Below are positions 1 through 64,000 of a DNA stretch of 64,000 bases, piece by piece. The first letter of the stretch is position 1, and every line of letters starts with the position of its first letter. Origin of the DNA: Methylocapsa palsarum (GTDB lineage Bacteria > Pseudomonadota > Alphaproteobacteria > Rhizobiales > Beijerinckiaceae); contig NZ_FOSN01000012.1 of the NCBI RefSeq assembly GCF_900114285.1, forward strand, positions 1 to 64,000, given 5' to 3'. The notes beneath the pieces are model-generated. The model ran no database searches. It worked only from the letters and a program-made list of their open reading frames with translations, and had not been told where the DNA came from. Both the position numbers and the translations under genes were made by a program.

Positions 1-59
1 CGAATATCTTTCACAAGCTGTTCTGCCGGGGCTTTCGCCGGCACGGATTTCTGTCTCAT
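1..59 (-). CDS. IS3-family transposase OrfA, N-terminal part (runs off the window)
   Basis: Only the first 19 codons lie in the window. Reading leftward from the ATG at 59 gives a protein that begins MRQKSVPAKAPAEQL and then VKDIR, which matches the start of IS3-family (IS407-like) helix-turn-helix OrfA proteins as I remember them. An AGGAG ribosome binding site sits about 7 bases upstream, at roughly 66-70. The rest of the element lies to the left of the window, so I cannot say whether it is intact. It stands beside a second mobile remnant, the integrase at 381-854, and this suggests a patch that has taken several insertions. Confidence 0.7.
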   Translation of the reverse strand, partial: MRQKSVPAKAPAEQLVKDI

Positions 60-147
60 CTGCGCTCCTGAATGGGCTAAGATGAACCAGAAATCTCCCT
101 TCAGAAAATACCCCGATTTGTCTCATGGGCGCTGACGCCGGACAAGC
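1..147. mobile_element. Right-hand end of an IS3-type insertion sequence (approximate boundary)
   Basis: The transposase start at 59 is followed by about 90 non-coding bases, a normal leader length for this IS group. The likely terminal region is around 80-147. A 15-base string beginning TGTCTCAT at 119 resembles the one at 52 (13 of 15 bases match). I cannot see the other end of the element, so the inverted repeats and the target duplication cannot be confirmed and the boundary is a guess. Confidence 0.4.
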
Positions 148-380
148 GAGCGCATTTTCGCGGATTTACGCGCATTGACATGAGCGGGAATTTATGACCG
201 CGAGGCGGGCAGCTGACTCAACGCGTGGTTTTCAACCGCGCCCCGATCCAGAAATCTGAAAATGTTGGCGGCAGCCCAAAGCGAACGATCCCGACGGCAG
301 AGTGAAAGCTGCCCCCAGGCCGAGACCATTTTTGAGCGCCGAGGACCTCGACGTTCCGATTCAGGATGATCGGGATCAGC
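148..380. other. Non-coding stretch between IS end and integrase remnant
   Basis: I see no convincing gene here. Short open frames exist on both strands but have no recognisable family and no ribosome binding site. The stretch lies just downstream of the integrase stop codon, where an attachment-site remnant could sit, but I found no tRNA-like sequence in it. Confidence 0.5.
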
Positions 381-854
381 TCAGATTTTTGAGCCTTTTT
401 TCGCCGCGCGTGAGGCCGCATCACCAGCCTCGAGTCCCGCGGCGATCCGTTCGCCGACCAAATCCGACACCGCTCGAACTGGGTTCTGGTCGAAATTGGC
501 GTATCGGCCGGTCATGGCGACGGTGCTATGGCGAAGAAGATCCCGGACGACGAAGGCGTTGACGCCGGCCTGCCCGGCGTAGGTCCCCACCGTATGCCGC
601 AGATCGTGCAGGTGGACGTCTGGTATGCCGGCATGGTCGCGGATTCGCTGCCAAGCTTTTTCTATCACCTCGACAGAAATATGGCGCTTCGGATCCAAGA
701 GACGGGGAAAAACCCACGGTGACCCTTCTACCCGCGAGATCCCAGCCAATATTTCGAGGGCCGCCGAGCTTATAGGGTGGGGTTTGCGGGCTCCGCCCTT
801 TTTCTCCGGCAGAGCGATCGGCTGGCCGCCGTCCTGCTTTCGAAGCGGACGCGG
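381..854 (-). pseudogene. Tyrosine recombinase/integrase, C-terminal remnant
   Basis: The open frame runs from just after an in-frame stop at 855-857 down to the stop at 381. It carries the C-terminal half of a phage-type tyrosine integrase: HDLRHTVGTYA (the His-x-x-Arg box), LLRHST (second His) and MTGRYAN with the catalytic Tyr. The upstream part, around [13 protein letters not shown], matches the strand just before the catalytic core. The N-terminal DNA-binding domain and the first catalytic Arg box are missing. The frame breaks exactly where kdpC-derived sequence begins on the other strand (about 830-855), so the gene has been cut at that junction and should be inactive. Confidence 0.75.
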
Positions 855-1087
855 TCACGACCTCGGCGTCGGGGCTCGATCCCCATATTTCGCCACAATT
901 TGCGCTGACGCAGGTTCCTTCGATCGCCAAGGCTCGCGGTCTTGGCGACGCGCGCGTGGGCGCGCTGGTTGAGCAACACGTCGAGAAGCGGTTTGCCGGG
1001 CTGATTGGAGAGCCGCGGGTCAACGTCCTGATGCTCAACCTGGCGCTAGACGATTTGCGTCCGGATAAGGTTTCCGAAAGACGCTGA
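845..1087 (+). pseudogene. kdpC: KdpC C-terminal fragment (potassium-transporting ATPase subunit C)
   Basis: The 80 codons before the TGA at 1085-1087 read [17 protein letters not shown], then [23 protein letters not shown], split here for length, and finally [15 protein letters not shown]. This is the conserved C-terminal half of KdpC, the small subunit that stabilises the KdpFABC potassium pump. No start codon or N-terminal membrane helix precedes it. Upstream of about 840 the sequence becomes an integrase remnant on the opposite strand. KdpD and KdpE follow in the usual order. No kdpF, kdpA or kdpB is visible in the window, so this copy of the pump operon is truncated here. Confidence 0.85.
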
Positions 1088-1126
1088 AACGTTTATCTTC
1101 TCTTTGTATATCGAGTGACGGCTCGA

Positions 1127-1150
1127 GCAAGGCTGCGCGCGCAGCCTTGC
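1127..1150. repeat. Perfect 24-bp palindrome between kdpC and kdpD
   Basis: Two 12-base arms (GCAAGGCTGCGC and its exact complement) meet with no spacer, 40 bases after the kdpC stop. There is no T-run afterwards, so a classical intrinsic terminator is unlikely. It could form an RNA hairpin that separates kdpC and kdpD expression, or be a protein-binding operator. Confidence 0.6.
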
Positions 1151-1356
1151 CCGGGTCGGCTTCTGCTTTGCAGGGTCTGCGCGACGGCGATCCGGCAAAA
1201 TGCGAAGGGGCCGGCGCGGGGGCGTGATGTGCTGGGGCGGCGGGGGCGATCGAAATCATGATTAAAGTGGTTCCCGCAATCTTGCGGATCGCAACGCCGT
1301 AGCGCCGGTCTTTCTGGGAAGGGAAGGGCTGTCTGATCAGGCGTTCGGGAAACAAC

Positions 1357-4059
1357 ATGGCGCAAACGGAGAAAAACTTTGATCGCCGGCCCGATCCGGA
1401 TGCGTTGCTGGCGCTTACCGATAGCGGATCACGCGGAAAGCTGCGCGTGTTTCTTGGCGCTGCGCCCGGCGTCGGCAAGACCTATGCTATGTTGGCGAAG
1501 GCGCGCGCTTGCAAGCTGGACGGGATTGACGTTGTGGTCGGCCTCGTCGAGACGCATGGCCGACGCGAGACCGAAGCCTTGATCGAGGGCCTTGAAATCC
1601 TGCCGCGCCGCAAGATTGAATATAGGGGCCGGATCATCGAGGAATTCGATATCGACGCCGCGTTGGCGCGCAGGCCTAAACTCATCATTGTTGACGAACT
1701 CGCTCATACGAACGCTCCCGACAATCGCCATCCGAAGCGTTGGCAGGACGTCGAAGAGCTTCTCGAAGCCGGCGTCGACGTCTGGACGGCGCTCAATATC
1801 CAGCATCTCGAAAGCCTCGCGGATGTCGTGTCGCGCATCACCGGCGTCATCGTGCGCGAGACGGTCCCGGACACGGTCTTGCAGGATGCGACAGACGTCA
1901 TACTCGTCGACATCACGCCGGACGAACTTCTTCATCGTTTGAAGGAGGGAAAAGTCTACGTGCCCGAGACCGCGAGGCGGGCGACGCAGAACTTCTTCAC
2001 GCCGGGAAATCTGACCGCCTTGCGCGAACTCGCGCTGCGGCGAACCGCTGACCGGGTGGACGATCAGATGATCGACTACCTGCGGCAAAATGCGATTGAA
2101 GGACCTTGGGCGACGTCCGAGCGCTTGCTGGTCTGCGTCGGCGGCGTTGTCTCGGCGGAACTCGTCGTGCGCGCCGCCGCGCGGCTCGCGACAGGTCTCA
2201 ATGCGCCCTGGATCGCGCTGCATGTCGAAACTCGAGGTCAGGAGGAAAGCGACCCCGAGCGCGCCAAGCGCATTGAAGATGCGCTTGCGCTGGCGGAACG
2301 GCTTGGCGGCGACGTCGAACGGCGGTCGGGCTACGATCTTCCCGGGGAAGTATTGCGCTTCGCGCGACAGGAAAACATCACCCAGATTGTGGTCGGGCGC
2401 TCTCGCGCGACATTTCTTGCCCGGCTCATGCGATGGTCCCTGACCGAGGAGCTCGTTCGCAGATCAAACGACATCGCCGTCTACGTCGTGACCGAGGCCC
2501 ACGGCCCGCCGATCGCCGAAAGGCGCGCCCTGCCGCGCCCGTCCCGCATCGAGGCGGGGATCGCCCTGCTGGCTGCGCTTTTATCCGTCGGAGTCACGGT
2601 GGGCGCCGCGCAATTGATTGACGCGTGGCTTCGCCTTCCGAACCTGTCGATGATGTTTCTGGTCCCTGTGATTTTCTGCGCTGTCCAGTATGGGTTGTCC
2701 TCGGCCGCGGCTGCATCGGTTCTGTCTTTTCTGGCGTTCGACTTCTTCTTCGTCGACCCTCGCTACGAGTTTACGATCTCTCAGCCGCATGAGTTTTTCT
2801 CGCTTATCGTATTTCTGGCTGTCGCGTTCGTAACTGGAATGCTCGCGAGCAGGGTCAGGCAACAATCTCTCGCAATGGCCACCCGTATGCAGGCGGCGCA
2901 GTCGATGTTCGAATTTTCGCGCAAACTCTCCGGCGCCGGCAAGCTCGACGACGTGCTCTGGGCGGCGGCCGTTCACGCGCAAAAGACGCTGCAGGCGCAG
3001 TGTATTGTGCTGTTGCGACCGGATGACGGCGAATTGAACATTCAGACCGCATGGCCTCCGGTTGACCAATTGAACCCCGGCGAGGCGAGCGCGGCGAGAT
3101 GGGCGCTGGAAAAGGACGAGCCGGCGGGCTGGAAGACGGGAACTTTGCCGAATGTGCGATTTCAGTTTCGGCCTCTAGAGACGCCGCGAGGCGTTATTGG
3201 CGTATGCGGAATCGAGCCAAGACTCGCGAAAGAGCCTCTGTCCAGCCAGGACGAGAACATGTTGACGTCGATCCTCGAGCAAACGGCGATCGCCATCGAT
3301 CGCTCCCTGCTGGTTGACGAGTCGGTGAAGGCGTCGGCGCTCGAGGAGAACGAAAAAGTCCGAAACATGCTGCTCGCATCGCTTTCTCATGATCTGCGGA
3401 CGCCGCTTGCGTCAATTACAGGCGCCGTTACCAGCCTGTTGCAACTTGGCGACAGGATGCAGCCGACGGACAGGCAGGACCTTCTCGTCTCCATCGAAGA
3501 AGAAGCGGGACGCCTTAGCCGCTTTGTCGCCAATTTGCTCGATATGTCGCGAATCGAATCGGGCGCGCTGGCGCCGCGCCGCGAACTGGTCGATATTGGC
3601 GAGGCCGTTCGCAGCGCGATCGAGCGGAGCGCGAAAGTATTTCCGAAGCAGACGGTTTCCGTCAGCATCGCACGAGATCTGCCGCTAATACGGGGCGACA
3701 GCGCTCTTCTGGGACAAGTGCTCTTCAATCTGCTTGACAACGCCCACAAATACGCTGGCGATTCAAATGCTATCATTCATGCGCGGCGGGACGGGCCGGA
3801 CGTCGTTATCACTGTGACAGACGAAGGACCGGGCATAAAGCCAGCGGATCTCGAAAGGATCTTCGAAAAATTTTACAGGGGAGGCCGCCCTGATGGCCGC
3901 AAGGCTGGGACCGGACTCGGCCTGTCCATCTGCCGTGGCCTCGTCGAAGCGATGGGCGGATCGATCGTGGCCCAGAGCCCGGCGATCCGCCGACGAGGAA
4001 CCCGCATCGTGTTGCGCTTTCCTGTTCCCGAAATAGGAAAGGGAGGCGTGGCGGCATGA
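1357..4059 (+). CDS. kdpD: KdpD sensor histidine kinase
   Basis: This 900-residue membrane kinase senses K+ or turgor and phosphorylates KdpE. Domains in order: the KdpD N-terminal domain with Walker A GAAPGVGKT (residues 34-42) and the VDELAHTNAPDNRHPKRW region; a USP-like domain (about 250-370); a DUF4118 block of four membrane helices (about 400-500); a GAF-like domain; HisKA with SLSHDLRTPLASITG (phospho-accepting His678); and an HATPase domain with DNAHKY and GTGLGLSIC. Length is normal for the family. The gene ends by overlapping kdpE. Its usual target operon is truncated just upstream, so its role in this strain depends on whether another kdp copy exists. Confidence 0.95.
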   Translation: MAQTEKNFDRRPDPDALLALTDSGSRGKLRVFLGAAPGVGKTYAMLAKARACKLDGIDVVVGLVETHGRRETEALIEGLEILPRRKIEYRGRIIEEFDIDAALARRPKLIIVDELAHTNAPDNRHPKRWQDVEELLEAGVDVWTALNIQHLESLADVVSRITGVIVRETVPDTVLQDATDVILVDITPDELLHRLKEGKVYVPETARRATQNFFTPGNLTALRELALRRTADRVDDQMIDYLRQNAIEGPWATSERLLVCVGGVVSAELVVRAAARLATGLNAPWIALHVETRGQEESDPERAKRIEDALALAERLGGDVERRSGYDLPGEVLRFARQENITQIVVGRSRATFLARLMRWSLTEELVRRSNDIAVYVVTEAHGPPIAERRALPRPSRIEAGIALLAALLSVGVTVGAAQLIDAWLRLPNLSMMFLVPVIFCAVQYGLSSAAAASVLSFLAFDFFFVDPRYEFTISQPHEFFSLIVFLAVAFVTGMLASRVRQQSLAMATRMQAAQSMFEFSRKLSGAGKLDDVLWAAAVHAQKTLQAQCIVLLRPDDGELNIQTAWPPVDQLNPGEASAARWALEKDEPAGWKTGTLPNVRFQFRPLETPRGVIGVCGIEPRLAKEPLSSQDENMLTSILEQTAIAIDRSLLVDESVKASALEENEKVRNMLLASLSHDLRTPLASITGAVTSLLQLGDRMQPTDRQDLLVSIEEEAGRLSRFVANLLDMSRIESGALAPRRELVDIGEAVRSAIERSAKVFPKQTVSVSIARDLPLIRGDSALLGQVLFNLLDNAHKYAGDSNAIIHARRDGPDVVITVTDEGPGIKPADLERIFEKFYRGGRPDGRKAGTGLGLSICRGLVEAMGGSIVAQSPAIRRRGTRIVLRFPVPEIGKGGVAA

Positions 4060-4748
4060 GCGGAAATCGCGTCCTTGTCGTGGACGACGAGCCGCAAATT
4101 CATCGATTCTTGCGGCCTGCCCTCACCGCATGTGGCTATGATGTGCTGGGCGCCGAGACGGGTGGGGAGGCTTTGCAGCTTATCGCTACAAAGGCTCCTG
4201 ACGCTGTCGTTCTGGATCTCGGACTTCCGGATATGGATGGCAAGGAGGTCTTGCGGCGGGCGCGGCAATTCTCAAAAATACCAATCATCATTTTGTCGGC
4301 CCGCGATCGGGAATCCGAAAAGATCGCAGCGCTTGACGCCGGCGCGGATGATTATGTCGAAAAGCCATTTGGCATCGGCGAACTCATGGCGAGGCTGCGC
4401 GCGGCTTTGCGCCACGCCGCCGCCGATGCGCATGAACAAAGACAGATAAAGAGCGGGAGGCTCTGCATCGATCTCGACAAGCGCTCCGTGACGAGGGACG
4501 GAGTCACGGTGAAATTGACGCGCAAGGAATATGATATCCTGGCGATCCTGGTGAGCCGCCCTGGCCACCTGATCACCCATCGGCACATGCTCACCGCCGT
4601 TTGGGGACGCTCCTACAACGACGATATGCAATATCTGCGGGTTTATATCGGCCGATTACGCGCCAAGATCGAGGAGGATCCGGCGTCGCCGCGCCTTATC
4701 CTGACCGAAACAGGCGTCGGATATCGCTTCGCCCATCCCGACCCATGA
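4056..4748 (+). CDS. kdpE: KdpE response regulator (OmpR family)
   Basis: This 230-residue regulator has an N-terminal receiver domain (acidic pocket D10/D11, phospho-acceptor Asp54 in VVLDLGLPD, Lys in EKPFG) and a C-terminal OmpR-type winged helix. The latter carries LTRKEYDILAILV and ends TGVGYRF. The ATG overlaps the kdpD stop in an ATGA arrangement, so the two are translationally coupled. It normally activates kdpFABC. A decoupled regulator could still act on other promoters. Confidence 0.95.
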   Translation: MSGNRVLVVDDEPQIHRFLRPALTACGYDVLGAETGGEALQLIATKAPDAVVLDLGLPDMDGKEVLRRARQFSKIPIIILSARDRESEKIAALDAGADDYVEKPFGIGELMARLRAALRHAAADAHEQRQIKSGRLCIDLDKRSVTRDGVTVKLTRKEYDILAILVSRPGHLITHRHMLTAVWGRSYNDDMQYLRVYIGRLRAKIEEDPASPRLILTETGVGYRFAHPDP

Positions 4749-4960
4749 TGGTGGATCGAAAGGCGCCTGCGGCACGCGGAGCCTTGGTCGGCTGAACAAA
4801 CTCGTGTATTTGGTGAAGCGCCTCGACGATTAGTCGACCTTGGATTCATCAACATTCGGGGAGTCTCGGAGGTAAATTATGGAGCCGGGCTAGAAATCCG
4901 CTGGCGCCGACGCGAAGCCTCCGTCTGGCTTGAACTCTCGAATCGGGAAAAGAATTGGAC

Positions 4961-6262
4961 ATGAAAACTGATCCCGAGCACGGCTCCATGCTCGCTCATG
5001 TGCTCGCCGACAGGCGCTATGCGGCCATGCTGGGGCTCGGCTTCAGCGCGGGCATTCCTTATCTCCTTGTGTATTCTACGCAATCCGCCTGGCTGTCGGA
5101 GGCGAGGGTGCCGATCGAGACGATCGGCCTGCTGAGCGAACTCACAATCGCCTATAAATTCAAATTCGTCTGGGCGCCCTTTCTTGACCGATACGACGCG
5201 CCTTTTTTCGGCGCGTGGCTGGGGCGCCGCCGTGGCTGGATCGTCGTCTCGCAACTGGCCGTCATGCTGGCGCTCGCCGGCGTCGCCTTCGGCGATCCGT
5301 CGCATTGGCTCGCCTATACCGTTGCGTTCTCGATCGCTCTTGGAATTGCGGGAGCGACTCAGGACGTGACGATCGACGGCTGGCGCATCACCTCCGTTCC
5401 GGTCGCCAAGCAATCGGTCATGACGGCGATCTCGGAAATGGGATATCGCGTCGGAACCCTCGCCGCCGGCGCCGGCGCTCTGCTGCTCGCCGACCGATAT
5501 GGCTGGCGCTTCGCCTATCTCGGGATGGCTGCGCTGATGACGGTCGGCGCCGTCTCCGCCTTCGTCGCGCCCGAACCGGAGTCTGATTTCGTCGCGACGC
5601 ACAAGCATCCGGGTTTCGCCGCGACGGTGATCGCGCCGATCAAGGAAATGGTCGGGCGGCTTGGACCTTTGGCGCTTCCGATCTTGTTGATGATCGCCGG
5701 ATTCCGGATGCCGGGCTACCTCACGAGCGCCATGTCGATGCCCTTGTTCAAGAGCCTCGCTTATACTGACGCCGAGATCGCCACAGTCACAAAATTGTTC
5801 GGGTTCTGGGTTGCGCTGGGCGCCACGTTTTTCAGCGCCTATATCATCCGCAGGATCGGCATGATGCCAAGCCTCGTGCTTGGAACGATCGCGGGTTCGG
5901 CTTCGCACCTCAGCCTCGCCTGGCTTTCGGAGAGCGGCGGCGGGCATTTCTGGATTTTCGCCACCGCGGTCAGCATCGAAGGGTTCGCCTACGCGTTCGC
6001 GCAGGTCGTGCTGATCAACTACATGTCGATGCTCACCGCGACGGAACTCGCCGCCAGCCAGTTTGCCCTGCTCACTTCTCTGTGCGCTTTTCCAGGAAGC
6101 ATTCTTGCCGGCGCCTCCGGCTTCGTGATCGCGAAAACCGGCTTTACGATGTTTTTCGTGCTGACTTCGCTGATCGGGATTCCGGTCGCGGCGCTGTGCT
6201 GGTATGTATCGCGGCTGCACGCCGATGTGGCTCTCGACCCCGAGCGCCACGGTTCGGACTAG
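4961..6262 (+). CDS. AmpG-like MFS permease
   Basis: A membrane protein of about 433 residues with roughly 12 helices. It carries AmpG-family landmarks: GFSAGIPYLLVYSTQSAWL near the N-terminus, FKFVWAPFLDRYD, LGRRRGWIV and GATQDVTIDGWRI. The AmpG family imports cell-wall muropeptides (anhydro-MurNAc peptides) across the inner membrane for recycling. The exact substrate here is not proven, since related proteins in this group carry other solutes. ATG at 4961 is preferred over the TTG six bases upstream. It is not obviously co-transcribed with kdpE, which ends 212 bases earlier. Confidence 0.75.
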   Translation: MKTDPEHGSMLAHVLADRRYAAMLGLGFSAGIPYLLVYSTQSAWLSEARVPIETIGLLSELTIAYKFKFVWAPFLDRYDAPFFGAWLGRRRGWIVVSQLAVMLALAGVAFGDPSHWLAYTVAFSIALGIAGATQDVTIDGWRITSVPVAKQSVMTAISEMGYRVGTLAAGAGALLLADRYGWRFAYLGMAALMTVGAVSAFVAPEPESDFVATHKHPGFAATVIAPIKEMVGRLGPLALPILLMIAGFRMPGYLTSAMSMPLFKSLAYTDAEIATVTKLFGFWVALGATFFSAYIIRRIGMMPSLVLGTIAGSASHLSLAWLSESGGGHFWIFATAVSIEGFAYAFAQVVLINYMSMLTATELAASQFALLTSLCAFPGSILAGASGFVIAKTGFTMFFVLTSLIGIPVAALCWYVSRLHADVALDPERHGSD

Positions 6263-6359
6263 ACGTCGCCCGGCGATGGAAACGCGTCAAGAGTTTTTTC
6301 GCCCGGATGGCCACAGGCGTCGGCGTCCCCCGTACGGGTGAAGGCTGGAGGTTCAATTG

Positions 6360-6743
6360 ATGAGATACGCCGTCTTTTTCGCCCGTATCGCGGGCGTCCT
6401 CGGCGTTCTGGCGATTGTTGTCCTGTCGCTCGTGCCGGGGTCCCAGCGGCCGCATACGTGGCTGCCCGGCAAGGCCGAACATTTCGTCGCCTATTGCGGC
6501 ACAGCGTCCGCCCTGGCGCTTGGATTTCCCGCGGCGGCATGCCGAATCGCCGCCGCCTCGTGCCTCGCATTCCTGGCGGGAGCGATGGAGGTCTTGCAGC
6601 GCTCGGTCCATGGTCGGCACGCGGCTTTTTCCGACGCGCTCGTCAGCGCTTTGGGCGGCGTTTTTGGTGTTGTCATCGGCGCAATCCTATATGCCGCCGC
6701 CGCCAGGGCGTACAAAAACTCCTCAACGCCAAGAGTTGGATAG
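6360..6743 (+). CDS. VanZ-like membrane protein
   Basis: A 127-residue protein with three to four hydrophobic helices. LPGKAEHFVAYCGTASALALGF and AGAMEVLQRSVHGRHAAFSDALVSALGG follow the VanZ-like pattern (an H-F-x-A-Y block, then E-x-x-Q followed by D-x-x-x-N/S). Many such proteins have no known function; VanZ itself gives low-level teicoplanin resistance. It lies downstream of the AmpG-like gene on the same strand, 97 bases away, and meets the AAA ATPase gene tail to tail. Confidence 0.65.
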   Translation: MRYAVFFARIAGVLGVLAIVVLSLVPGSQRPHTWLPGKAEHFVAYCGTASALALGFPAAACRIAAASCLAFLAGAMEVLQRSVHGRHAAFSDALVSALGGVFGVVIGAILYAAAARAYKNSSTPRVG

Positions 6744-6764
6744 GCTCCAAGCCGGGATAAAGGA

Positions 6765-8462
6765 TTACGCCGCCTCGACGATGTCCATCCCCCGGAATAT
6801 CGAGCAGCGTTTGAAAGCTTCGAGGGAGGGCGGCTCGTTTTTATGGCGGCAAAATTTGCCGACCAGTTTGGCGAGGCCCTTGATGTCGCGTCCGGTCGCC
6901 GCCGGAAACAAATCGATCAGCCTGACAATCAGGTCGTCGTCCACGTCCAGCTCGAACTGATCAACCATGACGCGCCAGATTTTCCGGCGCGCATCGCGGT
7001 CGGGAGGATAATATTTAATGACGGCGATGCAGCGCGAGACGATGGCTTCGTCGATGTCGTCCACCCGGTTGGTCGTCAAAAACAACAGGCCGTTGAAATA
7101 TTCGAGCACCCGTAAAAACACGCCGACCACGGCGTTCATGGTCATGTCGTCGTCGCGGCGCTTGATGTAGACGTCGGCTTCGTCGATCAGCATCACCGCG
7201 CCCCAGCGCTGTGCGCGCGTGAGGACATCTTTCAGGGCGTTTTCCATCGCGGCGACGTTGAGACCGAGCTGGCCGGAATGAACCCTGTAAAGAGGACGCC
7301 TGATGATTTCAGAATAGACCTCGGCGGTCAGCGTCTTGCCGACTCCCGCAGGCCCGGCGCAGAGAACTGTGGTGCCGCCCGACTTCCCCGCGACGATGTC
7401 GTCCATCAGCACATCCATTTCGGCGGTGAGGATGTCGATGAGATCGGTCTGTTCGGGGGGCAGGACGAGCTTTTGCTTCAGGGCGGGTTTGTACTGATAG
7501 GGCTCCATGTCGTTGACGTGCACCCAGAGATAGTGATGCAATTCAAGATGGAACATCAGGATGTAGGCGTGAATCGGGAGCTGGGTGAAGAGCCCCTTGG
7601 GGATCGACGCCTGCAATTCTCTCATCTCGTCTTCCGCGTCGAACTGGCTGCTCTTGGCCGCCTTGCGCAGGTAGGGCGCGAGAATTTCGCCAGGGACGTC
7701 GAGCGTCAGGGCGCGCGCGGTGAGTATGCTTTCATCATTCACCAGCCGCGCCGCTCCTCCCGAGGTCGAGAGCACCACGATGTCCTTGCGCGACCAGTCC
7801 ATTTCCCGATGCGAGGAATTCGGATCTTCGGTGTAGAAACCCGTGCCCCGGGCGGAAAACTGGCCGCCATACTGACCGCGCCATTCGAAATACCGCCGGA
7901 TCGTTGCGTCGTAGGCCGCAATCAACTCAGGCGTTTCCTTCAAGAACCCTTTCTGGGCGAAGATTTCCCCGATTGTCTTGCCGTCGATGTCGCTGCTGGT
8001 CACGCGGACCGTATTGGAGGCCAAGGCTCCCTTGGCGTTGCATTTCAGCTCGATATAGAGTTTCCCGGTTTCGTCATTCGAGGCCGGGGTGTAGTCAAGG
8101 CGCGTGATGACATAGGGTAGGGGCCGGCTCGACACGTTCGCGGTGAAGACCCAGCCCCGAATGGCGTCGTTCAGCAGATAGCGGAGGATGGCCGGAAGCA
8201 CCATTTCGAGATCGTTGGGGCCGAAGCGGACGCCGTTGTCGTTCAGGGCTTGGCGTAAAGTCGACAATTGCGCCGCCCGGATCTGCATGTCCGGCCCCGC
8301 CTGCCGGTAGAGGCGCCCTAACATCCCCACCTGGGCGTCCGACAATTGACTGAACGACACTTCCACCTTGTCGCCAAACCGCAGCTGTTCCTGTAAGGCC
8401 GCCAGATCGGGAAATTCTCCGATCATTGCTTCGATATAGGGCCTTTCAATCTGAAGTTTCAT
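6765..8462 (-). CDS. AAA-family ATPase of unknown role
   Basis: A protein of 565 residues if it starts at the ATG at 8462. The C-terminal half is a classical AAA module: Walker A GPAGVGKT, Walker B VMLIDEAD, then a sensor region LLFLTTNR and an arginine-finger-like SRC. The N-terminal 300 residues match no family I recognise and are rich in beta and acidic segments. A longer frame exists upstream, but its extra residues look non-conserved and basic, so I reject that start. The neighbour is a divergent SOUL heme-binding gene. It could be a chaperone-like remodelling enzyme; the substrate is unknown. Confidence 0.75.
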   Translation of the reverse strand: MKLQIERPYIEAMIGEFPDLAALQEQLRFGDKVEVSFSQLSDAQVGMLGRLYRQAGPDMQIRAAQLSTLRQALNDNGVRFGPNDLEMVLPAILRYLLNDAIRGWVFTANVSSRPLPYVITRLDYTPASNDETGKLYIELKCNAKGALASNTVRVTSSDIDGKTIGEIFAQKGFLKETPELIAAYDATIRRYFEWRGQYGGQFSARGTGFYTEDPNSSHREMDWSRKDIVVLSTSGGAARLVNDESILTARALTLDVPGEILAPYLRKAAKSSQFDAEDEMRELQASIPKGLFTQLPIHAYILMFHLELHHYLWVHVNDMEPYQYKPALKQKLVLPPEQTDLIDILTAEMDVLMDDIVAGKSGGTTVLCAGPAGVGKTLTAEVYSEIIRRPLYRVHSGQLGLNVAAMENALKDVLTRAQRWGAVMLIDEADVYIKRRDDDMTMNAVVGVFLRVLEYFNGLLFLTTNRVDDIDEAIVSRCIAVIKYYPPDRDARRKIWRVMVDQFELDVDDDLIVRLIDLFPAATGRDIKGLAKLVGKFCRHKNEPPSLEAFKRCSIFRGMDIVEAA

Positions 8463-8761
8463 CGTGCGCGCGATCTTTCTGGGGAGGGCGAACGGTTTTG
8501 ACGAAGCTCTTGCGACAGACGGGAGGGCGGGCCTTTTCGAGCCTTTTGATCGATGAATGAAACGAGGGGCCAACCGGCGCGTTGAAGATCTGGCAGCCCG
8601 TGTCTTGCCGCTCCCGAAAAATGCGTCACCCTCGAAAAGTGGTGTGACGCTCCGTTTGCCGAATCGAATGTCGATGGTGAAGCAATATACATACCGGGTA
8701 TTTACAGGACGGCGGAGAGCCAAGACGATTGGGACGGGACTCTAAAATAAGGATGATGCCG
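8463..8761. promoter_or_regulatory. Divergent intergenic region between AAA ATPase and SOUL genes
   Basis: About 300 bases separate two divergent genes and should hold promoters for both. I see no strong -35/-10 pair. The segment around 8683-8706 is relatively AT-rich, and an AAGGA ribosome site lies at 8749-8753. No RNA gene or repeat was found. Confidence 0.4.
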
Positions 8762-9388
8762 ATGTGGTGGCTGATTGGCGCAGGGGTGGTTCTGCTAAGC
8801 GCGGCGTTATGGGGCCCGATCGTGAGCCGCAGGGCGGAACAACCGAAATACAAGGTTGTGGCGAAGGAGCGCGATATCGAGATCCGCGATTACGCGCCGA
8901 TGATTGTCGCGGAAGTCGAATTTCCGGGAGAACGGAATGTTGCGCTGGGCCAGGGTTTCCGCGCCGTCGCCGATTATATTTTCGGAGACAATTCCTCGTC
9001 GCAGAAAGTGGCGATGACCGCTCCCGTCACGCAACAGGAGAGCGAAACAATCGCCATGACCGCGCCAGTGACCCAGCACGGCGACGGCGACAACTGGAGA
9101 GTGCGCTTTGTCATGCCCTCTCATTATACTTTGGCGAGCTTGCCGACGCCGAATAATCCGGCCGTTAAACTGAAAGAGTTCGGTGGTCGGCGCTTTGCGG
9201 TCATCCGTTTTTCGGGCCTTGCGAGAGACGCCGTTCTGAAGCGTCATGCGAAGGACCTGCAGGACTTCATTGTATCGAAAAATCTCAAATTTCTTTCCGC
9301 GCCGATTTACGCCTATTACAATCCGCCCTGGACATTGCCGTTCCTGCGCCGGAACGAAGTGTCGATCGAGATTGCCGGTGAGCAGTGA
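8762..9388 (+). CDS. SOUL-family heme-binding protein, membrane-anchored
   Basis: A protein of about 208 residues that begins with a hydrophobic anchor (MWWLIGAGVVLLSAALWG). The SOUL domain follows: YKVVAKERDIEIRDYAPMIVAEVE, two copies of the AMTAPVTQ motif (a family hallmark), and a C-terminal APIYAYYNPPWTLPFLRRNEV. SOUL proteins bind heme or tetrapyrroles; bacterial roles are unclear. I chose ATG 8762 because an AAGGA site lies eight bases upstream. In-frame ATGs at 8753 and 8756 are alternatives. The anchor suggests it faces the periplasm. Confidence 0.85.
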   Translation: MWWLIGAGVVLLSAALWGPIVSRRAEQPKYKVVAKERDIEIRDYAPMIVAEVEFPGERNVALGQGFRAVADYIFGDNSSSQKVAMTAPVTQQESETIAMTAPVTQHGDGDNWRVRFVMPSHYTLASLPTPNNPAVKLKEFGGRRFAVIRFSGLARDAVLKRHAKDLQDFIVSKNLKFLSAPIYAYYNPPWTLPFLRRNEVSIEIAGEQ

Positions 9389-9524
9389 CCGCCCCGGCTT
9401 TCGTCGCGAGGATCGCCAAAGCGCAGTGAGTTTGCGTCCGTCTCGCCGCTCAGGCGGATCGCCCCTGTCCTGTCAGCGGGCCCTCCTGTCCGCAGCGAGC
9501 GGGGCAAGGCTCCAGCCGAGCCGC

Positions 9525-9857
9525 TCATTCGATCGCCAGCCGCTCCGCCAATGAGGCGACGGCCGGCCAGGACAGGTTGCAGACGCCGCTGGCCGCGGTG
9601 ATTTGCACGCCCGCGTCTGTCGGCCGGGCGGAAAGGTCATGATCGCTCGCCAGCGGACTAAGATAGAGCTCATCCGCGGCGCCTCTATCACGGCTGACCG
9701 CAGCCAGGGCGCGCGACAGGGTGCGGGCCTCTTCCAGCGTGAGGTCGAAACTGAGGCCCGGCGCGAGATTCATCCGGAGCATGTCGCCTAAAGCGCGATG
9801 GCGGATGGGGATTACGGTCGCGTCCGCCATATTCAGCGTAACTCTGTTCAGGTTCAA
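9525..9857 (-). CDS. Hypothetical 110-residue protein
   Basis: The protein begins MNLNRVTLNMADATVIPIRHRA and contains LSFDLTLEEARTLSRALAAVSRDRGAADELYLSPLASDHD. I do not recognise a family. Composition looks like a soluble, folded alpha/beta protein with no signal peptide or membrane helix. It lies downstream of the Rieske protein gene on the same strand, about 76 bases away, so they may be co-transcribed. The frame is well maintained and the codon use matches neighbours, which supports a real gene. Confidence 0.55.
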   Translation of the reverse strand: MNLNRVTLNMADATVIPIRHRALGDMLRMNLAPGLSFDLTLEEARTLSRALAAVSRDRGAADELYLSPLASDHDLSARPTDAGVQITAASGVCNLSWPAVASLAERLAIE

Positions 9858-9933
9858 TGGTGGCGGCTGGCCCAGTTCAAGGATCGCTTTTAGCCTTCGC
9901 GACGTCCGAAGCCGACATGAACAGGGGCTCGCG

Positions 9934-10272
9934 TCACGCCGGCGAACGCGCCGCCTTGATCGGTCCGACGTCGACCTGAATGTCGTCGCCGTCCACGCGC
10001 AGGGGATAGGAGTGGAGTTCGTTTCGGACGAGATGCGTCACGCATTTGCCGCTGGCGCAGTCGAATCCCCATTGATGGTGAGGGCAGGTGATGATCTGGC
10101 CATTGAATGTGGCCTCGCTCAGCGGCATATCCGCATGAGGACACCGCCCGCGATAGGCTTTGAGATCGCCTCCCGCCGGCCAGACCAGCAGCACGCTTTT
10201 ACGCCCGGCCTGAAAAAGACCCATGCTTCCTTCGCTCACGGCGCCGGCCGGGCAGAGAGAGGTGAACGCCAT
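9934..10272 (-). CDS. Rieske-type [2Fe-2S] ferredoxin
   Basis: A 112-residue stand-alone Rieske domain. The cluster ligands are visible as CPHADMPL (Cys-x-His) and CPHHQWGFD (Cys-x-x-His), spaced as in Rieske ferredoxins that feed aromatic or other oxygenases. No oxygenase gene is visible nearby. It is divergent from the lanmodulin-like gene, with 318 bases between the starts. No signal peptide, so cytoplasmic. It might also be a regulatory or general electron carrier; the partner is unknown. Confidence 0.85.
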   Translation of the reverse strand: MAFTSLCPAGAVSEGSMGLFQAGRKSVLLVWPAGGDLKAYRGRCPHADMPLSEATFNGQIITCPHHQWGFDCASGKCVTHLVRNELHSYPLRVDGDDIQVDVGPIKAARSPA

Positions 10273-10590
10273 CGAAGACGCCTTCCGAAAATGAATTCCT
10301 GACCGGGTCTACGCAAATTGCGGACCGTAAAACAGGCGCTTTTCAAGCGCCTCTCAGGCCAAGAATGTCGTGAATCCGACGAACCCTTAGCACGCCGCCG
10401 GCCGCCAATCCGCATGGCGCTGACCGCACGGCTCTCTTCGGCCGAGACGCGTTCGTTTTATGTACTTCAGCGCCAGGATGTTAGAAGAAGCCGAAGCGCG
10501 ACAAATTCTGTTTCGATAGTGTCCAGCGCTTGCTACGTGAGGCTCGGTCGTAAGAAAATCGGCAGAACGAGATTGGCGGGAGTCACAAAG
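10273..10590. promoter_or_regulatory. Divergent intergenic region upstream of the lanmodulin-like gene
   Basis: A stretch of 318 bases with no recognisable gene, between the divergent Rieske and EF-hand genes. An upstream frame continuous with the EF-hand gene exists but is Arg/Ser-rich and lacks a ribosome site. This region should hold promoters for both genes. I saw no palindrome that I trust as an operator. Confidence 0.4.
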
Positions 10591-11007
10591 ATGGCGAAAA
10601 AATCATTGCTTCTTCGGAGCATCTCGATGAGCGGCTTTCTGGCGGGGGCGCTTGCTTTGCAGGCTGCGCCGGCGGCATTGGCGGCCTCCAACGTCGTGTC
10701 CAAATACGACAAAGACAGCGACAAGACCCTCGACTTGGCCGAAACGAAGGCTGCGGCCAGCGCTCAATTCGATAAATTGAATAAAGATCCTGACGACACC
10801 CTGGACGCTGGAGAAGTCAAGGGCGTGATCGGACGCAAGGAATTCAAGGCTGGCGATCCGGACCGTGACGGGACGCTGACCAAGGACGAGTATCTCACGA
10901 TTGTGGAGACGCTGTTCAAAAAAGCGGACGTCGACAACGACGGGACGCTCACCGCGAAGGAAATGAAATCGAAAGCGGGACGGGCCCTGAAGCGCCTGAT
11001 CGACTGA
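10591..11007 (+). CDS. Secreted four-EF-hand protein, lanmodulin family (divergent)
   Basis: A 138-residue precursor with a signal peptide (hydrophobic 15-30, Ala-rich cleavage region near 31-33). Four EF loops follow: residues 40-51 (DKDSDKTLDLAE), 64-75 (NKDPDDTLDAGE), 89-100 (DPDRDGTLTKDE) and 113-124 (DVDNDGTLTAKE). The gaps between loops are 12, 13 and 12 residues, the unusual short spacing of lanmodulin; ordinary EF pairs are about twice as far apart. The flanks FDKL, EY-x6-F and the GRALKRLID end also match lanmodulin. Lanmodulin's signature Pro at loop position 2 remains only in loop 3, and position-9 Asp only in loops 1 and 2. So the fold is clear, but rare-earth selectivity is uncertain. 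It lies about 1.4 kb upstream of mxaF, on the same strand. Confidence 0.8.
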   Translation: MAKKSLLLRSISMSGFLAGALALQAAPAALAASNVVSKYDKDSDKTLDLAETKAAASAQFDKLNKDPDDTLDAGEVKGVIGRKEFKAGDPDRDGTLTKDEYLTIVETLFKKADVDNDGTLTAKEMKSKAGRALKRLID

Positions 11008-11201
11008 GGGCGGCTATAACGAATCGGGGCGGGGGGAAAGGAACTGCAGGGCCAGCGACCGGCGAGAGTGCGACGCAATCGCCGAATGCCTGTTTGTCCT
11101 GAAAAATCTGAGAATGTTTGGAAATGACGCAAGCGGCGTCTTCCGTCATAGGAAACGTCGAAGATCCTTGGTTCCCTTGCTGTCGCCTCGATTTGTTCGA
11201 C

Positions 11202-12087
11202 ATGACCGGCGAATATTTGAGTTCCTGGCGCGGCGGTCAGACCCGCGTTCGCGCCGCGCTTTTCGCGCTCATGGTCTGCGCATCGGGCTCCGTCGGCGGC
11301 GATGACGTCGCTCGCGGCGAATATCTGATCGAAGCGCTCACGGCTTGCGACAATTGCCATACCCCCCGGGGTCCGGACGGCTACGATCTCTCTCGAAGAT
11401 TTTCAGGCGGCTCCCAGCTATTTTCCGACCGCGAGTACGCTGTCAGGGGTCGAACATCTCGCCGGAAAGGGTGAGTGGCGTCGGGGCTTGGTCGGACGCG
11501 GAGCTGCGTGCAGCCATTGTGGAGGGCAGGGATCCCAAAAGCCGCCTGGCTCCGGTTATGCCCTCAGACTCCTACCGCGCGCTCACCCCCTCAGATCTCG
11601 ATGCGATCATCGCAGTCCTGCGCAAGACGCCTCCCGTCGACTCCCGCCTCCCCGCTCAGGAAAGGCATGGCGCGCTCGAGCCGCGCAACTCGATTCCGGG
11701 CGCCGAACGGCCTTTTTCGGAAACCGAGCTTGCAAATCCCGAGCGGCGCGGGGTCTACATTGCTTCTCTCGCGCGGTGCATGGGATGCCACAGCGGGGAG
11801 GTCAGCGGCGCGCCCGATCCTCAACGTCGTCTTGGCGAAGGTGGAAAAGTCTTTCGCACGCCCGCCGGAGCCGCGGTCGCCTCAAACATCACTTCCCATC
11901 CGACGAAGGGGGTCGTTCCTGGACGGACGATGAGCTGAAACGCGCGATCACTCAGGGCGTCAGCCGCGATGGAAGGCGGCTAGCGCCGACCATGGCGAAT
12001 CTTTCGTTGTCTCATTTTTCCAAAATGACCGACGACGATCTTAACGCGCTGATTGTCTGGCTCCGAACCGTGCCGCCTCTAGAATAA
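11202..12087 (+). pseudogene. Diheme c-type cytochrome, broken by two frameshifts
   Basis: Three successive frames make one protein. The first (from ATG 11202) has a hydrophobic leader, DDVARGEYLIEALTACDNCHTPRGPDGYDL and the first heme site CDNCH. After a shift near 11440-11450 a second frame continues GSNISPERVSGVGAWSDAELRAAI and carries the second heme site CMGCH. After a shift near 11905 the third frame ends WTDDELKRAITQGVSRDGRRLAPTM. Each break fits loss of one base in a run of G (GGGG at about 11444, GGGGG at about 11909). The intact protein would resemble periplasmic diheme cytochromes that serve dehydrogenases. Sequencing error in the G-runs is an alternative to real decay. Confidence 0.75.
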
Positions 12088-12458
12088 CTCATTCAACTCT
12101 CGTTTCGCCTCGCTTCCCTCCTTATAGCAGCGATCCGCTGGCCTTCGCACAACTCTACCGGCCCATGATGGTCCGTCGATTTCGAATGGCCAAACTTCGT
12201 CGGCGCCAACGGGAAACGCGCTGCAAGAATTGCCGATTTTTCCCGCAAAAATTTACCGATAAATCAGGCAGACACGTCCCAAGCCTTAATTCTATATGCG
12301 TTTGGCTCGCTTCCCCGCCAAGGCATCTTAGGTTTCGGCGGAGCGGAAGCGGCTTTCAATAAAAAACCGCGGCTCAACGACATGTGGGCCGTCATTTCTT
12401 ACGAGGCGACGCCGCGTTGGCGAGAACGTCGCGCAAACCGTCGCTGGAGGACTCGTTG
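12088..12458 (+). promoter_or_regulatory. mxaF upstream region and long leader
   Basis: A region of 371 bases with no believable gene before mxaF. It is AT-richer than the flanks between about 12225 and 12300. A ribosome site GGAGGA at 12447-12452 precedes the ATG at 12459. A transcript starting near 12305 would have a leader of about 150 bases, in the range I recall for mxaF in Methylobacterium. Confidence 0.55.
12270..12297 (+). promoter_or_regulatory. Candidate mxaF promoter
   Basis: A CAGACA hexamer at 12270-12275 lies 16 bases before CTATAT at 12292-12297. The known Methylobacterium mxaF promoter has an AAGACA -35 and a TAGAAA -10, so the -35 match is good (5 of 6) and the -10 is partial. 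It is the best pair I can find by eye; no transcription start is known. Confidence 0.35.
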
Positions 12459-14363
12459 ATGAGGAAGCTGCTGAATTCCGTGTCTGTGCTGAGCGTTATG
12501 CTCGCTGCGCAGATGTCGCTTTCGTCCTCGCGCGCGGAGGACAAGCTTGAAGCGCTCGCCAAAAGCGAAGACAACTGGGCGATGCAAGGCAAGAACTACA
12601 GCGCAAATCACTACAGCACGCTCACCCTGATCAATACCGATAATGTCAAGAAGCTGAGGCCCGCCTGGTCCTTCTCGACCGGTCTGCTCAGTGGGCATGA
12701 AGGCTCTCCGCTCGTGGTCGACGGCAAGATGTATATTCATACATCGTTCCCGAACAATACATTTGCGCTCAGTCTTGACGACCCCACCCGCATCCTGTGG
12801 CAGGATAAGCCGAAGCAGAACGCCGCCGCTCGCGCGGTCGCCTGCTGCGACATCGTCAATCGCGGCCTCGCCTATTGGCCCGGCGACGGCGTGACCCCCT
12901 CGCTTATCGTCAAAACCCTTCTCGACGGCAATGTGGTGGCGCTCAACGCGGACACCGGAGCCACCGTCTGGAAGATCGAAAATTCCGATTTCAAGGTCGG
13001 TTCGACTCTCACTGTCGCGCCGCATGTTTATAAGAATATCGTTCTCATCGGGAGTTCGGGGGCCGAGCTTGGCGTGCGCGGCTATATGACCGCCTATGAC
13101 GTTCGCACCGGCGAACAGAAATGGCGCGCCTATGCGACTGGTCCGGATTCCGACGTGCTCATCGGCGACGACTTCAACAAGGCCAATCCCCAATATGGGC
13201 AAAAAGGCCTCGGAACCGCCACGTGGGAAGGCGATGCATGGAAGATCGGCGGCGGCACGAACTGGGGCTGGTTCGCCTACGATCCAGGCACGAATCTCGT
13301 CTACTATGGCAGCGGCAACCCGGCGCCCTGGAACGAGACGATGCGTCCTGGCGACAACAAATGGACGATGACCATTTGGGGGCGTGATCTTGACACCGGT
13401 CAGGCGAAATTCGGCTATCAAAAAACTCCGCATGATGAGTGGGATTTCGCCGGCATCAATTTCATGATGCTGAGCGAGCAGAAGGACAAGGACGGCAAGG
13501 AACGCAAGCTACTCACCCATCCGGACCGCAACGGCATCGTCTATACCCTGGATCGGACCGACGGAACATTGATCTCCGCCGATAAGATCGACGACACTGT
13601 CAACGTGTTCAAGAAAGTCGATATCAAGACCGGGCTGCCGGTGCGCGATCCGGAATATGGCACGCGTATGGATCATCTGGGTAAGGATATTTGTCCCTCT
13701 GCAATGGGCTATCACAATCAGGGTCTTGATTCCTACGATCCTACAAAGGAGCTGTTCTTCCTTGGTGTGAACCATATCTGCATGGACTGGGAGCCTTTCA
13801 TGCTTCCCTATCGCGCGGGTCAGTTCTTCGTCGGCGCGACCTTGAATATGTTCCCCGGTCCGAAAGGCGATCGGCAGAAGGGCGAGGGCCTTGGGCAGAT
13901 CAAGGCCTATAACGCCATCACCGGGAAATTTAAGTGGGAGAAGATGGAGCGCTTCGCGGTTTGGGGCGGGACGGCCGCAACTGCCGGAAACATCGTCTTC
14001 TACGGTACGCTCGATGGATTCATCAAGGCGCGCCATAGCGAGACCGGTGAATTGCTCTGGAAATTCAAGCTGCCGTCTGGCGTGATCGGGCACCCGATCG
14101 TCTATCAGCACAAGGGCGTCGAATATCTGGCGATCATGTATGGCGTCGGCGGTTGGCCGGGCGTTGGCCTGGTGTTCGATCTGCAGGATCCGACCGCCGG
14201 TCTTGGAGCCGTCGGCGCCTTCAAGCAGCTCGCGAACTACACGCAGATGGGCGGCGGAGTCATGGTGTTCTCCCTTGACGGCAAGGGGCCTTACGACGAT
14301 GTAAACGTTGGTGAGTACACAGCGGGCGCGACGTCGATAATCTGGCAGTCGCCGAAGAATTGA
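12459..14363 (+). CDS. mxaF: MxaF, methanol dehydrogenase large subunit (Ca/PQQ type)
   Basis: The 634-residue precursor of the periplasmic quinoprotein that oxidises methanol to formaldehyde. The signal peptide ends near SRA/ED (residues 26/27). With that cleavage the vicinal cysteines of AVACCDIV become mature 103/104 and the catalytic Asp in DEWDFAG becomes mature 303, as in the family. GAELGVRG and [11 protein letters not shown] contribute the Glu and Asn metal ligands. The residue two after the catalytic Asp is Ala, not the extra Asp found in lanthanide-dependent XoxF, so this is the calcium form. ATG 12459 follows a GGAGGA ribosome site. It is the first gene of the mxa operon. Confidence 0.97.
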
Positions 14364-14397
14364 GCGCGAGTAACATAGCGCGATTGATAGAGCTAGC

Positions 14398-14426
14398 CGC
14401 GCCGCCGAGGTCTTCAAGGCGGCGCG
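14398..14426 (+). terminator. GC-rich hairpin between mxaF and mxaJ
   Basis: A nine-base perfect stem (CGCGCCGCC with GGCGGCGCG) around an 11-base loop, 35 bases after the mxaF stop and without a T-run. In such a position it probably stabilises the abundant mxaF message or attenuates read-through into mxaJ, rather than ending transcription. Confidence 0.55.
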
Positions 14427-14486
14427 AGGCAGGCGGCGGTTACTAATCGCGAACCGTCGCTTACGCCCAGAGATTGGATCACATAC

Positions 14487-15374
14487 ATGCTGCCTCAATC
14501 ACGTTCCAGGCGGAGAGCCGGCGCTCTTTTGTTGACTTTTATCTTTGGCGGATTCGATGGCTTTGCAGCGAACGCTGCGCCCGCCGACCGAGCCAACGCC
14601 GATGCGCGTGAGCAGGCTGGCGTCTTGCGCATATGCGCTGCGAAGAACCAGCCGCCGCTATCGTTGGAGGATGGCTCGGGTTTTGAAAACAAGATCGCTG
14701 TCGTTCTCGCCGAGGCCATGAACAGGAAGGCGCAATTCGTTTGGTATGAACGGCCTGCAATCTATCTTGTCCGCGACCAGCTCGATAAGAACGCATGCGA
14801 TGTGATCGTCGGGCTTGATTCCGGAGATCCTCGTGTTGCGACCTCGAAGCCTTACTATCGCACTGGTTACGTCTTCGTGACCCGGGCGGATCGAGATCTA
14901 AACATTAAGTCGTGGTCGGATCAAAGACTAGCAAAGCTGGGCCATATCGCTGTGTCTTTCGGATCTCCGGGAGAGGTTCTGTTGAAAGATATTGGCCAAT
15001 ACGAAAACAACATGGCCTATCTATATTCTCTCGTGAACTTCAAGTCGGCGCGTAATGAATATACTCAGGTAGATCCCGCCAAAATGGTCGGAGAAGTCTC
15101 AAGCGGCGGCGCTGAACTCGCCGTGGCTTTCGCGCCCGACGTCGCACGTTATGTCAAGGCTTCCGTGACGCCCCTTCGCATCAGTTTGATCGACGACGAC
15201 GCCGTAAAGAGAAATGGAGAGAAAGTGCCGCAGCGATTTGATCAGTCGGTCGGTGTTCGCCATGACGACACGGCATTGCTCGAACAGATAGACGCGGCGC
15301 TCGTGCTGGCGAAACCCAAGATCGACGCGATTTTGCAGGTTGAGGGCGTCCCGCTCGTTCCCATTAGCCGATGA
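14487..15374 (+). CDS. mxaJ: MxaJ, periplasmic solute-binding-like protein of methanol oxidation
   Basis: A 295-residue exported protein with a signal peptide (residues about 10-32) and a type-II periplasmic binding protein fold. Visible blocks are LRICAAKNQPPLSLEDGSGFENKIAVVLAEAMNR and SGDPRVATSKPYYRTGYVFVTR. MxaJ is needed for active methanol dehydrogenase and probably acts as an assembly chaperone. It follows mxaF by 123 bases, with the hairpin between. Confidence 0.92.
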   Translation: MLPQSRSRRRAGALLLTFIFGGFDGFAANAAPADRANADAREQAGVLRICAAKNQPPLSLEDGSGFENKIAVVLAEAMNRKAQFVWYERPAIYLVRDQLDKNACDVIVGLDSGDPRVATSKPYYRTGYVFVTRADRDLNIKSWSDQRLAKLGHIAVSFGSPGEVLLKDIGQYENNMAYLYSLVNFKSARNEYTQVDPAKMVGEVSSGGAELAVAFAPDVARYVKASVTPLRISLIDDDAVKRNGEKVPQRFDQSVGVRHDDTALLEQIDAALVLAKPKIDAILQVEGVPLVPISR

Positions 15375-15413
15375 TGAAGCGCCACGCGAATTCGCACCAG
15401 GAAAGAATCACTC

Positions 15414-16004
15414 GTGTTTAACGGCTATAAAATCTACAAGACAGCATCGCTCATTCTAGGCGGCGCCCTCACTAGCGTGCTGGCGCTCGCCGCCATTGCT
15501 CAGACGTCATCGATCACCTTTCGAAATACCATCACCGGAGAGGTCCTTGACCTTAATGATGCGCTACCGGAAGGGCGGAATACGGAGGGCGTGCAGAAGT
15601 TCATGCAAACCGGGGTAAATCCCTACAACGAAGACAAGAGCTGTCTGAAGCAGGGCGAACAAATATTCCTCTCGGCCTGCTCCGGTTGTCATGGCCATCT
15701 TGGCGAGGGCAAGATAGGGCCTGGCCTCAACGACGATTATTGGACCTATCCGGAAAATACGACAGACGTCGGGATCTTTTCGACGATATTCGGCGGCGCG
15801 AAAGCCTCGATGGGGCCACAATATCAAAATCTACAGCTTGATGAAATCCTCAAAGTCATGGCTTGGGTGCGTCATCTCTACAAGGATGGCGTCGATCAGG
15901 CGCCATGGTTCACTGAGGAGCAGAAAAAAAACTACAAGCCCTATAAACAGGGCGAGGTTTTTGCTGACGATGCGCCAGGCGCATGCAAAACGCAGGCGAA
16001 GTGA
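15414..16004 (+). CDS. mxaG: MxaG, cytochrome cL
   Basis: A 196-residue precursor starting at GTG 15414, with AGGAAAG about 12 bases upstream. It has an N-terminal export signal. The single heme site is CSGCH (Cys89, Cys92, His93) and Met of ASMGPQ is a likely sixth ligand. The acidic, lysine-poor surface and the GKIGPGLNDDYWTYPEN block are typical of cytochrome cL, the direct electron acceptor of methanol dehydrogenase in the periplasm. It lies 39 bases after mxaJ. Confidence 0.95.
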   Translation: MFNGYKIYKTASLILGGALTSVLALAAIAQTSSITFRNTITGEVLDLNDALPEGRNTEGVQKFMQTGVNPYNEDKSCLKQGEQIFLSACSGCHGHLGEGKIGPGLNDDYWTYPENTTDVGIFSTIFGGAKASMGPQYQNLQLDEILKVMAWVRHLYKDGVDQAPWFTEEQKKNYKPYKQGEVFADDAPGACKTQAK

Positions 16005-16062
16005 ATAATGCGGCGGCGTCGCGACGGCGCGCAAACGCCACGAACAAGCGGAGGAAAGCACA

Positions 16063-16365
16063 ATGCGCATGACTAATCTCGCTCCGGCGTTGCTCGCCGG
16101 TGGACTTCTGGTCGCTATGCCAGTCAGCGTCGTTTTGGCCTACGATGGCACGACCTGCAAAGCGCCAGGGAATTGTTGGGAGCCCAAGCCAGGTTTTCCG
16201 GAAAAAGTCGAGGGCTCGAAATACGATCCCAAGCATGATGCGAAGGAAATAGCAAAGCAGCAGACCTCGATTCAGGGTATGGAAGAGCGTAACAAAAAGC
16301 GCGTCGCCTATTTCAAGAAATCCGGAAAATGGGTTTACGAAGTGGATAAAATCCCAACCGAATGA
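16063..16365 (+). CDS. mxaI: MxaI, methanol dehydrogenase small subunit
   Basis: A 100-residue precursor with a signal peptide cut near VVLA/YDG. The mature protein begins YDGTTCKAPGNCWEPKPGFPEKVEGSKYDPKHD, split by the conserved disulfide Cys pair, and continues as a long lysine-rich helix (KRVAYFKKSGKWVYEVDKI). It wraps around MxaF in the alpha2-beta2 enzyme. Its presence further supports the calcium-type assignment, since XoxF enzymes generally lack it. Confidence 0.95.
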   Translation: MRMTNLAPALLAGGLLVAMPVSVVLAYDGTTCKAPGNCWEPKPGFPEKVEGSKYDPKHDAKEIAKQQTSIQGMEERNKKRVAYFKKSGKWVYEVDKIPTE

Positions 16366-16432
16366 GGGTGTCTTACGGACGACGAATCTGATGGCGAGTC
16401 TCGCAATTATAGTTGCTCCTTTTGATGGAGCC

Positions 16433-16449
16433 AAGTCGTCACGACTTTT
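16433..16449 (+). terminator. Weak hairpin between mxaI and mxaR
   Basis: A six-base stem AAGTCG/CGACTT with a three-base loop, followed by two T. It lies in the 120-base gap that divides structural genes from accessory genes, so it may lower expression of mxaR onward. It is short, and confidence is low. Confidence 0.35.
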
Positions 16450-16485
16450 AGCGTCGCTGTTTGGACTTCGATTGATGGGTGAGCT

Positions 16486-17517
16486 TTGAACAAGCTGGCG
16501 TCGGTCGCCGCAAGCCTCGATGAATGGCGCGCGCGTGCGCTCTCATTCGAAAGAGAGATTGCGAAAGCTATGGTTGGTCAGCAGCGCGCCATTCGTTTGG
16601 TGACGATCGCCATTTTTTCGCGTGGTCATGTTCTGATCGAAGGTGACGTCGGCGTCGGCAAGACGACGTTGCTGCGTGCAGCCTCGCGCGCGCTCGGAGG
16701 CGATTTCGCGCGGGTAGAGGGAACGGTCGACATGATGCCGACTGATATTCTCTATCATACCGATCTCGGAGATGACGGACGCCCCCGTGTCGGGCCGTCG
16801 CCTCTGCTGAGGAAGGCGGAATCGATTTCCGTATTTTTCTTCAACGAAATCAACCGTGCGCGGCCGCAGGTTCATTCGCTGTTATTACGATTGATGGCGG
16901 AGCGTAACGTTTCCGCATTTGACCGGGACTATGCTTTCCCTTTCCTCCAGGTCTTTGCTGATCGCAACATGGTCGAGCGTGAGGAAACCTTTGAATTGCC
17001 GGCGGCGGTGCGCGACCGCTTCCTGATGGAGATCGCCATCACCGCGCCCAAGGAGGATGACATTCGTCGTGAATTGGCGTTCGATCCGAAATTCGGCGAT
17101 GTTGATGCGCTTGTTTCTCGCGTCGAGACGGGCGTTTTCGATTACCACGCAATCCCCGCGGTCGCCGATCTGATTCAAGCTGAAGTCAGTGCGAGCTCCG
17201 CCCTGCAAAGTTACGTCCTCGCCTTGTGGAACGGAATATTAAGACCTGGGTCCGTTGGCGCCAGTCTTGACGACGCGGACGCTGACACGCTTGTCAAGGG
17301 TGGCGCTAGCCCGAGAGGATTGGCCTTTCTCGTCCGAGCGGCCCGCGTGCGCGCCTGGCTCGAGGGTCGCGACTATCTTGTTCCCGATGATATACGCGAG
17401 ATTTTCATTGAAGTTTTAGCGCACCGGATTGTAGTCGATCCGATCCACGCGCTTCGCGGCGACGGTATCGTCAAGCACTTGTGCCGCACGGTGTTCGACG
17501 CAGTCCCCGCGCCATGA
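16486..17517 (+). CDS. mxaR: MxaR, MoxR-type AAA ATPase
   Basis: A 343-residue cytoplasmic ATPase. Walker A is GDVGVGKTT (residues 53-61), and the Walker B region reads SVFFFNEINRA. MoxR ATPases work with von Willebrand-A proteins as chaperones; here the partners MxaS, MxaC and MxaL follow in the same operon, and the set is needed for calcium insertion. The start is TTG 16486. No in-frame ATG exists until after the conserved N-terminal helix, and GGGTGAG lies just upstream. Confidence 0.93.
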   Translation: MNKLASVAASLDEWRARALSFEREIAKAMVGQQRAIRLVTIAIFSRGHVLIEGDVGVGKTTLLRAASRALGGDFARVEGTVDMMPTDILYHTDLGDDGRPRVGPSPLLRKAESISVFFFNEINRARPQVHSLLLRLMAERNVSAFDRDYAFPFLQVFADRNMVEREETFELPAAVRDRFLMEIAITAPKEDDIRRELAFDPKFGDVDALVSRVETGVFDYHAIPAVADLIQAEVSASSALQSYVLALWNGILRPGSVGASLDDADADTLVKGGASPRGLAFLVRAARVRAWLEGRDYLVPDDIREIFIEVLAHRIVVDPIHALRGDGIVKHLCRTVFDAVPAP

Positions 17518-18359
17518 ATGCGCCGATTGATATTCTTTATTCGCCGCGCGGCCGCTTTCGATCAATCGAGTCTGGCGCGCAAAGATCGAGCGATGTAGGC
17601 GGCATCGGCGTCTTTCGCGATCACGCGCCCTTCCTGCGCTATCCGGACGCTCGCCGAATTGATCTACGCGCCACCTTACGGGATCCGTTTGGCGAGACAT
17701 ATGTGAAGCGTTTCGAACGCAGACATGCGATTGACGTTATCGCGCTGGTTGATGTGTCGGCGTCGATGCGCTTTCCAAGTACTGAACATAAAATCAAAGT
17801 CATCTGGGATTTTTGTGCGGCGCTCGCCTATTCAGTCACCCGGATTGGCGATCGCTTCGGCGTAATGGGTTGTGGCGAGACGATTCACCGATCGCTCATG
17901 ACGGCGCCCTCGCGCTCGGTTGCGACGGCGTTGGCTGCTGTCGAACGTCTTCGCGCCTCGACTTGCGCGGACGCCGGGGCCGATGGATTTCTCACTGCGA
18001 GGGAGGCGCTCGGCTCAAAGCGCAAGCTTGTGTTTCTCGCGTCTGACTTTCGATGGCCGTGGGCGTTGATCGATCGCGTGTTCGAGTCGTTGTCGCGACA
18101 TGATCTCGTTCCCTTGGTCGTGACCGACTCGACGGAGGAGTCGCCGCCAGATTGGGGATTGCTTCAATTGATCGACTCGGAAGATGGACGAAGGCGCATG
18201 ATGTTCATGCGGCCGGCGCTGAAGCGGCGCTGGATCGAACGAGAGGCCGAACGGCGCAGAGAGATAGCGCGTCTCGCCACGGATCGCGCGCGGCGGCCTA
18301 TTTTTTTGCGCGACGGGTTCGATCCCGCCGATCTCAGCCTTCGTCTAATGGCCAGTTGA
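17514..18359 (+). CDS. mxaS: MxaS, DUF58 protein
   Basis: A 281-residue protein of the DUF58 family. A modified metal-ion site reads VALVDVSASMRFPS, and the YVKRFE and GDRFGVMG regions are typical. The ATG overlaps the mxaR stop (ATGA). It is predicted to work with MxaR in maturation of methanol dehydrogenase. Confidence 0.9.
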   Translation: MNAPIDILYSPRGRFRSIESGAQRSSDVGGIGVFRDHAPFLRYPDARRIDLRATLRDPFGETYVKRFERRHAIDVIALVDVSASMRFPSTEHKIKVIWDFCAALAYSVTRIGDRFGVMGCGETIHRSLMTAPSRSVATALAAVERLRASTCADAGADGFLTAREALGSKRKLVFLASDFRWPWALIDRVFESLSRHDLVPLVVTDSTEESPPDWGLLQLIDSEDGRRRMMFMRPALKRRWIEREAERRREIARLATDRARRPIFLRDGFDPADLSLRLMAS

Positions 18360-18365
18360 AGCGTG

Positions 18366-19274
18366 ATGCGCGGGCTCTCGCTTGTCATACTCCTGGCCGT
18401 GGGCGTTGTTCCAGCTTCGGCGGGCGATATTTCGGTTGAGGTTCATTCTGCGAGACCGTTCGGCTATTTCGTCGGCGACCTTATCCACGCCGAGGTGGAA
18501 ATTCGCGCTCCGGCCGGTGCGGTCCTCTCCCCTGCGACGTTGCCGCATCCCGGAACGTTGAGCGCTTCCCTCGATCTGCGAAACATCTATGTCGAACAAG
18601 CGCGGACGAACGACGGGGCCGTTTGGCGCCTTGATCTGACATACCAGAACTTCTACGTCGCGCTCGATGTTCGTGATGTTCAAATTCCCGCCTTCACACT
18701 GACTATCACGACGCCGTCCGGCGTAGAATCTCACGAAGTTCCTGTGTGGCGAATCGGCGTCGCGCCGTTGCGCGAGGTCGCCCCCGAAAAAAGGGAAAAC
18801 GCAGAAGATTATATGCGCCCCGACACGGCGCCGATCACCTTCTCGGAGACGCGTCCACAAGCTGCGTTCGCTGCATTTTCCACCACGGCGCTCTTGGGTC
18901 TCGTTCTGATCGCGCGCGATCGGGCCTGGCCGCCGTTTCACATGCGGCGCAGGCGGCTGTTCTCGGCTTTGGCGCGCCGCATCCGCGCGCTGACGCGTGT
19001 TCCCGAGAATCGGCAGACGGTTTGCGCCGCGCTTATGGACATTCACCGTACTCTCGACGCCTGCCGCGGCAAGAGCCTCCTGCAGGAGGATTTGCCCACC
19101 TTGCTTCACGCCCATCCTGAGTTCGCCGATCTCGAGAGCTCGCTCAACCGTTTTTTTTCGGCTTCACGGAGGCTCTTTTTCGGCCGCCCCGAAGACACGG
19201 AAGCAATAGACGTCACCGTTGGCGAACTTGCGCGTCTCTCCGAGTCGCTTGCGAGGCGAGAGAGAGTCGGATGA
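18366..19274 (+). CDS. mxaA: MxaA, calcium-insertion accessory protein
   Basis: A 302-residue exported or membrane-bound protein with an N-terminal signal (LSLVILLAVGVVPASAGD), a periplasmic beta-rich region (about 20-170), one membrane helix near 177-193 (FAAFSTTALLGLVLIARD) and a cytoplasmic tail. Loss of MxaA in other methylotrophs gives enzyme lacking calcium. ATG 18366 is chosen; a GTG three bases upstream is possible. It follows mxaS by six bases and overlaps mxaC. Confidence 0.88.
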   Translation: MRGLSLVILLAVGVVPASAGDISVEVHSARPFGYFVGDLIHAEVEIRAPAGAVLSPATLPHPGTLSASLDLRNIYVEQARTNDGAVWRLDLTYQNFYVALDVRDVQIPAFTLTITTPSGVESHEVPVWRIGVAPLREVAPEKRENAEDYMRPDTAPITFSETRPQAAFAAFSTTALLGLVLIARDRAWPPFHMRRRRLFSALARRIRALTRVPENRQTVCAALMDIHRTLDACRGKSLLQEDLPTLLHAHPEFADLESSLNRFFSASRRLFFGRPEDTEAIDVTVGELARLSESLARRERVG

Positions 19275-20269
19275 GCGGTCTTGGCGTGGATTACCCTTTC
19301 GTTCTGCTGTTCCTAGTGTTGGCGCTCGCTCCTTTCGCTCGCTCGGCGTTGCGTCCATCCTCGATTTCTTCCTTGACGGCCGCGCCGCCGGATCTGCTTT
19401 CGCGCGTCCTCGACTCCGGTTTGACAACCTGTGGCGTTATCGCCATCGCCGCGAGTCTTCTCGGCGCGTCGCGCCCTTTTCTTGCGGGCGCCGAGATCGA
19501 GCGGATTGGCGAAGGCGCGCAGATCGCGATCTTGATCGACCGCAGCGGGAGCATGAACGAAACATTCGCGGGCAAGACTCCCGCTGGCGGCGAAGAATCG
19601 AAGACTGCGGCCTCCAAAACTATTCTACGTCGTTTCGTTGACGATCGACACCATGACATCATTGGCGTGGCGGCGTTCTCGACGCAGCCGATGTTAGTGA
19701 CGCCGCTTTCCGATCATCTCGCCGCGACAAAGGCGGCAATCGACGCGATCGATCGCCCGGGACTCGACTACACCAACATCGGGCGTGGGCTCGCCATGGC
19801 CCTGGCGATGGTCAAGGCAGGCGAAGCGGACAGATCCCGCGCGGTTTTGCTCGTGTCTGACGGCGCCGGAGTCATCGATCCGAAACTCCAGGACGATCTG
19901 CGCGCCGACCTCGCCAAGATGAACGTGAATTTGTACTGGTTGTTTCTTCGCACCGCCGGCAGCCCGAGCATCTATGACCGGCCGGAAGGCGACGACACGC
20001 CGCAGGCTGCGCCCGAACGTCATCTCGATCTCTTCTTCAAGTCGCTCAACACTCCCTATCGCGCCTTCGAGGCGGAGAGCCCCGAAGCGACGCAGGAAGC
20101 GCTGCGTCAGATTGATCGACTGGAGCGCCGCCCTGTGCGCTATTTCGAAAAGGAGCCAAGAACCGAGATGAGCGCCGCCTTTATTCTGCTTGGTCTTTTC
20201 GCCGCATGCTTGTTGCTGGCCGCCAAATTTGCGGAAATTCGTCTTGTTCCGGGAAAGGCCAAACCTTGA
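19271..20269 (+). CDS. mxaC: MxaC, von Willebrand factor A membrane protein
   Basis: A 332-residue protein with two N-terminal membrane helices, a VWA domain and a C-terminal helix (FILLGLFAACLLLAAKFA). The metal-ion adhesion motif is LIDRSGSMNE (Asp-x-Ser-x-Ser). It belongs to the MxaR-MxaS-MxaC-MxaL chaperone group. The start overlaps the mxaA stop as ATGA. Confidence 0.9.
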   Translation: MSGLGVDYPFVLLFLVLALAPFARSALRPSSISSLTAAPPDLLSRVLDSGLTTCGVIAIAASLLGASRPFLAGAEIERIGEGAQIAILIDRSGSMNETFAGKTPAGGEESKTAASKTILRRFVDDRHHDIIGVAAFSTQPMLVTPLSDHLAATKAAIDAIDRPGLDYTNIGRGLAMALAMVKAGEADRSRAVLLVSDGAGVIDPKLQDDLRADLAKMNVNLYWLFLRTAGSPSIYDRPEGDDTPQAAPERHLDLFFKSLNTPYRAFEAESPEATQEALRQIDRLERRPVRYFEKEPRTEMSAAFILLGLFAACLLLAAKFAEIRLVPGKAKP

Positions 20270-20892
20270 TCTTAGTCCGCCGCGGAAAGAGCGTGTTGCT
20301 CGGGGGCGGCGAACCGCGGCCGGCCGCCGCCCGCATTTGGCGCAGACTTCGCTCGCCGTTGCTCATCGCGACCACGATTGCGCTGTGTGCGGCGGCGCTG
20401 TTCTTCGCGGCGATGTGGCGACGCGCGATGGATGGCAACGCGCAGATCGCAGCCTTGGGCGCGGGACGCGATGTTGAGGTCGATCCCGGCGCGCGCCCCG
20501 AGCTTTTGCTCGCTCGCATCGCTTTCCTCACCTCCCGCGGCGAAGTTGACCGCGCGCGGCCCTATGTCGATGCGTTTGACCGGAGCGAGAGCGACGAACT
20601 GAAGTCTCGTGGGCATTATTTGCTCGCCAATGCGTTGCTGCGCAAGGCGCTGGACCTTATAGAGCGCAGCCAACTCGACGCCGCCGGACCGCTCGTCATT
20701 TTGGCCAAGCGCGAATACCGTCGCGCGCTTCAGCTTCACCCTGAGTTTTGGGACGCCAAATACAATCTCGACGTCGCCGCGCGCCTGGTGCGCGACAATC
20801 CCGAATTCGAACACAAGAATGGAGATGAACTCTCCGCGGATCCGAAAATGCTATGGACTGACATTCCCGGCGCGCCAAAGGGGCTTCCGTGA
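20266..20892 (+). CDS. mxaK: MxaK
   Basis: A 208-residue protein with a single membrane helix near residues 30-50 (LLIATTIALCAAALFFAAMW) and a helical, tetratricopeptide-like periplasmic part (ARPELLLARIAFLTSRGEVDRARPYVDAF). The likely start is TTG 20266, which overlaps the mxaC stop as TTGA. No good in-frame ATG precedes the helix. It is required with MxaA and MxaL for calcium insertion in other methylotrophs. Confidence 0.85.
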   Translation: MILVRRGKSVLLGGGEPRPAAARIWRRLRSPLLIATTIALCAAALFFAAMWRRAMDGNAQIAALGAGRDVEVDPGARPELLLARIAFLTSRGEVDRARPYVDAFDRSESDELKSRGHYLLANALLRKALDLIERSQLDAAGPLVILAKREYRRALQLHPEFWDAKYNLDVAARLVRDNPEFEHKNGDELSADPKMLWTDIPGAPKGLP

Positions 20893-21896
20893 TGCGGCCG
20901 GATTTTTACGACTTTCGGCTTTGGTTGCTGATCGGCGCCGTCTTGTTGCTGGCGGCGGCGTTCGCAGCGCCGCGCTGGACATTGATGCGGGACGGCTACG
21001 ATGTCCTCGTCATCGTCGACGTCACCGGGAGTATGAACACGCGGGACTATTCCGCCGAAGGACGGCCCGTCAGTCGGCTGGAATTCGTAAAATCTGCGTT
21101 GCGGGAGGCGATCGCCGATTTGCCCTGTCCGTCGCGGGTCGCGCTCGGCGTATTTTCGGAAAGGCGGCCGTTTCTCCTCTTCGAGCCGATCGACGCCTGC
21201 GCCAATTACGCGCCGCTCGAAGGATCGATCGCAGCGCTCGACTGGCGCATGGCGTGGGAGGGCGATAGCCATATTGCAGCCGGATTGTTTCGCGCAATCG
21301 ATATGGCGCGCGAGCTGAATGCCGATCTGATGTTCTTGACCGACGGCCAGGAGGCTCCGCCTCTGCCGGCTTCCGGAGGGCCCCCCTTCGAGGGACGGCG
21401 AGGGGAGGTGCGCGGGCTGATCGTCGGCGTCGGGGGCTACGAATTGTCGCCGATTCCGAAATACGATGACAACGGGCGTGAGGTCGGCTTTCTGCGCGTC
21501 GACGACGTGCCGCATGAAAACCGCTTTGGATTGCCGCCGAGAGGGGCCGAGGAACGCGAAGGATATAACGCGCGGAACGCGCCGTTCGGCGCCGCCGCCG
21601 CCGTTGGCGTCGAGCATCTGTCGTCCGTGCGCGAACCCTATTTGCAATCGCTGGCGGCGACGACAGGCCTGGAATACGCCCATCTCGTCGATGCGCCTCG
21701 CCTCGTAAAATCCTACACCGACGCCGCAACTGCGCGTCCGCGACGGGCCGAGTTCGATCTTCGCCCGTCTCTTGGCGCCGCGGCGGGCGTATTGCTCTTC
21801 GCGCTCTATGCCGCTCCCACGCATTTCAAGTTGCCGTCGGTCCGCAAGCCCTGGCGCAAGCGTACAGCGACGGCGCAACCATGGAGACGTAAATGA
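20892..21896 (+). CDS. mxaL: MxaL, von Willebrand factor A membrane protein
   Basis: A protein of about 334 residues with an N-terminal helix (LWLLIGAVLLLAAAFAAPRW), a VWA domain with motif IVDVTGSMNTRD, and a C-terminal helix (GAAAGVLLFALYAAPTHF). It pairs with MxaC in the maturation complex. ATG 20892 shares a base with the mxaK stop (TGATG). A GTG three bases upstream is an alternative. Confidence 0.9.
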   Translation: MRPDFYDFRLWLLIGAVLLLAAAFAAPRWTLMRDGYDVLVIVDVTGSMNTRDYSAEGRPVSRLEFVKSALREAIADLPCPSRVALGVFSERRPFLLFEPIDACANYAPLEGSIAALDWRMAWEGDSHIAAGLFRAIDMARELNADLMFLTDGQEAPPLPASGGPPFEGRRGEVRGLIVGVGGYELSPIPKYDDNGREVGFLRVDDVPHENRFGLPPRGAEEREGYNARNAPFGAAAAVGVEHLSSVREPYLQSLAATTGLEYAHLVDAPRLVKSYTDAATARPRRAEFDLRPSLGAAAGVLLFALYAAPTHFKLPSVRKPWRKRTATAQPWRRK

Positions 21897-22414
21897 AGAG
21901 TTTGTGGACGCTCGCCGCCACAATGGTCGCGACGGGGGCGCTCGCCCATGGTCCGACGCCGATCAAGGTGGACGAATCTATCGTTATCGCGGCCGATCCC
22001 CAGGCGGTATGGGCCGTGGCGGGTCAATTTGGCGACATCGCGAAGTGGCATCCCGACGTGACCGCCGCGACGATCAAAGGCGGAAACGCCGCCGGCGCCG
22101 AGCGGGAGATCACCCTTAAAGGGGGCGTGCTGAAGGAAGGCCTTGATGAAATCGATCCCGCCGACTTCAAACTCTCGTACCGCATGTCGGACCCAAATCT
22201 CGACGCCTTGCCGGTCAGCTCTTATACGGTCACCTTCACCATCAAGCCGGCCGAAGGCGGCGGCAGCCAAGTGGCGTGGTACGGACGCCTTTATCGCGGC
22301 TATACCGGAAACGACCCTCCAGAAAATCTCGATGACGAGGCGGCCCGCACGGCGATGTCAACGTTTCTGCGCGATGGTTTGCAGGGATTGAAGAAGAAGG
22401 TCGAGGGCAAATAG
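21893..22414 (+). CDS. mxaD: MxaD, SRPBCC-fold periplasmic protein
   Basis: A 173-residue protein with a signal peptide (MKSLWTLAATMVATGALAHG) and a START-like SRPBCC domain (VDESIVIAADPQAVWAVAGQFGDIAKWHPDV). MxaD is thought to help the contact between methanol dehydrogenase and cytochrome cL. The ATG overlaps the mxaL stop (ATGA). It is the last gene of the tightly overlapping run. Confidence 0.9.
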   Translation: MKSLWTLAATMVATGALAHGPTPIKVDESIVIAADPQAVWAVAGQFGDIAKWHPDVTAATIKGGNAAGAEREITLKGGVLKEGLDEIDPADFKLSYRMSDPNLDALPVSSYTVTFTIKPAEGGGSQVAWYGRLYRGYTGNDPPENLDDEAARTAMSTFLRDGLQGLKKKVEGK

Positions 22415-22456
22415 CCGCGGCTCGCCACGACGGCGATCAGCGTAAGGAGACGCCCC

Positions 22457-22972
22457 ATGACGCACTGGATCATACGTCCTGCGCTTCTCGCGGGTTTTTG
22501 CCTGACGCTGTTCGCTGCCTGCGACAAGCGCGAGCCATCCAAGGACGCGACGTCGTCGGACCATGTCGAGGTTCAGGACAAGAATCGGTCGAACTGGCTG
22601 CGTATCTCCGACCAGGTTGATCCCGCCGCCTGGCTTGTCAGCAAGGAGATGCGGCGGGAGGTCGCGGCGAATGATCCGGCCGTCCTCGAGATGCGACAAG
22701 CCCTGGCTTTGGCGGAGACGCGTTTTCTCGAGTCCGATCGGATGCTCGCCAACCGCACCGCGCAAGTCAGCGAGACTCTTTCGAGCGAGGGGCGCCCGCT
22801 AAGCTCTCTCACGTTGCTGGCCTCGCTGACCATGATCGTGCCTGAGACGAGCCAGAAGCAAACCTACGGGGACCTGTGTCAGTTCTACTTGAACCTGCGC
22901 CATGCCGGCGTCGATCACGATGGCGCGCTCGCGTTCTTGTCGAAACGCTTTACGCCGGAGCGGCTGAAATAA
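22457..22972 (+). CDS. Lipoprotein after mxaD (possible MxaH)
   Basis: A 171-residue precursor with a lipobox LFAAC at residues 18-22, so a predicted lipoprotein. The rest contains WLRISDQVDPAAWLVSKEM and a helical C-terminus. It follows mxaD by 42 bases on the same strand and precedes an MxaB-like regulator. In Methylobacterium the order is mxaD-E-H-B, so mxaH is a reasonable reading. I am not sure of the sequence match, and mxaE is not seen. Function unknown. Confidence 0.65.
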   Translation: MTHWIIRPALLAGFCLTLFAACDKREPSKDATSSDHVEVQDKNRSNWLRISDQVDPAAWLVSKEMRREVAANDPAVLEMRQALALAETRFLESDRMLANRTAQVSETLSSEGRPLSSLTLLASLTMIVPETSQKQTYGDLCQFYLNLRHAGVDHDGALAFLSKRFTPERLK

Positions 22973-22992
22973 ACCCTCGCCCGGCATCGCAA

Positions 22993-23625
22993 TCACGCCA
23001 GCCTCATCGCCACTTTGTGTTCAACGGCGATGCGCAGGAGATCGGCTTTCGAACGCGCGCCAAGCTTACGCTTGAGCAGCAGGCAATTGTTCGCCACGGT
23101 CTTGTAGGAAACTTTCAGAACAAAGGCGATCTCTGCCATGTCCTTGCCATCGGCGAGATTACGCAAAATCTCCATCTCCCTCGCGTTGAGCGAATCGAGC
23201 GGGTTCTTCGCCAGATTTTGGTCGGAAAACGCAAGCTTCAGGGCGAGATTGCCGGAAAGATATCGCTCCCCCGCCGCGACGGCGCGAATGGCCTTGATGA
23301 AGGTTTTGGGATCTTCGTTCTTCGCCAGATATCCCCGCGCGCCAAGGTCGATCGACCGCGCCGCAAAAACCGGATCGTCGTTCATGGTGAAAACAATGAT
23401 CCTGGCGGTAGGGCTGCGCTTGAGAAGACGGCGCAGGAGCTCGAAGCCCGAGACGCCCGGAAGATTGATGTCGAGCACAACCACGTCAGGCTCGGAGGCG
23501 GCGCTAGTCTCCATCGCTTCGTTGGCGTCATGCGCCTCGAGCACTTCTATGTCGGGATGACCGGACAACATGCCCCGGCAGCCCTCGATCACCATGGGGT
23601 GGTCATCAATAATGAGAACGCGCAT
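22993..23625 (-). CDS. mxaB: LuxR/NarL-type response regulator (MxaB/MoxX-like)
   Basis: A 210-residue regulator with a receiver domain (VLIIDDHPMV, phospho-acceptor Asp in VVVLDINLPGVSG, Lys in AKNED) and a C-terminal LuxR helix-turn-helix (LNAREMEILRNLADGKDMAEIAF, then VSYKTVANN). It converges on the end of the mxa operon and is divergent from the kinase pair at 23736-25552. By position and family it should be the activator of methanol dehydrogenase genes. The symbol follows Methylobacterium; an upstream in-frame ATG at 23643 is also possible. Confidence 0.75.
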   Translation of the reverse strand: MRVLIIDDHPMVIEGCRGMLSGHPDIEVLEAHDANEAMETSAASEPDVVVLDINLPGVSGFELLRRLLKRSPTARIIVFTMNDDPVFAARSIDLGARGYLAKNEDPKTFIKAIRAVAAGERYLSGNLALKLAFSDQNLAKNPLDSLNAREMEILRNLADGKDMAEIAFVLKVSYKTVANNCLLLKRKLGARSKADLLRIAVEHKVAMRLA

Positions 23626-23735
23626 AAGTTTTTTCAATCGCATGAAACCCGTCCGACTATTTGAAATGCAGAAGGCTCTGTCAAACCATTTCTGCCGTCT
23701 CGACGGGGTTGATCTTTGACGAAACGGACTGAAAC

Positions 23736-24131
23736 ATGATCGGATTCTGGTCGCCCCACGCATCCTCTTTCCTCCTCGCGCTCGCCGCCGCGACGACGCT
23801 GTTCTTCGCCATTCCCATTCTCCTGACGCCGTTGCGCTGGGCTCGCATGATGCTCTGGACCGTTCCGGAAGACACACGTCTCGCCGTCTATTTCGGGCGA
23901 TGTCTTGGCGCATTTGCGACCATTTTCGAAATCTTCGTCTTCCGGGCCGGATTGACCGGCGTGGACCAGACATTCGTTTTCGAATTCATGATTTTGGTCT
24001 GGTTGTTCATGCTCGCGATCCATATCGTCGGCGCCGTGCAGCGAGTTCAGCCGATCACTGAAACGTTGGAAATCGGCTTCTGGGCGGTGTTGATCGTCCT
24101 GACGCTGGCATTCTGGCCGATCGACGGATGA
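23736..24131 (+). CDS. Small membrane protein preceding the mxa sensor kinase
   Basis: A 131-residue protein with about four hydrophobic helices (FLLALAAATTLFFAIPILL; an internal GAFATIFEIFVF; FMILVWLFMLAIHIVGAV; GFWAVLIVLTLAFW). It overlaps the kinase start (ATGA) and is divergent from the response regulator. Paracoccus has a small gene in the same place in its moxZYX set, so this may be the counterpart. It could be a signal-input partner of the kinase. No enzyme motif is visible. Confidence 0.65.
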   Translation: MIGFWSPHASSFLLALAAATTLFFAIPILLTPLRWARMMLWTVPEDTRLAVYFGRCLGAFATIFEIFVFRAGLTGVDQTFVFEFMILVWLFMLAIHIVGAVQRVQPITETLEIGFWAVLIVLTLAFWPIDG

Positions 24132-25552
24132 CGGCGGCGCGCTCATCGCTCCTGGACCCACGAACCATGCGTTGTTTTTCTCTCAAGACCGGGCTGAGCT
24201 GGTTGATCGGCTCCGTTCTCGTCTCGACATTGCTCATCAATATCGCCATTCAGCTCGTGCATGCTGGACCGAGAGTCCGCGCGGAGGCTGAAAGCAATCT
24301 GCGTCTCACGCGGCAAATGGTGCTCATGACGATCGCGACCTTGCCTCAGAGCGACGATCCCTTGCCGGGGTTGAGTAGACTATACGAGAGCCTTGGAACC
24401 CTGCGGCATGTCGATATACGGATCCTCGCAAAAGGCGATCCCTCGCCGGATTTTGCTTCGGAAATGGCTCTCCATCCCGGCGACGACGCGCCGAACTGGT
24501 TCGTTTCCCTGATCGGCGCCGCCCCCAAAGTCACATTCGTTCCGGTCATCGTGCAGAACAAGGATTACGGCCGCATTGCGATCGTCTCCAATCCGCTCGA
24601 CGAGTTGACCGAAATCTGGTCCGACGTCTCGAGGCTCGCCTTCATCAACCTTGCGGTCACATGTGCGATTTTGGCGGTGGTGTTAGCGCTTGTGCGCTCC
24701 TGGCTTGCGCCCTTCGCCGCTTTGCGGTCGGGTCTTGCCGAACTCGAGGCGGGCAGGGACAATGTTCGCATACCGCTGCGCGGCGCAGCGGAGTTTCAGA
24801 ACATCTCCTATGCGCTGAACTCTCTTGGCGCGACGCTTGACCGCGTCAAGGATGAAAACCGCTCTCTCCTTGGCAAGCTTATTCAGGTTCAGGACGCGGA
24901 ACGCAGGGAGATCGCGCGCGATCTTCACGATGAGGCGGGTCCGGCGCTGTTTTCGATCCGCGCGGGCGCCGTCGCGCTTCAGGATCTTGCGAGCCAGACC
25001 CCGCCGGATTCCACGCGAGTGCGCCAGGTCAGCGGCGCCGTGGAAAGAGCGAGCGAAGCATTGCAACAGGTGTTTCGTGGTCTGCTCGGACGCCTGCGTC
25101 CAAGAGGGTTGGCGGAATTCGGGCTCAACGACGCGCTGGGAGAACTTGTCGCTTCCTGGAAAGACCGGCATCCTGATGTCGCGCTCGATCTGGTCGCGCC
25201 GCACGATCTCTCGGCGCTCGACGAGGCGTTCGCCCTTGGCGCCTATCGCATCGTTCAGGAAGGCCTGACGAATATCTACCGACATGCGGGCGCGAGTCGA
25301 GCCTCGGTCCGTGTCGAGTTCGACGAGGGCGCCACGTCGGCGGGCGATCTTCCGGACGCAGTCCCGGTCCTGAAAATCACGATCGAGGATGATGGAAGAG
25401 GCTTGCCGCAGAATTGCATTCCGGGGCTTGGACTTCTTGGGATGAGAGAACGCGTGCAGGCGCTTGGAGGCGCGATTTCGATCGAAAACCGGGAGGAGAA
25501 AGGAACGCGCGTCTTAGCTGCTTTGCCGCTCCCGGATGATGATGAGGAATGA
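24128..25552 (+). CDS. NarX/DesK-type sensor histidine kinase (MoxY-like)
   Basis: A 474-residue membrane kinase: helix near residues 24-45, periplasmic sensor region, second helix near 178-195, HAMP, then a HisKA_3 domain with phospho-accepting His in REIARDLHDEAGPALFSIR and an HATPase domain (EGLTNIYRHAG, DDGRGLP, GLGLLGMRERV). This kinase class pairs with LuxR-type regulators such as the divergent one at 22993-23625. It probably controls methanol dehydrogenase expression. The signal is unknown. Confidence 0.85.
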   Translation: MTAARSSLLDPRTMRCFSLKTGLSWLIGSVLVSTLLINIAIQLVHAGPRVRAEAESNLRLTRQMVLMTIATLPQSDDPLPGLSRLYESLGTLRHVDIRILAKGDPSPDFASEMALHPGDDAPNWFVSLIGAAPKVTFVPVIVQNKDYGRIAIVSNPLDELTEIWSDVSRLAFINLAVTCAILAVVLALVRSWLAPFAALRSGLAELEAGRDNVRIPLRGAAEFQNISYALNSLGATLDRVKDENRSLLGKLIQVQDAERREIARDLHDEAGPALFSIRAGAVALQDLASQTPPDSTRVRQVSGAVERASEALQQVFRGLLGRLRPRGLAEFGLNDALGELVASWKDRHPDVALDLVAPHDLSALDEAFALGAYRIVQEGLTNIYRHAGASRASVRVEFDEGATSAGDLPDAVPVLKITIEDDGRGLPQNCIPGLGLLGMRERVQALGGAISIENREEKGTRVLAALPLPDDDEE

Positions 25553-25638
25553 TTGCGACACGGCGCAAGACGATCCAAATCGCCTCCGGAATTTTCGGCG
25601 ATAAACATCCGAAAGTCTCCGGCTGCGCGGCGTATAGC

Positions 25639-25653
25639 TCCATGTTTCATGGA
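25639..25653 (+). promoter_or_regulatory. Small inverted repeat upstream of pqqA
   Basis: TCCATG and CATGGA face each other across three T, about 60 bases before the pqqA start and beside a TATAGCT string. It may be a regulator site or part of the leader. No proof by sequence alone. Confidence 0.3.
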
Positions 25654-25712
25654 TGAAGTTGAGAAAAGTTGATCAAGGCGATCACCCGCCGGGCCCATGA
25701 AGGACACAAGCG

Positions 25713-25799
25713 ATGATCTGGAACAGCCCTGTGATCACCGAATTCTGCATCGGCATGGAAGTCGCCAGCTATGAAACCGCCGTCATCTGCGCCAGTTAA
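25713..25799 (+). CDS. pqqA: PqqA, precursor peptide of pyrroloquinoline quinone
   Basis: A 28-residue peptide, MIWNSPVITEFCIGMEVASY then ETAVICAS. The Glu16-x-x-x-Tyr20 pair (EVASY) is in the exact family position; these two residues are cross-linked to build PQQ. An AAGGA ribosome site lies at 25699-25703. The peptide is the substrate of PqqE/PqqD, but none of pqqB-E follow in this window, so it is a free-standing copy placed next to the PQQ-using mxa genes. A strong hairpin follows at once. Confidence 0.92.
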   Translation: MIWNSPVITEFCIGMEVASYETAVICAS

Positions 25800-25857
25800 G
25801 CCGAGGGCGCCCGCCGCTGCGTCGGCGCTGTTGCTGACGCTGCTGGACGCCCTCGGC
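25800..25857 (+). terminator. Hairpin immediately after pqqA
   Basis: Perfect 10-base arms (GCCGAGGGCG at 25800-25809, complement at 25848-25857) enclose 38 bases that can form an inner stem (CGCCG/CGGCG). It begins one base after the pqqA stop. With no clear T-run it may act as a factor-dependent terminator or as a 3' stabiliser that yields a short abundant pqqA RNA. Confidence 0.6.
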
Positions 25858-26670
25858 GCCTTCGACGCTTTAGAACTCGGAGTAGGCGCCGCCTCCTCAA
25901 TCTGAAAAAGTGCTTTCTCCGCGCAGCATCGCTCCGAAGCTGCCGCTGGCGCGTTCCGGGTGGACGACGCATCCATATTGTACGGTTAAATCCGGAATGA
26001 CGGGACGCCCTTCGCGGGCAAATCGCTCATAATCGGGCGTCGGCGGACATTGGCCGGAGCGCTCCGCCTCGCCGATTGATCGCCGTCGGAGATGTATCGA
26101 ATGAAACCGCGGGGGGATGCAAGAACCACCAGGGCAGAGACGATTTTGGAAAGCGGCGCGTCTTGAGGCATGGTGAGCAGGGGCTGCTGCATATCCGGAA
26201 GAAGCAACCGTGAGGCAGAGAGCGAACTCCAAGATTTCAACAATTCTGTCGCGCATCGCGCAACGCCCTCATCTTGAGACGCCAGCCTTAGATCGAGACG
26301 CGTCCATGAGATCGGTCGATCGCGGAATGCGCCGCCGAGGCTCCGCGCCGAGTCGCGCCACTCGCTTTGTAAATGCGTCGCCACTATCGCTGGATGGTTT
26401 AATGAGCGGCCGCAAGCGTTCGCAAGAGCGCCGCACGCCGCCTTCAGGTTGCTATTCTCTTCCGGCGGGAGCGGTTTGCGGCGCGCTTGTGAAATAGTTG
26501 CTCCGCTCTACAACGACGCGTCGAGTGTTTGCAGAATTTCGAGCCCCGAGCGCTTCCGATGTTGGGAGTCGGACGCGCTCGGGGCAAACGAGCGCTCGCG
26601 AGGGGCCAAACGCGCGCGCTCGAAGTTTGGTCGATCGTCAAGAAGCCGATAGCTCTCCTTTCGCCTGACC
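25858..26670. other. Gene-poor region; one doubtful secreted ORF on the minus strand
   Basis: No recognisable gene in about 810 bases. On the minus strand 25897-26256 encodes 119 residues that start with a signal-like MRDRIVEILEFALCLTVASSGYAAA, but the rest has no family. It overlaps another open frame (25986-26384) in a different phase, so neither is secure. The region may be decayed DNA between pqqA and the accessory block. Confidence 0.35.
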
Positions 26671-26958
26671 TTAATCCGACATGTTCCCTGGGCCTTCCGG
26701 ATGACGCGGATCCTCGCCGAGACCTTCGCGACCGCGCGTGCCCGAATGATCGAAACGCGCTCGATCAAGCCGAGACAACGCCAACCCTCCCGGAGCGTCC
26801 TGAGCGAGACCGTAATATTGACTGGCGTTGGCAGGTCGATTCGCAGGCTGGTTGTCTTTCGCGACAACGGCGCCAGCCGAGGCGATCAACATCGCCGCCG
26901 CTACAGCGGTTCGCTGTAATTTCCTGGTTTTAATAAAATCAGTCGTAAGAATTGTCAT
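26671..26958 (-). CDS. Small secreted protein with QYYGL and PEGPGN-x-SD signature (copy 1)
   Basis: A 95-residue precursor. The signal peptide covers about residues 14-33 (TAVAAAMLIASAGAVVA/KDN). The mature part has QYYGL, a variable segment of about 20 residues, SG, and the C-terminal block REGLGEDPRHPEGPGNMSD. The same arrangement occurs at 36595-36879. I do not know a named family, though similar short proteins may exist in Hyphomicrobiales. Upstream lies an AT-rich leader shared with the kinase gene boundary. Confidence 0.6.
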   Translation of the reverse strand: MTILTTDFIKTRKLQRTAVAAAMLIASAGAVVAKDNQPANRPANASQYYGLAQDAPGGLALSRLDRARFDHSGTRGREGLGEDPRHPEGPGNMSD

Positions 26959-27141
26959 TTGAAGTTCTTCGAACGATTTGTTCAGCCGCTTCTCGATCGT
27001 TTAAATCGTCGGCTCTAAGTCAAAAAATAGTATAGATGCGTCTAAATGCAAAGGCGTATCGTATAAAACATAGTTTAATAATTAGTATTAAAGTACATTT
27101 ATGAAAATAACTTCACAATATCAATTTCGACTTGAGCGGGC
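26959..27141. promoter_or_regulatory. AT-rich region upstream of secreted protein copy 1
   Basis: About 180 bases, strikingly AT-rich between 27000 and 27115 compared with the GC-rich genome. It separates the kinase stop from the secreted protein start, both on the minus strand. It is a likely promoter for copy 1. No clear operator was identified. Confidence 0.45.
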
Positions 27142-28509
27142 TCAGGCTGCGTCGCGCAACGACATCTCGAAAGCGGCGCCCTCTCGGCAATCTGCAACGC
27201 AAAGGTCAAAGCCATGCAATTGCGCAATCGTCGACGCCATATGGAGGCCAAGACCAATGCCTGGCAGATGCCGGGTGGCGTCGCTGCGGTAGCGCCGTTT
27301 GAAGATGGCTCCGCGCTCCTGGCTCGCCACGCCCGGCCCGCTGTCCGAAATGCGGACGACAGGTTTCCCCGATTCCGATTTTGCCGCAACCTCGACGAAC
27401 CCGCCAGCCGGGGTGAATTTTATTGCATTGTCAATCAGGTTCGCCACAGCCTCTACAAGCAGATCGAAATCGCCATGGACCTGAAGGGGCTCTGGAGCGA
27501 TGAGCGTAAAGACAATGCGCTTCGCGTCAGCCAGGGGTTGGTAAAGATCGAACGCATTGGCGCAGACTTCGACGAGATCAATGGTCTTGAAGCCGCTCGT
27601 CCTGCGTCCATATTCGATGTCGGAGATCCTTAGGAGGGCGGCGACCGTCGTCATCACGCGATCAAGAGTTCCGAGCGCCTTTTCGGCGCTGCTTCGCAGG
27701 TCGTCGCTCGATCCGTTGTCAAGGGCGCGCTCCAGACCGATCCGCATGACGGCGAGCGGCGAGCGAAGGTCATGGGCGATGTTGTCTCCGACGCTCTTGA
27801 TCTGATCGAGGAGGCGGACGATTTCGTCGAGCATCAGATTGACGGCGCGCCCGACGTGATCGAGATCGTCGTTTAATCCGTGAGTCGGCAACCTTTCCGT
27901 AAGGTTGCCTTGCATGATGCTGATGATTTTTCGATTGATCGCTTTGAGGCGCTTCGTGGCGCGCAAGCTGAAAATGGTTCCGACGATGAACGCCAGCAGC
28001 AAGCTGGGGACGACGCCCAAGGCCAGCGCTTCCAGAACGATCTGCCGGAAGGCGTAGACTTCAGACAAATTGCGCCCGAGCAGCAGGACGCTGCCATCTT
28101 GCCGCCGTCGGGCGACGACCAAGACGGAAACGGTCTCGCGTCTGATGTTGGATCGTGAAATGAGGCCGATCGTATGGGTCTCGCCGTCGATGGGAAGGGC
28201 GGCCGGCAATGCATCGACGTTGCCGGAGAGGAGCTTGCCGCCAGAATCAAACAGCGCCGCATAATCGATCGCCCTGAGATCTCTCGTAATGCGGAGATCC
28301 ACCTCTCGCGTCAGCTGGGGCAATGTCTGATTAACGCCCCTCGCAACCTCTTCGGCGAGCACGCGGTTCTGGTGCGCGGTATCGCGTTTGACCACCTGCC
28401 AATACACGAAAACCAGCACCACCGCGGTTACGGCGGTGATGGCAAGAGAGAAAAAGACGGAGACCCGGAAGGTTGCGGTCTTCCAGAGCTTAATTTTCGA
28501 GATCCACAT
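27142..28509 (-). CDS. Sensor histidine kinase (with HAMP)
   Basis: A 455-residue inner-membrane kinase: helix 15-38, periplasmic domain, second helix near 165-185, HAMP, HisKA with NIAHDLRSPLAVMRIGLE and HATPase with NLIDNAIKFTP, SDSGPGV and GIGLGLHM. It overlaps the end of the response regulator gene by about 20 bases. Together with the porin they form one minus-strand operon, so it probably senses an envelope or substrate signal and controls porin or efflux genes. Confidence 0.88.
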   Translation of the reverse strand: MWISKIKLWKTATFRVSVFFSLAITAVTAVVLVFVYWQVVKRDTAHQNRVLAEEVARGVNQTLPQLTREVDLRITRDLRAIDYAALFDSGGKLLSGNVDALPAALPIDGETHTIGLISRSNIRRETVSVLVVARRRQDGSVLLLGRNLSEVYAFRQIVLEALALGVVPSLLLAFIVGTIFSLRATKRLKAINRKIISIMQGNLTERLPTHGLNDDLDHVGRAVNLMLDEIVRLLDQIKSVGDNIAHDLRSPLAVMRIGLERALDNGSSDDLRSSAEKALGTLDRVMTTVAALLRISDIEYGRRTSGFKTIDLVEVCANAFDLYQPLADAKRIVFTLIAPEPLQVHGDFDLLVEAVANLIDNAIKFTPAGGFVEVAAKSESGKPVVRISDSGPGVASQERGAIFKRRYRSDATRHLPGIGLGLHMASTIAQLHGFDLCVADCREGAAFEMSLRDAA

Positions 28510-29200
28510 CAAGCATGAATCCTACGCCGCGCACGCTGCGGATCAGGGACGGCTGTCCGCCCACATCCATTTTACGGCGTAAATTACCTACGTGGACGTC
28601 GACAAGATTGGTTTGTGGTAAAGAGCGATAGTGCCAGAGATCTTCGAGCACCATCTTGCGCGTAATGGTTTGGCCGGAATAGCGCATGAAATATTCCAGC
28701 AATTTGAACTCGGTTGGAAGGAGATCGAGCGTCCGATCGCCGCGGCGCGCGCTGCGTGCGATGAGATCGATCTCCAGGGGCCCCACCCGAAGGAGGGTCG
28801 CCGGCGCCTCATTCGATCTGCGCAACAGCGCCTCGACGCGGGCGGCCAGTTCTCCCATGGCGAATGGCTTGGTGAGATAGTCGTCGCCGCCGGCTTTCAA
28901 TCCCCGGATGCGTTCATCCACGGCGGCAAGGCCGCTGACAAAGAGAACGGGCGAACGAATTCCTTCCTCGCGTAAGGCTTCGACCATCGACAGGCTGTCA
29001 GAACCAGATAACATCCGATCGACAATCAACAAGGCGGGGCTGCAAACCCGCGCCGCGTGTAGCCCTTCCTCTTCCGTCGTCGCGATCTCCACGCAATAGC
29101 CGAGACTCCGCAACTCGTTCTCGATCTCTCGCGCCATGTCCGCTTCGTCTTCAACGAGTAGGAGAGGCTTGTTGTTGTTGTCATTTGGGATATCCAGCAT
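28490..29200 (-). CDS. OmpR-family response regulator
   Basis: A 236-residue protein with a receiver (LLLVEDEADMA, phospho-acceptor Asp in LLIVDRMLSGSD, Lys in TKPFAMGE) and a winged-helix domain (LLPTEFKLLEYFMRY, VDVHVGNLRRKMD, RSVRGVGFML). ATG 29200 is preferred for the GGAG site six bases upstream; ATG 29212 is also in frame. It directly follows the porin gene and overlaps the kinase gene. Confidence 0.88.
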   Translation of the reverse strand: MLDIPNDNNNKPLLLVEDEADMAREIENELRSLGYCVEIATTEEEGLHAARVCSPALLIVDRMLSGSDSLSMVEALREEGIRSPVLFVSGLAAVDERIRGLKAGGDDYLTKPFAMGELAARVEALLRRSNEAPATLLRVGPLEIDLIARSARRGDRTLDLLPTEFKLLEYFMRYSGQTITRKMVLEDLWHYRSLPQTNLVDVHVGNLRRKMDVGGQPSLIRSVRGVGFMLDVDLEN

Positions 29201-29217
29201 GAATCGCTCCATCAGCC

Positions 29218-30984
29218 TCAATATTTCGCGATGACAGGGGCAGGCGGCGGAGGGGCGTCGAACGGATAATAGCGGATGCTGAACAGGCCAATGCTATCTT
29301 CTGTCTTGGCCGATCCGCCAAAGCCCGGGAATGAGTATTTTTGGGTGAAGGAATATTGCAGTCCAACACGCACTTTTCCGAAAGGCCCGGAATAGAGATT
29401 GTCCCAGATTCCGCCGGTCAGCTGGCGGATCAAGTGAATATTTCCATTGCAAACCGCCGAGCCAATGATCGAACATCCCGCATTCGTATAAAGAGGATTG
29501 CCGTATCCATATGCGCTCACGGCAATCGTTTTGCCAGTGCCTAAGGTGATCGTCGACGTCGACGCCTGCTGCGCCTCCTGACCGGCGTAAACGTACATAT
29601 CGAGGTCCGGCGTCGGATGGAATGTGAGGCCCGCGAACAGCATCGTTTGTTGAAGCGGAGAGATTGCGCCGTTCCAGTTGAAGGCGACGTCGCTTAGCTG
29701 AGCCGAGCCGTAACGGCCGATACCGCGTCCGGTCATGCCTGAAAACTGGAGTTCAAGCTGTTTGGGCAGTAGAGACACGAGCATCGATCCGCCGGCGCCC
29801 CATCCCGCGACATCCTGATTGGAATTGTTGACCTGACTATAGAAATCCCGGAACAGCCCGAAACCTTCGAGATGAATATTGTGACCCTCAAGCGATGAAT
29901 CCCAGGCCAGCTTGCCGGCGACATCGGGCAAATGATTCAGCGAATAGGTGTTGGCCGAATTGAACAATGAACCGCCCGGAGGCGCGACGTTATAGACCAG
30001 CGATCCTGGGAGAAGGGCCGCCGGGCCCGTCGTCGGCAGGCCGGCCACATATGGGCCGGCAGGAGTACAGCCGATCGCGAGCGGCGAGCCAGTGGGGGCG
30101 CAGCCGAAGGTGGTCGCGGGACTTTCGACAGAAACGCCCGCCCAGAAGGTCTTGTCGAAATCTTTCACAAAACGAATCTCGGGGGTTCGCGTCCAGACGA
30201 AACCTGGAACGTACCCCGCATCGATTTGCAAGGGGATGTTTTCCTGGCGCGGTACAATGCCTTTACTGTTCATCGTGATCAACGACCACGTCTGTCCAGC
30301 AAGAACATGCGCTCCGAGATCATCCTGATCCAGCGTTGCGTAGAGATGCCGTATGCGCGGCGTATAGGAATTGCTTTCGTTCGAGTTTGCGGTTTGCGCG
30401 GCGCCGAGGAAATCGAGCTCGATGAAGGCCGCGAGATGGGTCGATGGATTGACGTCGCCCTTTACAAGGAGGTTGGCCCGGCTTTGGCGAGCGCTCATCC
30501 GGAATTCGTTGGCTAAGCCGGTGCGGGAATTATAAAACGGGATGGCTTGCCATGGGGTGGCGATATCTGCGCCGATAAAACGATCCCGGAATACGCCTGC
30601 GAGTTCGAAGAAACCGCCGGGGGTGATGCTGACTCCGTTGATGTAAAGGCTTGGAGACCCCGCCACCGGGAGCCCGCGGATGTCGGATTGTGTGGCGGTG
30701 AGGCCGGTCTGAGGCGCGCCGACGAGCGGACCAAGGGCGATCCCGCTCGGGATCTGGACCGGTGTAGGCGCAGGTCGCGATTCGACGGTGCGGATCTGAA
30801 CGTGCGACTCTTTTTGCATGCGCGCCTGCGCATTGACCTTTGCTTCGAGCTTTTTCAGTTGCGCCCTGAGCGCCCGGATCTCTTCGGCCGTATCCTCCGC
30901 GCGCGCGGCGGTTTGATAGCACATCAAAGCTCCGAGCGTGGCTAGCACAAGACCCGGTGTGTTGACATATCGCTTGATTGGCAT
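29218..30984 (-). CDS. DcaP-like outer-membrane porin
   Basis: A 588-residue precursor with a signal peptide, a short coiled coil (AEEIRALRAQLKKLEAKVNAQ) and a C-terminal beta barrel (GGFFELAGVFRDRF, RQSRANLLVKGD, alternating aromatic strands, final SIGLFSIRYYPF). The N-terminal coiled coil plus barrel is typical of DcaP-type porins for small carboxylates or other solutes. It is the first gene of a porin-regulator-kinase operon. The last two residues lie beyond the final beta-strand after a Pro-rich stretch, which is mildly unusual. Confidence 0.8.
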   Translation of the reverse strand: MPIKRYVNTPGLVLATLGALMCYQTAARAEDTAEEIRALRAQLKKLEAKVNAQARMQKESHVQIRTVESRPAPTPVQIPSGIALGPLVGAPQTGLTATQSDIRGLPVAGSPSLYINGVSITPGGFFELAGVFRDRFIGADIATPWQAIPFYNSRTGLANEFRMSARQSRANLLVKGDVNPSTHLAAFIELDFLGAAQTANSNESNSYTPRIRHLYATLDQDDLGAHVLAGQTWSLITMNSKGIVPRQENIPLQIDAGYVPGFVWTRTPEIRFVKDFDKTFWAGVSVESPATTFGCAPTGSPLAIGCTPAGPYVAGLPTTGPAALLPGSLVYNVAPPGGSLFNSANTYSLNHLPDVAGKLAWDSSLEGHNIHLEGFGLFRDFYSQVNNSNQDVAGWGAGGSMLVSLLPKQLELQFSGMTGRGIGRYGSAQLSDVAFNWNGAISPLQQTMLFAGLTFHPTPDLDMYVYAGQEAQQASTSTITLGTGKTIAVSAYGYGNPLYTNAGCSIIGSAVCNGNIHLIRQLTGGIWDNLYSGPFGKVRVGLQYSFTQKYSFPGFGGSAKTEDSIGLFSIRYYPFDAPPPPAPVIAKY

Positions 30985-31008
30985 GGCCCACCCTTCAATT
31001 CGGTCTGA

Positions 31009-31025
31009 AACGCAATGTTTGCGTT
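31009..31025. promoter_or_regulatory. Inverted repeat upstream of the porin gene
   Basis: AACGCAA and TTGCGTT face each other across TGT, 25 bases before the porin ATG. The position suits an operator overlapping the 5' leader, or a short RNA hairpin. It lies at the edge of a long AT-rich segment (31025-31270) that probably contains divergent promoters. Confidence 0.4.
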
Positions 31026-31234
31026 CGAGAGCCGGATGATGCCATTCGAACGAATAGAATTAAAGTAAATACGAGAACATATACGACTAATATAAGCTAT
31101 GTTGCTCAGAAACAACAATATAGAAAGGATAAAACATGTATTAAATTGATAACATAGGTTCATTATATTGCATTTTATGGTGACAATAAATTTAAAACAA
31201 GTACTAAGTAAAGAACTAGTCTAAAATATAATTC

Positions 31235-32056
31235 ATGAAGATGATTTCATTAAATATTTTTAATTTTGAATTTCCTACGTTTAGCCTAGGATCGCATTCA
31301 CTGTTGCAGAAGCGCACACCGGCTACAGCGAAATCCATGGAATTCGCGGCGGTTAAATTCAGATGCGATTGCAGGGGGCGCGCACGAGCGATTTGCTCGC
31401 GGATCGCAGACCTGTGCGGAGGGTTGCACGCCTTTGGAGGCGCCCTGTTTGGCGCAATGATCTTGCTTGGTCACCCGACGAGCGCAGCAGCGATGAACTT
31501 CAGGATTGTCCCGGCCTCCGGTTCGTTCGGATGCCTTTTCGGTTGTGGTCCTGCAATCGAAGCTGACGGTGAAATCACCGACTCGACGCCAGACGAATTC
31601 AGCGCCTTTATGCGCGCGAATGCGGCCACGCGCCGCGCGCGCCCCATCGTCTTCATTGATTCTCAAGGCGGTAAGATCGCGGCGGGAATGGCTCTCGGCC
31701 GGCTCTTTCGAAAAGCCGGGGTTACGACGATTGTCGCGCGGGCTGCGCCGGGCGCGTTCGAGCTTAATCCGGCTACCTGTTATTCTGCATGCGTCTATGC
31801 GCTTATGGGAGGCGCGATCCGTATCGCGCTCTATCAAAGCAGGATCGCGATCCACCGGATGTTTGCTTACGACGGTGGATCACGGCGCTTCGACAATGGC
31901 AAAATGGCGTCGTGGGTGAAGCGTTACGCCAGCCTGATGGGGGTCAGTCCGGACCTGGTCGCAGCCGCGGAGAACGGAACGGATGCAATACAGATGCTTT
32001 CGCCGATCGAGATCGTGAAATGGCGTCTTGCCCGGATTGAGGATAGCGCTCGGTAA
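31235..32056 (+). CDS. ClpP-fold-like periplasmic protein (COG3904-type)
   Basis: Up to 273 residues. The conserved part runs from MNFRIVPASG to the end and includes IVFIDSQGGKIAAGMALGRLFRKAG, ATCYSACVYALMGGAIRIA (candidate nucleophile Ser) and IAIHRMFAY, the pattern of COG3904 proteins related to ClpP and crotonase folds. A hydrophobic Ala/Gly-rich segment near residues 66-87 could be the signal peptide, so the true start may lie downstream of 31235, for example at 31337. Proteolytic activity is unproven. It is divergent from the porin gene. Confidence 0.6.
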   Translation: MKMISLNIFNFEFPTFSLGSHSLLQKRTPATAKSMEFAAVKFRCDCRGRARAICSRIADLCGGLHAFGGALFGAMILLGHPTSAAAMNFRIVPASGSFGCLFGCGPAIEADGEITDSTPDEFSAFMRANAATRRARPIVFIDSQGGKIAAGMALGRLFRKAGVTTIVARAAPGAFELNPATCYSACVYALMGGAIRIALYQSRIAIHRMFAYDGGSRRFDNGKMASWVKRYASLMGVSPDLVAAAENGTDAIQMLSPIEIVKWRLARIEDSAR

Positions 32057-32066
32057 AGATCGATTC

Positions 32067-32088
32067 AGCGCCGCCAAATCACGGCGCT
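32067..32088. terminator. Hairpin between convergent genes
   Basis: A seven-base stem AGCGCCG/CGGCGCT with an eight-base loop, placed between the stop of the ClpP-like gene and the stop of the RND adaptor gene. It could serve both strands. No T-run. Confidence 0.45.
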
Positions 32089-33334
32089 ACATGCCCGTTT
32101 CCGCGCGAGACGCCTCTTCTGTGGCGCCAGGCGCAGGCGCATTCGGCTTCCTTTCGACGATACGAACATTATCTCCGGAGACAAGAGTTTCCGGCGGACT
32201 ATCGATGAGTCGATCAGAAGCGCTCAACCCGGAGAGAACCTCCACATCATCGCCTAAATTGCGACCGAGACCGACCTGCTTGATTGTCACCTTATCATCA
32301 TCATTCATGGTCGCGACGCTCATTCCATGACGACCAAAAATGAGCGCGGTCACGGGCGCCCGAAGCACGTTCGAATCCGACGGTATGTGAAAATGAACCT
32401 CGGCGAACGCGCCCGGCCATAATGTTCCGTCGGGATTTTGAGCCTGCAACTCGACCAGCGCCGTCCGCGAGTTTTCGGAGATTGCGTTCGAAGTTGTAAC
32501 GAGCGTCGCGGGGAATGTCCCTTGCTGGCCGGGAAGCCACAGCGTCGCCTGAAGCCCCTCCCGCATCTCTCCAAGGAAAGCTTGTGGAACCTTTACGTAG
32601 ACCCGCATCTCATGCAAATCGGACACTTGAAAGAGCGCCTTGCCCGAAGTGCCGTCGGCGTTGACGAGATCGCCGATATCGACCGATCGCGCGGTAATGA
32701 CGCCGTCAAACGGAGCCTTGATCTGCTCGAACCGGGTCAACTCCTCAAGCCGGCCCACCGCGGCTTGCTGCGCCTCCGCGTTCGCACGAGCGACGTCAAC
32801 CTCCGCAAGCCGTGACGCTAGGGTCAGTCGATCGGTGTCTCCCTGTTGCTGGCTGGCCCACCCCTTGCCAACGAGATGCAACGTTCTCTGGTTGGTCGCC
32901 TGTCCGAGGTCCGCATTCGCCTTCGCCTGCTGAACTGCGGCCTTCAGCTGAACCAGTTTCGCCTTCGCTTCAATGAGTTGTTGATCGAGTTCCGGCGCGG
33001 CGATCGATGCAAGCGCTTCGCCTTTCTTGACCCGAGCGCCTATATCCTTGCGCCAGTCGGTGACGTAACCGCTCGCGCGGGCATAGAGGGAGCCAGTATA
33101 GAACGCGCTAACATTACCGGGAAGAACCAGATCACCTACGCTTGCTCCGGGTCGTGGGGAGACAAGGCGCACAGCGGGTATAGCTTGCTGGTTCGTCCAG
33201 ACCTCAATCTCCTCCTTGCTTCGCGCCCGATCCGATATTCCAAACATCGCGACTCCGACGGCGCCGCCCGCGACGACGCAAAGCATTAAAAAAGCCTTAT
33301 AGGGTTGTACTGGCCGAACCGAAAGATCGCTCAT
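32087..33334 (-). CDS. RND efflux periplasmic adaptor (membrane fusion protein)
   Basis: A 415-residue protein with one N-terminal helix (AFLMLCVVAGGAVGVAMFG), a barrel-sandwich lipoyl-like half (YVTDWRKDIGARVKKGEALASIAAPELDQQL), a helical hairpin, and the second half with IKAPFDGVITARSVDIGDLVN. These are hallmarks of MexA/CusB-type adaptors. The start overlaps the pump gene stop (ATGA) so both are made together. No outer-membrane channel gene follows; the pump may borrow a TolC-like protein encoded elsewhere. Confidence 0.88.
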   Translation of the reverse strand: MSDLSVRPVQPYKAFLMLCVVAGGAVGVAMFGISDRARSKEEIEVWTNQQAIPAVRLVSPRPGASVGDLVLPGNVSAFYTGSLYARASGYVTDWRKDIGARVKKGEALASIAAPELDQQLIEAKAKLVQLKAAVQQAKANADLGQATNQRTLHLVGKGWASQQQGDTDRLTLASRLAEVDVARANAEAQQAAVGRLEELTRFEQIKAPFDGVITARSVDIGDLVNADGTSGKALFQVSDLHEMRVYVKVPQAFLGEMREGLQATLWLPGQQGTFPATLVTTSNAISENSRTALVELQAQNPDGTLWPGAFAEVHFHIPSDSNVLRAPVTALIFGRHGMSVATMNDDDKVTIKQVGLGRNLGDDVEVLSGLSASDRLIDSPPETLVSGDNVRIVERKPNAPAPGATEEASRAETGM

Positions 33335-36300
33335 TGTCCCTCTTGATCATTATCTGTAGCCTCGCTGGCGCAAGGTTCGGCGGGTCTGACTTCGCGCCCA
33401 TACAAAATGCTGAATACGGTCGGCACGAAGAAGAGCGTCGCAAATGTCGCGAAAATCAAGCCGCCGATGACGGCCCGGCCAAGCGGGGCGTTCTGTCCCG
33501 CGCCCATCGCCATAGGAGCCATTCCGATAATCATGGCGAGCGCTGTCATCAGGACGGGCCGGAACCGCGCGGCGCCCGCAGCCAGCGCGGCTGTCAAAGC
33601 GTCTTTACCAGAGGCGAGTTGCTCTCGCGCGAAACTCATAACCAGAATACTGTTGGCGGTCCCGACTCCCATGCACATAATTGCGCCGGTCAACGCTGGA
33701 ACCGATAAGGTTGTATGAGTGACGAAAAGTATCCAGACAATGCCGGCCAGGGCGAAGGGAAGCACAGCGACAATTACGAACGGATCCAGCCAAGACTGGA
33801 AATTGATGACGATCAGCAGGTAGATCAGTATAATAGCGAAGGCAAGGCCGGAATACAGCTGATTGTAAGCCTTCGCCATCGTCACTGGCTGGCCACGGAT
33901 GATGATGCTGTCTCCCCTTGGAAGATTAATCCGAGAGTCGTCCACTATTGTCTGGATATCGGCGACGATAGCGCCTAGGTCGCGCTCTTGCATGGTTGCG
34001 TAAATGTTGATCGTTGGACGAATATTGTAGTGAGAGACGATTGCGTTCACTGGTTCCGGAGAAATCGTCGCAAGGCCTCCGAGCAATTGGGTCGAGCCGC
34101 CAGCCGCGAGCGGCAAATTGTTGAGTGCTTCCAAAGTGTCCATGTCATATTGAGGCGTCTGAATCGCCACGGGATAGGACACCCCATTCTCCGGGTTCAC
34201 CCAGTATGTTGGCGCAATCTGACTGCTGCTGGCCAAGGTGTCCTGCAGGCTTGAGGCGGCGTCGCGTTCAGTCAATCCAACCAAACCCGCTAATGTACGA
34301 TCGAAACGTACTCTCAAGGCCGGGCCTTCGAAGGCTTCCTGAATTCGTGGGTCCGCTATTCCGGGAACATGACGAATCTTTCCGAGGAGGCGATTTGCAA
34401 ACTTGCGGGTCGCGTCGAGATCCGTACCGACAATTTGCACGTCAATCGGCGCCGGTATCCCAAAATTGAGAATTTGAGTCACGATATCTGCGGGAAGAAA
34501 GGAAAATGTCGCTTCAGGAAATGCTTTTGGCAATTCTTCACGCAGACGCTTTTCGTACAAAGCAGTGGCGGAATCCCCATTAAGGGAAATCATGAGATCG
34601 GCGTCCTCGACGCCGATCGTTCCCGAATTTCCGTAAGAAATGTTCGTGCCGCTTATGGGCATCCCGATGTTTGTGACGATGCTCGTAAGGCGGTTGGGAG
34701 GAATTATTTCGTGAATCGCCTTTTCAATCGCGCTGCTCAGCCTCGTTGTTTCTTCGACCCGTGTTCCGGTTTGCGCGCGAATGTGAAGTTTGATCGCATT
34801 TGTTTCAGGCGTGGGAAAGAAGTCCTGTCCAAGAAAAGGAGCGAGAATAAACGACGACGCAATGACGCTTGCGAAGACGGCAAGAAACGCAAGCCGGCGC
34901 TTAAGCGCAAGCCTTAGAAGCCTCAGGTATCCAGCGCGCAAAGTTTCAAACTTTCGCTCGAACTCGCGTTGGAACCAGACTATCATCCCCGCCGGGTTCG
35001 AAAGGCGAGGCGAAGGGCTGTGTTTCGTCGTGTGATTTAGCAGCAGGTTCGCCATCGTCGGCACAAGCGTGCGCGAGAGGACATACGACGCGATCATTGC
35101 AAAAACAACTGCTTCCGCCAGCGGACGAAAGAGATATCCGCCGACGCCGCCAAGCCAGAACATCGGCGCGAACGCGACGCATATGCACAGCAACGATACG
35201 GTCGCAGGCGCGACGATTTGTTCGGCGCCGTCGAGGACCGCCGATTTGACAGACTTGCCATGTTCGAGATGCCAATTGATATTTTCAATCGTCACGGTCG
35301 CGTCGTCAACAAGAATTCCAACCGCGAGCGCGAGGCCTCCAAGCGTCATCACGTTGATCGTTTGGCCAATCGATGAGAGAATGGTGAGCGACGCGAGAAT
35401 GGCCAAAGGAATCGAAATCGTAATAATCAGCGTCGAGCGCCAGCTTCCGAGAAAAACAAGGATCATGAGGGCGGTCAGGCAGGCCGCGATCACGCCTTCG
35501 CGAATGACATCTTTCACCGCGGACATCACAAAGCTGGATTGATCTCCCACAAGCGCAATATCTACCCCTATGGGTAGTGTTGTTTCAATCGACGGCAGGA
35601 TCGCCTTCACTCCAGCGATGATATCGAGAGTGGACGCCGATCCAGCTTTCATGACGGTCATCAGGACGCCTTTACGTCCATCCATCATTACAACGTTTGT
35701 TTGCGGCGGATTTCCATCGTGAGCGAAGGCGACGTCGCGCAGATATACGACGCTTCCGTCAACGTGCTTGATCGGTAAATTGTTAAAATCCTCGATCTTC
35801 TTCGGCGAATCGTTGAGATTTATCGTAAATTCGAACTTGCCTATTTTTTCAGTTCCGACGGGTGTTATCAGATTTTGCGCGGCCAGGGCGGTCACGATGT
35901 CCTGGGCCGACAAACCATACGCATGGAGGGCGCGCTGATCGAGATCAATTTGCAATTGTCGCACCGTGCCGCCGTAGGGTGAGGGCAGGGCGGCGCCGGC
36001 GATCGTCGCGAGTTGGGGCCGTATGAAGTTTGTAGCGAGATCGTTTAGCTTTGTTTGCGATAATGTGTTGCTGGAAAGAACGAGCTGTATGATTGGAACG
36101 CTCGAAGCGTTGAAGCTTAGAATCTGCGGGGGCGTGATCCCTGCGGGAAGCTGCTTTAAAATGGTTTGGGAAATTGAGGTGACCTGCGCCTGCGCCGCAT
36201 TGATATTCACGTTGGGCTGAAAATAGATTTTTATCACTCCGTAACCCGAAAGGGATTGGGACTCTATGTGCTCGATATCGTTGACTGTCGTGGACAGTGA

Positions 36301-36510
36301 TCGTTCGAAGGGAGAAACGATGCGTCCCGCCATGTCGTCTGCGGGCAAGCCGCCATAAGACCAGATGACGCTGATCACAGGAATGCCGATATTTGGAAAA
36401 ATATCGGTCGGAGTGCGGACTGCCGCGACGCCTCCAAAAATAGCGATCAAAATCGCCATCACTGCGAATGTGTAGGGGCGCGACAGCGCCATGCGCATGA
36501 TGGCGAGCAT
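33331..36510 (-). CDS. RND-family inner-membrane efflux transporter
   Basis: A 1059-residue proton-driven pump with 12 predicted helices and two large periplasmic loops. Key features are the N-terminal FPNIGIPVISVIWSYGG, the paired Asp in GILVDDATVTIENI of helix 4, and the repeated porter domains. Size and motifs fit HAE-1/heavy-metal RND pumps; which substrate it exports cannot be told. ATG 36510 follows AGGA nine bases upstream. GC content seems lower than in neighbouring housekeeping genes, which suggests acquisition. Confidence 0.9.
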   Translation of the reverse strand: MLAIMRMALSRPYTFAVMAILIAIFGGVAAVRTPTDIFPNIGIPVISVIWSYGGLPADDMAGRIVSPFERSLSTTVNDIEHIESQSLSGYGVIKIYFQPNVNINAAQAQVTSISQTILKQLPAGITPPQILSFNASSVPIIQLVLSSNTLSQTKLNDLATNFIRPQLATIAGAALPSPYGGTVRQLQIDLDQRALHAYGLSAQDIVTALAAQNLITPVGTEKIGKFEFTINLNDSPKKIEDFNNLPIKHVDGSVVYLRDVAFAHDGNPPQTNVVMMDGRKGVLMTVMKAGSASTLDIIAGVKAILPSIETTLPIGVDIALVGDQSSFVMSAVKDVIREGVIAACLTALMILVFLGSWRSTLIITISIPLAILASLTILSSIGQTINVMTLGGLALAVGILVDDATVTIENINWHLEHGKSVKSAVLDGAEQIVAPATVSLLCICVAFAPMFWLGGVGGYLFRPLAEAVVFAMIASYVLSRTLVPTMANLLLNHTTKHSPSPRLSNPAGMIVWFQREFERKFETLRAGYLRLLRLALKRRLAFLAVFASVIASSFILAPFLGQDFFPTPETNAIKLHIRAQTGTRVEETTRLSSAIEKAIHEIIPPNRLTSIVTNIGMPISGTNISYGNSGTIGVEDADLMISLNGDSATALYEKRLREELPKAFPEATFSFLPADIVTQILNFGIPAPIDVQIVGTDLDATRKFANRLLGKIRHVPGIADPRIQEAFEGPALRVRFDRTLAGLVGLTERDAASSLQDTLASSSQIAPTYWVNPENGVSYPVAIQTPQYDMDTLEALNNLPLAAGGSTQLLGGLATISPEPVNAIVSHYNIRPTINIYATMQERDLGAIVADIQTIVDDSRINLPRGDSIIIRGQPVTMAKAYNQLYSGLAFAIILIYLLIVINFQSWLDPFVIVAVLPFALAGIVWILFVTHTTLSVPALTGAIMCMGVGTANSILVMSFAREQLASGKDALTAALAAGAARFRPVLMTALAMIIGMAPMAMGAGQNAPLGRAVIGGLIFATFATLFFVPTVFSILYGREVRPAEPCASEATDNDQEGQ

Positions 36511-36594
36511 CGAGATCAATCCTAGATTTAAGGACGGTAGACGATCATGAAAGAATTTTATATCCAGGTGGGTTCCGGAGGGCCCGGCGAGAAC

Positions 36595-36879
36595 CTAATC
36601 TGAGAAGTTGCCAGGTCCTTCAGGGTAAAAGGGGCTCGCTCCCAGCCCTTGGCGGCTTAACGCGCCGGACTGACTGAACGTGTTGGGTTCGTTCGATTGA
36701 ATGGGCGGTAAGCTAATAATTTGTTTTTGATAAAGCCCATAATATTGCTCTGCGTGTCGGGGACGAACGGATTTATGATGAACGGTCGCCGTCGCGATCC
36801 CGGTGAAATGGATCGACAGGGTGATCGCAAGAGTGGCCGTCCGTATCTTTCGATGTAGCGTACGTCGATGGGCAGGCAT
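36595..36879 (-). CDS. Small secreted protein with QYYGL and PEGPGN-x-SD signature (copy 2)
   Basis: A 94-residue precursor with a signal-like segment (TLAITLSIHFTGIATA). The mature part has EQYYGL, a variable stretch of 21 residues, SG, and the C-terminus SRQGLGASPFYPEGPGNFSD. It matches the protein at 26671-26958 at both ends, while the middle is different. It lies 85 bases upstream of the RND pump start on the same strand, so it may be the first gene of the efflux operon. Function unknown. Confidence 0.6.
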   Translation of the reverse strand: MPAHRRTLHRKIRTATLAITLSIHFTGIATATVHHKSVRPRHAEQYYGLYQKQIISLPPIQSNEPNTFSQSGALSRQGLGASPFYPEGPGNFSD

Positions 36880-37346
36880 ATCGAGCTCTCATGCGAATAC
36901 AAGCGGCGATAATGAGGAGATAGGCGCGACCCAGTTGAATGTCTATCGATGTAGTATAAAACTATCTTTAGACCTTCGACTACTATGAATATATTTTTAT
37001 GAATCGAGATTGAGCGTTGGTCGAATTCCAGGATAGCCGCAGACTGATTTTGGCTTTGGCGACCACCTGCATCCGAAAATGTTTGCGCAATCATCCGTAA
37101 TATTCGTATGCTACGCAACTTGAGAAGGCTGCGGGCGGTGTGTGATTGATGTTGAATAGAATGTAGCTGACGACGATGTTGGCATCGGCAAGCAGGTAGG
37201 TGGCGTCCAGGGCGGCATTGGCGTTGTGGGTTTTGGTTGGCGACCTCTTCGGCGGCGCGGAATTCCCCACGCGGCTTCACCTGCCGGACGCCGGAGGCGA
37301 CTTGATCAGGAGATCATCGCCCGCACGGTCGAGATGCCGGCGAGGG
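36880..37346. other. Degenerate region with DNA methyltransferase scraps
   Basis: No intact gene. On the minus strand, right after the fragment described at 37347-37472, LAGISTVRAM appears, which in the methyltransferase family occurs further inside the protein. Then another frame reads NAALDATYLLADANIVVSYI before stops. These look like leftovers of a gene with internal deletions. From about 36945 to 37000 the DNA is AT-rich. Confidence 0.45.
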
Positions 37347-37472
37347 CTATAGGCGGTTGACGGTGGTGGCCTTGTTGCCGAAGGCTGTGAGGAAGGCGAA
37401 CGGAAATTCCGCAGGATCGAAGGGAGCGGCTGCGAGCTCCGATACGGCTTCTTCGATCTCTACGGCATTCAT
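37347..37472 (-). pseudogene. DNA methyltransferase-like gene, N-terminal fragment
   Basis: Forty-one codons from ATG 37472 to a TAG at 37347 read MNAVEIEEAVSELAAAPFD, then PAEFPFAFLTAFGNKATTVNRL. This is the N-terminus I remember from large class-I SAM-dependent DNA methyltransferases of restriction or defence loci. The normal protein is many hundreds of residues, so this is a stub. It lies 58 bases from tRNA-Thr, a common place for mobile DNA to insert and decay. Confidence 0.55.
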
Positions 37473-37529
37473 GATTCCCCGCCTCTCGCCGTGTAATCTA
37501 CCCCGTATCGGCTTCGGCAGGAGCGGTCA

Positions 37530-37604
37530 TGGTGCCGGATGAGGGGATTGAACCCCCGACCTTCGGTTTACAAAACCGCTGCTCTACCGCTGAGCTAATC
37601 CGGC
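37530..37604 (-). tRNA. tRNA-Thr (anticodon TGT)
   Basis: On the minus strand the sequence begins GCCGGATTAGCTCAGCGG and forms a full cloverleaf. It has a seven-base acceptor stem (GCCGGAT/ATCCGGC), D-arm GCTC/GAGC, anticodon loop TTTGTAA with TGT in the middle, T-loop TTCAATC, discriminator A and an encoded CCA at 37530-37532. The anticodon reads ACA threonine codons. Confidence 0.93.
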
Positions 37605-37698
37605 CCTGGGCGCCGATTCCCGGCGGGCCTCTTCGGTACTTGATCGAACCGCACGCCGCTTAAGCGCAGGATCCGACTCGCCTTCTCGCCTCTTCGAT

Positions 37699-37737
37699 GA
37701 CTCATTCAGTCGCTCCGCCAACCGAGCTAAATCGGGG
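37699..37737 (-). pseudogene. tRNA-like 5' half
   Basis: On the minus strand CCCCGATTTAGCTCGGTTGG is followed by a D-arm-like GCTC/GAGC and a small GACT/AGTC stem. The first half resembles a tRNA 5' domain, but no matching acceptor or T-arm follows. It may be a tRNA duplicated and cut during integration or excision of an element. Confidence 0.4.
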
Positions 37738-37784
37738 GCTTCGGCTCCTTCACACAGGCTGGGCTAGCAGCCCCGTCCGCATCT

Positions 37785-37835
37785 TGCAACTGGCGCGATC
37801 ATGCAAGTGGCGCGATTTTGCAAGTGGCGCGATTC
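37785..37835. repeat. Three tandem 17-bp repeats
   Basis: Units at 37785-37801, 37802-37818 and 37819-37835 share TGCAA[C/G]TGGCGCGAT with changes only at position 6 and the last two bases. Exact head-to-tail arrangement suggests iteron-like protein sites or replication slippage. The nearest gene start is 235 bases to the right. Confidence 0.75.
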
Positions 37836-38069
37836 TCGTCTCCGGCGCAAGTCTAATCCAGAGTCAGGCGCCGGACCAAATAAGCAGGCCTCGGTCCAAA
37901 TAAGGAAGGGAAAGCCGTTCCTGATCCGTTTGCAGGTCTTCACGTCAGGAGCAAAAAGCCAGAGAACAGAAATTATTAGCGATTTGGCCTAATATTGCCG
38001 CGAAAGTTACCTATGGAGCCAAGGGGCTCGTCATTTCGAGCCTCGACACCCAGTCACGGAGCGCGCTGC

Positions 38070-38432
38070 ATGCCGGCATTATCGAGCAAAATGATCGCGG
38101 GCGGTCTCGCCGCCGGCCTCGCCCTGGCGCCGCTGCTGTCCGCCGGTTCGGCCAAAGCCGACGACGCCGGCGCCGTCGCGGCGGGGATGATCGGCGGCCT
38201 GGCGCTCGGAGCGCTTGCGGGAAGCGCGATCGCGGGGGCGGCGCCGCCTCCGCCTCCGCCGCCGCCAGTGTATTACGCGCCGCCACCCTATGCGCCACCT
38301 CCCTATGCGGCTCCTCCCTATGCCCCTGCCTATGCTCCCGTCTATGCGCCGCCGCCGCGCTGCTGGTACGAACCCCAGCAGGCCTGGATTGGCTACGCTT
38401 ACGTTATCCAGCGCGTTCGCGTCTGCAACTGA
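38070..38432 (+). CDS. Secreted Gly/Ala and Pro/Tyr-rich protein
   Basis: A 120-residue precursor. After a signal peptide (MIAGGLAAGLALAPLLSAGSAKA) comes a glycine-zipper-like helix (AAGMIGGLALGALAGSAIAG), eight consecutive prolines and PPPYAPPPYAAPPYAPAYAP repeats. It ends with a Cys-containing WYEPQQAWIGYAYVIQRVRVCN. This layout is common in small envelope proteins of Hyphomicrobiales with no known role. ATG 38070 is chosen because it precedes the signal directly. Confidence 0.65.
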   Translation: MPALSSKMIAGGLAAGLALAPLLSAGSAKADDAGAVAAGMIGGLALGALAGSAIAGAAPPPPPPPPVYYAPPPYAPPPYAAPPYAPAYAPVYAPPPRCWYEPQQAWIGYAYVIQRVRVCN

Positions 38433-38454
38433 GCGGTCCAATCCTGGCGCGGCG

Positions 38455-39531
38455 TCAGCCGCCAATCGCCGGATAGTCCGTATAGCCTTTGGGGCCGGGG
38501 GTGTAGAACCGCTCGGCGTCGGGCGCATTAAACGGCGCGTCGGCGCCGATGCGGGCTGGAAGATCCGGATTGGCGAGAAAGCTCGCTCCGAAGGCGACGG
38601 CGTCGAGTTTGCCGTCGAGAATCGCCTGGTTCGCCTCCTGCGGCGTATAGCCCATATTGCCGATCAGCTTGCCTTTGAAGGCCGCGCGGACAGGACTCAT
38701 GACGTCGCCGGTCTGCTGTTTGAAAAAGTCGCCGCGCATGACATGGAGATAGGCCAGCGGATAATCATTCAGGCGGGCGGCGAGCCATTTGACGAGGCCG
38801 ATGGGATCGCTGTCGATCATGCTGTTGTAGCTGTTCAGGGGCGAGACTCGCAGACCGACGCGGCCCGGTCCCCAGACGCCGATGACGGCTTCAAGAACCT
38901 CCAGCATCAGCCGCGCCCGGTTTTCGAGGGAGCCGCCATAGGGACCGCTCCGTTTGTTGGCGCCGTCGCGAAGGAATTCATCGAGCAGATAGCCGTTCGC
39001 GCCATGAACCTCGACGGCGTCGAATCCGGCCGCCCCGGCGTTCCGGGCCGCCTGAGCAAATCCAGCGACAATGCCGGGCAATTCGTCGTCACGCAGTTCG
39101 CGCGGCGTGACATAGGGTTTCTTGCCCTCCGGCGTATGGACTTCATCTCCGGTGATCGCGATCGGGCTCGGCGCGACAGGCTGGGCGCCGTTGTTCAGCA
39201 GCGGATGACAGGCGCGCCCGCCATGCCAGATTTGCAACGCGATACGGCCGCCTTTCGCGTGAACCGCGTCGGTGACGAGCCGCCAGCCCGCGATCTGCGC
39301 GTCGGAATAGATGCCGGGCTCCATCCAGAACGCGGAATTTCCTTTCATCGCCATCGTCGCCTCGGCGATGATCATGCCGGCGCTCGCGCGCTGGGCGTAA
39401 TATTCCGCCATGAGCGGGCCTGGGACGTGGTCGGCCTCGGCCCGGCATCGGGTGAGGGGAGCCATCAGAACGCGGTTCGGCAGCGTGAGTTCGCCGATCT
39501 GAAGCGGAGAAAACAAAGCGTCGTATGCCAC
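38455..39531 (-). CDS. Old-yellow-enzyme family FMN oxidoreductase (NemA-like)
   Basis: A 358-residue TIM-barrel flavoprotein. LFSPLQIGELTLPNRVLMAPLTRCRA binds FMN, ALQIWHGGRACH is in the active-site loop, and VHGANGYLLDEFLRDGANKRSGPYGGS holds the His/Asn substrate pair region and the catalytic Tyr zone. NemA-type enzymes reduce activated alkenes, maleimides or nitro compounds with NAD(P)H. Monocistronic as far as seen. Confidence 0.93.
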   Translation of the reverse strand: MAYDALFSPLQIGELTLPNRVLMAPLTRCRAEADHVPGPLMAEYYAQRASAGMIIAEATMAMKGNSAFWMEPGIYSDAQIAGWRLVTDAVHAKGGRIALQIWHGGRACHPLLNNGAQPVAPSPIAITGDEVHTPEGKKPYVTPRELRDDELPGIVAGFAQAARNAGAAGFDAVEVHGANGYLLDEFLRDGANKRSGPYGGSLENRARLMLEVLEAVIGVWGPGRVGLRVSPLNSYNSMIDSDPIGLVKWLAARLNDYPLAYLHVMRGDFFKQQTGDVMSPVRAAFKGKLIGNMGYTPQEANQAILDGKLDAVAFGASFLANPDLPARIGADAPFNAPDAERFYTPGPKGYTDYPAIGG

Positions 39532-39786
39532 AGGTCAACATCCTTATCGGAACGAGGGAGATTTATAGACCAGCGAAGCCGGGAGGATTAAAACCCGCGA
39601 CGCCGGAGGAGAATCGTTTGACGGCCAGACTCGGGGCTGAGCGGCCCCGGCGCAAGCCCCCGCCGCCAGCCTCCGGCGCCAAGCCTTCGCCGGATTGCAA
39701 GACCGTTTCTTTCGTCGCCATGATAAGCCGAAATGGGTTGTTAAACCCCCCGTCTGGCCTATTGATGCTGGGGGCGCGACGCTGAG

Positions 39787-40245
39787 ATGAAGGATCTTCC
39801 CGGAATGAGCATGACGAAATCAAGAACGGCCGCGCTGATATTGACCGCAAGCGCTGCGTTTTTTTGGGGCCTTTCGGCGGCGTCCGCCTCCGAGACGCAG
39901 ACCTCCACCGTCCCGCGCGGCGACAAGCATGCGCGCGTCACCGCCGGGGAGCCGGACGCTCGGCGCGCGGCGGGTCAATCCTCCGGGTGGGTCGATCTCT
40001 CCCAGGATAGCGCGAGCGGAGCCGGGTTTTACCCGCTGCCGCCCCAATATCGTAATGGAGCATTGCAAACGCGGCAGCGGCGCGCGCTGGAATACGCCAA
40101 TAATCCGATCCGGAGCGCGATCGCCAGCGAGGAGATCGGCTACGATTTCGATGAAGGCTATGCTTTCGGGCATGGTCACGGCGTGTTCGATCCGGACGAT
40201 GGCTATGGCACGCCCTTTTTCGCCGGCTATTATAACAACCGCTGA
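39787..40245 (+). CDS. Hypothetical secreted protein
   Basis: Up to 152 residues with a signal peptide (TAALILTASAAFFWGLSAASA). The mature part is rich in Gly, Tyr and Asp with the tail YDFDEGYAFGHGHGVFDPDDGYGTPFFAGYYNNR, split over two lines of repeats. No family recognised. The His/Asp-rich tail could bind metal, but this is speculation. Starts at 39805 and 39811 are also possible. Confidence 0.5.
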   Translation: MKDLPGMSMTKSRTAALILTASAAFFWGLSAASASETQTSTVPRGDKHARVTAGEPDARRAAGQSSGWVDLSQDSASGAGFYPLPPQYRNGALQTRQRRALEYANNPIRSAIASEEIGYDFDEGYAFGHGHGVFDPDDGYGTPFFAGYYNNR

Positions 40246-40442
40246 GATTGCGCCTTCGGGGAGATAAGCCGCGCCGGGGAACATTCTTGCCCGGAACCAA
40301 TTGGTTGGTGTTAGCTTTGGCGCGGACGCTTCCGGCGTGGACGTCACATGGAATTGCGCCGCCGCCGGACCGCGCCCGCTCATAATGGCCAGGGGTTCAA
40401 CCCGGCCGGGAGCGCGGGAGGACCGCCGCGGGAGGAATGCTG

Positions 40443-42143
40443 ATGTGGCGTCAGGTTTATGATCCTTTCGGAAACGGACTTGTTTCGACCTTGGCGGCCT
40501 GTTTGCCGATCGTCACGCTGCTCGGACTCATCGCCTTCACCAAGACCAAGGCTCATGTCGCGGCGCTGATCGCCCTTACGGTCGCTTTTGGCGTGGCGGT
40601 TTTCGGCTTCACCATGCCGTGGAAAATGGGGGTCCGCGCGGCGGTCCTCGGCGGATTGACGGGTCTTTTCCCGATCGGCTGGATCGTGCTCAATGTCATC
40701 TTTCTCCATCGGCTGACGGTGGAAAACGGCTCGTTCGCGATCTTGCAGAAGTCCATCGCCGGCGTGACCTCGGACCGCCGCTTGCAGCTTTTGCTTGTCG
40801 CCTTCTGCTTCGGGGCGTTCTTCGAGGGGGCTGCCGGGTTTGGAACGCCGGTCGCGGTCACAGGCGCCATCTTGATCGGGCTGGGATTTTCGCCGCTCGC
40901 CGCCTCCGGCCTTTCGCTGATCGCGAATACGGCGCCGGTCGCCTATGGCGCCCTTGGCACTCCGATCGTCACCCTTGGCGCGGTGACAGGCCTCGATCCG
41001 ATCGCCCTTGGAGCCATGGCAGGGCGGCAGCTGCCGTTCTTTTCAGTGCTGGTGCCGTTCTGGCTGATCGTCGTCTTTGCGGGTTTCAAGGGGATGCTGG
41101 AGATATGGCCCGCGGTTTTGGTGGCGGGCGTCGCTTTCGCAGCGCCGCAATTCCTTGTCTCCAACTATCATGGGCCCTGGCTTGTCGATGTGGTCGCCTC
41201 GCTCGTCTCGATGGGGTGCCTTGTCCTCTTTTTGCGGGTCTGGAGTCCGGCAAGGATCTGGACAAACCCGTCGCTCGTCGGCCGAACCGACGTGAGCGTA
41301 TCGAGCGCTGCTCTTGTCACGGCTAGGGGCGAAGCCAATCCGCCGGGGCGCGGCGTGGCCCAGGTTTCCGCGACCGATCGCGGCGCTGTCGCGAAGGCGT
41401 GGGTTCCCTGGATCATTCTGTGCGTCTGCGTTTTCGTCTGGGGCACCGAATCGTTCAAAAAACCCGTCAACGCGCTGTATTTTCCAAAATTCCCCATCGA
41501 AGGCCTTCACAATCTCATCCAGAAAGTTCCGCCGGTGGTCCCCAAGGAGACCCTCGAGGCGGCCGTCTTCAATTTTAACATTCTGACAATGACCGGAACC
41601 GCGATCCTGCTCGCGGCGGTCGTCAGCGGTTTCGTGATGGGCTACGGCCCGTGGCAAATGCTCAAGTCCTATGGCCGCACGCTCTTCGTCGTCCGGAATT
41701 CGCTCATCACCATCGCGGCCATGCTCGCGCTCGGCACGCTGACCCGCTATTCCGGCGTCGACGCGACGCTTGGATTGACCTTCGCGCAGGCGGGTTTTTT
41801 CTATCCCTTCTTCGCGGCGCTGCTCGGCTGGCTCGGCGTTGCGCTCACCGGATCGGACACGGCGTCGAACGTTCTCTTCGGCGGATTGCAGAAGGTCAGC
41901 GCCGAACAGCTCGGCCTTTCGCCGATCCTCATGGCCGCCACCAATTCGTCGGGCGGCGTCATGGGCAAGATGATCGACGCGCAATCGATCGTCGTCGCCT
42001 CGACGGCGACCAACTGGTTCGGGCATGAGGGCGTCATTCTGCGCTTCGTCTTCTGGCACTCGATCGCTCTCGCCAGCCTCGTCGGCGGCCTCGTCATGTT
42101 GCAGGCCTACGTTTCCCCGTTCACTAAAATGGTGATCCATTAG
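40443..42143 (+). CDS. lldP: L-lactate permease (LctP family)
   Basis: A 566-residue transporter with about 12-14 helices. Family blocks seen are WRQVYDPFGNGLVSTLAACLP, FCFGAFFEGAAGFGTPVAVTGAILIGLGF, and GSDTASNVLFGGLQ followed by NSSGGVMGKMIDAQSIVVA. It imports lactate (and glycolate in relatives) with protons. ATG 40443 has GGAGGA six bases upstream; ATG 40437 is too close to that site. It leads directly into lutABC, only four bases after its stop. Confidence 0.93.
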   Translation: MWRQVYDPFGNGLVSTLAACLPIVTLLGLIAFTKTKAHVAALIALTVAFGVAVFGFTMPWKMGVRAAVLGGLTGLFPIGWIVLNVIFLHRLTVENGSFAILQKSIAGVTSDRRLQLLLVAFCFGAFFEGAAGFGTPVAVTGAILIGLGFSPLAASGLSLIANTAPVAYGALGTPIVTLGAVTGLDPIALGAMAGRQLPFFSVLVPFWLIVVFAGFKGMLEIWPAVLVAGVAFAAPQFLVSNYHGPWLVDVVASLVSMGCLVLFLRVWSPARIWTNPSLVGRTDVSVSSAALVTARGEANPPGRGVAQVSATDRGAVAKAWVPWIILCVCVFVWGTESFKKPVNALYFPKFPIEGLHNLIQKVPPVVPKETLEAAVFNFNILTMTGTAILLAAVVSGFVMGYGPWQMLKSYGRTLFVVRNSLITIAAMLALGTLTRYSGVDATLGLTFAQAGFFYPFFAALLGWLGVALTGSDTASNVLFGGLQKVSAEQLGLSPILMAATNSSGGVMGKMIDAQSIVVASTATNWFGHEGVILRFVFWHSIALASLVGGLVMLQAYVSPFTKMVIH

Positions 42144-42147
42144 GACG

Positions 42148-42900
42148 ATGCGGAAGGTCGGGCTTTTCGTCACCTGCCTCGCGGACCTGTTTCGCCCGCG
42201 GACCGCCTTCGCCGCGGCGGCGCTCCTCGAGCGCGCTGGTTGCGACGTCGAGGTTCCGCGGCTGCAGACCTGCTGCGGACAGCCGGCCTATAATTCGGGC
42301 GATACGCAAAATGCGCGGCGCATCGCGAGGCGGGTGATTTCCGCGTTCGAAACCTTCGACTATGTCGTCGCCCCGTCCGGCTCCTGCGCAGGCACGATCA
42401 AACTTCATTATCCCGACCTTTTCGCCGACGATCCAGCGTGGCGGACCCGGGCAGAGAACCTCGCCGCGCGCACATGCGAGATTGTGAGCTTCCTCGCCGA
42501 CGTCTGCAGCTATAGCCCGCGAGATGTGGCGCTCGCCGCCAGCGCGACCTATCACGACACCTGTTCGGGACTGCGCGAACTCAAGATCGAACGCCAGCCG
42601 CGCGCGCTCCTCTCGAGCGTCAAGGGCTTGCGTCTGATTCCGTTGCCGGACGTTCAGTCCTGTTGCGGTTTCGGCGGAACATTCTGCGTCAAATATCCCT
42701 CGATCTCGAACGCCATCGTCGACGAAAAGGCGACCAACATCGAATCCACCAAAGCCGATCTCCTTCTCGGCGGCGATCTCGGCTGTCTCATGAATATGGC
42801 CGGGAAACTGCGCCGGCGCGGCTCCGCGATCCGCGCGTTTCATGTCGCCGAAATTCTCGCAGGCATGGGCGATGGACCCGCGATCGGCGAGGAGCCTTAG
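42148..42900 (+). CDS. lutA: LutA/LldE lactate utilisation Fe-S oxidoreductase
   Basis: A 250-residue CCG-domain protein with two cysteine motifs, LQTCCGQPAYNSGD and QSCCGFGGTFCVKYPSIS. It is one subunit of the LutABC (LldEFG) complex that oxidises L-lactate to pyruvate. It follows the lactate permease by four bases and precedes lutB by two. Confidence 0.93.
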   Translation: MRKVGLFVTCLADLFRPRTAFAAAALLERAGCDVEVPRLQTCCGQPAYNSGDTQNARRIARRVISAFETFDYVVAPSGSCAGTIKLHYPDLFADDPAWRTRAENLAARTCEIVSFLADVCSYSPRDVALAASATYHDTCSGLRELKIERQPRALLSSVKGLRLIPLPDVQSCCGFGGTFCVKYPSISNAIVDEKATNIESTKADLLLGGDLGCLMNMAGKLRRRGSAIRAFHVAEILAGMGDGPAIGEEP

Positions 42901-42902
42901 CC

Positions 42903-44321
42903 ATGACGCGGGCGGAGGCCGACACGTTCAAGGCGCGCGCCGGCGCCGCGCTCGCCGATCATCATTTGAAAACCGCCATCGACCGCACGACCCGCACCGC
43001 CCGGCAGAAGCGCGAAGCCGCCGTCGCCGGGTGGCCGGGCTTTTCGCGGGCGCGTGATCTCGGCGCCCGGATCAAGGATCACGTCATCGAAAATCTCGAT
43101 CATTATCTGATCGAATTCGAACGCAACGCGAGAGCGTCGGGCGCGATCGTGCATTATGCGTCGAGCGCGGGGGACGCCTGTCAGATTGTCGTGCGGATCT
43201 GCCGCGACGCCAAGGCCCGCACGGTCACGCGCTCGAAATCCATGCTGGGCGAGGAAATCGGTCTGCCGCATGCGCTCGACGAGGCCGGCCTTGGCCGCGT
43301 CGAGACCGACCTCGCCGAGCATATCGTGCAGCTTGCGCACGACCGGCCCTCGCACATCATCTGGCCGGCTCTGCATCGCACCCGCGAGGATATCGCGGCG
43401 CTCTTCCGTGAACACCACCATACGCCGCAAAACAGCGACGACATCCCGGCGATGGTGGCGAGCGCGCGGCGGCAATTGCGCGGCGGCTTCCTCGCCGCCG
43501 ACGTCGGAATCAGCGGCGCGAATTTTCTCATCGCGGACAGCGGCGCCGTCTGCACGGTGACGAACGAAGGGAACGCGGAACTCACGACCACGATCCCGCG
43601 CGTCCATATCGTGACCGCCGGAATCGAGAAGCTCGTGCCCAGCCTGCCGCACGCCTTCGCGCTGTTGCGCCTTCTCGTGCGCTCCGCAACCGGCGCCGAC
43701 ATCACGCAATACACGACCTTCCATTGCGGCCCGAAGCGCGCCGGCGACCTCGATGGACCGGAGGCCTTTCACATCGTGCTCGTCGACAATGGCCGCGCGC
43801 GAATGCTGGGGCAGGGCCTTGCGGAAATGCTGCGCTGTCTGCGTTGCGGCGCCTGCATGAATCACTGCGTCGTCTACAATGAAATCGGCGGCCACGCCTA
43901 TGGCGGCGTCTATCCCGGCCCGATGGGCGCGGTCCTGACGCCCGTTCTCGATGGTCTCGAAACCTCGCGCGATCTCGTCCATGCCTGCACGCTGAACGGC
44001 AGGTGCCAGGAGGTCTGTCCGGTCGATATTCCGCTTCCGGCGATGCTGCGCGGCTGGCGGGAAAAAAGCTGGGCGCAGGGGCTGGAGCCGGTGACGCAAC
44101 GCAGCTTTATCGGCCTTTGGGCTTTCGTTGTGACGCGCCCGCGACTGTACCGGCTCGGCGCGGGCCTCGCCATCAAAACCCTCCGGCTGTTCGCCAGGGA
44201 CGGGTGGATCCGCGCATTGCCTCTGGCCTCCGGCTGGACAAGCACTCGCGATTTTCCCAAACCCGCCAGGCGAACCTTCATGGCGCAATATCAGGCGCAA
44301 AAGCGAAATCGCGGCCTGTGA
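42903..44321 (+). CDS. lutB: LutB/LldF Fe-S protein of lactate utilisation
   Basis: A 472-residue subunit. An N-terminal LUD domain (ARDLGARIKDHVIENLDHYLIEFE) is followed by [4Fe-4S] motifs CLRCGACMNHCVVYNEIGGH and NGRCQEVCPVDIPLP. It transfers electrons in the LutABC complex. The stop overlaps the lutC GTG start, showing translational coupling. Confidence 0.93.
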   Translation: MTRAEADTFKARAGAALADHHLKTAIDRTTRTARQKREAAVAGWPGFSRARDLGARIKDHVIENLDHYLIEFERNARASGAIVHYASSAGDACQIVVRICRDAKARTVTRSKSMLGEEIGLPHALDEAGLGRVETDLAEHIVQLAHDRPSHIIWPALHRTREDIAALFREHHHTPQNSDDIPAMVASARRQLRGGFLAADVGISGANFLIADSGAVCTVTNEGNAELTTTIPRVHIVTAGIEKLVPSLPHAFALLRLLVRSATGADITQYTTFHCGPKRAGDLDGPEAFHIVLVDNGRARMLGQGLAEMLRCLRCGACMNHCVVYNEIGGHAYGGVYPGPMGAVLTPVLDGLETSRDLVHACTLNGRCQEVCPVDIPLPAMLRGWREKSWAQGLEPVTQRSFIGLWAFVVTRPRLYRLGAGLAIKTLRLFARDGWIRALPLASGWTSTRDFPKPARRTFMAQYQAQKRNRGL

Positions 44322-44977
44322 GCGCGAGAGACGACATTCTCGCCGCGATCCGGCGCAATCTGCGCCGCGAGCCGAGCGATGCGTCCGCGATCCGGACCGC
44401 CGCGGAAGCGCTGGCGCTGGAAGCGCGCGAGAGCCGCCCGAGCCTTCCCGGATGCGATCTCGCCGAGGCCTTTGCGCAACGGCTGGTCTCGGCCAAGGTG
44501 GTCGGCGCGAGCGTCAGCCATATTGGCCATTTTTCGGAGGCTCCGGGCGAAGTGCGGAATTATTGCGACGCCCATGGCCTTGCTTATGAAATGGCGCTGC
44601 AGCCAGACCCGGCTTTGCAGCAGCTCGATTGGAGCGACTTCACGATCACGGCCTCCATTGGCGCCGACCAGACGCTCGCCGTTGCGAAGGCGCGCTGGGC
44701 CATCGCCGAAACCGGAACGCTGGCGTTTCATTCGGGGCCGTTCTCGCCGACCTTGATGTCTTTCCTGCCGCTGCATCATATCTGCTTCATCGAACGGGAG
44801 CGGATTCTCGCTCATCTCGAGGATTACGCGGCGGCGGAAGCGGGCGCGACGCCGCCTCGGAACGTCAATCTCATCACCGGGGCGAGCGGCACCGCCGACA
44901 TCGAGGGCGCGCTGGTGCGGGGCGCGCACGGGCCGGCGTTTCTCCACGCCGTGATCGTGGACGCCGGGGAGCTGTAG
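44318..44977 (+). CDS. lutC: LutC/LldG lactate utilisation protein
   Basis: A 219-residue LUD-domain protein starting at GTG 44318 (overlapping TGA of lutB) with SARDDILAAIRRNLRRE at the N-terminus. The C-terminal half has AETGTLAFHSGP, FLPLHHICFIERERI and NLITGASGTADIEG, followed by the conserved G-x-HGPAFLHAVIVD-type end. It completes the three-part lactate dehydrogenase. No regulator of the LutR or LldR type is visible beside the operon. Confidence 0.92.
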   Translation: MSARDDILAAIRRNLRREPSDASAIRTAAEALALEARESRPSLPGCDLAEAFAQRLVSAKVVGASVSHIGHFSEAPGEVRNYCDAHGLAYEMALQPDPALQQLDWSDFTITASIGADQTLAVAKARWAIAETGTLAFHSGPFSPTLMSFLPLHHICFIERERILAHLEDYAAAEAGATPPRNVNLITGASGTADIEGALVRGAHGPAFLHAVIVDAGEL

Positions 44978-44985
44978 GCGCCGGC

Positions 44986-46182
44986 CTATCTCGCCGGCTG
45001 GATCAAGGCGCCTTCTTCGGCGATGCTGCGGCCGTCCGGCGTGATCGCCGACGTCGGCGCATCCGGCTCGCGCTTTGGCGGCCCCGCCTCGATGAACACG
45101 TCGACCTGCTGGCCCGGATAGATTCCTGGCGCTGCTCCCGAGATCGCGAAGATGACCTGAAGCACGCGCGTGTCAACGCGCTCCGTCGAGGCGCCGGTCA
45201 GCGATTTCTTGGGGATCACCAGCGGTTCGGTGCGGACGAATGACGCGGGGATTTGCATCGCCGCCGCGCCGCGCGGGCTGACCACCGCCGGGCGGAGGGC
45301 CTCGAACCTGGGGATGTCGACCTCGTCGATGTCCGCCCGAACGTGCAGGATCTTGAGGTCGCCCATGATCAGCAGCGCATTGTCGAGGATCCGGGCCTCG
45401 ACGGTCTGGCCAGGGCGGACCTTGACTTGCAGAACCGTCCCCTCGATGGGCGCCCGGACGATGGTATGTTCGAGATCGACCTCCGCCTTGCGCAACTGCG
45501 CTTCGGCTTGAAGGATGCGGGCCTCGATCTGGCCGGTCTGGGCTTCGAGAACGGCGATCTGGCGATCGGCTGCGATTGCCGCGGCGCGGCCCGCCTTGAG
45601 GTTGCCGGCCGCCTTCAAGGCGTCCGCGATGCGGGTGTCGAGAGTCTGCTTGCTCAGATTTCCCGATGTGCTGAGAGTAAGGCCCCGATTCCGGTCTTTT
45701 TCCGCGCGTTGCAATTCGGCCTCGAAAACGTCGACGGAGGCGCGAACCTCGTCCGCGACGGAGCGTTGCTGTTCAATGCTCTTTTGATTTGAGGGCAGTT
45801 CCGCCTTCGCCACCGTGAGGCCGGCCTGCGCTTGAGCCAGAGCGACGCGATAGTCGCGATCGTCGATGCTGAAAAGGGGATCCCCCTTGGCGACCGTATC
45901 GCCCGCCTTGACCATCACGCTATCGATGACGCCGGGCAAGCGCGCGCCGATCGAGATTTCCTCGGAGGAGGATTCGATCACGCCGACCGCGCCGATCCAC
46001 CGGTCGGACGGACGGACGAGAGCGCCGTCGCCCTGAAACGCCGGCTGCGTCGGCGGCAGGCTGGTGATTTCAGTGAGCCGGCGGTCCGGCGTGTTGCGGT
46101 AAATCGAGACGACCGCGGTGCTCAGGCCGAGCGCGGCGAGAATCGGAAGTCCGTAACTCAGGAGCTTCGAGCGTCCGGCCAT
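44986..46182 (-). CDS. ABC-exporter membrane fusion protein (DevB/HlyD-like)
   Basis: A 398-residue periplasmic adaptor with an N-terminal helix (LSYGLPILAALGLSTAVVSIY), lipoyl-like motif (GVIDSVMVKAGDTVAKGDPLFSIDDRDY), a long coiled coil and the closing half (TIVRAPIEGTVLQVKVRPGQTVEA). It is the third gene of an ABC exporter operon. The start shares a base with the ATPase stop (TAATG). DevB-type proteins link an ABC pump to a TolC-like channel. Confidence 0.87.
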   Translation of the reverse strand: MAGRSKLLSYGLPILAALGLSTAVVSIYRNTPDRRLTEITSLPPTQPAFQGDGALVRPSDRWIGAVGVIESSSEEISIGARLPGVIDSVMVKAGDTVAKGDPLFSIDDRDYRVALAQAQAGLTVAKAELPSNQKSIEQQRSVADEVRASVDVFEAELQRAEKDRNRGLTLSTSGNLSKQTLDTRIADALKAAGNLKAGRAAAIAADRQIAVLEAQTGQIEARILQAEAQLRKAEVDLEHTIVRAPIEGTVLQVKVRPGQTVEARILDNALLIMGDLKILHVRADIDEVDIPRFEALRPAVVSPRGAAAMQIPASFVRTEPLVIPKKSLTGASTERVDTRVLQVIFAISGAAPGIYPGQQVDVFIEAGPPKREPDAPTSAITPDGRSIAEEGALIQPAR

Positions 46183-46964
46183 TAATGGTGCTCCATCGCG
46201 GCGATTTCCCTGGCGTCCGAAAGCTTTTCGATGCGGCCGTCGCTCATTGCGACCATCCGGTCGGCGAAGTCGAAAATTCGAGAATCGTGGGTAACGATGA
46301 TGACTGCGCGTCCTGGCCGCACGGCGGCGTCGCGCAGAAGAGCGATGGCGGCGCGGCCCGAGGCGGCGTCGAGCGAGGCGGTCGGTTCGTCGCAGACGAT
46401 GAATCGAGGCTCGTGAACGAGCGCCCGCGCGATCGCGACGCGCTGCTGCTGCCCGCCCGACATTTGCGATGGGAATTTTTCGAGATGCTTTTCAAGCCCG
46501 AGCTGAATCAGAAATCTGCGCGCGGCCGCGTTGGCGACGCTTTCGGAGGCGCCCTGGGCGATGAGAGGGATCGCCGCGTTCTCCAGCGCGGAGAGGGCCG
46601 GGAGCAAGTTGAACTGCTGGAAAATAAAACCGATATTGTCGCGCCGGAACTTGACGAGAGCGCTGCCCTTGAGGCTGGTGACCCTTGTGCCGAAAAGGTC
46701 GACGGCGCCGGCCGTCGCGCTCAGGATTCCCGCGATGATCGAAATCAGGGTCGTCTTTCCACATCCGGACGGGCCGACGATGAACGTCATTTCATTTTCG
46801 CGAACGTCGAGATCAATGCCATGCAACACCCGGATCAGCGTTTCGCCTCTGCCGAATTCCTTGACGATGCCCCGGCACCGGATCGCCGCGGGCGGTTGAG
46901 AACCGGCGATGGCGGGCGGCGGCGTCATGGCGCCGCCCTGCGGTGAGTCCGTCGTCATATTCAT
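46182..46964 (-). CDS. ABC transporter ATPase (DevA/MacB-like)
   Basis: A 260-residue ATPase with Walker A GPSGCGKTT, signature MSGGQQQRVAIARAL, Walker B FIVCDEPTASLD and switch His in VTHDSRIF. These features fit the LolD/MacB/DevA subgroup. It overlaps the permease stop (ATGA) and the adaptor start. Confidence 0.92.
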   Translation of the reverse strand: MNMTTDSPQGGAMTPPPAIAGSQPPAAIRCRGIVKEFGRGETLIRVLHGIDLDVRENEMTFIVGPSGCGKTTLISIIAGILSATAGAVDLFGTRVTSLKGSALVKFRRDNIGFIFQQFNLLPALSALENAAIPLIAQGASESVANAAARRFLIQLGLEKHLEKFPSQMSGGQQQRVAIARALVHEPRFIVCDEPTASLDAASGRAAIALLRDAAVRPGRAVIIVTHDSRIFDFADRMVAMSDGRIEKLSDAREIAAMEHH

Positions 46965-48103
46965 CCTCTGAACACGACGGCGGGATCAACGGTCATGACG
47001 CGGCGCAGGCTGAGGCTCGACGCGATCAGCATGATGACGACGGTCAACGCGGCCATGCCAGCCGCGACCTGCCAGGGCAGATAGAACCCGCGCAGGCCAG
47101 TCGCGTGTTTTGGAACCGTATCGAAGAACCGGGCGACGATGCCGAGTCCGAGGCTGTACCCGATGAAGCCGACGACGCCCGCCTGCACCAGAACCATACG
47201 CAGGATCGTCATGTTGGTGACGCCGATCGCCTTCAGCGCGGCGAATTGCTTGATGTTTTCGGCGACGAACATGTTGAAGGTCAATCCGGCGACGACGACG
47301 CCGACGATAACGCCAAGGGTCACAACCGCGCCGAAGCTGATCGGAATGCCGGTGTTCGCCAGAATATATTTGATTGTGTCCCAGCGGAACTCGTCGCTGG
47401 AGCGCGCCTTGAGGCCAGTGCGTTCTTCGATGGCGCGCGCGACGCTTTCCGGCGACAGACCGGCGCGCGCCCGGGCGACGACGAACGACAGCTGCGTCCG
47501 GCCGTTGTTCGTGTAGGCGACGGCGCGCGAGTAGGTTGTGTAGATGGTGATGTTCGAAGTGAACGCCGCGGAATTCTCGACAATCGCCGCGACGACGGCG
47601 CGGCGGTCGTTGATTTCGAATTCGGCGCCAAGCTCCAGCGGCGTGTCTGGAAACAGAAGCTTGTAGCCGGTCCTGTCGATCATGATCGCGTCGGGACAGC
47701 GCAGATTGTCGATGGAGCCAAGAACCATGCGGCGCGGCGCGCCGATATAGGTCGCCTCATCGACGCCGATGATCTGCGCTGTCTGCAGATTGCCGGTCCG
47801 GCTGCGAACGCCGGTATTCGCCTTGAAGAAAGGCGCGGCCCAGGCGACTCCGTCGGCGCCGCGGATCCGGGAAAGCTCGGTGTCGCGCATCGGACGGTTG
47901 GCGTCGACATATTGCACGCTGGGATCCATCACCCAGATATTCACCTCCTGGGCGTCGTAAATGATGCTGGAGGTGCGGCTCATGATGCCGACAAAGATGC
48001 TGGATTGCTGCATGATGAGCAGGCTGGCGAAGGCGACGCCGAAAACGAGCCCCAGACATTTCGTGGGGTCGCCGAACAGCATCTTGAGCGCGACTTTGTT
48101 CAT
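46961..48103 (-). CDS. ABC transporter permease (DevC-type, FtsX domain)
   Basis: A 380-residue permease from ATG 48103: first helix, a large periplasmic domain (about 35-250), then three helices of the FtsX fold (GAVVTLGVIVGVVVAGLTFNMFV; VLVQAGVVGFIGYSLGLGIVARFF; AGMAALTVVIMLIASSLSL). It starts the exporter operon, followed by ATPase and adaptor. In cyanobacteria DevBCA exports glycolipids; the cargo here is unknown. An upstream TTG or ATG could add eight residues. Confidence 0.87.
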   Translation of the reverse strand: MNKVALKMLFGDPTKCLGLVFGVAFASLLIMQQSSIFVGIMSRTSSIIYDAQEVNIWVMDPSVQYVDANRPMRDTELSRIRGADGVAWAAPFFKANTGVRSRTGNLQTAQIIGVDEATYIGAPRRMVLGSIDNLRCPDAIMIDRTGYKLLFPDTPLELGAEFEINDRRAVVAAIVENSAAFTSNITIYTTYSRAVAYTNNGRTQLSFVVARARAGLSPESVARAIEERTGLKARSSDEFRWDTIKYILANTGIPISFGAVVTLGVIVGVVVAGLTFNMFVAENIKQFAALKAIGVTNMTILRMVLVQAGVVGFIGYSLGLGIVARFFDTVPKHATGLRGFYLPWQVAAGMAALTVVIMLIASSLSLRRVMTVDPAVVFRG

Positions 48104-48160
48104 CAGTGCCAACCGCCGGAGAGACAAGAGCCAGTGATTCAGGATGTTTCTTGCGAATTA

Positions 48161-48176
48161 CTATACGTTTGCGTCT
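48161..48176. promoter_or_regulatory. Candidate TetR operator between exporter and regulator
   Basis: An imperfect inverted repeat TATACG-TTTG-CGTCTA (5 of 6 matched pairs) lies in the short gap between the divergent permease and TetR genes. This is where a local repressor would bind to control both promoters. Confidence 0.45.
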
Positions 48177-48229
48177 AACATATGCTCTTCATGCAAAAAG
48201 GTAAGGTTCAACTCGTCCGGGAAGACATA

Positions 48230-48928
48230 ATGCCGCGAGACCTGTTGACGCGAGTCTTGTTGACAAGAGACCTGTTGCCACGAGTCTTGCCGCAGGATCG
48301 GGCGGCGGGGCCCGGCCGTCCGAAGGATCTCGCCAAGCGCGATGCGATCCTTGCGGCGGCTCGCGCGCTTTTCTTCTCGCGGGGCGTCGAGGGCGTCGGC
48401 ATCGAGGAAATCGCCCGCCGCGCCAACGTCTCCAAAATGACGGTCTACGGACATTTCCGCGATAAGGCGGCGATTTTGTCCGCGATCGTCGCGGCCGAAG
48501 CGGCCCGAATGACCTCTGTTCTCGATGAAATGCCTGGCGAACCACGCAATCTGGAGCAGCGGCTCGTCGCGGTCGGAACGGCGCTGATGACATTCCTGAC
48601 ATCGCCCGAATTGTTGGCCTTCGAACGCCTGCTGATGTCCGAGGCGGCGCGGCGCCCTGATCTTGCGAGCGCGATGCTCGAGGCCGGACCCCGATTCGGC
48701 CATCGAAAACTGGCGGAGCAGCTTGCAGCCGCTACGACTCGCGGCGACCTTGCGATCCGGCATCCGGTCGTGGCCGCGGAGCAATTGACCAGTCTCTGGA
48801 AGGGCTTCCTTTATCTCGAATGCCAGCTTGGCGTCCGGCCGAGCCCGACGGCAGAAGAAATCCACCGTCACGTCACCGAGGGCGTCGCCATGTTTCTGCG
48901 AAGTTACAGGCCGTCCGCTCTGCCTTGA
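48230..48928 (+). CDS. TetR/AcrR-family regulator with repeat-derived N-terminus
   Basis: A 232-residue repressor if it starts at ATG 48230, which has a GGGAAG site upstream; ATGs at 48182 and 48191 are in frame but lack a site. Residues 3-22 come from four 15-base repeats (RDLLT RVLLT RDLLP RVLPQ). The DNA-binding domain follows: AILAAARALFFSRGVEGVGIEEIARRANVSKMTVYGHFRDK. The C-terminal ligand domain resembles AefR-type regulators (ELLAFERLLMSEA). It is divergent from the ABC exporter and probably represses it. Confidence 0.85.
   Translation: MPRDLLTRVLLTRDLLPRVLPQDRAAGPGRPKDLAKRDAILAAARALFFSRGVEGVGIEEIARRANVSKMTVYGHFRDKAAILSAIVAAEAARMTSVLDEMPGEPRNLEQRLVAVGTALMTFLTSPELLAFERLLMSEAARRPDLASAMLEAGPRFGHRKLAEQLAAATTRGDLAIRHPVVAAEQLTSLWKGFLYLECQLGVRPSPTAEEIHRHVTEGVAMFLRSYRPSALP
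48235..48294. repeat. Four tandem 15-bp repeats inside the TetR gene start
   Basis: Units at 48235, 48250, 48265 and 48280 follow the pattern GCGAGACCTGTTGAC / GCGAGTCTTGTTGAC, alternating GACC and GTCT. Because 15 is a multiple of three the frame is kept. It could be slippage-prone and give N-terminal length variants. Confidence 0.75.
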
Positions 48929-49008
48929 GCGCGTCTTCGCCAAGCGGAACCATTCCCGGCGTCGCCGGTTCTTGGAATGTATTTTCGCGCCAGAGGCAGG
49001 ATGAGGCC

Positions 49009-49248
49009 ATGACCAGGATTGTCTATGAGGTTGTCGAACATGACGGCGGCTGGGCCTACAAGGCGGATGGCGTCTTCTCCGAGACCTTTGCGACCCACGA
49101 CCTTGCCCGCAAGGCCGCCGACCGGGTCGCCCAGGAACAACTCATTCCGGGCAGTTCGACGGAAATCTCCTACGAAGACAAGGACGGCGACTGGCACGAG
49201 GAATATGCGAGCGGCGGCGACCGCCCGGAAACCGGCGTCAAGGGCTGA
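49009..49248 (+). CDS. DUF2188-like small protein
   Basis: A 79-residue protein: IVYEVVEHDGGWAYKADGVFSETFATHDLARKAADRVAQEQ, shown over two halves, followed by an acidic tail. The HDGGWAYK start and the Ala-rich helix with xAAxxVAxE match DUF2188, a small family with no known function. It is encoded alone between the TetR gene and argE. Confidence 0.65.
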   Translation: MTRIVYEVVEHDGGWAYKADGVFSETFATHDLARKAADRVAQEQLIPGSSTEISYEDKDGDWHEEYASGGDRPETGVKG

Positions 49249-49274
49249 GGCCTCGGCTTCTCCAAAAGATCAGT

Positions 49275-50456
49275 TCAGCTCAATTCGGCGGCGAGCCGGC
49301 GCAGGAAAGCGAGGCCCGCCTCGATCTGTGCGATCTCAATGAATTCGTCAGGCTGGTGCGCCTGATCGATCGACCCCGGACCGCAGACGACCGTCGGAAT
49401 TTCGGCCTGCTGGAATTGTCCCGCCTCCGAAGCGAACGGGACCGAGACGGTCCGATTGGACCGCGCCAGTTTCAAGGCCAGCGACTCCGCCGCGGACCCG
49501 CGATCGGGCATGAGCCCCGGCACCTCGACTTCCGTCACCGTTTCAATAAAGGCGTCCTTTGCGTAGCGGGTGAGCTTCGGGGTCACGACGCGCGCCGCAT
49601 AGGCGTTGAAATGGTCGAGGGCGAGGCTTTGCCGGACGCCGGGCAGGGAGCGGAACTCCCAATGAAACGTGCAGAGTTTCGCAAGAATGTTTCGCGCCGT
49701 GCCGCCATTGATGACGCCGACCTGGATTGTCGAGCAGGGCGGATCGAAACGGCCCGAGGGATCGCCTTGCTCCGCCAGTTGCGCGGCGAGCCGGTAAAGT
49801 TCGGTGACAAGATCACAGGCGGCTTCGATGGCGTTCGCGCCAAGATCAGGCTTCGAGGAATGCGCCTCGTGGCCATGGACCGTCGTGCAATAGGTCGCGA
49901 CGGCTTTGTGCGCGTCCGCCACCTGCATCAAGGTGGGCTCGCCGACCAGCACCGCGCCGGGGCGCGGCAGATCGGCGCCGAAGCGCGCGATCGTTTCGAG
50001 CGGGCCGCGGCATGTCGTCTCCTCGTCATAGCTCAGCAAGAGGTGGATCGGCCGCGTCAGCCGGGCCTTCTGAAATTCGGGGATCATGGCGAGGCAGATC
50101 GCGTCGAAGCCTTTCATGTCGCAGGCGCCGCGGCCATAGAGCCGGCCATTGGCCCGCCGCAGCCTGAAAGGATCGCTGGTCCAGGCCTGGCCCTCGACGG
50201 GGACTATGTCGGTATGCCCGGAGAGAACCACCCCGCCGTCGATTTTCGGTCCGATGGTCGCGAACAGCGCGGCCTTGTCTCCGCTGGCGTTGGGGACTTT
50301 CACATACTCGACGCCGTTGGCGGCGAGATAATCCTCGACATGGGCGATCAGCCCCAAATTCGATTTTGAGCTTTCCGTGTCGAAGCTGATCAGCCGTTCG
50401 AGCAAATCGAAGGAGGCGAGAAGACTTCGGTCGGCTCCATCGGCGGGCGGCGACAT
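49275..50456 (-). CDS. argE: Acetylornithine deacetylase (M20 family)
   Basis: A 393-residue zinc hydrolase. Zinc-ligand motifs seen are SGHTDIVPVEG, GRGACDMKGFDA and the catalytic DEETTCRG; the dimerisation domain has AHSSKPDLGANAIEAAC. The C-terminal EAGQFQQAEIPTVVCGPGSIDQAHQPDE is typical of ArgE, which removes acetyl from N-acetylornithine in arginine synthesis. Other M20 deacylases remain possible. Confidence 0.87.
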   Translation of the reverse strand: MSPPADGADRSLLASFDLLERLISFDTESSKSNLGLIAHVEDYLAANGVEYVKVPNASGDKAALFATIGPKIDGGVVLSGHTDIVPVEGQAWTSDPFRLRRANGRLYGRGACDMKGFDAICLAMIPEFQKARLTRPIHLLLSYDEETTCRGPLETIARFGADLPRPGAVLVGEPTLMQVADAHKAVATYCTTVHGHEAHSSKPDLGANAIEAACDLVTELYRLAAQLAEQGDPSGRFDPPCSTIQVGVINGGTARNILAKLCTFHWEFRSLPGVRQSLALDHFNAYAARVVTPKLTRYAKDAFIETVTEVEVPGLMPDRGSAAESLALKLARSNRTVSVPFASEAGQFQQAEIPTVVCGPGSIDQAHQPDEFIEIAQIEAGLAFLRRLAAELS

Positions 50457-50530
50457 CAGCGCGTCCCGCTACGGGCCGAGGGAGCTTGCGTCGGGTGGCT
50501 GGCGCAGCGAGGCGCGCGAGAGCGCGCCAT

Positions 50531-50923
50531 TCAGTTGAGGACGCGGCGGGCGTAGGGCGAATCAAGCGAAAAAACCGGAATTTCCGCCTCGAAAGTATCG
50601 CCGTTTTCGTTCACCATCCGGTACGTTCCAGTCATGATTCCGGAGGGCGTCGTCAGGTTGGACCCTGACGTATAGCGGAACGTCTCGCCGGGCTTCAAAA
50701 TCGGCTGTTCGCCGACGACGCCCGCTCCCTGTACCTCTTCGAGGCGGCCATTGCCGTCGGTGATCTTCCAGTGCCGCGCCGTCAGCTGAACAGTCATGCT
50801 GCTCTGGTTGGCGATTTCCACCGTATAGGCCCAGAAAAACGTGGATTCGTCGGCGTCCGACCGCTCGGGCACGAATTCCGGCAAGACGGTGATCTGAATG
50901 TCGTGGGTGACGGTGCTATACAT
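50531..50923 (-). CDS. apaG: ApaG protein
   Basis: A 130-residue single-domain protein with a fibronectin-like fold. Family blocks are FFWAYTVEIANQSSMTVQLTARHWKITDGNG, split by strand turns, then VVGEQPILKPGETFRYTSG and GIMTGTYRMVNENGDTFEAEIPVFSL. ApaG is linked with Co2+/Mg2+ tolerance and diadenosine tetraphosphate; the molecular role is unsettled. It lies between argE and metZ, all on the minus strand. Confidence 0.95.
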   Translation of the reverse strand: MYSTVTHDIQITVLPEFVPERSDADESTFFWAYTVEIANQSSMTVQLTARHWKITDGNGRLEEVQGAGVVGEQPILKPGETFRYTSGSNLTTPSGIMTGTYRMVNENGDTFEAEIPVFSLDSPYARRVLN

Positions 50924-51056
50924 GGGGGGAATTCCGGGCGGCTTCGTGAAAACCGGCTTCAGTTTAGCACAGGCGCGCGCAGAGAAAAATGTTTAGCTTC
51001 ATCCTGGAAAGCCCGGATTCTGGGAGCCTTGGATCCTGGGAGGTCCGGACAATCGC

Positions 51057-52283
51057 CTATTCCGCGGCCAGTCCCTGCTGGTCGAGGCTGTCGAGAGCGA
51101 ACGCCAGATCCTCGATCAGGTCATCGGCGTCCTCAAGTCCGACGGAAAGCCGAAGAAGCCCGTCGTTCACCCCGAGCACGGCCCTTGCTTCCGGCGTCAG
51201 GCGCTGATGCGTCGTCGTCGCGGGATGGGTGATGAGGCTCTTGGCGTCGCCAAGATTGTTCGAAATCTTGATGATCGCGAGGCGATTGGCGAAAGCGAAG
51301 GCCGCCGCCTTGCCGCCGGAAAGCTCAAGGGCGACCAGCGTCCCGCCGCCGAGCATCTGCCGCTGGACGATGTCCGCCTGGGGATGATCCGGCCGCCCCG
51401 GATAGATCACCTGGCGAATCTGCCGATGGTCGGCCAGGAAGTCGGCGACGCGGGCGGCGTTGCTCATCTGCTGGTTGACCCGAAGGGGGAGGGTTTCAAG
51501 CGATTTCAGCAGCACCCAGGCGTTGAACGGCGACATGGTCGGGCCGGTCTGCCGCAGAAACCCGTGAACCTCGTTTTCGATCAGGTCGGAGGAGCCAAGA
51601 ATGGCGCCGCCAAGACAACGTCCCTGTCCGTCGATATGTTTGGTCGCGGAATAGACGACGCAATCGGCGCCGAGCGCCATCGGCTTCTGCAGGATCGGTG
51701 ACGCGAACACGTTATCCACGACGAGCCGCGCCCCATTCTGGTGGGCGATGTCGGCGATGGCCGCGATATCGTAGACATCGAGGCGCGGATTGGTCGGGCT
51801 CTCGAGAAAAGCGATCCTGGTTTCGGGCCGCATCGCCGCCCGCCACTGGGCGAGGTCCGCGCCGTCGACAAGGGTCGAGGCGACGCCGAAACGCGGCAGC
51901 AGATCCTCGACGACGTAGAGGCAGGCCCCAAACAGCGCGCGCGCCGCGACCACGTGATCGCCAGCCTTGAGCTGGGCCATGAGCGCCGTCGTCACCGCAG
52001 CCATGCCGCTTGCCGTCGCGCGCGCGGCCTCGGCCCCCTCGAGCAGCGCCAATCGTTCCTCGAACATGGTGACGGTGGGATTGGCGTAGCGCGAATAGAC
52101 GTAGCCCGGCTCGTCGCCTTTGAAGCGCGCTTCGGCGGTCTCCATGTCCGGATAGACGAACCCCTGGGTGAGGAAGATCGCCTCCGACGTTTCGCCGAAC
52201 TGAGAGCGCTGCGTGCCGCCGTGGACGAGCCGCGTCGCCGGGCGCAGGGTCTTGAAGTCGGGCTTGCGCCCGGAATCGTTCAT
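51057..52283 (-). CDS. metZ: O-succinylhomoserine sulfhydrylase
   Basis: A 408-residue PLP enzyme of the Cys/Met metabolism family. The PLP lysine is in VVYSATKHIDGQGR, and YSRYANPTVTMFEERLALLEGAEAARATASGMAA provides cofactor and substrate contacts. MetZ makes homocysteine from O-succinylhomoserine and sulfide for methionine synthesis. It is divergent from the dCTP deaminase gene, a neighbourhood often seen in Hyphomicrobiales. Confidence 0.93.
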   Translation of the reverse strand: MNDSGRKPDFKTLRPATRLVHGGTQRSQFGETSEAIFLTQGFVYPDMETAEARFKGDEPGYVYSRYANPTVTMFEERLALLEGAEAARATASGMAAVTTALMAQLKAGDHVVAARALFGACLYVVEDLLPRFGVASTLVDGADLAQWRAAMRPETRIAFLESPTNPRLDVYDIAAIADIAHQNGARLVVDNVFASPILQKPMALGADCVVYSATKHIDGQGRCLGGAILGSSDLIENEVHGFLRQTGPTMSPFNAWVLLKSLETLPLRVNQQMSNAARVADFLADHRQIRQVIYPGRPDHPQADIVQRQMLGGGTLVALELSGGKAAAFAFANRLAIIKISNNLGDAKSLITHPATTTHQRLTPEARAVLGVNDGLLRLSVGLEDADDLIEDLAFALDSLDQQGLAAE

Positions 52284-52420
52284 CGTCGTACTCCGCGCCC
52301 TCGGGCGACTTTCAGGTTGATTACCCGCCGCCTGCGGAGATCACAAGCGACAAACGGCTTTTTTCATCATATTGCTGGTCGATCCACTTTGACCAGACGC
52401 CGATCGAACTTGCGGGGCTG

Positions 52421-53635
52421 ATGCGCTTCACCATGCCGACACTTTTCGCCAAGCCGGACCGCGAGAGCGGCCTCGACCAGCCGCTTTTCGGGGCCGCCGA
52501 CTTCGGCAAGGACTTCGGCCTGCTCCCGCGCGAAAAGATCGAGCTTATGGTGCGCCGCAAAATGATCCTGGGCAGGGAGGCTCTCGCCGAGGATCAGGTT
52601 CAGCCGGCGAGTCTCGATCTGCGGCTTGGCCCGCGCGCGTTCAGGATCAGAGCGAGCTTTCTGCCGGGCGTCGGCAACAGCGTCGAGGACCGGCTGCAAG
52701 CGCTCGTCGGAATGGACGATGCGATCGACCTCGAAGGCAAGGGCGCAGTGCTCGAACGCGGCTGCGTCTATATCATCCCGCTGATCGAACATTTGGCGCT
52801 GCCGAAGGACATCTCCGCGGTCGCGAACCCCAAAAGCTCGACCGGTCGCCTCGATGTGTTCACGCGCCTCATCACCGATCATAGCCAGGTGTTCGACAGG
52901 GTCGCCCGGGGCTATGAGGGCCCGCTGTACGCCGAGGTCTCTCCGCGCAGCTTCAGCGTCAGGGTGCGGAAAGGCGCGCGGCTCAACCAGATCCGGTTCC
53001 GGCGCCTGAATTCGCAGCAGTTCGAACGGACCCATTTTGGCGCCGACGAAAAAGAACTGTTCCGGCGCCACAGCGAGACGCCGCTTGTGGATCGCGAATT
53101 GACGCGGCAGGAGCTTTGCGACGGGCTGCCGGTCCATGTCGGCCTCAGCGCCGAGCCGATGGACGGCATCATCGGTTTCAGGGCGCAAAAACACGCCGAC
53201 ATTCTCGACGTGGATCGGGTCGCGGAGTATCGCTGGGATGAATATTGGGATCCGATCCGGGCGCGCCCCGACCGCAGGCTGATCATCGACCCGGACGAAT
53301 TCTATATTCTCGCTTCAAAGGAGCGGCTCCAGATTCCGCCCGATCTCGCCGCCGAAATGGTCCCGATCGACCCCGCCATGGGCGAGTTCCGCGTCCATTA
53401 CGCCGGATTTTTCGACCCCGGTTTCGGCGCCGGCCGCAATGGCCAGCCGAGCGCCCGCGCCGTCCTCGAAGTGCGCGGATACGAAGTGCCATTCTTTATC
53501 GAGGATGGCCAGGTCATCGGCCGTCTCGTCTACGAGAAAATGTCCGAGCCGCCGCAATCGCTCTATGGCGAAGGGGAGGGCTCGAACTATCAGGGTCAGG
53601 GGTTGAAACTGTCGAAGCATTTCCGGATGGATTGA
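52421..53635 (+). CDS. dcd: dCTP deaminase, double-length alphaproteobacterial form
   Basis: A 404-residue protein made of two dUTPase-like beta domains, about twice the size of the E. coli enzyme. Domain 1 has LPREKIELMVRRKMILG, QPASLDLRLGPRAFRI and ANPKSSTGRLDVFTRLI with the catalytic core; domain 2 has VHYAGFFDPGFGAGRNGQPSARAVLEVRGYEVPF. It should convert dCTP to dUTP for dTMP synthesis. Starts at 52421 or 52433 are possible. Confidence 0.9.
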   Translation: MRFTMPTLFAKPDRESGLDQPLFGAADFGKDFGLLPREKIELMVRRKMILGREALAEDQVQPASLDLRLGPRAFRIRASFLPGVGNSVEDRLQALVGMDDAIDLEGKGAVLERGCVYIIPLIEHLALPKDISAVANPKSSTGRLDVFTRLITDHSQVFDRVARGYEGPLYAEVSPRSFSVRVRKGARLNQIRFRRLNSQQFERTHFGADEKELFRRHSETPLVDRELTRQELCDGLPVHVGLSAEPMDGIIGFRAQKHADILDVDRVAEYRWDEYWDPIRARPDRRLIIDPDEFYILASKERLQIPPDLAAEMVPIDPAMGEFRVHYAGFFDPGFGAGRNGQPSARAVLEVRGYEVPFFIEDGQVIGRLVYEKMSEPPQSLYGEGEGSNYQGQGLKLSKHFRMD

Positions 53636-53734
53636 ACGGGATTCGGATCGGGAAGGCCACAGGATCGCCGTGAACTTCGGCGAGCGTTCGTCGGATCCTT
53701 CGAAGCTTTTCGTTGAGACAGGAGCGCAGCCGCA

Positions 53735-54313
53735 ATGTCCGAGCACTTCAACCGTGCGTCCCCCAGGGACGAGGCCGAGACCTACAGCGGCTTTGCGCAA
53801 GCCCTGCACTGGCTCACCGCGCTGTTGATCTTCGCGATTCTTCCGGTCGCCTGGGTGATGACCGAAATGGCGAAGGACAATCCCGAGCGCGGCTTCGCCT
53901 TCATGATCCATAAATCGCTCGGGGTCACCATTTTCGTCATCGTGGCGGCCCGCCTGTTGTGGCGCGCCATCAGTCCCGCGCCGCCGCTGCCGGGGCGTCT
54001 CGCCAAATGGGAGGCCAGAGGGGCGCGGATGACTCATGCCCTGCTTTATTTCGTCCTCCTTGTCATGCCGATCAGCGGCTACGTCTTCTCGGCCGCAAGC
54101 AATCACGCCGTGAGCTTTTTCGGCCTGTTCACCCTGCCGCTCCTGCCGGAGAATAAACCGCTCGCCGAAGCGGCGGGAAAGATGCATGAGGCGACCCAAT
54201 GGGCGCTCTACGCCCTCGTCGCCTTGCATGTTCTGGCGACGTCCTGGCATGTCGGCGTGCGCCGGGACGGGGCGTTGCATCGCATGCTGCCAAAGCAGGT
54301 CAACGCCAAGTGA
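53735..54313 (+). CDS. Cytochrome b561
   Basis: A 192-residue membrane protein with four helices and heme-ligand histidines: QALHWLTALLIF, FMIHKSLGVTIF, RMTHALLYFVLLVMPISGYVFSA and LVALHVLATSWH. This fits the prokaryotic di-heme b561 family, which passes electrons between quinol and periplasmic acceptors or superoxide. It lies 99 bases after dcd, on the same strand. Confidence 0.92.
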   Translation: MSEHFNRASPRDEAETYSGFAQALHWLTALLIFAILPVAWVMTEMAKDNPERGFAFMIHKSLGVTIFVIVAARLLWRAISPAPPLPGRLAKWEARGARMTHALLYFVLLVMPISGYVFSAASNHAVSFFGLFTLPLLPENKPLAEAAGKMHEATQWALYALVALHVLATSWHVGVRRDGALHRMLPKQVNAK

Positions 54314-54480
54314 AAACCGGGACTACCGCTTGCGCGCCTGCGACGGCTGACGCCCGATGCACAATTCTTTTCTGGTGGGCGGCGGAGCGTCTGGCATGAC
54401 CGGCGATACGGTTTTCATCGACGCAGGCCTGCACATCATGGGTTAGGCCCAGGCGATTTTAGGCAGGAAAGAGCCGGAGC

Positions 54481-55134
54481 ATGCAGAGAGCTATTTCCGC
54501 CGCGGAAGCGGCGGCGCTGATTCCCGACGGCGCAAGCGTCATGTTTGGCGGCTTCATGGGCGTCGGTTCGCCCGATCGCGTCTTCGATGCGATCGTCGCC
54601 CGTGGGGCCCGAGGATTGACGATCATCGGCAACGACACCGCGTTTCCGGGGGTCGGCGTCGGCAAGCTGATCGACGCTGGATGCGTCGCCGCGGCGAAAG
54701 TCTCCCACATCGGCACCAATCCCGTGACCCAGAAAAAAATGATCGCCGGGGAAATCGCGGTCGAACTGATCCCACAGGGCACCCTGGCCGAGCGGATCAG
54801 GGCGGGCGGGAGCGGCCTTGGCGGCGTCCTCACCCCGACGGGCGTCGGCACCGTTGTCGAAAAAGGCAAAAGGCTCATCGAGGTCGACGGCCGCGACTAT
54901 CTGCTGGAACTGCCGCTGCTCGCCGATTTCGCACTGCTGCGCGCGCACGAAGCCGACTACAATTGCAATCTGACCTACCGGCTGACCGCGACGAATTTCA
55001 ATCCCCTGATGGCGTTTGCGGGCGCCTGCGTGATCGCCGAACCCGACGAGATCGTGCCGGTGGGGGTCATACCGCCGGACGGCGTGCGCACGCCGGGCAT
55101 TCTCGTGCATCACCTTATCGAAAGGCCGCGCTGA
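54481..55134 (+). CDS. CoA-transferase subunit A (AtoD/ScoA-like)
   Basis: A 217-residue family I CoA-transferase alpha subunit: [51 protein letters not shown] and [33 protein letters not shown] are conserved blocks. It moves CoA between short-chain acids such as acetoacetate, acetate or succinate. The stop overlaps the subunit B start. Confidence 0.87.
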
Positions 55135-55808
55135 TGGATTCCAAGGAACTCATCGCCCGCCGGGTCGCGCTGGAATTGCGGGACCGGACGCTGGTCAATC
55201 TCGGCATCGGGCTGCCGACCCTCGTCGCGCGCTACGTGCCTCAGGGAATTTCGGTCGCCTTTCAAAGCGAGAACGGCATTATCGGATTTGGCGCGCCGCC
55301 GCCGACGGGAATGGAAGATCCGCATCTGACGGACGCCGGCGGCGGATTCATCTCGGCGCTTCCCGGCGCGGCGAGCTTCGACAGCGGCGTGAGCTTCGCG
55401 CTGATCCGGGGCGGCCATCTCGACATGACCGTCCTCGGCGGTCTTCAGGTTGACGTGGCGGGTCATCTCGCCAACTGGATGGTGCCGGGCAAACTGGTGC
55501 CGGGTATGGGCGGCGCGATGGATCTCGTCGTCGGAGCCAAACGCGTCATCGTCGCCATGCAGCACGCCGCGAAAGGTCAGGCGAAAATCGTCGCGAGCCT
55601 TAGCCTGCCCGCGACCTCGACGCGCAGGGTCAGCCTGATCGTCACGGAACTGGCGGTGATCGAGCCGACCGAAGAGGGATTGCTCCTGCGCGAGCGCGCG
55701 CCCGGCGTCAGCGTCGATGAGATCATCGCCCAAACCGGCGCAAAGCTGCTGATCATCGGCGACGTGCCGGAAATGCCGATCGTCGTCGCCGAACGGGACG
55801 TGGCCTGA
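55134..55808 (+). CDS. CoA-transferase subunit B (AtoA/ScoB-like)
   Basis: A 224-residue beta subunit carrying the active-site Glu in FQSENGIIGFG. Other landmarks are LVNLGIGLPTLVARYVP, GGFISALPGAASFDS, GGHLDMTVLGGLQVD and MDLVVGAKRVIVAMQH. It works with the preceding subunit. Next to acetate kinase, the pair may help in polyhydroxybutyrate/acetoacetate or acetate metabolism; the substrate cannot be fixed. Confidence 0.88.
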   Translation: MDSKELIARRVALELRDRTLVNLGIGLPTLVARYVPQGISVAFQSENGIIGFGAPPPTGMEDPHLTDAGGGFISALPGAASFDSGVSFALIRGGHLDMTVLGGLQVDVAGHLANWMVPGKLVPGMGGAMDLVVGAKRVIVAMQHAAKGQAKIVASLSLPATSTRRVSLIVTELAVIEPTEEGLLLRERAPGVSVDEIIAQTGAKLLIIGDVPEMPIVVAERDVA

Positions 55809-55913
55809 CGAGCGCTCGCGATTGTTTTCCTGCGCGCTCGCCGTGCTGTACGCTTATTGGCTCGCCGCCGGAAACAGCGCGGTCGCGCCTGAAACTCTGA
55901 AAGAAGCCGCTGA

Positions 55914-57119
55914 ATGAGCCGTCACGTCGTCACCCTTAACGCGGGCTCGTCCTCGATCAAGTTTGCTCTTTTCGAGTTGAATGGCGGTGAACCCGTGGCG
56001 CTCGCGATCGGCCTGGTCGAGATGCTCGCGGACACGCGGCGCCTCAAGGTAAGCAATGGCGCCGGGGCAACGATCCACGAGGACGCGTGGCGGGATGTAG
56101 CGGACGCCTCCTTTCACACCGACGCGCTGCGCCGTATCCTGGCGTGGCGGAGCGGCGCTTTCCCCACGGCCAACGTCGTCGCCGCCGGGCACCGCGTTGT
56201 CCATGGAGGGGTTCGCTACGATGCGCCCGTCCTCGTCACCGACGAGGTTCTACGTGAACTCGAAGCCTTGATCCCGCTCGCGCCGTTGCATCAGCCTCAT
56301 AACATCGCCGGGATTCTGGCGGCGCGGGAAGCCTGGCCGCATGTGCGGCAGGTGGCGTGTTTCGACACCGCGTTCCATCGCGCCCACCCTTTCGTCAACG
56401 ATGTGTTCGCGCTGCCCCGGAAGTTCTATGACGAGGGCGTGCGCCGCTACGGCTTCCATGGCCTTTCCTATCAATACGTCATCGAGAAGCTGCGGACGAT
56501 TGCGCCGCTTTATGCGGCCGGGCGGGTCGTCGTCGCTCACCTCGGCAATGGAGCCTCGATGTGCGCTATTCGCGACGGCCATTCCATCGGGAGCTCGATG
56601 GGGTTCACGGCGCTGGACGGGCTGCCGATGGGCACCCGTTGTGGCCAGCTGGATCCCGGCGTCGTGCTTTATCTCATGCAGGAAAAAAAACTGAGCGCCG
56701 AAGCCATCGCGGATCTGCTCTATCGTGAATCCGGGCTGAAGGGCCTTTCGGGCCTGTCGCATGACATGCGCGTGCTGGAGGCGTCGGACACGACAGAGGC
56801 GCGTCAGGCGATCGAGTATTTCGTGTTCCGCATCCGGCGCGAACTGGGCGGGCTCGCCGCGGTGCTGGAAGGGATCGACGCGGTGGTGTTCTGCGGCGGG
56901 ATCGGGGAGCATGCCTGGCGGGTGCGGGAAGGCGTTCTGGAAGGGATGGAGTGGATCGGCGTCGAGCTCGACCGCAGCGCCAATCTGGAAAGCAGGCAGG
57001 TCATTTCGTCGGAGCGCTCGCGGGTGAGGGTGTTCGTCATTCCCACCAACGAGGAAGCGATGATCGCCCGCCAGACGACCGACGTGCTGGACCGCGAATC
57101 AGCGGCGGCGGCAGCCTGA
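55914..57119 (+). CDS. ackA: Acetate kinase
   Basis: A 401-residue ASKHA-fold kinase: VVTLNAGSSSIKFALF binds phosphate, AAGHRVVHGG and CFDTAFHRAHP (catalytic Asp) shape the active site, and YGFHGLSYQYV, VAHLGNGASMCAI and GFTALDGLPMGTRCGQLDP are family signatures. It interconverts acetate plus ATP with acetyl phosphate. Neither phosphotransacetylase nor phosphoketolase is adjacent, so its partner must be elsewhere. Confidence 0.95.
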   Translation: MSRHVVTLNAGSSSIKFALFELNGGEPVALAIGLVEMLADTRRLKVSNGAGATIHEDAWRDVADASFHTDALRRILAWRSGAFPTANVVAAGHRVVHGGVRYDAPVLVTDEVLRELEALIPLAPLHQPHNIAGILAAREAWPHVRQVACFDTAFHRAHPFVNDVFALPRKFYDEGVRRYGFHGLSYQYVIEKLRTIAPLYAAGRVVVAHLGNGASMCAIRDGHSIGSSMGFTALDGLPMGTRCGQLDPGVVLYLMQEKKLSAEAIADLLYRESGLKGLSGLSHDMRVLEASDTTEARQAIEYFVFRIRRELGGLAAVLEGIDAVVFCGGIGEHAWRVREGVLEGMEWIGVELDRSANLESRQVISSERSRVRVFVIPTNEEAMIARQTTDVLDRESAAAAA

Positions 57120-57186
57120 GCGTCGCGGCGGCTTTCGCGCGGGGGCGCTCCGCCCGGAGTGAATCCATTTCGGCGCCAGCGCGCCT

Positions 57187-57229
57187 TTGGCAAGTCTGCG
57201 CCAGCGCGCTGGGGGCAAGGTCTTGCCAA
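57187..57229. repeat. Nested inverted repeat downstream of ackA
   Basis: Outer arms TTGGCAAG (57187-57194) and CTTGCCAA (57222-57229) enclose the perfect 12-base palindrome CCAGCGCGCTGG (57201-57212). A direct repeat GCGCCAGCGCGC occurs at 57173 and 57198. The structure can fold as a cruciform or a long RNA hairpin and resembles REP-type elements. Confidence 0.6.
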
Positions 57230-57259
57230 GAGGTCGCCTTGGCGCCATTTCTATTGCGC

Positions 57260-57541
57260 ATGATTGATCGAAACGAACATAGACTGATCGAGGCGCTCAA
57301 AAAAGTCGACGCGCATGGCGACATTGCGCCGGCTTCGGTCCACGATCCCATGGTGATGGTGCTTCGTCAGAAAGCTATTCAGGCTCACCTGATGCAGTGG
57401 GACGATAGCCGCGGTCATTACGTCCTGACCGGGACGGGACGCCGGCGGGCCTATGCGAGGAATTGCGCGCCTGGATCGGTCCTGCGGTTCAGAATGCGCG
57501 ATGACGCGGACGGCCAATCCCCCCAACGCAAAACCGATTGA
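57260..57541 (+). CDS. Hypothetical 93-residue protein
   Basis: Begins MIDRNEHRLIEALKKVDAHGD and continues ASVHDPMVMVLRQKAIQAHLMQWDDSRGHYVLTGTGRRRA, read as two blocks, with a winged-helix feel (a helix pair followed by a strand with LTGTGR). No family recognised. Cytoplasmic, without a signal. ATG 57260 is the first good start; the upstream frame is an extension across the repeat region and is rejected. Confidence 0.5.
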   Translation: MIDRNEHRLIEALKKVDAHGDIAPASVHDPMVMVLRQKAIQAHLMQWDDSRGHYVLTGTGRRRAYARNCAPGSVLRFRMRDDADGQSPQRKTD

Positions 57542-57976
57542 GCGCGCCAGACGCATCTCAAGCGCCGCCGCCGCTCTCCCTGCGTCCTGACGTTCGGAGC
57601 CTTATCTCCGACGATTTCATTCGCCAATATGTAGCAGCGCCGCGAGCAGAATCCGTTGAGAATTCGCGCCGCAAGTAGGGCGAGAGGGGCGCTGAAAGAG
57701 ACTATGCGCCGGTAGAGCCTTGGGCGAGGATCTCGGTTGCTCCGCGTCAGGTTGAGTTTGCGCCTGCGATAACAAACGGCGAAGCGCTCTCTGGATTCTC
57801 CAATCAAAGTATGCCACTAACAACGCCCCCGGGTTAACAGCAAAGGCGATCTCTTGCCGCGGCTGCAACCCAAGCAGTAGAGAAACCAAAAGCGTTCTTA
57901 AAATTCTATTGGAAAGAAAACGCTTTCATCGTTCCCTTATTGGCTTCCATATCCTCTTATTGCAAGCAAAGGCGTC
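57542..57976. promoter_or_regulatory. Intergenic region with inverted repeat upstream of AT-hook protein
   Basis: About 435 bases with no convincing gene. Near its right end AAAGCGTT (57889-57896) and AACGCTTT (57919-57926) form matching arms 22 bases apart inside an AT-rich promoter-like segment, 51 bases before the next start. It could be an autoregulatory operator of the DNA-binding protein that follows. Confidence 0.45.
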
Positions 57977-58405
57977 ATGAACACATCACTTGAACGTATC
58001 CGTGCGAAGATTGCTGAACTGACTGCCCAGGCCGCGAATCTTCGCATCGCCGAGCGTGAACTCCTTGCCCTCGACCAGGGACCGGCGCGAGCGGCGAAGC
58101 CCGTCCTGGGACGTCCGCCAAAGGCGACGTCGAAGGCAAGATCAGCGCCGGGAAGAAAGGCCGTGAGGGCCAGTTCAGCGCCGACGGGACAGCCGGAAGC
58201 GCGCCAGAGCATCGCTTCGGCGATTACCGACGTTCTTGGCCTCCACGGCGCCCTCCCGGCGGCGCGGATCGCGGAGGAGCTCAAGGCGTCCGGTCGCGAC
58301 ATCACCAACCGGACAGTGTCTTTTTCGCTTCAAGGGTTGAAAAAGCGGCGGCTCGTCAAGAGCGCCAATGGCGAATGGTCAGTGCTGAAGGCCCGCGCCA
58401 AGTAA
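57977..58405 (+). CDS. Small DNA-binding-like protein with AT-hook and winged helix
   Basis: A 142-residue protein. An N-terminal helix (LERIRAKIAELTAQAANLRIAERELLAL) could be a coiled coil for pairing. A basic linker carries GRPPKAT, an AT-hook-like motif. The C-terminal part (SIASAITDVLGLHGALPAARIAEELKASGRDITNRTVSFSLQGLKKRRLVK, in two helices and a wing) looks like a winged helix. I know of no named function; a nucleoid-associated or regulatory role is inferred. Confidence 0.6.
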   Translation: MNTSLERIRAKIAELTAQAANLRIAERELLALDQGPARAAKPVLGRPPKATSKARSAPGRKAVRASSAPTGQPEARQSIASAITDVLGLHGALPAARIAEELKASGRDITNRTVSFSLQGLKKRRLVKSANGEWSVLKARAK

Positions 58406-58490
58406 GTCCCGAAGGAACCTGGGCGGCCGGCGCAAGGCCGGCGCGCGATCCCGAGAACGACGACCGGGCCGGGGAGGCTCCGGAGCTGCG

Positions 58491-59138
58491 ATGAAGCTTT
58501 ATTCGGAAGATAGCTCTCCGTTCTCCGCGCCGGTGCGAATCGCGATCTATGCGAAAGGTTTGAACATCGAGATCGAGCCGCCGCCGGGAGGCTTGCTGTC
58601 TGCGCAATTTCACGCGATCAACGCGGTCGGGACGATCCCATGCCTGATCCTTGAAGACGGAACGCCGTTGCCTGAATCGGCGGCGATCCTCGAATATCTT
58701 GAAGATAAATTTCCCGATCCGCCATTGCGGCCGGCGGGCCCGGAAGCCAAGGCTCTCGTCCGCCTGCTTCAACGCATCGGCGAACTCCACATCATGACGC
58801 CGCTGGTCGAGCTTTTCCGGCAGGCCGATCCCTCAAACCGCGATGCGAGCGCGGCGATCTGGCTGACGCGCCTCGTGCGTGGGTTGTCGTCGTTGCAGAT
58901 CTATGTCGGCGAGGACAATTTCGCCGTGGGCCCTTCGCTGACTCTCGCGGATTGCGCGCTGACGCCCGCGTTGTTCATGCTGCCGAAAATCACCGCCGCC
59001 TATGGCAAGCCGGCGTTGCTCGAAGCCTATCCGCCGATCGGCCGCTATATTGCGAGCAGTGGTAGGCATCCGGCCATCGTTCGAGTCCTTGGCCAAATGG
59101 CGCCTGCATGGAGCCGGACAGTGACCGCGGCGGGCTGA
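58491..59138 (+). CDS. Glutathione S-transferase family protein
   Basis: A 215-residue protein. The N-terminal thioredoxin-fold domain has YSEDSSPFSAPVRIAIYAKGL, FHAINAVGTIPCLILEDG and PLPESAAILEYLEDKFPDPPL with the cis-Pro and Glu/Ser that bind glutathione. The C-terminal helical domain has FAVGPSLTLADCALTPALF. The substrate is unknown. Confidence 0.92.
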   Translation: MKLYSEDSSPFSAPVRIAIYAKGLNIEIEPPPGGLLSAQFHAINAVGTIPCLILEDGTPLPESAAILEYLEDKFPDPPLRPAGPEAKALVRLLQRIGELHIMTPLVELFRQADPSNRDASAAIWLTRLVRGLSSLQIYVGEDNFAVGPSLTLADCALTPALFMLPKITAAYGKPALLEAYPPIGRYIASSGRHPAIVRVLGQMAPAWSRTVTAAG

Positions 59139-59296
59139 AACACGATGAATTCAGCGCCCGATTTCCCTTGCCGGCCCCGCGAATTCATCTGGTCCGGGTT
59201 CAATGTGAATGGGGAAAGGCGCTGTGGGAGGCCTTTGCTTGTTTCAAATGTCTGGCCTTGGAGTGCAATTCGCGACGTTCTGATCGGGAGGGAATA

Positions 59297-60121
59297 ATGC
59301 GGTGTCTGTTTGTCGCCGACCTGCATTATTCGCTGCCCCAATTCGACTGGCTGCTGCGATCGGCCCCCGGGTATGACCTCGTCGTCCTCGCGGGCGACGC
59401 GCTGGATGTCAGTTCGATCGTCGACTTCCGGGCGCAAACGCTCGTGGTGCGCAAATACCTGCAACGCGTCGCCAGTGTGACCCGGCTCTTCGTGTGTTCC
59501 GGCAATCACGATCTCGACAGCCGCGACGCGAGCGGTGAGAAGGTCGCCCGCTGGATGGAGGATGTGAGGGCGCTGGAAATCGCGGGCGACGGCGACAGTC
59601 CGATCATCGAAGACGCCCTGTTCACGATTTGCCCTTGGTGGGACGGGCCGATGGTCCGCGAACGTCTGATCGCGCAGATCGCAGCGGACGCGATGCGCCG
59701 TCAGGGCTTGCGCTGGGTCTGGATCCACCATGCGCCACCGCGCAACTCGCCGACGAGCTGGTCCGGCGCGCGGACTCTGGGCGACGCGGACCTCGAACAA
59801 TGGATCAGTCAATACCAGCCGGATATTGTCGTCTGCGGCCATATCCACCAATCGCCCTTTGTGAAAGGGGGATCCTGGGTCGACAGGATCGGCGTGACCT
59901 GGATCTTCAACGCCGGCCACCAGTTCGGCGCGCCTCCGGCCTATATCGCGCTTGAAACCCGCGTCGGGGAAGCGGTCTGGATCTCCGCCATGGGCATGCA
60001 GACCGTGCGGCTCGATGCGCCGTTGCTGCGTCCGATTTCGCCCGCGGCCGCATTCCCCGAATGGCTTGAGGCGGGTGCTGCCCCGTCCCCTCTGGACAGG
60101 AGTGCGGACATCGCTTCGTAA
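59297..60121 (+). CDS. Calcineurin-like metallophosphoesterase
   Basis: A 274-residue enzyme from ATG 59297, with GGGAGGG upstream. Metal-site motifs are FVADLHYS (Asp-x-His), LAGDALD, CSGNHDLDS (Gly-Asn-His), WIHHAPP and VCGHIHQSPF. These cover the five calcineurin blocks. It may act on phosphoesters of nucleotides or proteins. Its stop codon lies in the loop of a terminator hairpin. Confidence 0.88.
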   Translation: MRCLFVADLHYSLPQFDWLLRSAPGYDLVVLAGDALDVSSIVDFRAQTLVVRKYLQRVASVTRLFVCSGNHDLDSRDASGEKVARWMEDVRALEIAGDGDSPIIEDALFTICPWWDGPMVRERLIAQIAADAMRRQGLRWVWIHHAPPRNSPTSWSGARTLGDADLEQWISQYQPDIVVCGHIHQSPFVKGGSWVDRIGVTWIFNAGHQFGAPPAYIALETRVGEAVWISAMGMQTVRLDAPLLRPISPAAAFPEWLEAGAAPSPLDRSADIAS

Positions 60122-60132
60122 CGAAGCGATGT
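60108..60132. terminator. Bidirectional hairpin whose loop is the stop codon
   Basis: A perfect 11-base stem (ACATCGCTTCG/CGAAGCGATGT) with loop TAA, which is the metallophosphoesterase stop codon. It is followed by TTT on the plus strand and ends two bases before the stop of the convergent cNMP protein. It is the strongest terminator-like structure I found. Confidence 0.75.
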
Positions 60133-60133
60133 T

Positions 60134-60616
60134 TCAGGGGCAGCCAGGATCGCGATCCGATCCGGGACGGAAATCCTTGTCCTGCTGGTGCATCAGCGTT
60201 TCCAGAACCTCGCCCACCATCTCCAGATGATCGCCGGAACCCGCGAATTGGCGTTTCAGATCGACGAGATAGGTCGTCGCGGCGTTGAGACGGTTGGCGA
60301 GGAGGCGCGCCACGAGCCAGGCCATTTCGGGTTTGGCGCTGAAAAAAGCCCGGGCGTCCGGAATCGCGTGAACCTTCACATCTCCGAGCGCGCGGGCCGT
60401 GGCTGTATGAGGCGCGCCGAGAAGCACCGACATTTCGCCGATGAGCGAGCCCGGTTCATCGAGCACCGTGACCTGCGCGTCATTGCGGAGAATTTCGATC
60501 TGGCCTTCCGTGAGCACATAGACCCGTCCGGTGATCTTCCCTTCTTCCAGGAGGACGGTTCCGGCGGGGAGGTTTTGCAGCGGAAAGGAGCCGCAATGAG
60601 CGAGAATGGCGCGCAT
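60134..60616 (-). CDS. Cyclic nucleotide-binding domain protein
   Basis: A 160-residue protein with one cNMP-binding beta roll: LPAGTVLLEEGKITGRVYVLTEGQIEILRND and LIGEMSVLLGAPHTATARALGDVKVHAI show the phosphate-binding cassette region. It then has a C-terminal helix, without a helix-turn-helix. So it is not a Crp-type transcription factor. It may sense a nucleotide or act with a partner. ATG 60616 is chosen. Confidence 0.8.
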   Translation of the reverse strand: MRAILAHCGSFPLQNLPAGTVLLEEGKITGRVYVLTEGQIEILRNDAQVTVLDEPGSLIGEMSVLLGAPHTATARALGDVKVHAIPDARAFFSAKPEMAWLVARLLANRLNAATTYLVDLKRQFAGSGDHLEMVGEVLETLMHQQDKDFRPGSDRDPGCP

Positions 60617-60815
60617 CGGAGAATCTCGAACCTTTCCCGCAAAAACTCCGCCGCCGCGGCGAGCAGGGCGAAGCAGGGGCGCCTCATCGGCTTTTTGCCG
60701 TTCGCCGCCGGCAGCGCTGGAGACGCGAATCCGGCAGATATGAATCCTTCGGCATGTTAGACGCTGGAATGGGTCCCGGCCAGCGGCAAAGCGCGTTCGT
60801 TCCTGTCTCCGGGTT

Positions 60816-62327
60816 TCATTCGGCGCTGGAGAGGTAGCGTTGGCGGATATGATTTTCAAACGTTTCGGCCTCTAGCGGACGCCCCGTCGCCGATTGCAGG
60901 AGGTCGTCCGTGTTGGCGAGGCTTCCTCTCGAGTGGACGTGGGCGCGCAGCCAGGTTCTGAGCGGGGAAAAGTCGCCGCGCCCGATCCCGGGGATGACGC
61001 CGGGGTCGGCGCGCCGCGCCGCCTTGAACAGCTGCGCCGCCGCCATGGCGCCAAGGGTGTAGGTCGGAAAATAGCCCCAGCTTCCGCCCGGCCAATGAAT
61101 ATCCTGGAGACAGCCCAAAGCGTCGTTCGGCACGTCGAGACCAAGCAGAGCCTTCATGCCGTCGTTGAAGGCCGTCGGAAGGTCGTTCAGCGCCAGATCG
61201 CCCGCGATCATCGCCTTTTCGAGGCCGTAGCGCAAAAGGATGTGGGCGGGATAGGTGACTTCGTCGGCGTCGACCCGGATGAAGCCCGGCCTCACACGGG
61301 TCAGATGCCGGTAGAGGTTCCCGGCGCTCCAGGCCGGTCCTTCCGCCCGAAACGCGTCCCTGAGCAGAGGCGTCAGAAATTCCACGAATTCGCGCGAGCG
61401 GCACGCCTGCATCTCGATCAGCAGGGATTGGCTCTCGTGCAGGGTCATGCCCCGGGCGGACCCGACGGGCTGACGGCTCCAGCCTTTCGGCCGGCCCTGC
61501 TCATAAAGGGCGTGACCCGTCTCATGCAGGACGCCCATGAGTCCGCTGATGAAATCCTGCTCGCGATAGCGGCTTGTGATCCGGACATCGTCAGTCGCGC
61601 CGCCGCAGAAAGGGTGCAGGCTGACGTCGAGGCGCCCCCGCTCGAAATCGAACCCGACGGCGGCCATCAGCTTTTCGCCAAGACGTCGCTGAATCTCGAT
61701 CGGGAAGGGGCCCGGAAAATCATGAAGCTGCGGCAGGCTCGCCTGGAGCGCCCGGCTTTCGTCGATCAGGCTCGGCAGACGGGCGCGCAGATCGCTGAAA
61801 AGTTCATCAATCCGGGCTTCGCGCATGCCCGGATCATAACCGTCAAGGAGAGCGTCGTAAGCCGACAGGCCCAGCGCTTCGCCTTTGATCGCGCCAATCT
61901 CGCGCTGCCGGTCGAGCACTTCCTGCAGATAAGGCCGGAGCATCGGGAAATCGCTGGTCTTGCGGGCTTGGCGCCAGGCCATGACCGATTGCGATACGGC
62001 TTTCGAATTCGCCTCCACGAGGTCGTCTGGAACCGCCGCCGCGTGAAGATAGGCGCGGCGCATCTCCCGGAGGTTCGCCTGCCGCCAGTCATCAAGGCGC
62101 GGCGCCGCCTCGGCGCTTTCGAGAAGATCCCTGATCTGCGGCGCGACGAGCAGCCTGTGGGCCACGCCCTCGAGGGTCGAGACCTGTTCGGACCTGCCGT
62201 CGGCGGCGCCGTCCGGCATAATCGTTTCCGTGTCCCAGTTGAGCACCCCGATGGCGTCCCTTACGGAGGCGATGCGGGCGAAGGTTCGTTCAAGCGAGCC
62301 ATAGGCGTCGGAAGGACAAGCGTTCAT
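60816..62327 (-). CDS. Thermostable-type carboxypeptidase (M32, Taq family)
   Basis: A 503-residue metallopeptidase. The zinc motif HETGH is in LMGVLHETGHALYEQG near residue 268, and ESQSLLIEMQ supplies the third ligand. HPFCGGATDDVRITSRY and SWGYFPTYTLGAMAAAQLF are further M32 hallmarks. It trims residues from peptide C-termini in the cytoplasm. Confidence 0.95.
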   Translation of the reverse strand: MNACPSDAYGSLERTFARIASVRDAIGVLNWDTETIMPDGAADGRSEQVSTLEGVAHRLLVAPQIRDLLESAEAAPRLDDWRQANLREMRRAYLHAAAVPDDLVEANSKAVSQSVMAWRQARKTSDFPMLRPYLQEVLDRQREIGAIKGEALGLSAYDALLDGYDPGMREARIDELFSDLRARLPSLIDESRALQASLPQLHDFPGPFPIEIQRRLGEKLMAAVGFDFERGRLDVSLHPFCGGATDDVRITSRYREQDFISGLMGVLHETGHALYEQGRPKGWSRQPVGSARGMTLHESQSLLIEMQACRSREFVEFLTPLLRDAFRAEGPAWSAGNLYRHLTRVRPGFIRVDADEVTYPAHILLRYGLEKAMIAGDLALNDLPTAFNDGMKALLGLDVPNDALGCLQDIHWPGGSWGYFPTYTLGAMAAAQLFKAARRADPGVIPGIGRGDFSPLRTWLRAHVHSRGSLANTDDLLQSATGRPLEAETFENHIRQRYLSSAE

Positions 62328-62413
62328 TGGGAGTCTCCGTGGCGTCGCGGTCGGTCAGGCGTCGTGAATCCAGACACGTCATGAATCCAGACACTGCATC
62401 CCGGCGTCTTGAC

Positions 62414-63079
62414 TTAATTCGGCGCTTGTTTTGTGGCGAGGCGGTCAGGCCGCTCCGGTTCGCATCGGGATGAGAGGCCGGCGATAGCCATGCGGCTCAG
62501 ATCGGTCACGAGTCGTTCGGTGAAATGATGATCCAGCCGCAAATTGAGCGGCGGCCGCGATAAACTGTCATAATGCCGGATGAAAGGGATGACCTGCTGG
62601 GTCAGCCAGAAGGTCGCGATGATCACTTCCTCGCGGCTGGCGGACTCGGGTAGAAATCGGCGCACAATGTGTTCGGCCTGATCCAGAATCGGCAGTTTTT
62701 CGCTCGCGACAAAGTCAAGGTAGATGGGCGTCGGCGCCAGCGTCTCCCAGGCGAAAATCCGCAAATACCGGCTGACCTGACCATGTCTGAGGAGCGGCGC
62801 GACCTGCTGGCGGATGAAAAGCCGCACGGCTTCTTCGCGGGCCGCTCCGTTGATCGTTGCTTCGTCCAGCAGGGAGGCGTCGCTGAGCGCGGCGACAGCC
62901 AGGCGAAGCACCTCGCGGTAGAGGCCCTCCTTGCCGCCGAAATGATAATTGATCGCCGCCTGGTTTACGGACGCGCGGCCGGTGATCTCGCGCACCGAAG
63001 CGCCAGCGTAACCCGATTCGGCGATCACGTCGGCGGCATGATCAAGCACAGCCTGGCGGGTCGCTTCAGTTGATTTCAC
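62414..63079 (-). CDS. TetR/AcrR-family regulator (CecR-like)
   Basis: A 221-residue repressor with N-terminal HTH (AVLDHAADVIAESGYAGASVREITGRASVNQAAINYHFGGKEGLY, in three helices) and a C-terminal domain like DUF1956/CecR (LRIFAWETLAPTPIYLDFV). The GTG start at 63079 comes directly after the stop of the upstream membrane protein gene, so translation is probably coupled. Confidence 0.87.
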   Translation of the reverse strand: MKSTEATRQAVLDHAADVIAESGYAGASVREITGRASVNQAAINYHFGGKEGLYREVLRLAVAALSDASLLDEATINGAAREEAVRLFIRQQVAPLLRHGQVSRYLRIFAWETLAPTPIYLDFVASEKLPILDQAEHIVRRFLPESASREEVIIATFWLTQQVIPFIRHYDSLSRPPLNLRLDHHFTERLVTDLSRMAIAGLSSRCEPERPDRLATKQAPN

Positions 63080-63691
63080 TTAATGCATTTTTTTCGTGAA
63101 GGAGACCACGGCATCGCCGACCGACGCCATGCCTTCCATGATCCTCGCGTCCGAAGCGGCGACGATATCCCCGGCTTTGGAGATGAGGAGATTTCCGTAA
63201 TGCAGCGGCGCGAGCCAGTCGATATCCGTATGTTCAGGAGCGGCCGCCGGCTCGCTCGCCACGGGGAGCGCCTGCGCCGGGTGAGCTGGTTTCGGAGCGT
63301 TCGCCGCGACATGCGCCTTGTCAGCGCGCGGCCGCTCGCGCTTTTGCGGACTCGCCTGGAGCTGCGGCACCGTCGCGGGCTCGCTCGCGGCGGCGCTTTC
63401 TGGCTGGGCGCTCGCAAGGGTTGACGTTGTCCGCAATCCGGCGACATGAGACAGCGCGACGCGCTCGACGAAATCGTCGAGGGTCTCGCTCGCTTGCCCA
63501 TCGACGAATTTCGCGTCAACAGCGGTCAGATGCGTCTGCGCGGGGATGTGGCCGGGCGTGAGCTTGTCGAAACTCGAAAAAATGACCATGACGCAGAGCG
63601 TCGACACGCTTGAAATGAAGATTTGCATGACCAGTTTTCGCGTTAGGGCATGCAGTTCATTGCCTATCGTCAGAAAGATCGGAACCCGCAT
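63080..63691 (-). CDS. Unknown protein with one membrane helix and Ala/Pro-rich linker
   Basis: A 203-residue protein from ATG 63691, preceded by a perfect AAGGAGG site. One helix near residues 23-40 (VMQIFISSVSTLCVMVIFSS) anchors it. A middle Ala/Pro/Lys-rich linker (about 95-165) leads to a short conserved-looking end, LLISKAGDIVAASDARIMEGMASVGDAVVSF. No family known. It is encoded together with the following TetR gene. Confidence 0.6.
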   Translation of the reverse strand: MRVPIFLTIGNELHALTRKLVMQIFISSVSTLCVMVIFSSFDKLTPGHIPAQTHLTAVDAKFVDGQASETLDDFVERVALSHVAGLRTTSTLASAQPESAAASEPATVPQLQASPQKRERPRADKAHVAANAPKPAHPAQALPVASEPAAAPEHTDIDWLAPLHYGNLLISKAGDIVAASDARIMEGMASVGDAVVSFTKKMH

Positions 63692-64000
63692 CAAGGCCTC
63701 CTTCAAGCGTTTAAAACGACCGTATGAAATTGATCTCCGGTTGGGGCGGAATTATGGCGTTTTGGGTCTGGGCGACGGGGTTTCCCGGACGGCGAATAAT
63801 GCTTTCCGACCCTCGCGAGCGGCCTCGAAGCCGCGGACCTGTGGGCGGGTCGCCGACCGCGGTTCGGCCGGTGTTGCCGCGATTTAATCTGCGCTCCAGA
63901 ATCCGGTTCGTTTCGCTGGCGTAGACTGCGCTTCCGAATAATCGAGGTTCGGCCGCCGGCGGCCATGGTTCAGGTCGAAGCCGGAGAACTTCGCAGGTCC
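63692..64000. other. Right edge without a recognised gene
   Basis: Short frames exist on both strands (for example 63703-63966 on the minus strand), but all are Arg/Ser-rich and have no family. The promoter for the membrane protein/TetR pair should be near 63700-63760. Nothing else is seen. Confidence 0.45.

Follow-up and report, generated by a model that had tools for sequence, protein, structure and literature searches.

Lanmodulins (LanMs) have been described as proteins with four EF hands, a 12-13 residue spacing and a proline at position 2 (Pro2) of at least one loop (PMC10232371). In Mex-LanM, from Methylorubrum extorquens AM1, changing Pro2 to Ala lowers the selectivity for lanthanides (Ln) over Ca, and Hans-LanM, from Hansschlegelia quercus, carries Pro2 in one of its four loops (PMC12603986). 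The LanM of Methylobacterium aquaticum 22A, with Pro2 in two of four loops and Thr/Lys at position 2 of EF1/EF2, is periplasmic and binds La3+. It is under MxcQE control and holds mxcQE expression constant, when it is deleted La is deposited in the periplasm and mxcQE expression comes to depend on La, and it is not needed for growth (PMC9260416). For methanotrophs, a 2025 survey found the Mex motif in two Methylocella sequences and treats LanM candidates that lack it as proteins that could be variants of LanM or of calmodulin (PMC12482762). In M. silvestris, Msil_0271 is a LanM that La induces 39-fold (PMC9291206).

The lanM gene and its product

The window, i.e., the whole 64,000-nucleotide stretch of Methylocapsa palsarum DNA that was analysed, contains a lanM gene upstream of mxa genes (Table 1). 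The N-terminus of its product resembles, as judged by eye, a Sec signal peptide with an A-x-A site at its end, and from its sequence the protein is apparently secreted. Translation and loop mapping bear out the initial annotation, which had described four EF loops with 12, 13 and 12 residues between successive loops in a secreted protein; the translation has 138 residues, and the positions that the annotation had singled out (a Pro2 confined to loop 3, the Thr9 of loops 3 and 4, the Asn1 of loop 2) are all correct. A promoter and terminator scan returned no promoter-like and four terminator-like sites, which is no excess over the expectation from shuffled sequence.

Table 1. Features of the lanM-mxa region of the window and of a small protein near lanM in other loci
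Feature	Position	Strand	Details
lanM	10591..11007	+	138-aa precursor; translation ends in TGA; NCBIfam, phmmer
Likely Sec signal peptide, residues 1-31	10591..10683	+	AALA/AS; read by eye
EF loop 1, residues 40-51	10708..10743	+	DKDSDKTLDLAE; D1 D3 D5 D9 E12; Lys at 2 and 6
EF loop 2, residues 64-75	10780..10815	+	NKDPDDTLDAGE; N1 D3 D5 D9 E12; Lys2, Pro4
EF loop 3, residues 89-100	10855..10890	+	DPDRDGTLTKDE; sole Pro2 of the four loops; Thr9
EF loop 4, residues 113-124	10927..10962	+	DVDNDGTLTAKE; Val2, Thr9
Decayed gene for a diheme cytochrome c, in the lanM-mxaF interval	11140..12087	+	matches in three frames
mxaF, Ca-type methanol dehydrogenase (MDH) large subunit	12459..14363	+	HDEWDFAG; likely ATG start at 12459
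mxaJ	14487..15374	+	TIGR03870 equivalog (MoxJ), 382.7 bits
mxaG, cytochrome cL	15414..16004	+	TIGR03872 equivalog, 215.5 bits
mxaI-like small subunit	16063..16365	+	45-76% in six mxa clusters compared
mxaR-type MoxR AAA ATPase	16486..17517	+	Pfam AAA_3 / AAA_lid_2 / bpMoxR
Small, apparently secreted protein near lanM	L180 14080-14439; L179 6214-6546; L052 14327-14668

Membership of the lanmodulin family

The NCBIfam LanM equivalog NF053806 gives the query protein 141.6 bits, and 141 in the genome search; its cut-off is 135, so the margin is only 6 bits. The same model, used in the genome search on 14 control genomes, exceeded its cut-off in none of them and gave one weaker match, in Caulobacter. 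When the protein was compared to the PDB with phmmer, six sequences were retrieved in all: over the core, Mex-LanM (8fns, 4e-26; 6mi5, 6e-26), Hans-LanM (8dq2, 1e-19) and the Ancylobacter lacus LanM (9pi2, 5e-19), followed by two calcium-binding proteins (2e-4, 5e-4). An AlphaFold2 model based on three aligned rows (mean pLDDT 71.4, pTM 0.63, with pLDDT below 50 across residues 1-33) has the three-helix-bundle lanmodulin fold. In the PDB it matches 8fns, 8fnr, 8dq2 and 6mi5, all of them lanmodulins, and nothing else at E<0.001; the fifth match, a calmodulin-like one, has E=0.15.

The four EF hands, the 12/13/12 spacing and the Pro2 of loop 3 are what the published description of the family (PMC10232371) calls for, and the protein is also of the right size and architecture, being under 200 residues with four EF loops and, from the signal peptide read by eye, secreted. 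It does not carry the full Mex-type motif set, since Pro2 occurs in one of four loops and Asp9 in two of four, nor the Hans-type combination of Asn1 and Glu9 in EF1-3, since Asn1 is confined to loop 2 and Glu9 is absent. Likewise, it shows neither the spacing of about 25 residues nor the calmodulin-like fold of ordinary calcium EF hands. We conclude that the query protein is a genuine lanmodulin. Profile, tree and predicted fold thus uphold a family link that had been proposed from spacing and flanking residues, and the profile search, which according to the initial annotation might have put the protein in another EF-hand family, places it in LanM.

Comparison with known lanmodulins

The closest of the proteins compared, the Methylocella tundrae protein L006 (L005 of genome G014 is nearly the same), is 77-78% identical to the query, is likewise above the LanM cut-off and has Pro2 in loop 3 only. 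In contrast to the query, its gene is upstream of a transaldolase gene, its loop 4 has Asp9 and Glu5, and its loop 2 has Ser4 rather than Pro4. Mex-LanM shares with the query the four EF loops at 12/13/12, the fold (TMt 0.77 to 8fns) and the flanking blocks FDKL and EYL...F, but each of its loops carries both Pro2 and Asp9. Hans-LanM, 38-40% identical in the fold alignment, is similar to the query in having a single Pro2, Lys2 in other loops, an Asn1, a non-Gly residue at position 6 of some loops and Thr9 in EF4; it differs in having Glu9 and Asn1 in EF1-3 and in placing its Pro2 in EF2. The 22A LanM is also without Pro2 in EF1 and EF2 (PMC9260416), whereas it keeps Pro2 in two loops and lies in another genomic context.

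To place these loops in the wider family, we tabulated 114 LanM-like rows (the family and some neighbours), which represent 111 places because three places are entered twice under different ids. Loop 3 is the only loop with Pro2 in 34 of the 114 rows, and it carries Ser/Thr9 in 66, all of these 34 among them. Asn1 in loop 2 occurs in 12 rows and Ser/Thr9 in loop 4, the rarest feature of the query, in six; none of these four counts contains a doubled place. The Mex-LanM arrangement, with a Pro2 in every loop, accounts for 20 of 114 rows, with two places doubled. At frequencies of 34 and 66 in 114 the loop pattern of the query is common in the family, and characterised LanMs too are without Pro2 in several loops, so that the word "divergent" in the initial annotation overstated the case.

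Distribution of LanM-B in the genus

We searched 60 genomes, the query genome included, for relatives of the protein and found matches in 22. The genus of the query was taken as that of Methylocella tundrae, with 15 genus genomes compared, and the query's type, for which gene order and the pattern of the loops are the defining features, is here labelled LanM-B. LanM-B is present in 13 of the 15; the genome search gave no LanM match in G012, which is 77% complete, or in G013. Across the 13 LanM-B rows, positions 1, 3, 5 and 12 are always Asp, Asn or Glu, Asp9 is invariant in loops 1 and 2 (13/13), and position 9 of loop 3 is Thr or Ser in 13/13.

LanM-B is the sole LanM detected in nine of its 13 genomes, and the other four (G007, G008, G009 and G014) carry a second type, LanM-A (L026-L029), which belongs to the LanM family and the same genus. 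LanM-A differs from the query in having Pro2 in all four loops and a 12/11/12 spacing, and the two are 43-46% identical. By position, the La-induced Msil_0271 of M. silvestris can be taken as L029, the LanM-A copy of G009, and the five MDH genes of G009 fall about where the locus tags of PMC9291206 predict. No LanM-B copy appears among the proteins that the paper tabulates as changing four-fold or more, so LanM-B may be constitutive rather than lanthanide-regulated, or may have gone undetected. The LanM-B type was probably already seen in the 2025 survey, where its class was not settled (PMC12482762); this motif-less methanotroph type is now placed in LanM and set apart from the La-induced paralogue. 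In G013, mxaF and XoxF are present and no lanmodulin was detected, which suggests that LanM is dispensable.

In all 12 of the other genus genomes that carry LanM-B, its gene precedes a transaldolase gene of the same orientation, at a distance of 815 bp in G014 and of 34 to 2069 bp in the remaining 11. The query genome has the syntenic transaldolase locus, with no lanM detectable there. A lanM is likewise found upstream of transaldolase, at a gap of 2103 bp, in G023, which belongs to another genus. We considered a functional link between lanmodulin and transaldolase and did not adopt it: the gene pair is conserved, but the lanM product looks secreted and transaldolase is presumably cytoplasmic. 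The C-terminal end of the query protein gives 26 bits, against a cut-off of 550, with the NCBIfam transaldolase model PRK12309 (392 positions), which we take to be a transaldolase/EF-hand fusion. No paper on lanmodulin with transaldolase was found in a literature search.

The mxa cluster and the history of lanM

The initial annotation had lanM beside an mxa operon. The mxa genes are indeed downstream, but mxaF is not the immediate neighbour, as 1.45 kb containing the broken diheme cytochrome gene separates it from lanM. This remnant matches G125 and G243 at 53-74% by tblastx, and in those genomes an open homologue of the cytochrome gene occupies the same place by mxaF, with lanM beyond it in the opposite direction. 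The query MxaF was called Ca-type from its motif HDEWDFAG, as opposed to HD(E/Q)WDYD in XoxF proteins. The small-subunit ORF had no NCBIfam match, and it is presumably mxaI; the mxaR-type ATPase is 61-71% identical in six mxa clusters compared.

The query MxaF is 89-93% identical to those of 20 g18 genomes and three g66 genomes, 84-85% to those of five other g66 genomes and 87% to that of one g58 genome, as compared with 72-83% for nine genomes of its own genus. In the MxaF tree it falls in a 16-row clade (100/100) from which other members of the genus are absent. A single clade of the ten genus MxaFs is rejected (p-AU 4.6e-5), a result that is not specific to the query, since other MxaFs of the genus, for instance that of G001, are scattered as well. 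MxaJ, MxaG and MxaR are also closer to G125 and G243 than to G014. On the identities, the tree and these further matches, the mxa cluster (12459-17517 and beyond) was probably acquired horizontally, from a donor related to g18/g66.

The lanM gene itself groups differently. LanM trees place the query with the copies of G014, G002, G009 and G007 (a starred five-row set) and inside a starred six-row set made up of genus members only; the tree of this short protein, with few columns, does not resolve the 13 LanM-B rows as one clade. Six marker genes of the transaldolase locus, in a set that leaves out G001, G005 and G006, reject a grouping of the query with these four genomes, which are of tundrae/silvestris type (p-AU 0.0013). 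LanM rejects a five-row group of these four plus G008 that excludes the query (p-AU 0.0225) and does not reject the four-row group excluding it (p-AU 0.216). Transfer of lanM within the genus is favoured with moderate support, though not proven. The arrival of lanM jointly with the imported mxa genes was rejected: the lanM of G125 and G243, at the same place, is only 45-48% identical and in the opposite orientation, and a simple joint transfer is also contradicted by the grouping of the query lanM with genus members. The position of lanM beside mxa appears to be new to this lineage.

Proposed role

We favour, with a probability of roughly 0.7, the reading that the query protein is a true lanmodulin acting as a periplasmic lanthanide buffer that helps set the MxaF/XoxF switch, its placement by mxa being recent. 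The results above establish the family, the predicted fold, the genomic context and the gene relationships; that the protein is a buffer, and how metals and sites rank, we infer from characterised relatives, and periplasmic buffering in particular from the behaviour of the 22A LanM. LanM-B would be a secreted, periplasmic four-EF-hand protein that folds when it binds lanthanide ions and buffers periplasmic lanthanide, limiting deposition and mis-metallation. Such buffering would support lanthanide uptake for XoxF and, via the lanthanide level, help to set the MxaF/XoxF switch. The predicted tight lanthanide sites are loops 1 and 2, which have the lanmodulin-type carboxylate at the ninth position. 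Loops 3 and 4, in which Thr9 resembles ordinary EF hands and leaves no ninth carboxylate, may bind more weakly or less selectively; position 9, a feature of the sequence, was not accepted as proof of weak binding. Given the effect of Pro2 to Ala in Mex-LanM, discrimination against calcium may be weaker in the query protein. The combinations of Pro2 and position 9 found in LanM-B are natural ones for studying rare-earth versus calcium selectivity. The location of lanM beside mxa would be a recent event in this lineage, with the mxa cluster probably itself imported.

Linkage of lanM to mxa genes

To see how often lanM lies near mxa genes, we took 65 genomes with a MoxJ match over the cut-off, 64 of which had a LanM-like match (82 copies). 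A lanM is no more than 13.4 kb from mxaJ in seven of the 64 (G000, G125, G243, G014, G008, G305 and G197), and the next-nearest lanM on a contig shared with mxaJ lies at 129 kb. If copies were placed at random in a 4.5-Mb genome, about 0.55 would be expected within 15 kb, so the linkage recurs. The binomial P is 1.4e-6 for seven genomes and 2.3e-4 for five, with G305 (a broken lanM copy) and G197 (a copy under the LanM cut-off) excluded; both values apply to a 15-kb limit chosen after the distances had been seen, to genomes that are related, and with contig ends ignored. We recognised no published report of lanM-mxa co-location in a literature search. Two observations make it plausible that, as the initial annotation suggested, the protein buffers lanthanide for the Ca/Ln switch: the reported link of the 22A LanM to MxcQE and the location of lanM near mxa above random, and the recurrent linkage makes the LanM-MxcQE link testable in methanotrophs.

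The same linkage raises the possibility, which we hold only tentatively, of a dedicated sensor of the Ca/Ln switch, whose gene has been drawn repeatedly to mxa and which reports lanthanide to the mxa regulators. The seven genomes show several arrangements and at least three LanM types, but G125 and G243 share one arrangement, two of the seven copies are the broken and the sub-cut-off one, and the distance limit is post hoc. By comparison, the nearest lanM to xoxJ-like genes is 36 kb away among the 85 matches listed, and the 22A lanM is both regulated by MxcQE and of consequence for mxcQE expression (PMC9260416), which agrees with a sensor; against it, the other 57 genomes show no linkage, many having the two genes on different contigs, and elsewhere in the genus LanM-B is not at mxa.

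LanM-A is also near mxa in G014 and G008. In G014 (L052/L184) it lies about 3 kb from mxaF amid ORFs that look by eye like transposases, and in G002, a close relative of G014, neither mxaF nor LanM-A was seen. A small, apparently secreted protein of about 113-120 aa with a RFWNLTSETVTSLRLAP block, which has no match in the window, is encoded near lanM in G125, G243 and G014 (Table 1).

Co-occurrence with XoxF and mxaF

A scan of the query genome for xoxF and further lanM copies, as the initial annotation had advised, found xoxF and detected one lanM. The single XoxF has the Ln aspartate (HDQWDYDG) and adjoins a methanol-related cytochrome and a MoxJ-like gene; mxaF and xoxF are the only high-scoring MDH genes, the third match being weak (31% identity). 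Across the 13 LanM-B genomes, an XoxF-type MDH is present in all 13 and mxaF in nine; mxaF was not found in G002, G003, G005 and G006, all draft assemblies in 160-580 contigs, with a completeness of 88% and 93% for two of them. This difference speaks against a protein of the calcium MDH.

A calcium or mixed-metal lanmodulin serving the calcium methanol dehydrogenase, the version that the initial annotation had tied to mxa, is accordingly an unlikely reading and was dropped as the main one. The 1.45 kb between lanM and mxaF in the query would agree with it, but in the 12 other genus genomes having LanM-B the gene precedes transaldolase, also where mxaF was not detected (four of 13, all drafts). 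The query resembles ordinary EF hands in the Thr9 of loops 3 and 4 and in the Lys2 of loops 1 and 2, and loss of Pro2 lowers the Ln/Ca selectivity of Mex-LanM (PMC12603986); yet Hans-LanM, with Lys2 in EF1/EF3 and a single Pro2, has a Kd,app for La of 68 pM, and Pro2 in loop 3 only is shared by 34 of the 114 family rows.

We regard it as quite improbable that LanM-B is two-tiered, with loops 1 and 2 of lanmodulin type and loops 3 and 4 of calmodulin type that together would read the Ln/Ca ratio, and that mxa captured lanM because this readout sets the MxaF/XoxF switch. Least credible, to the point of being nearly discounted, is a general calmodulin-like EF-hand protein with lanmodulin spacing by chance: the EF-hand protein L024 has the 12/13/12 spacing with no Pro2 in any loop, so spacing is insufficient as sole proof of LanM, but the LanM equivalog match, the fold search and the tree are all contrary, as is the 78% identity to the Methylocella tundrae protein, which is also over the LanM cut-off.
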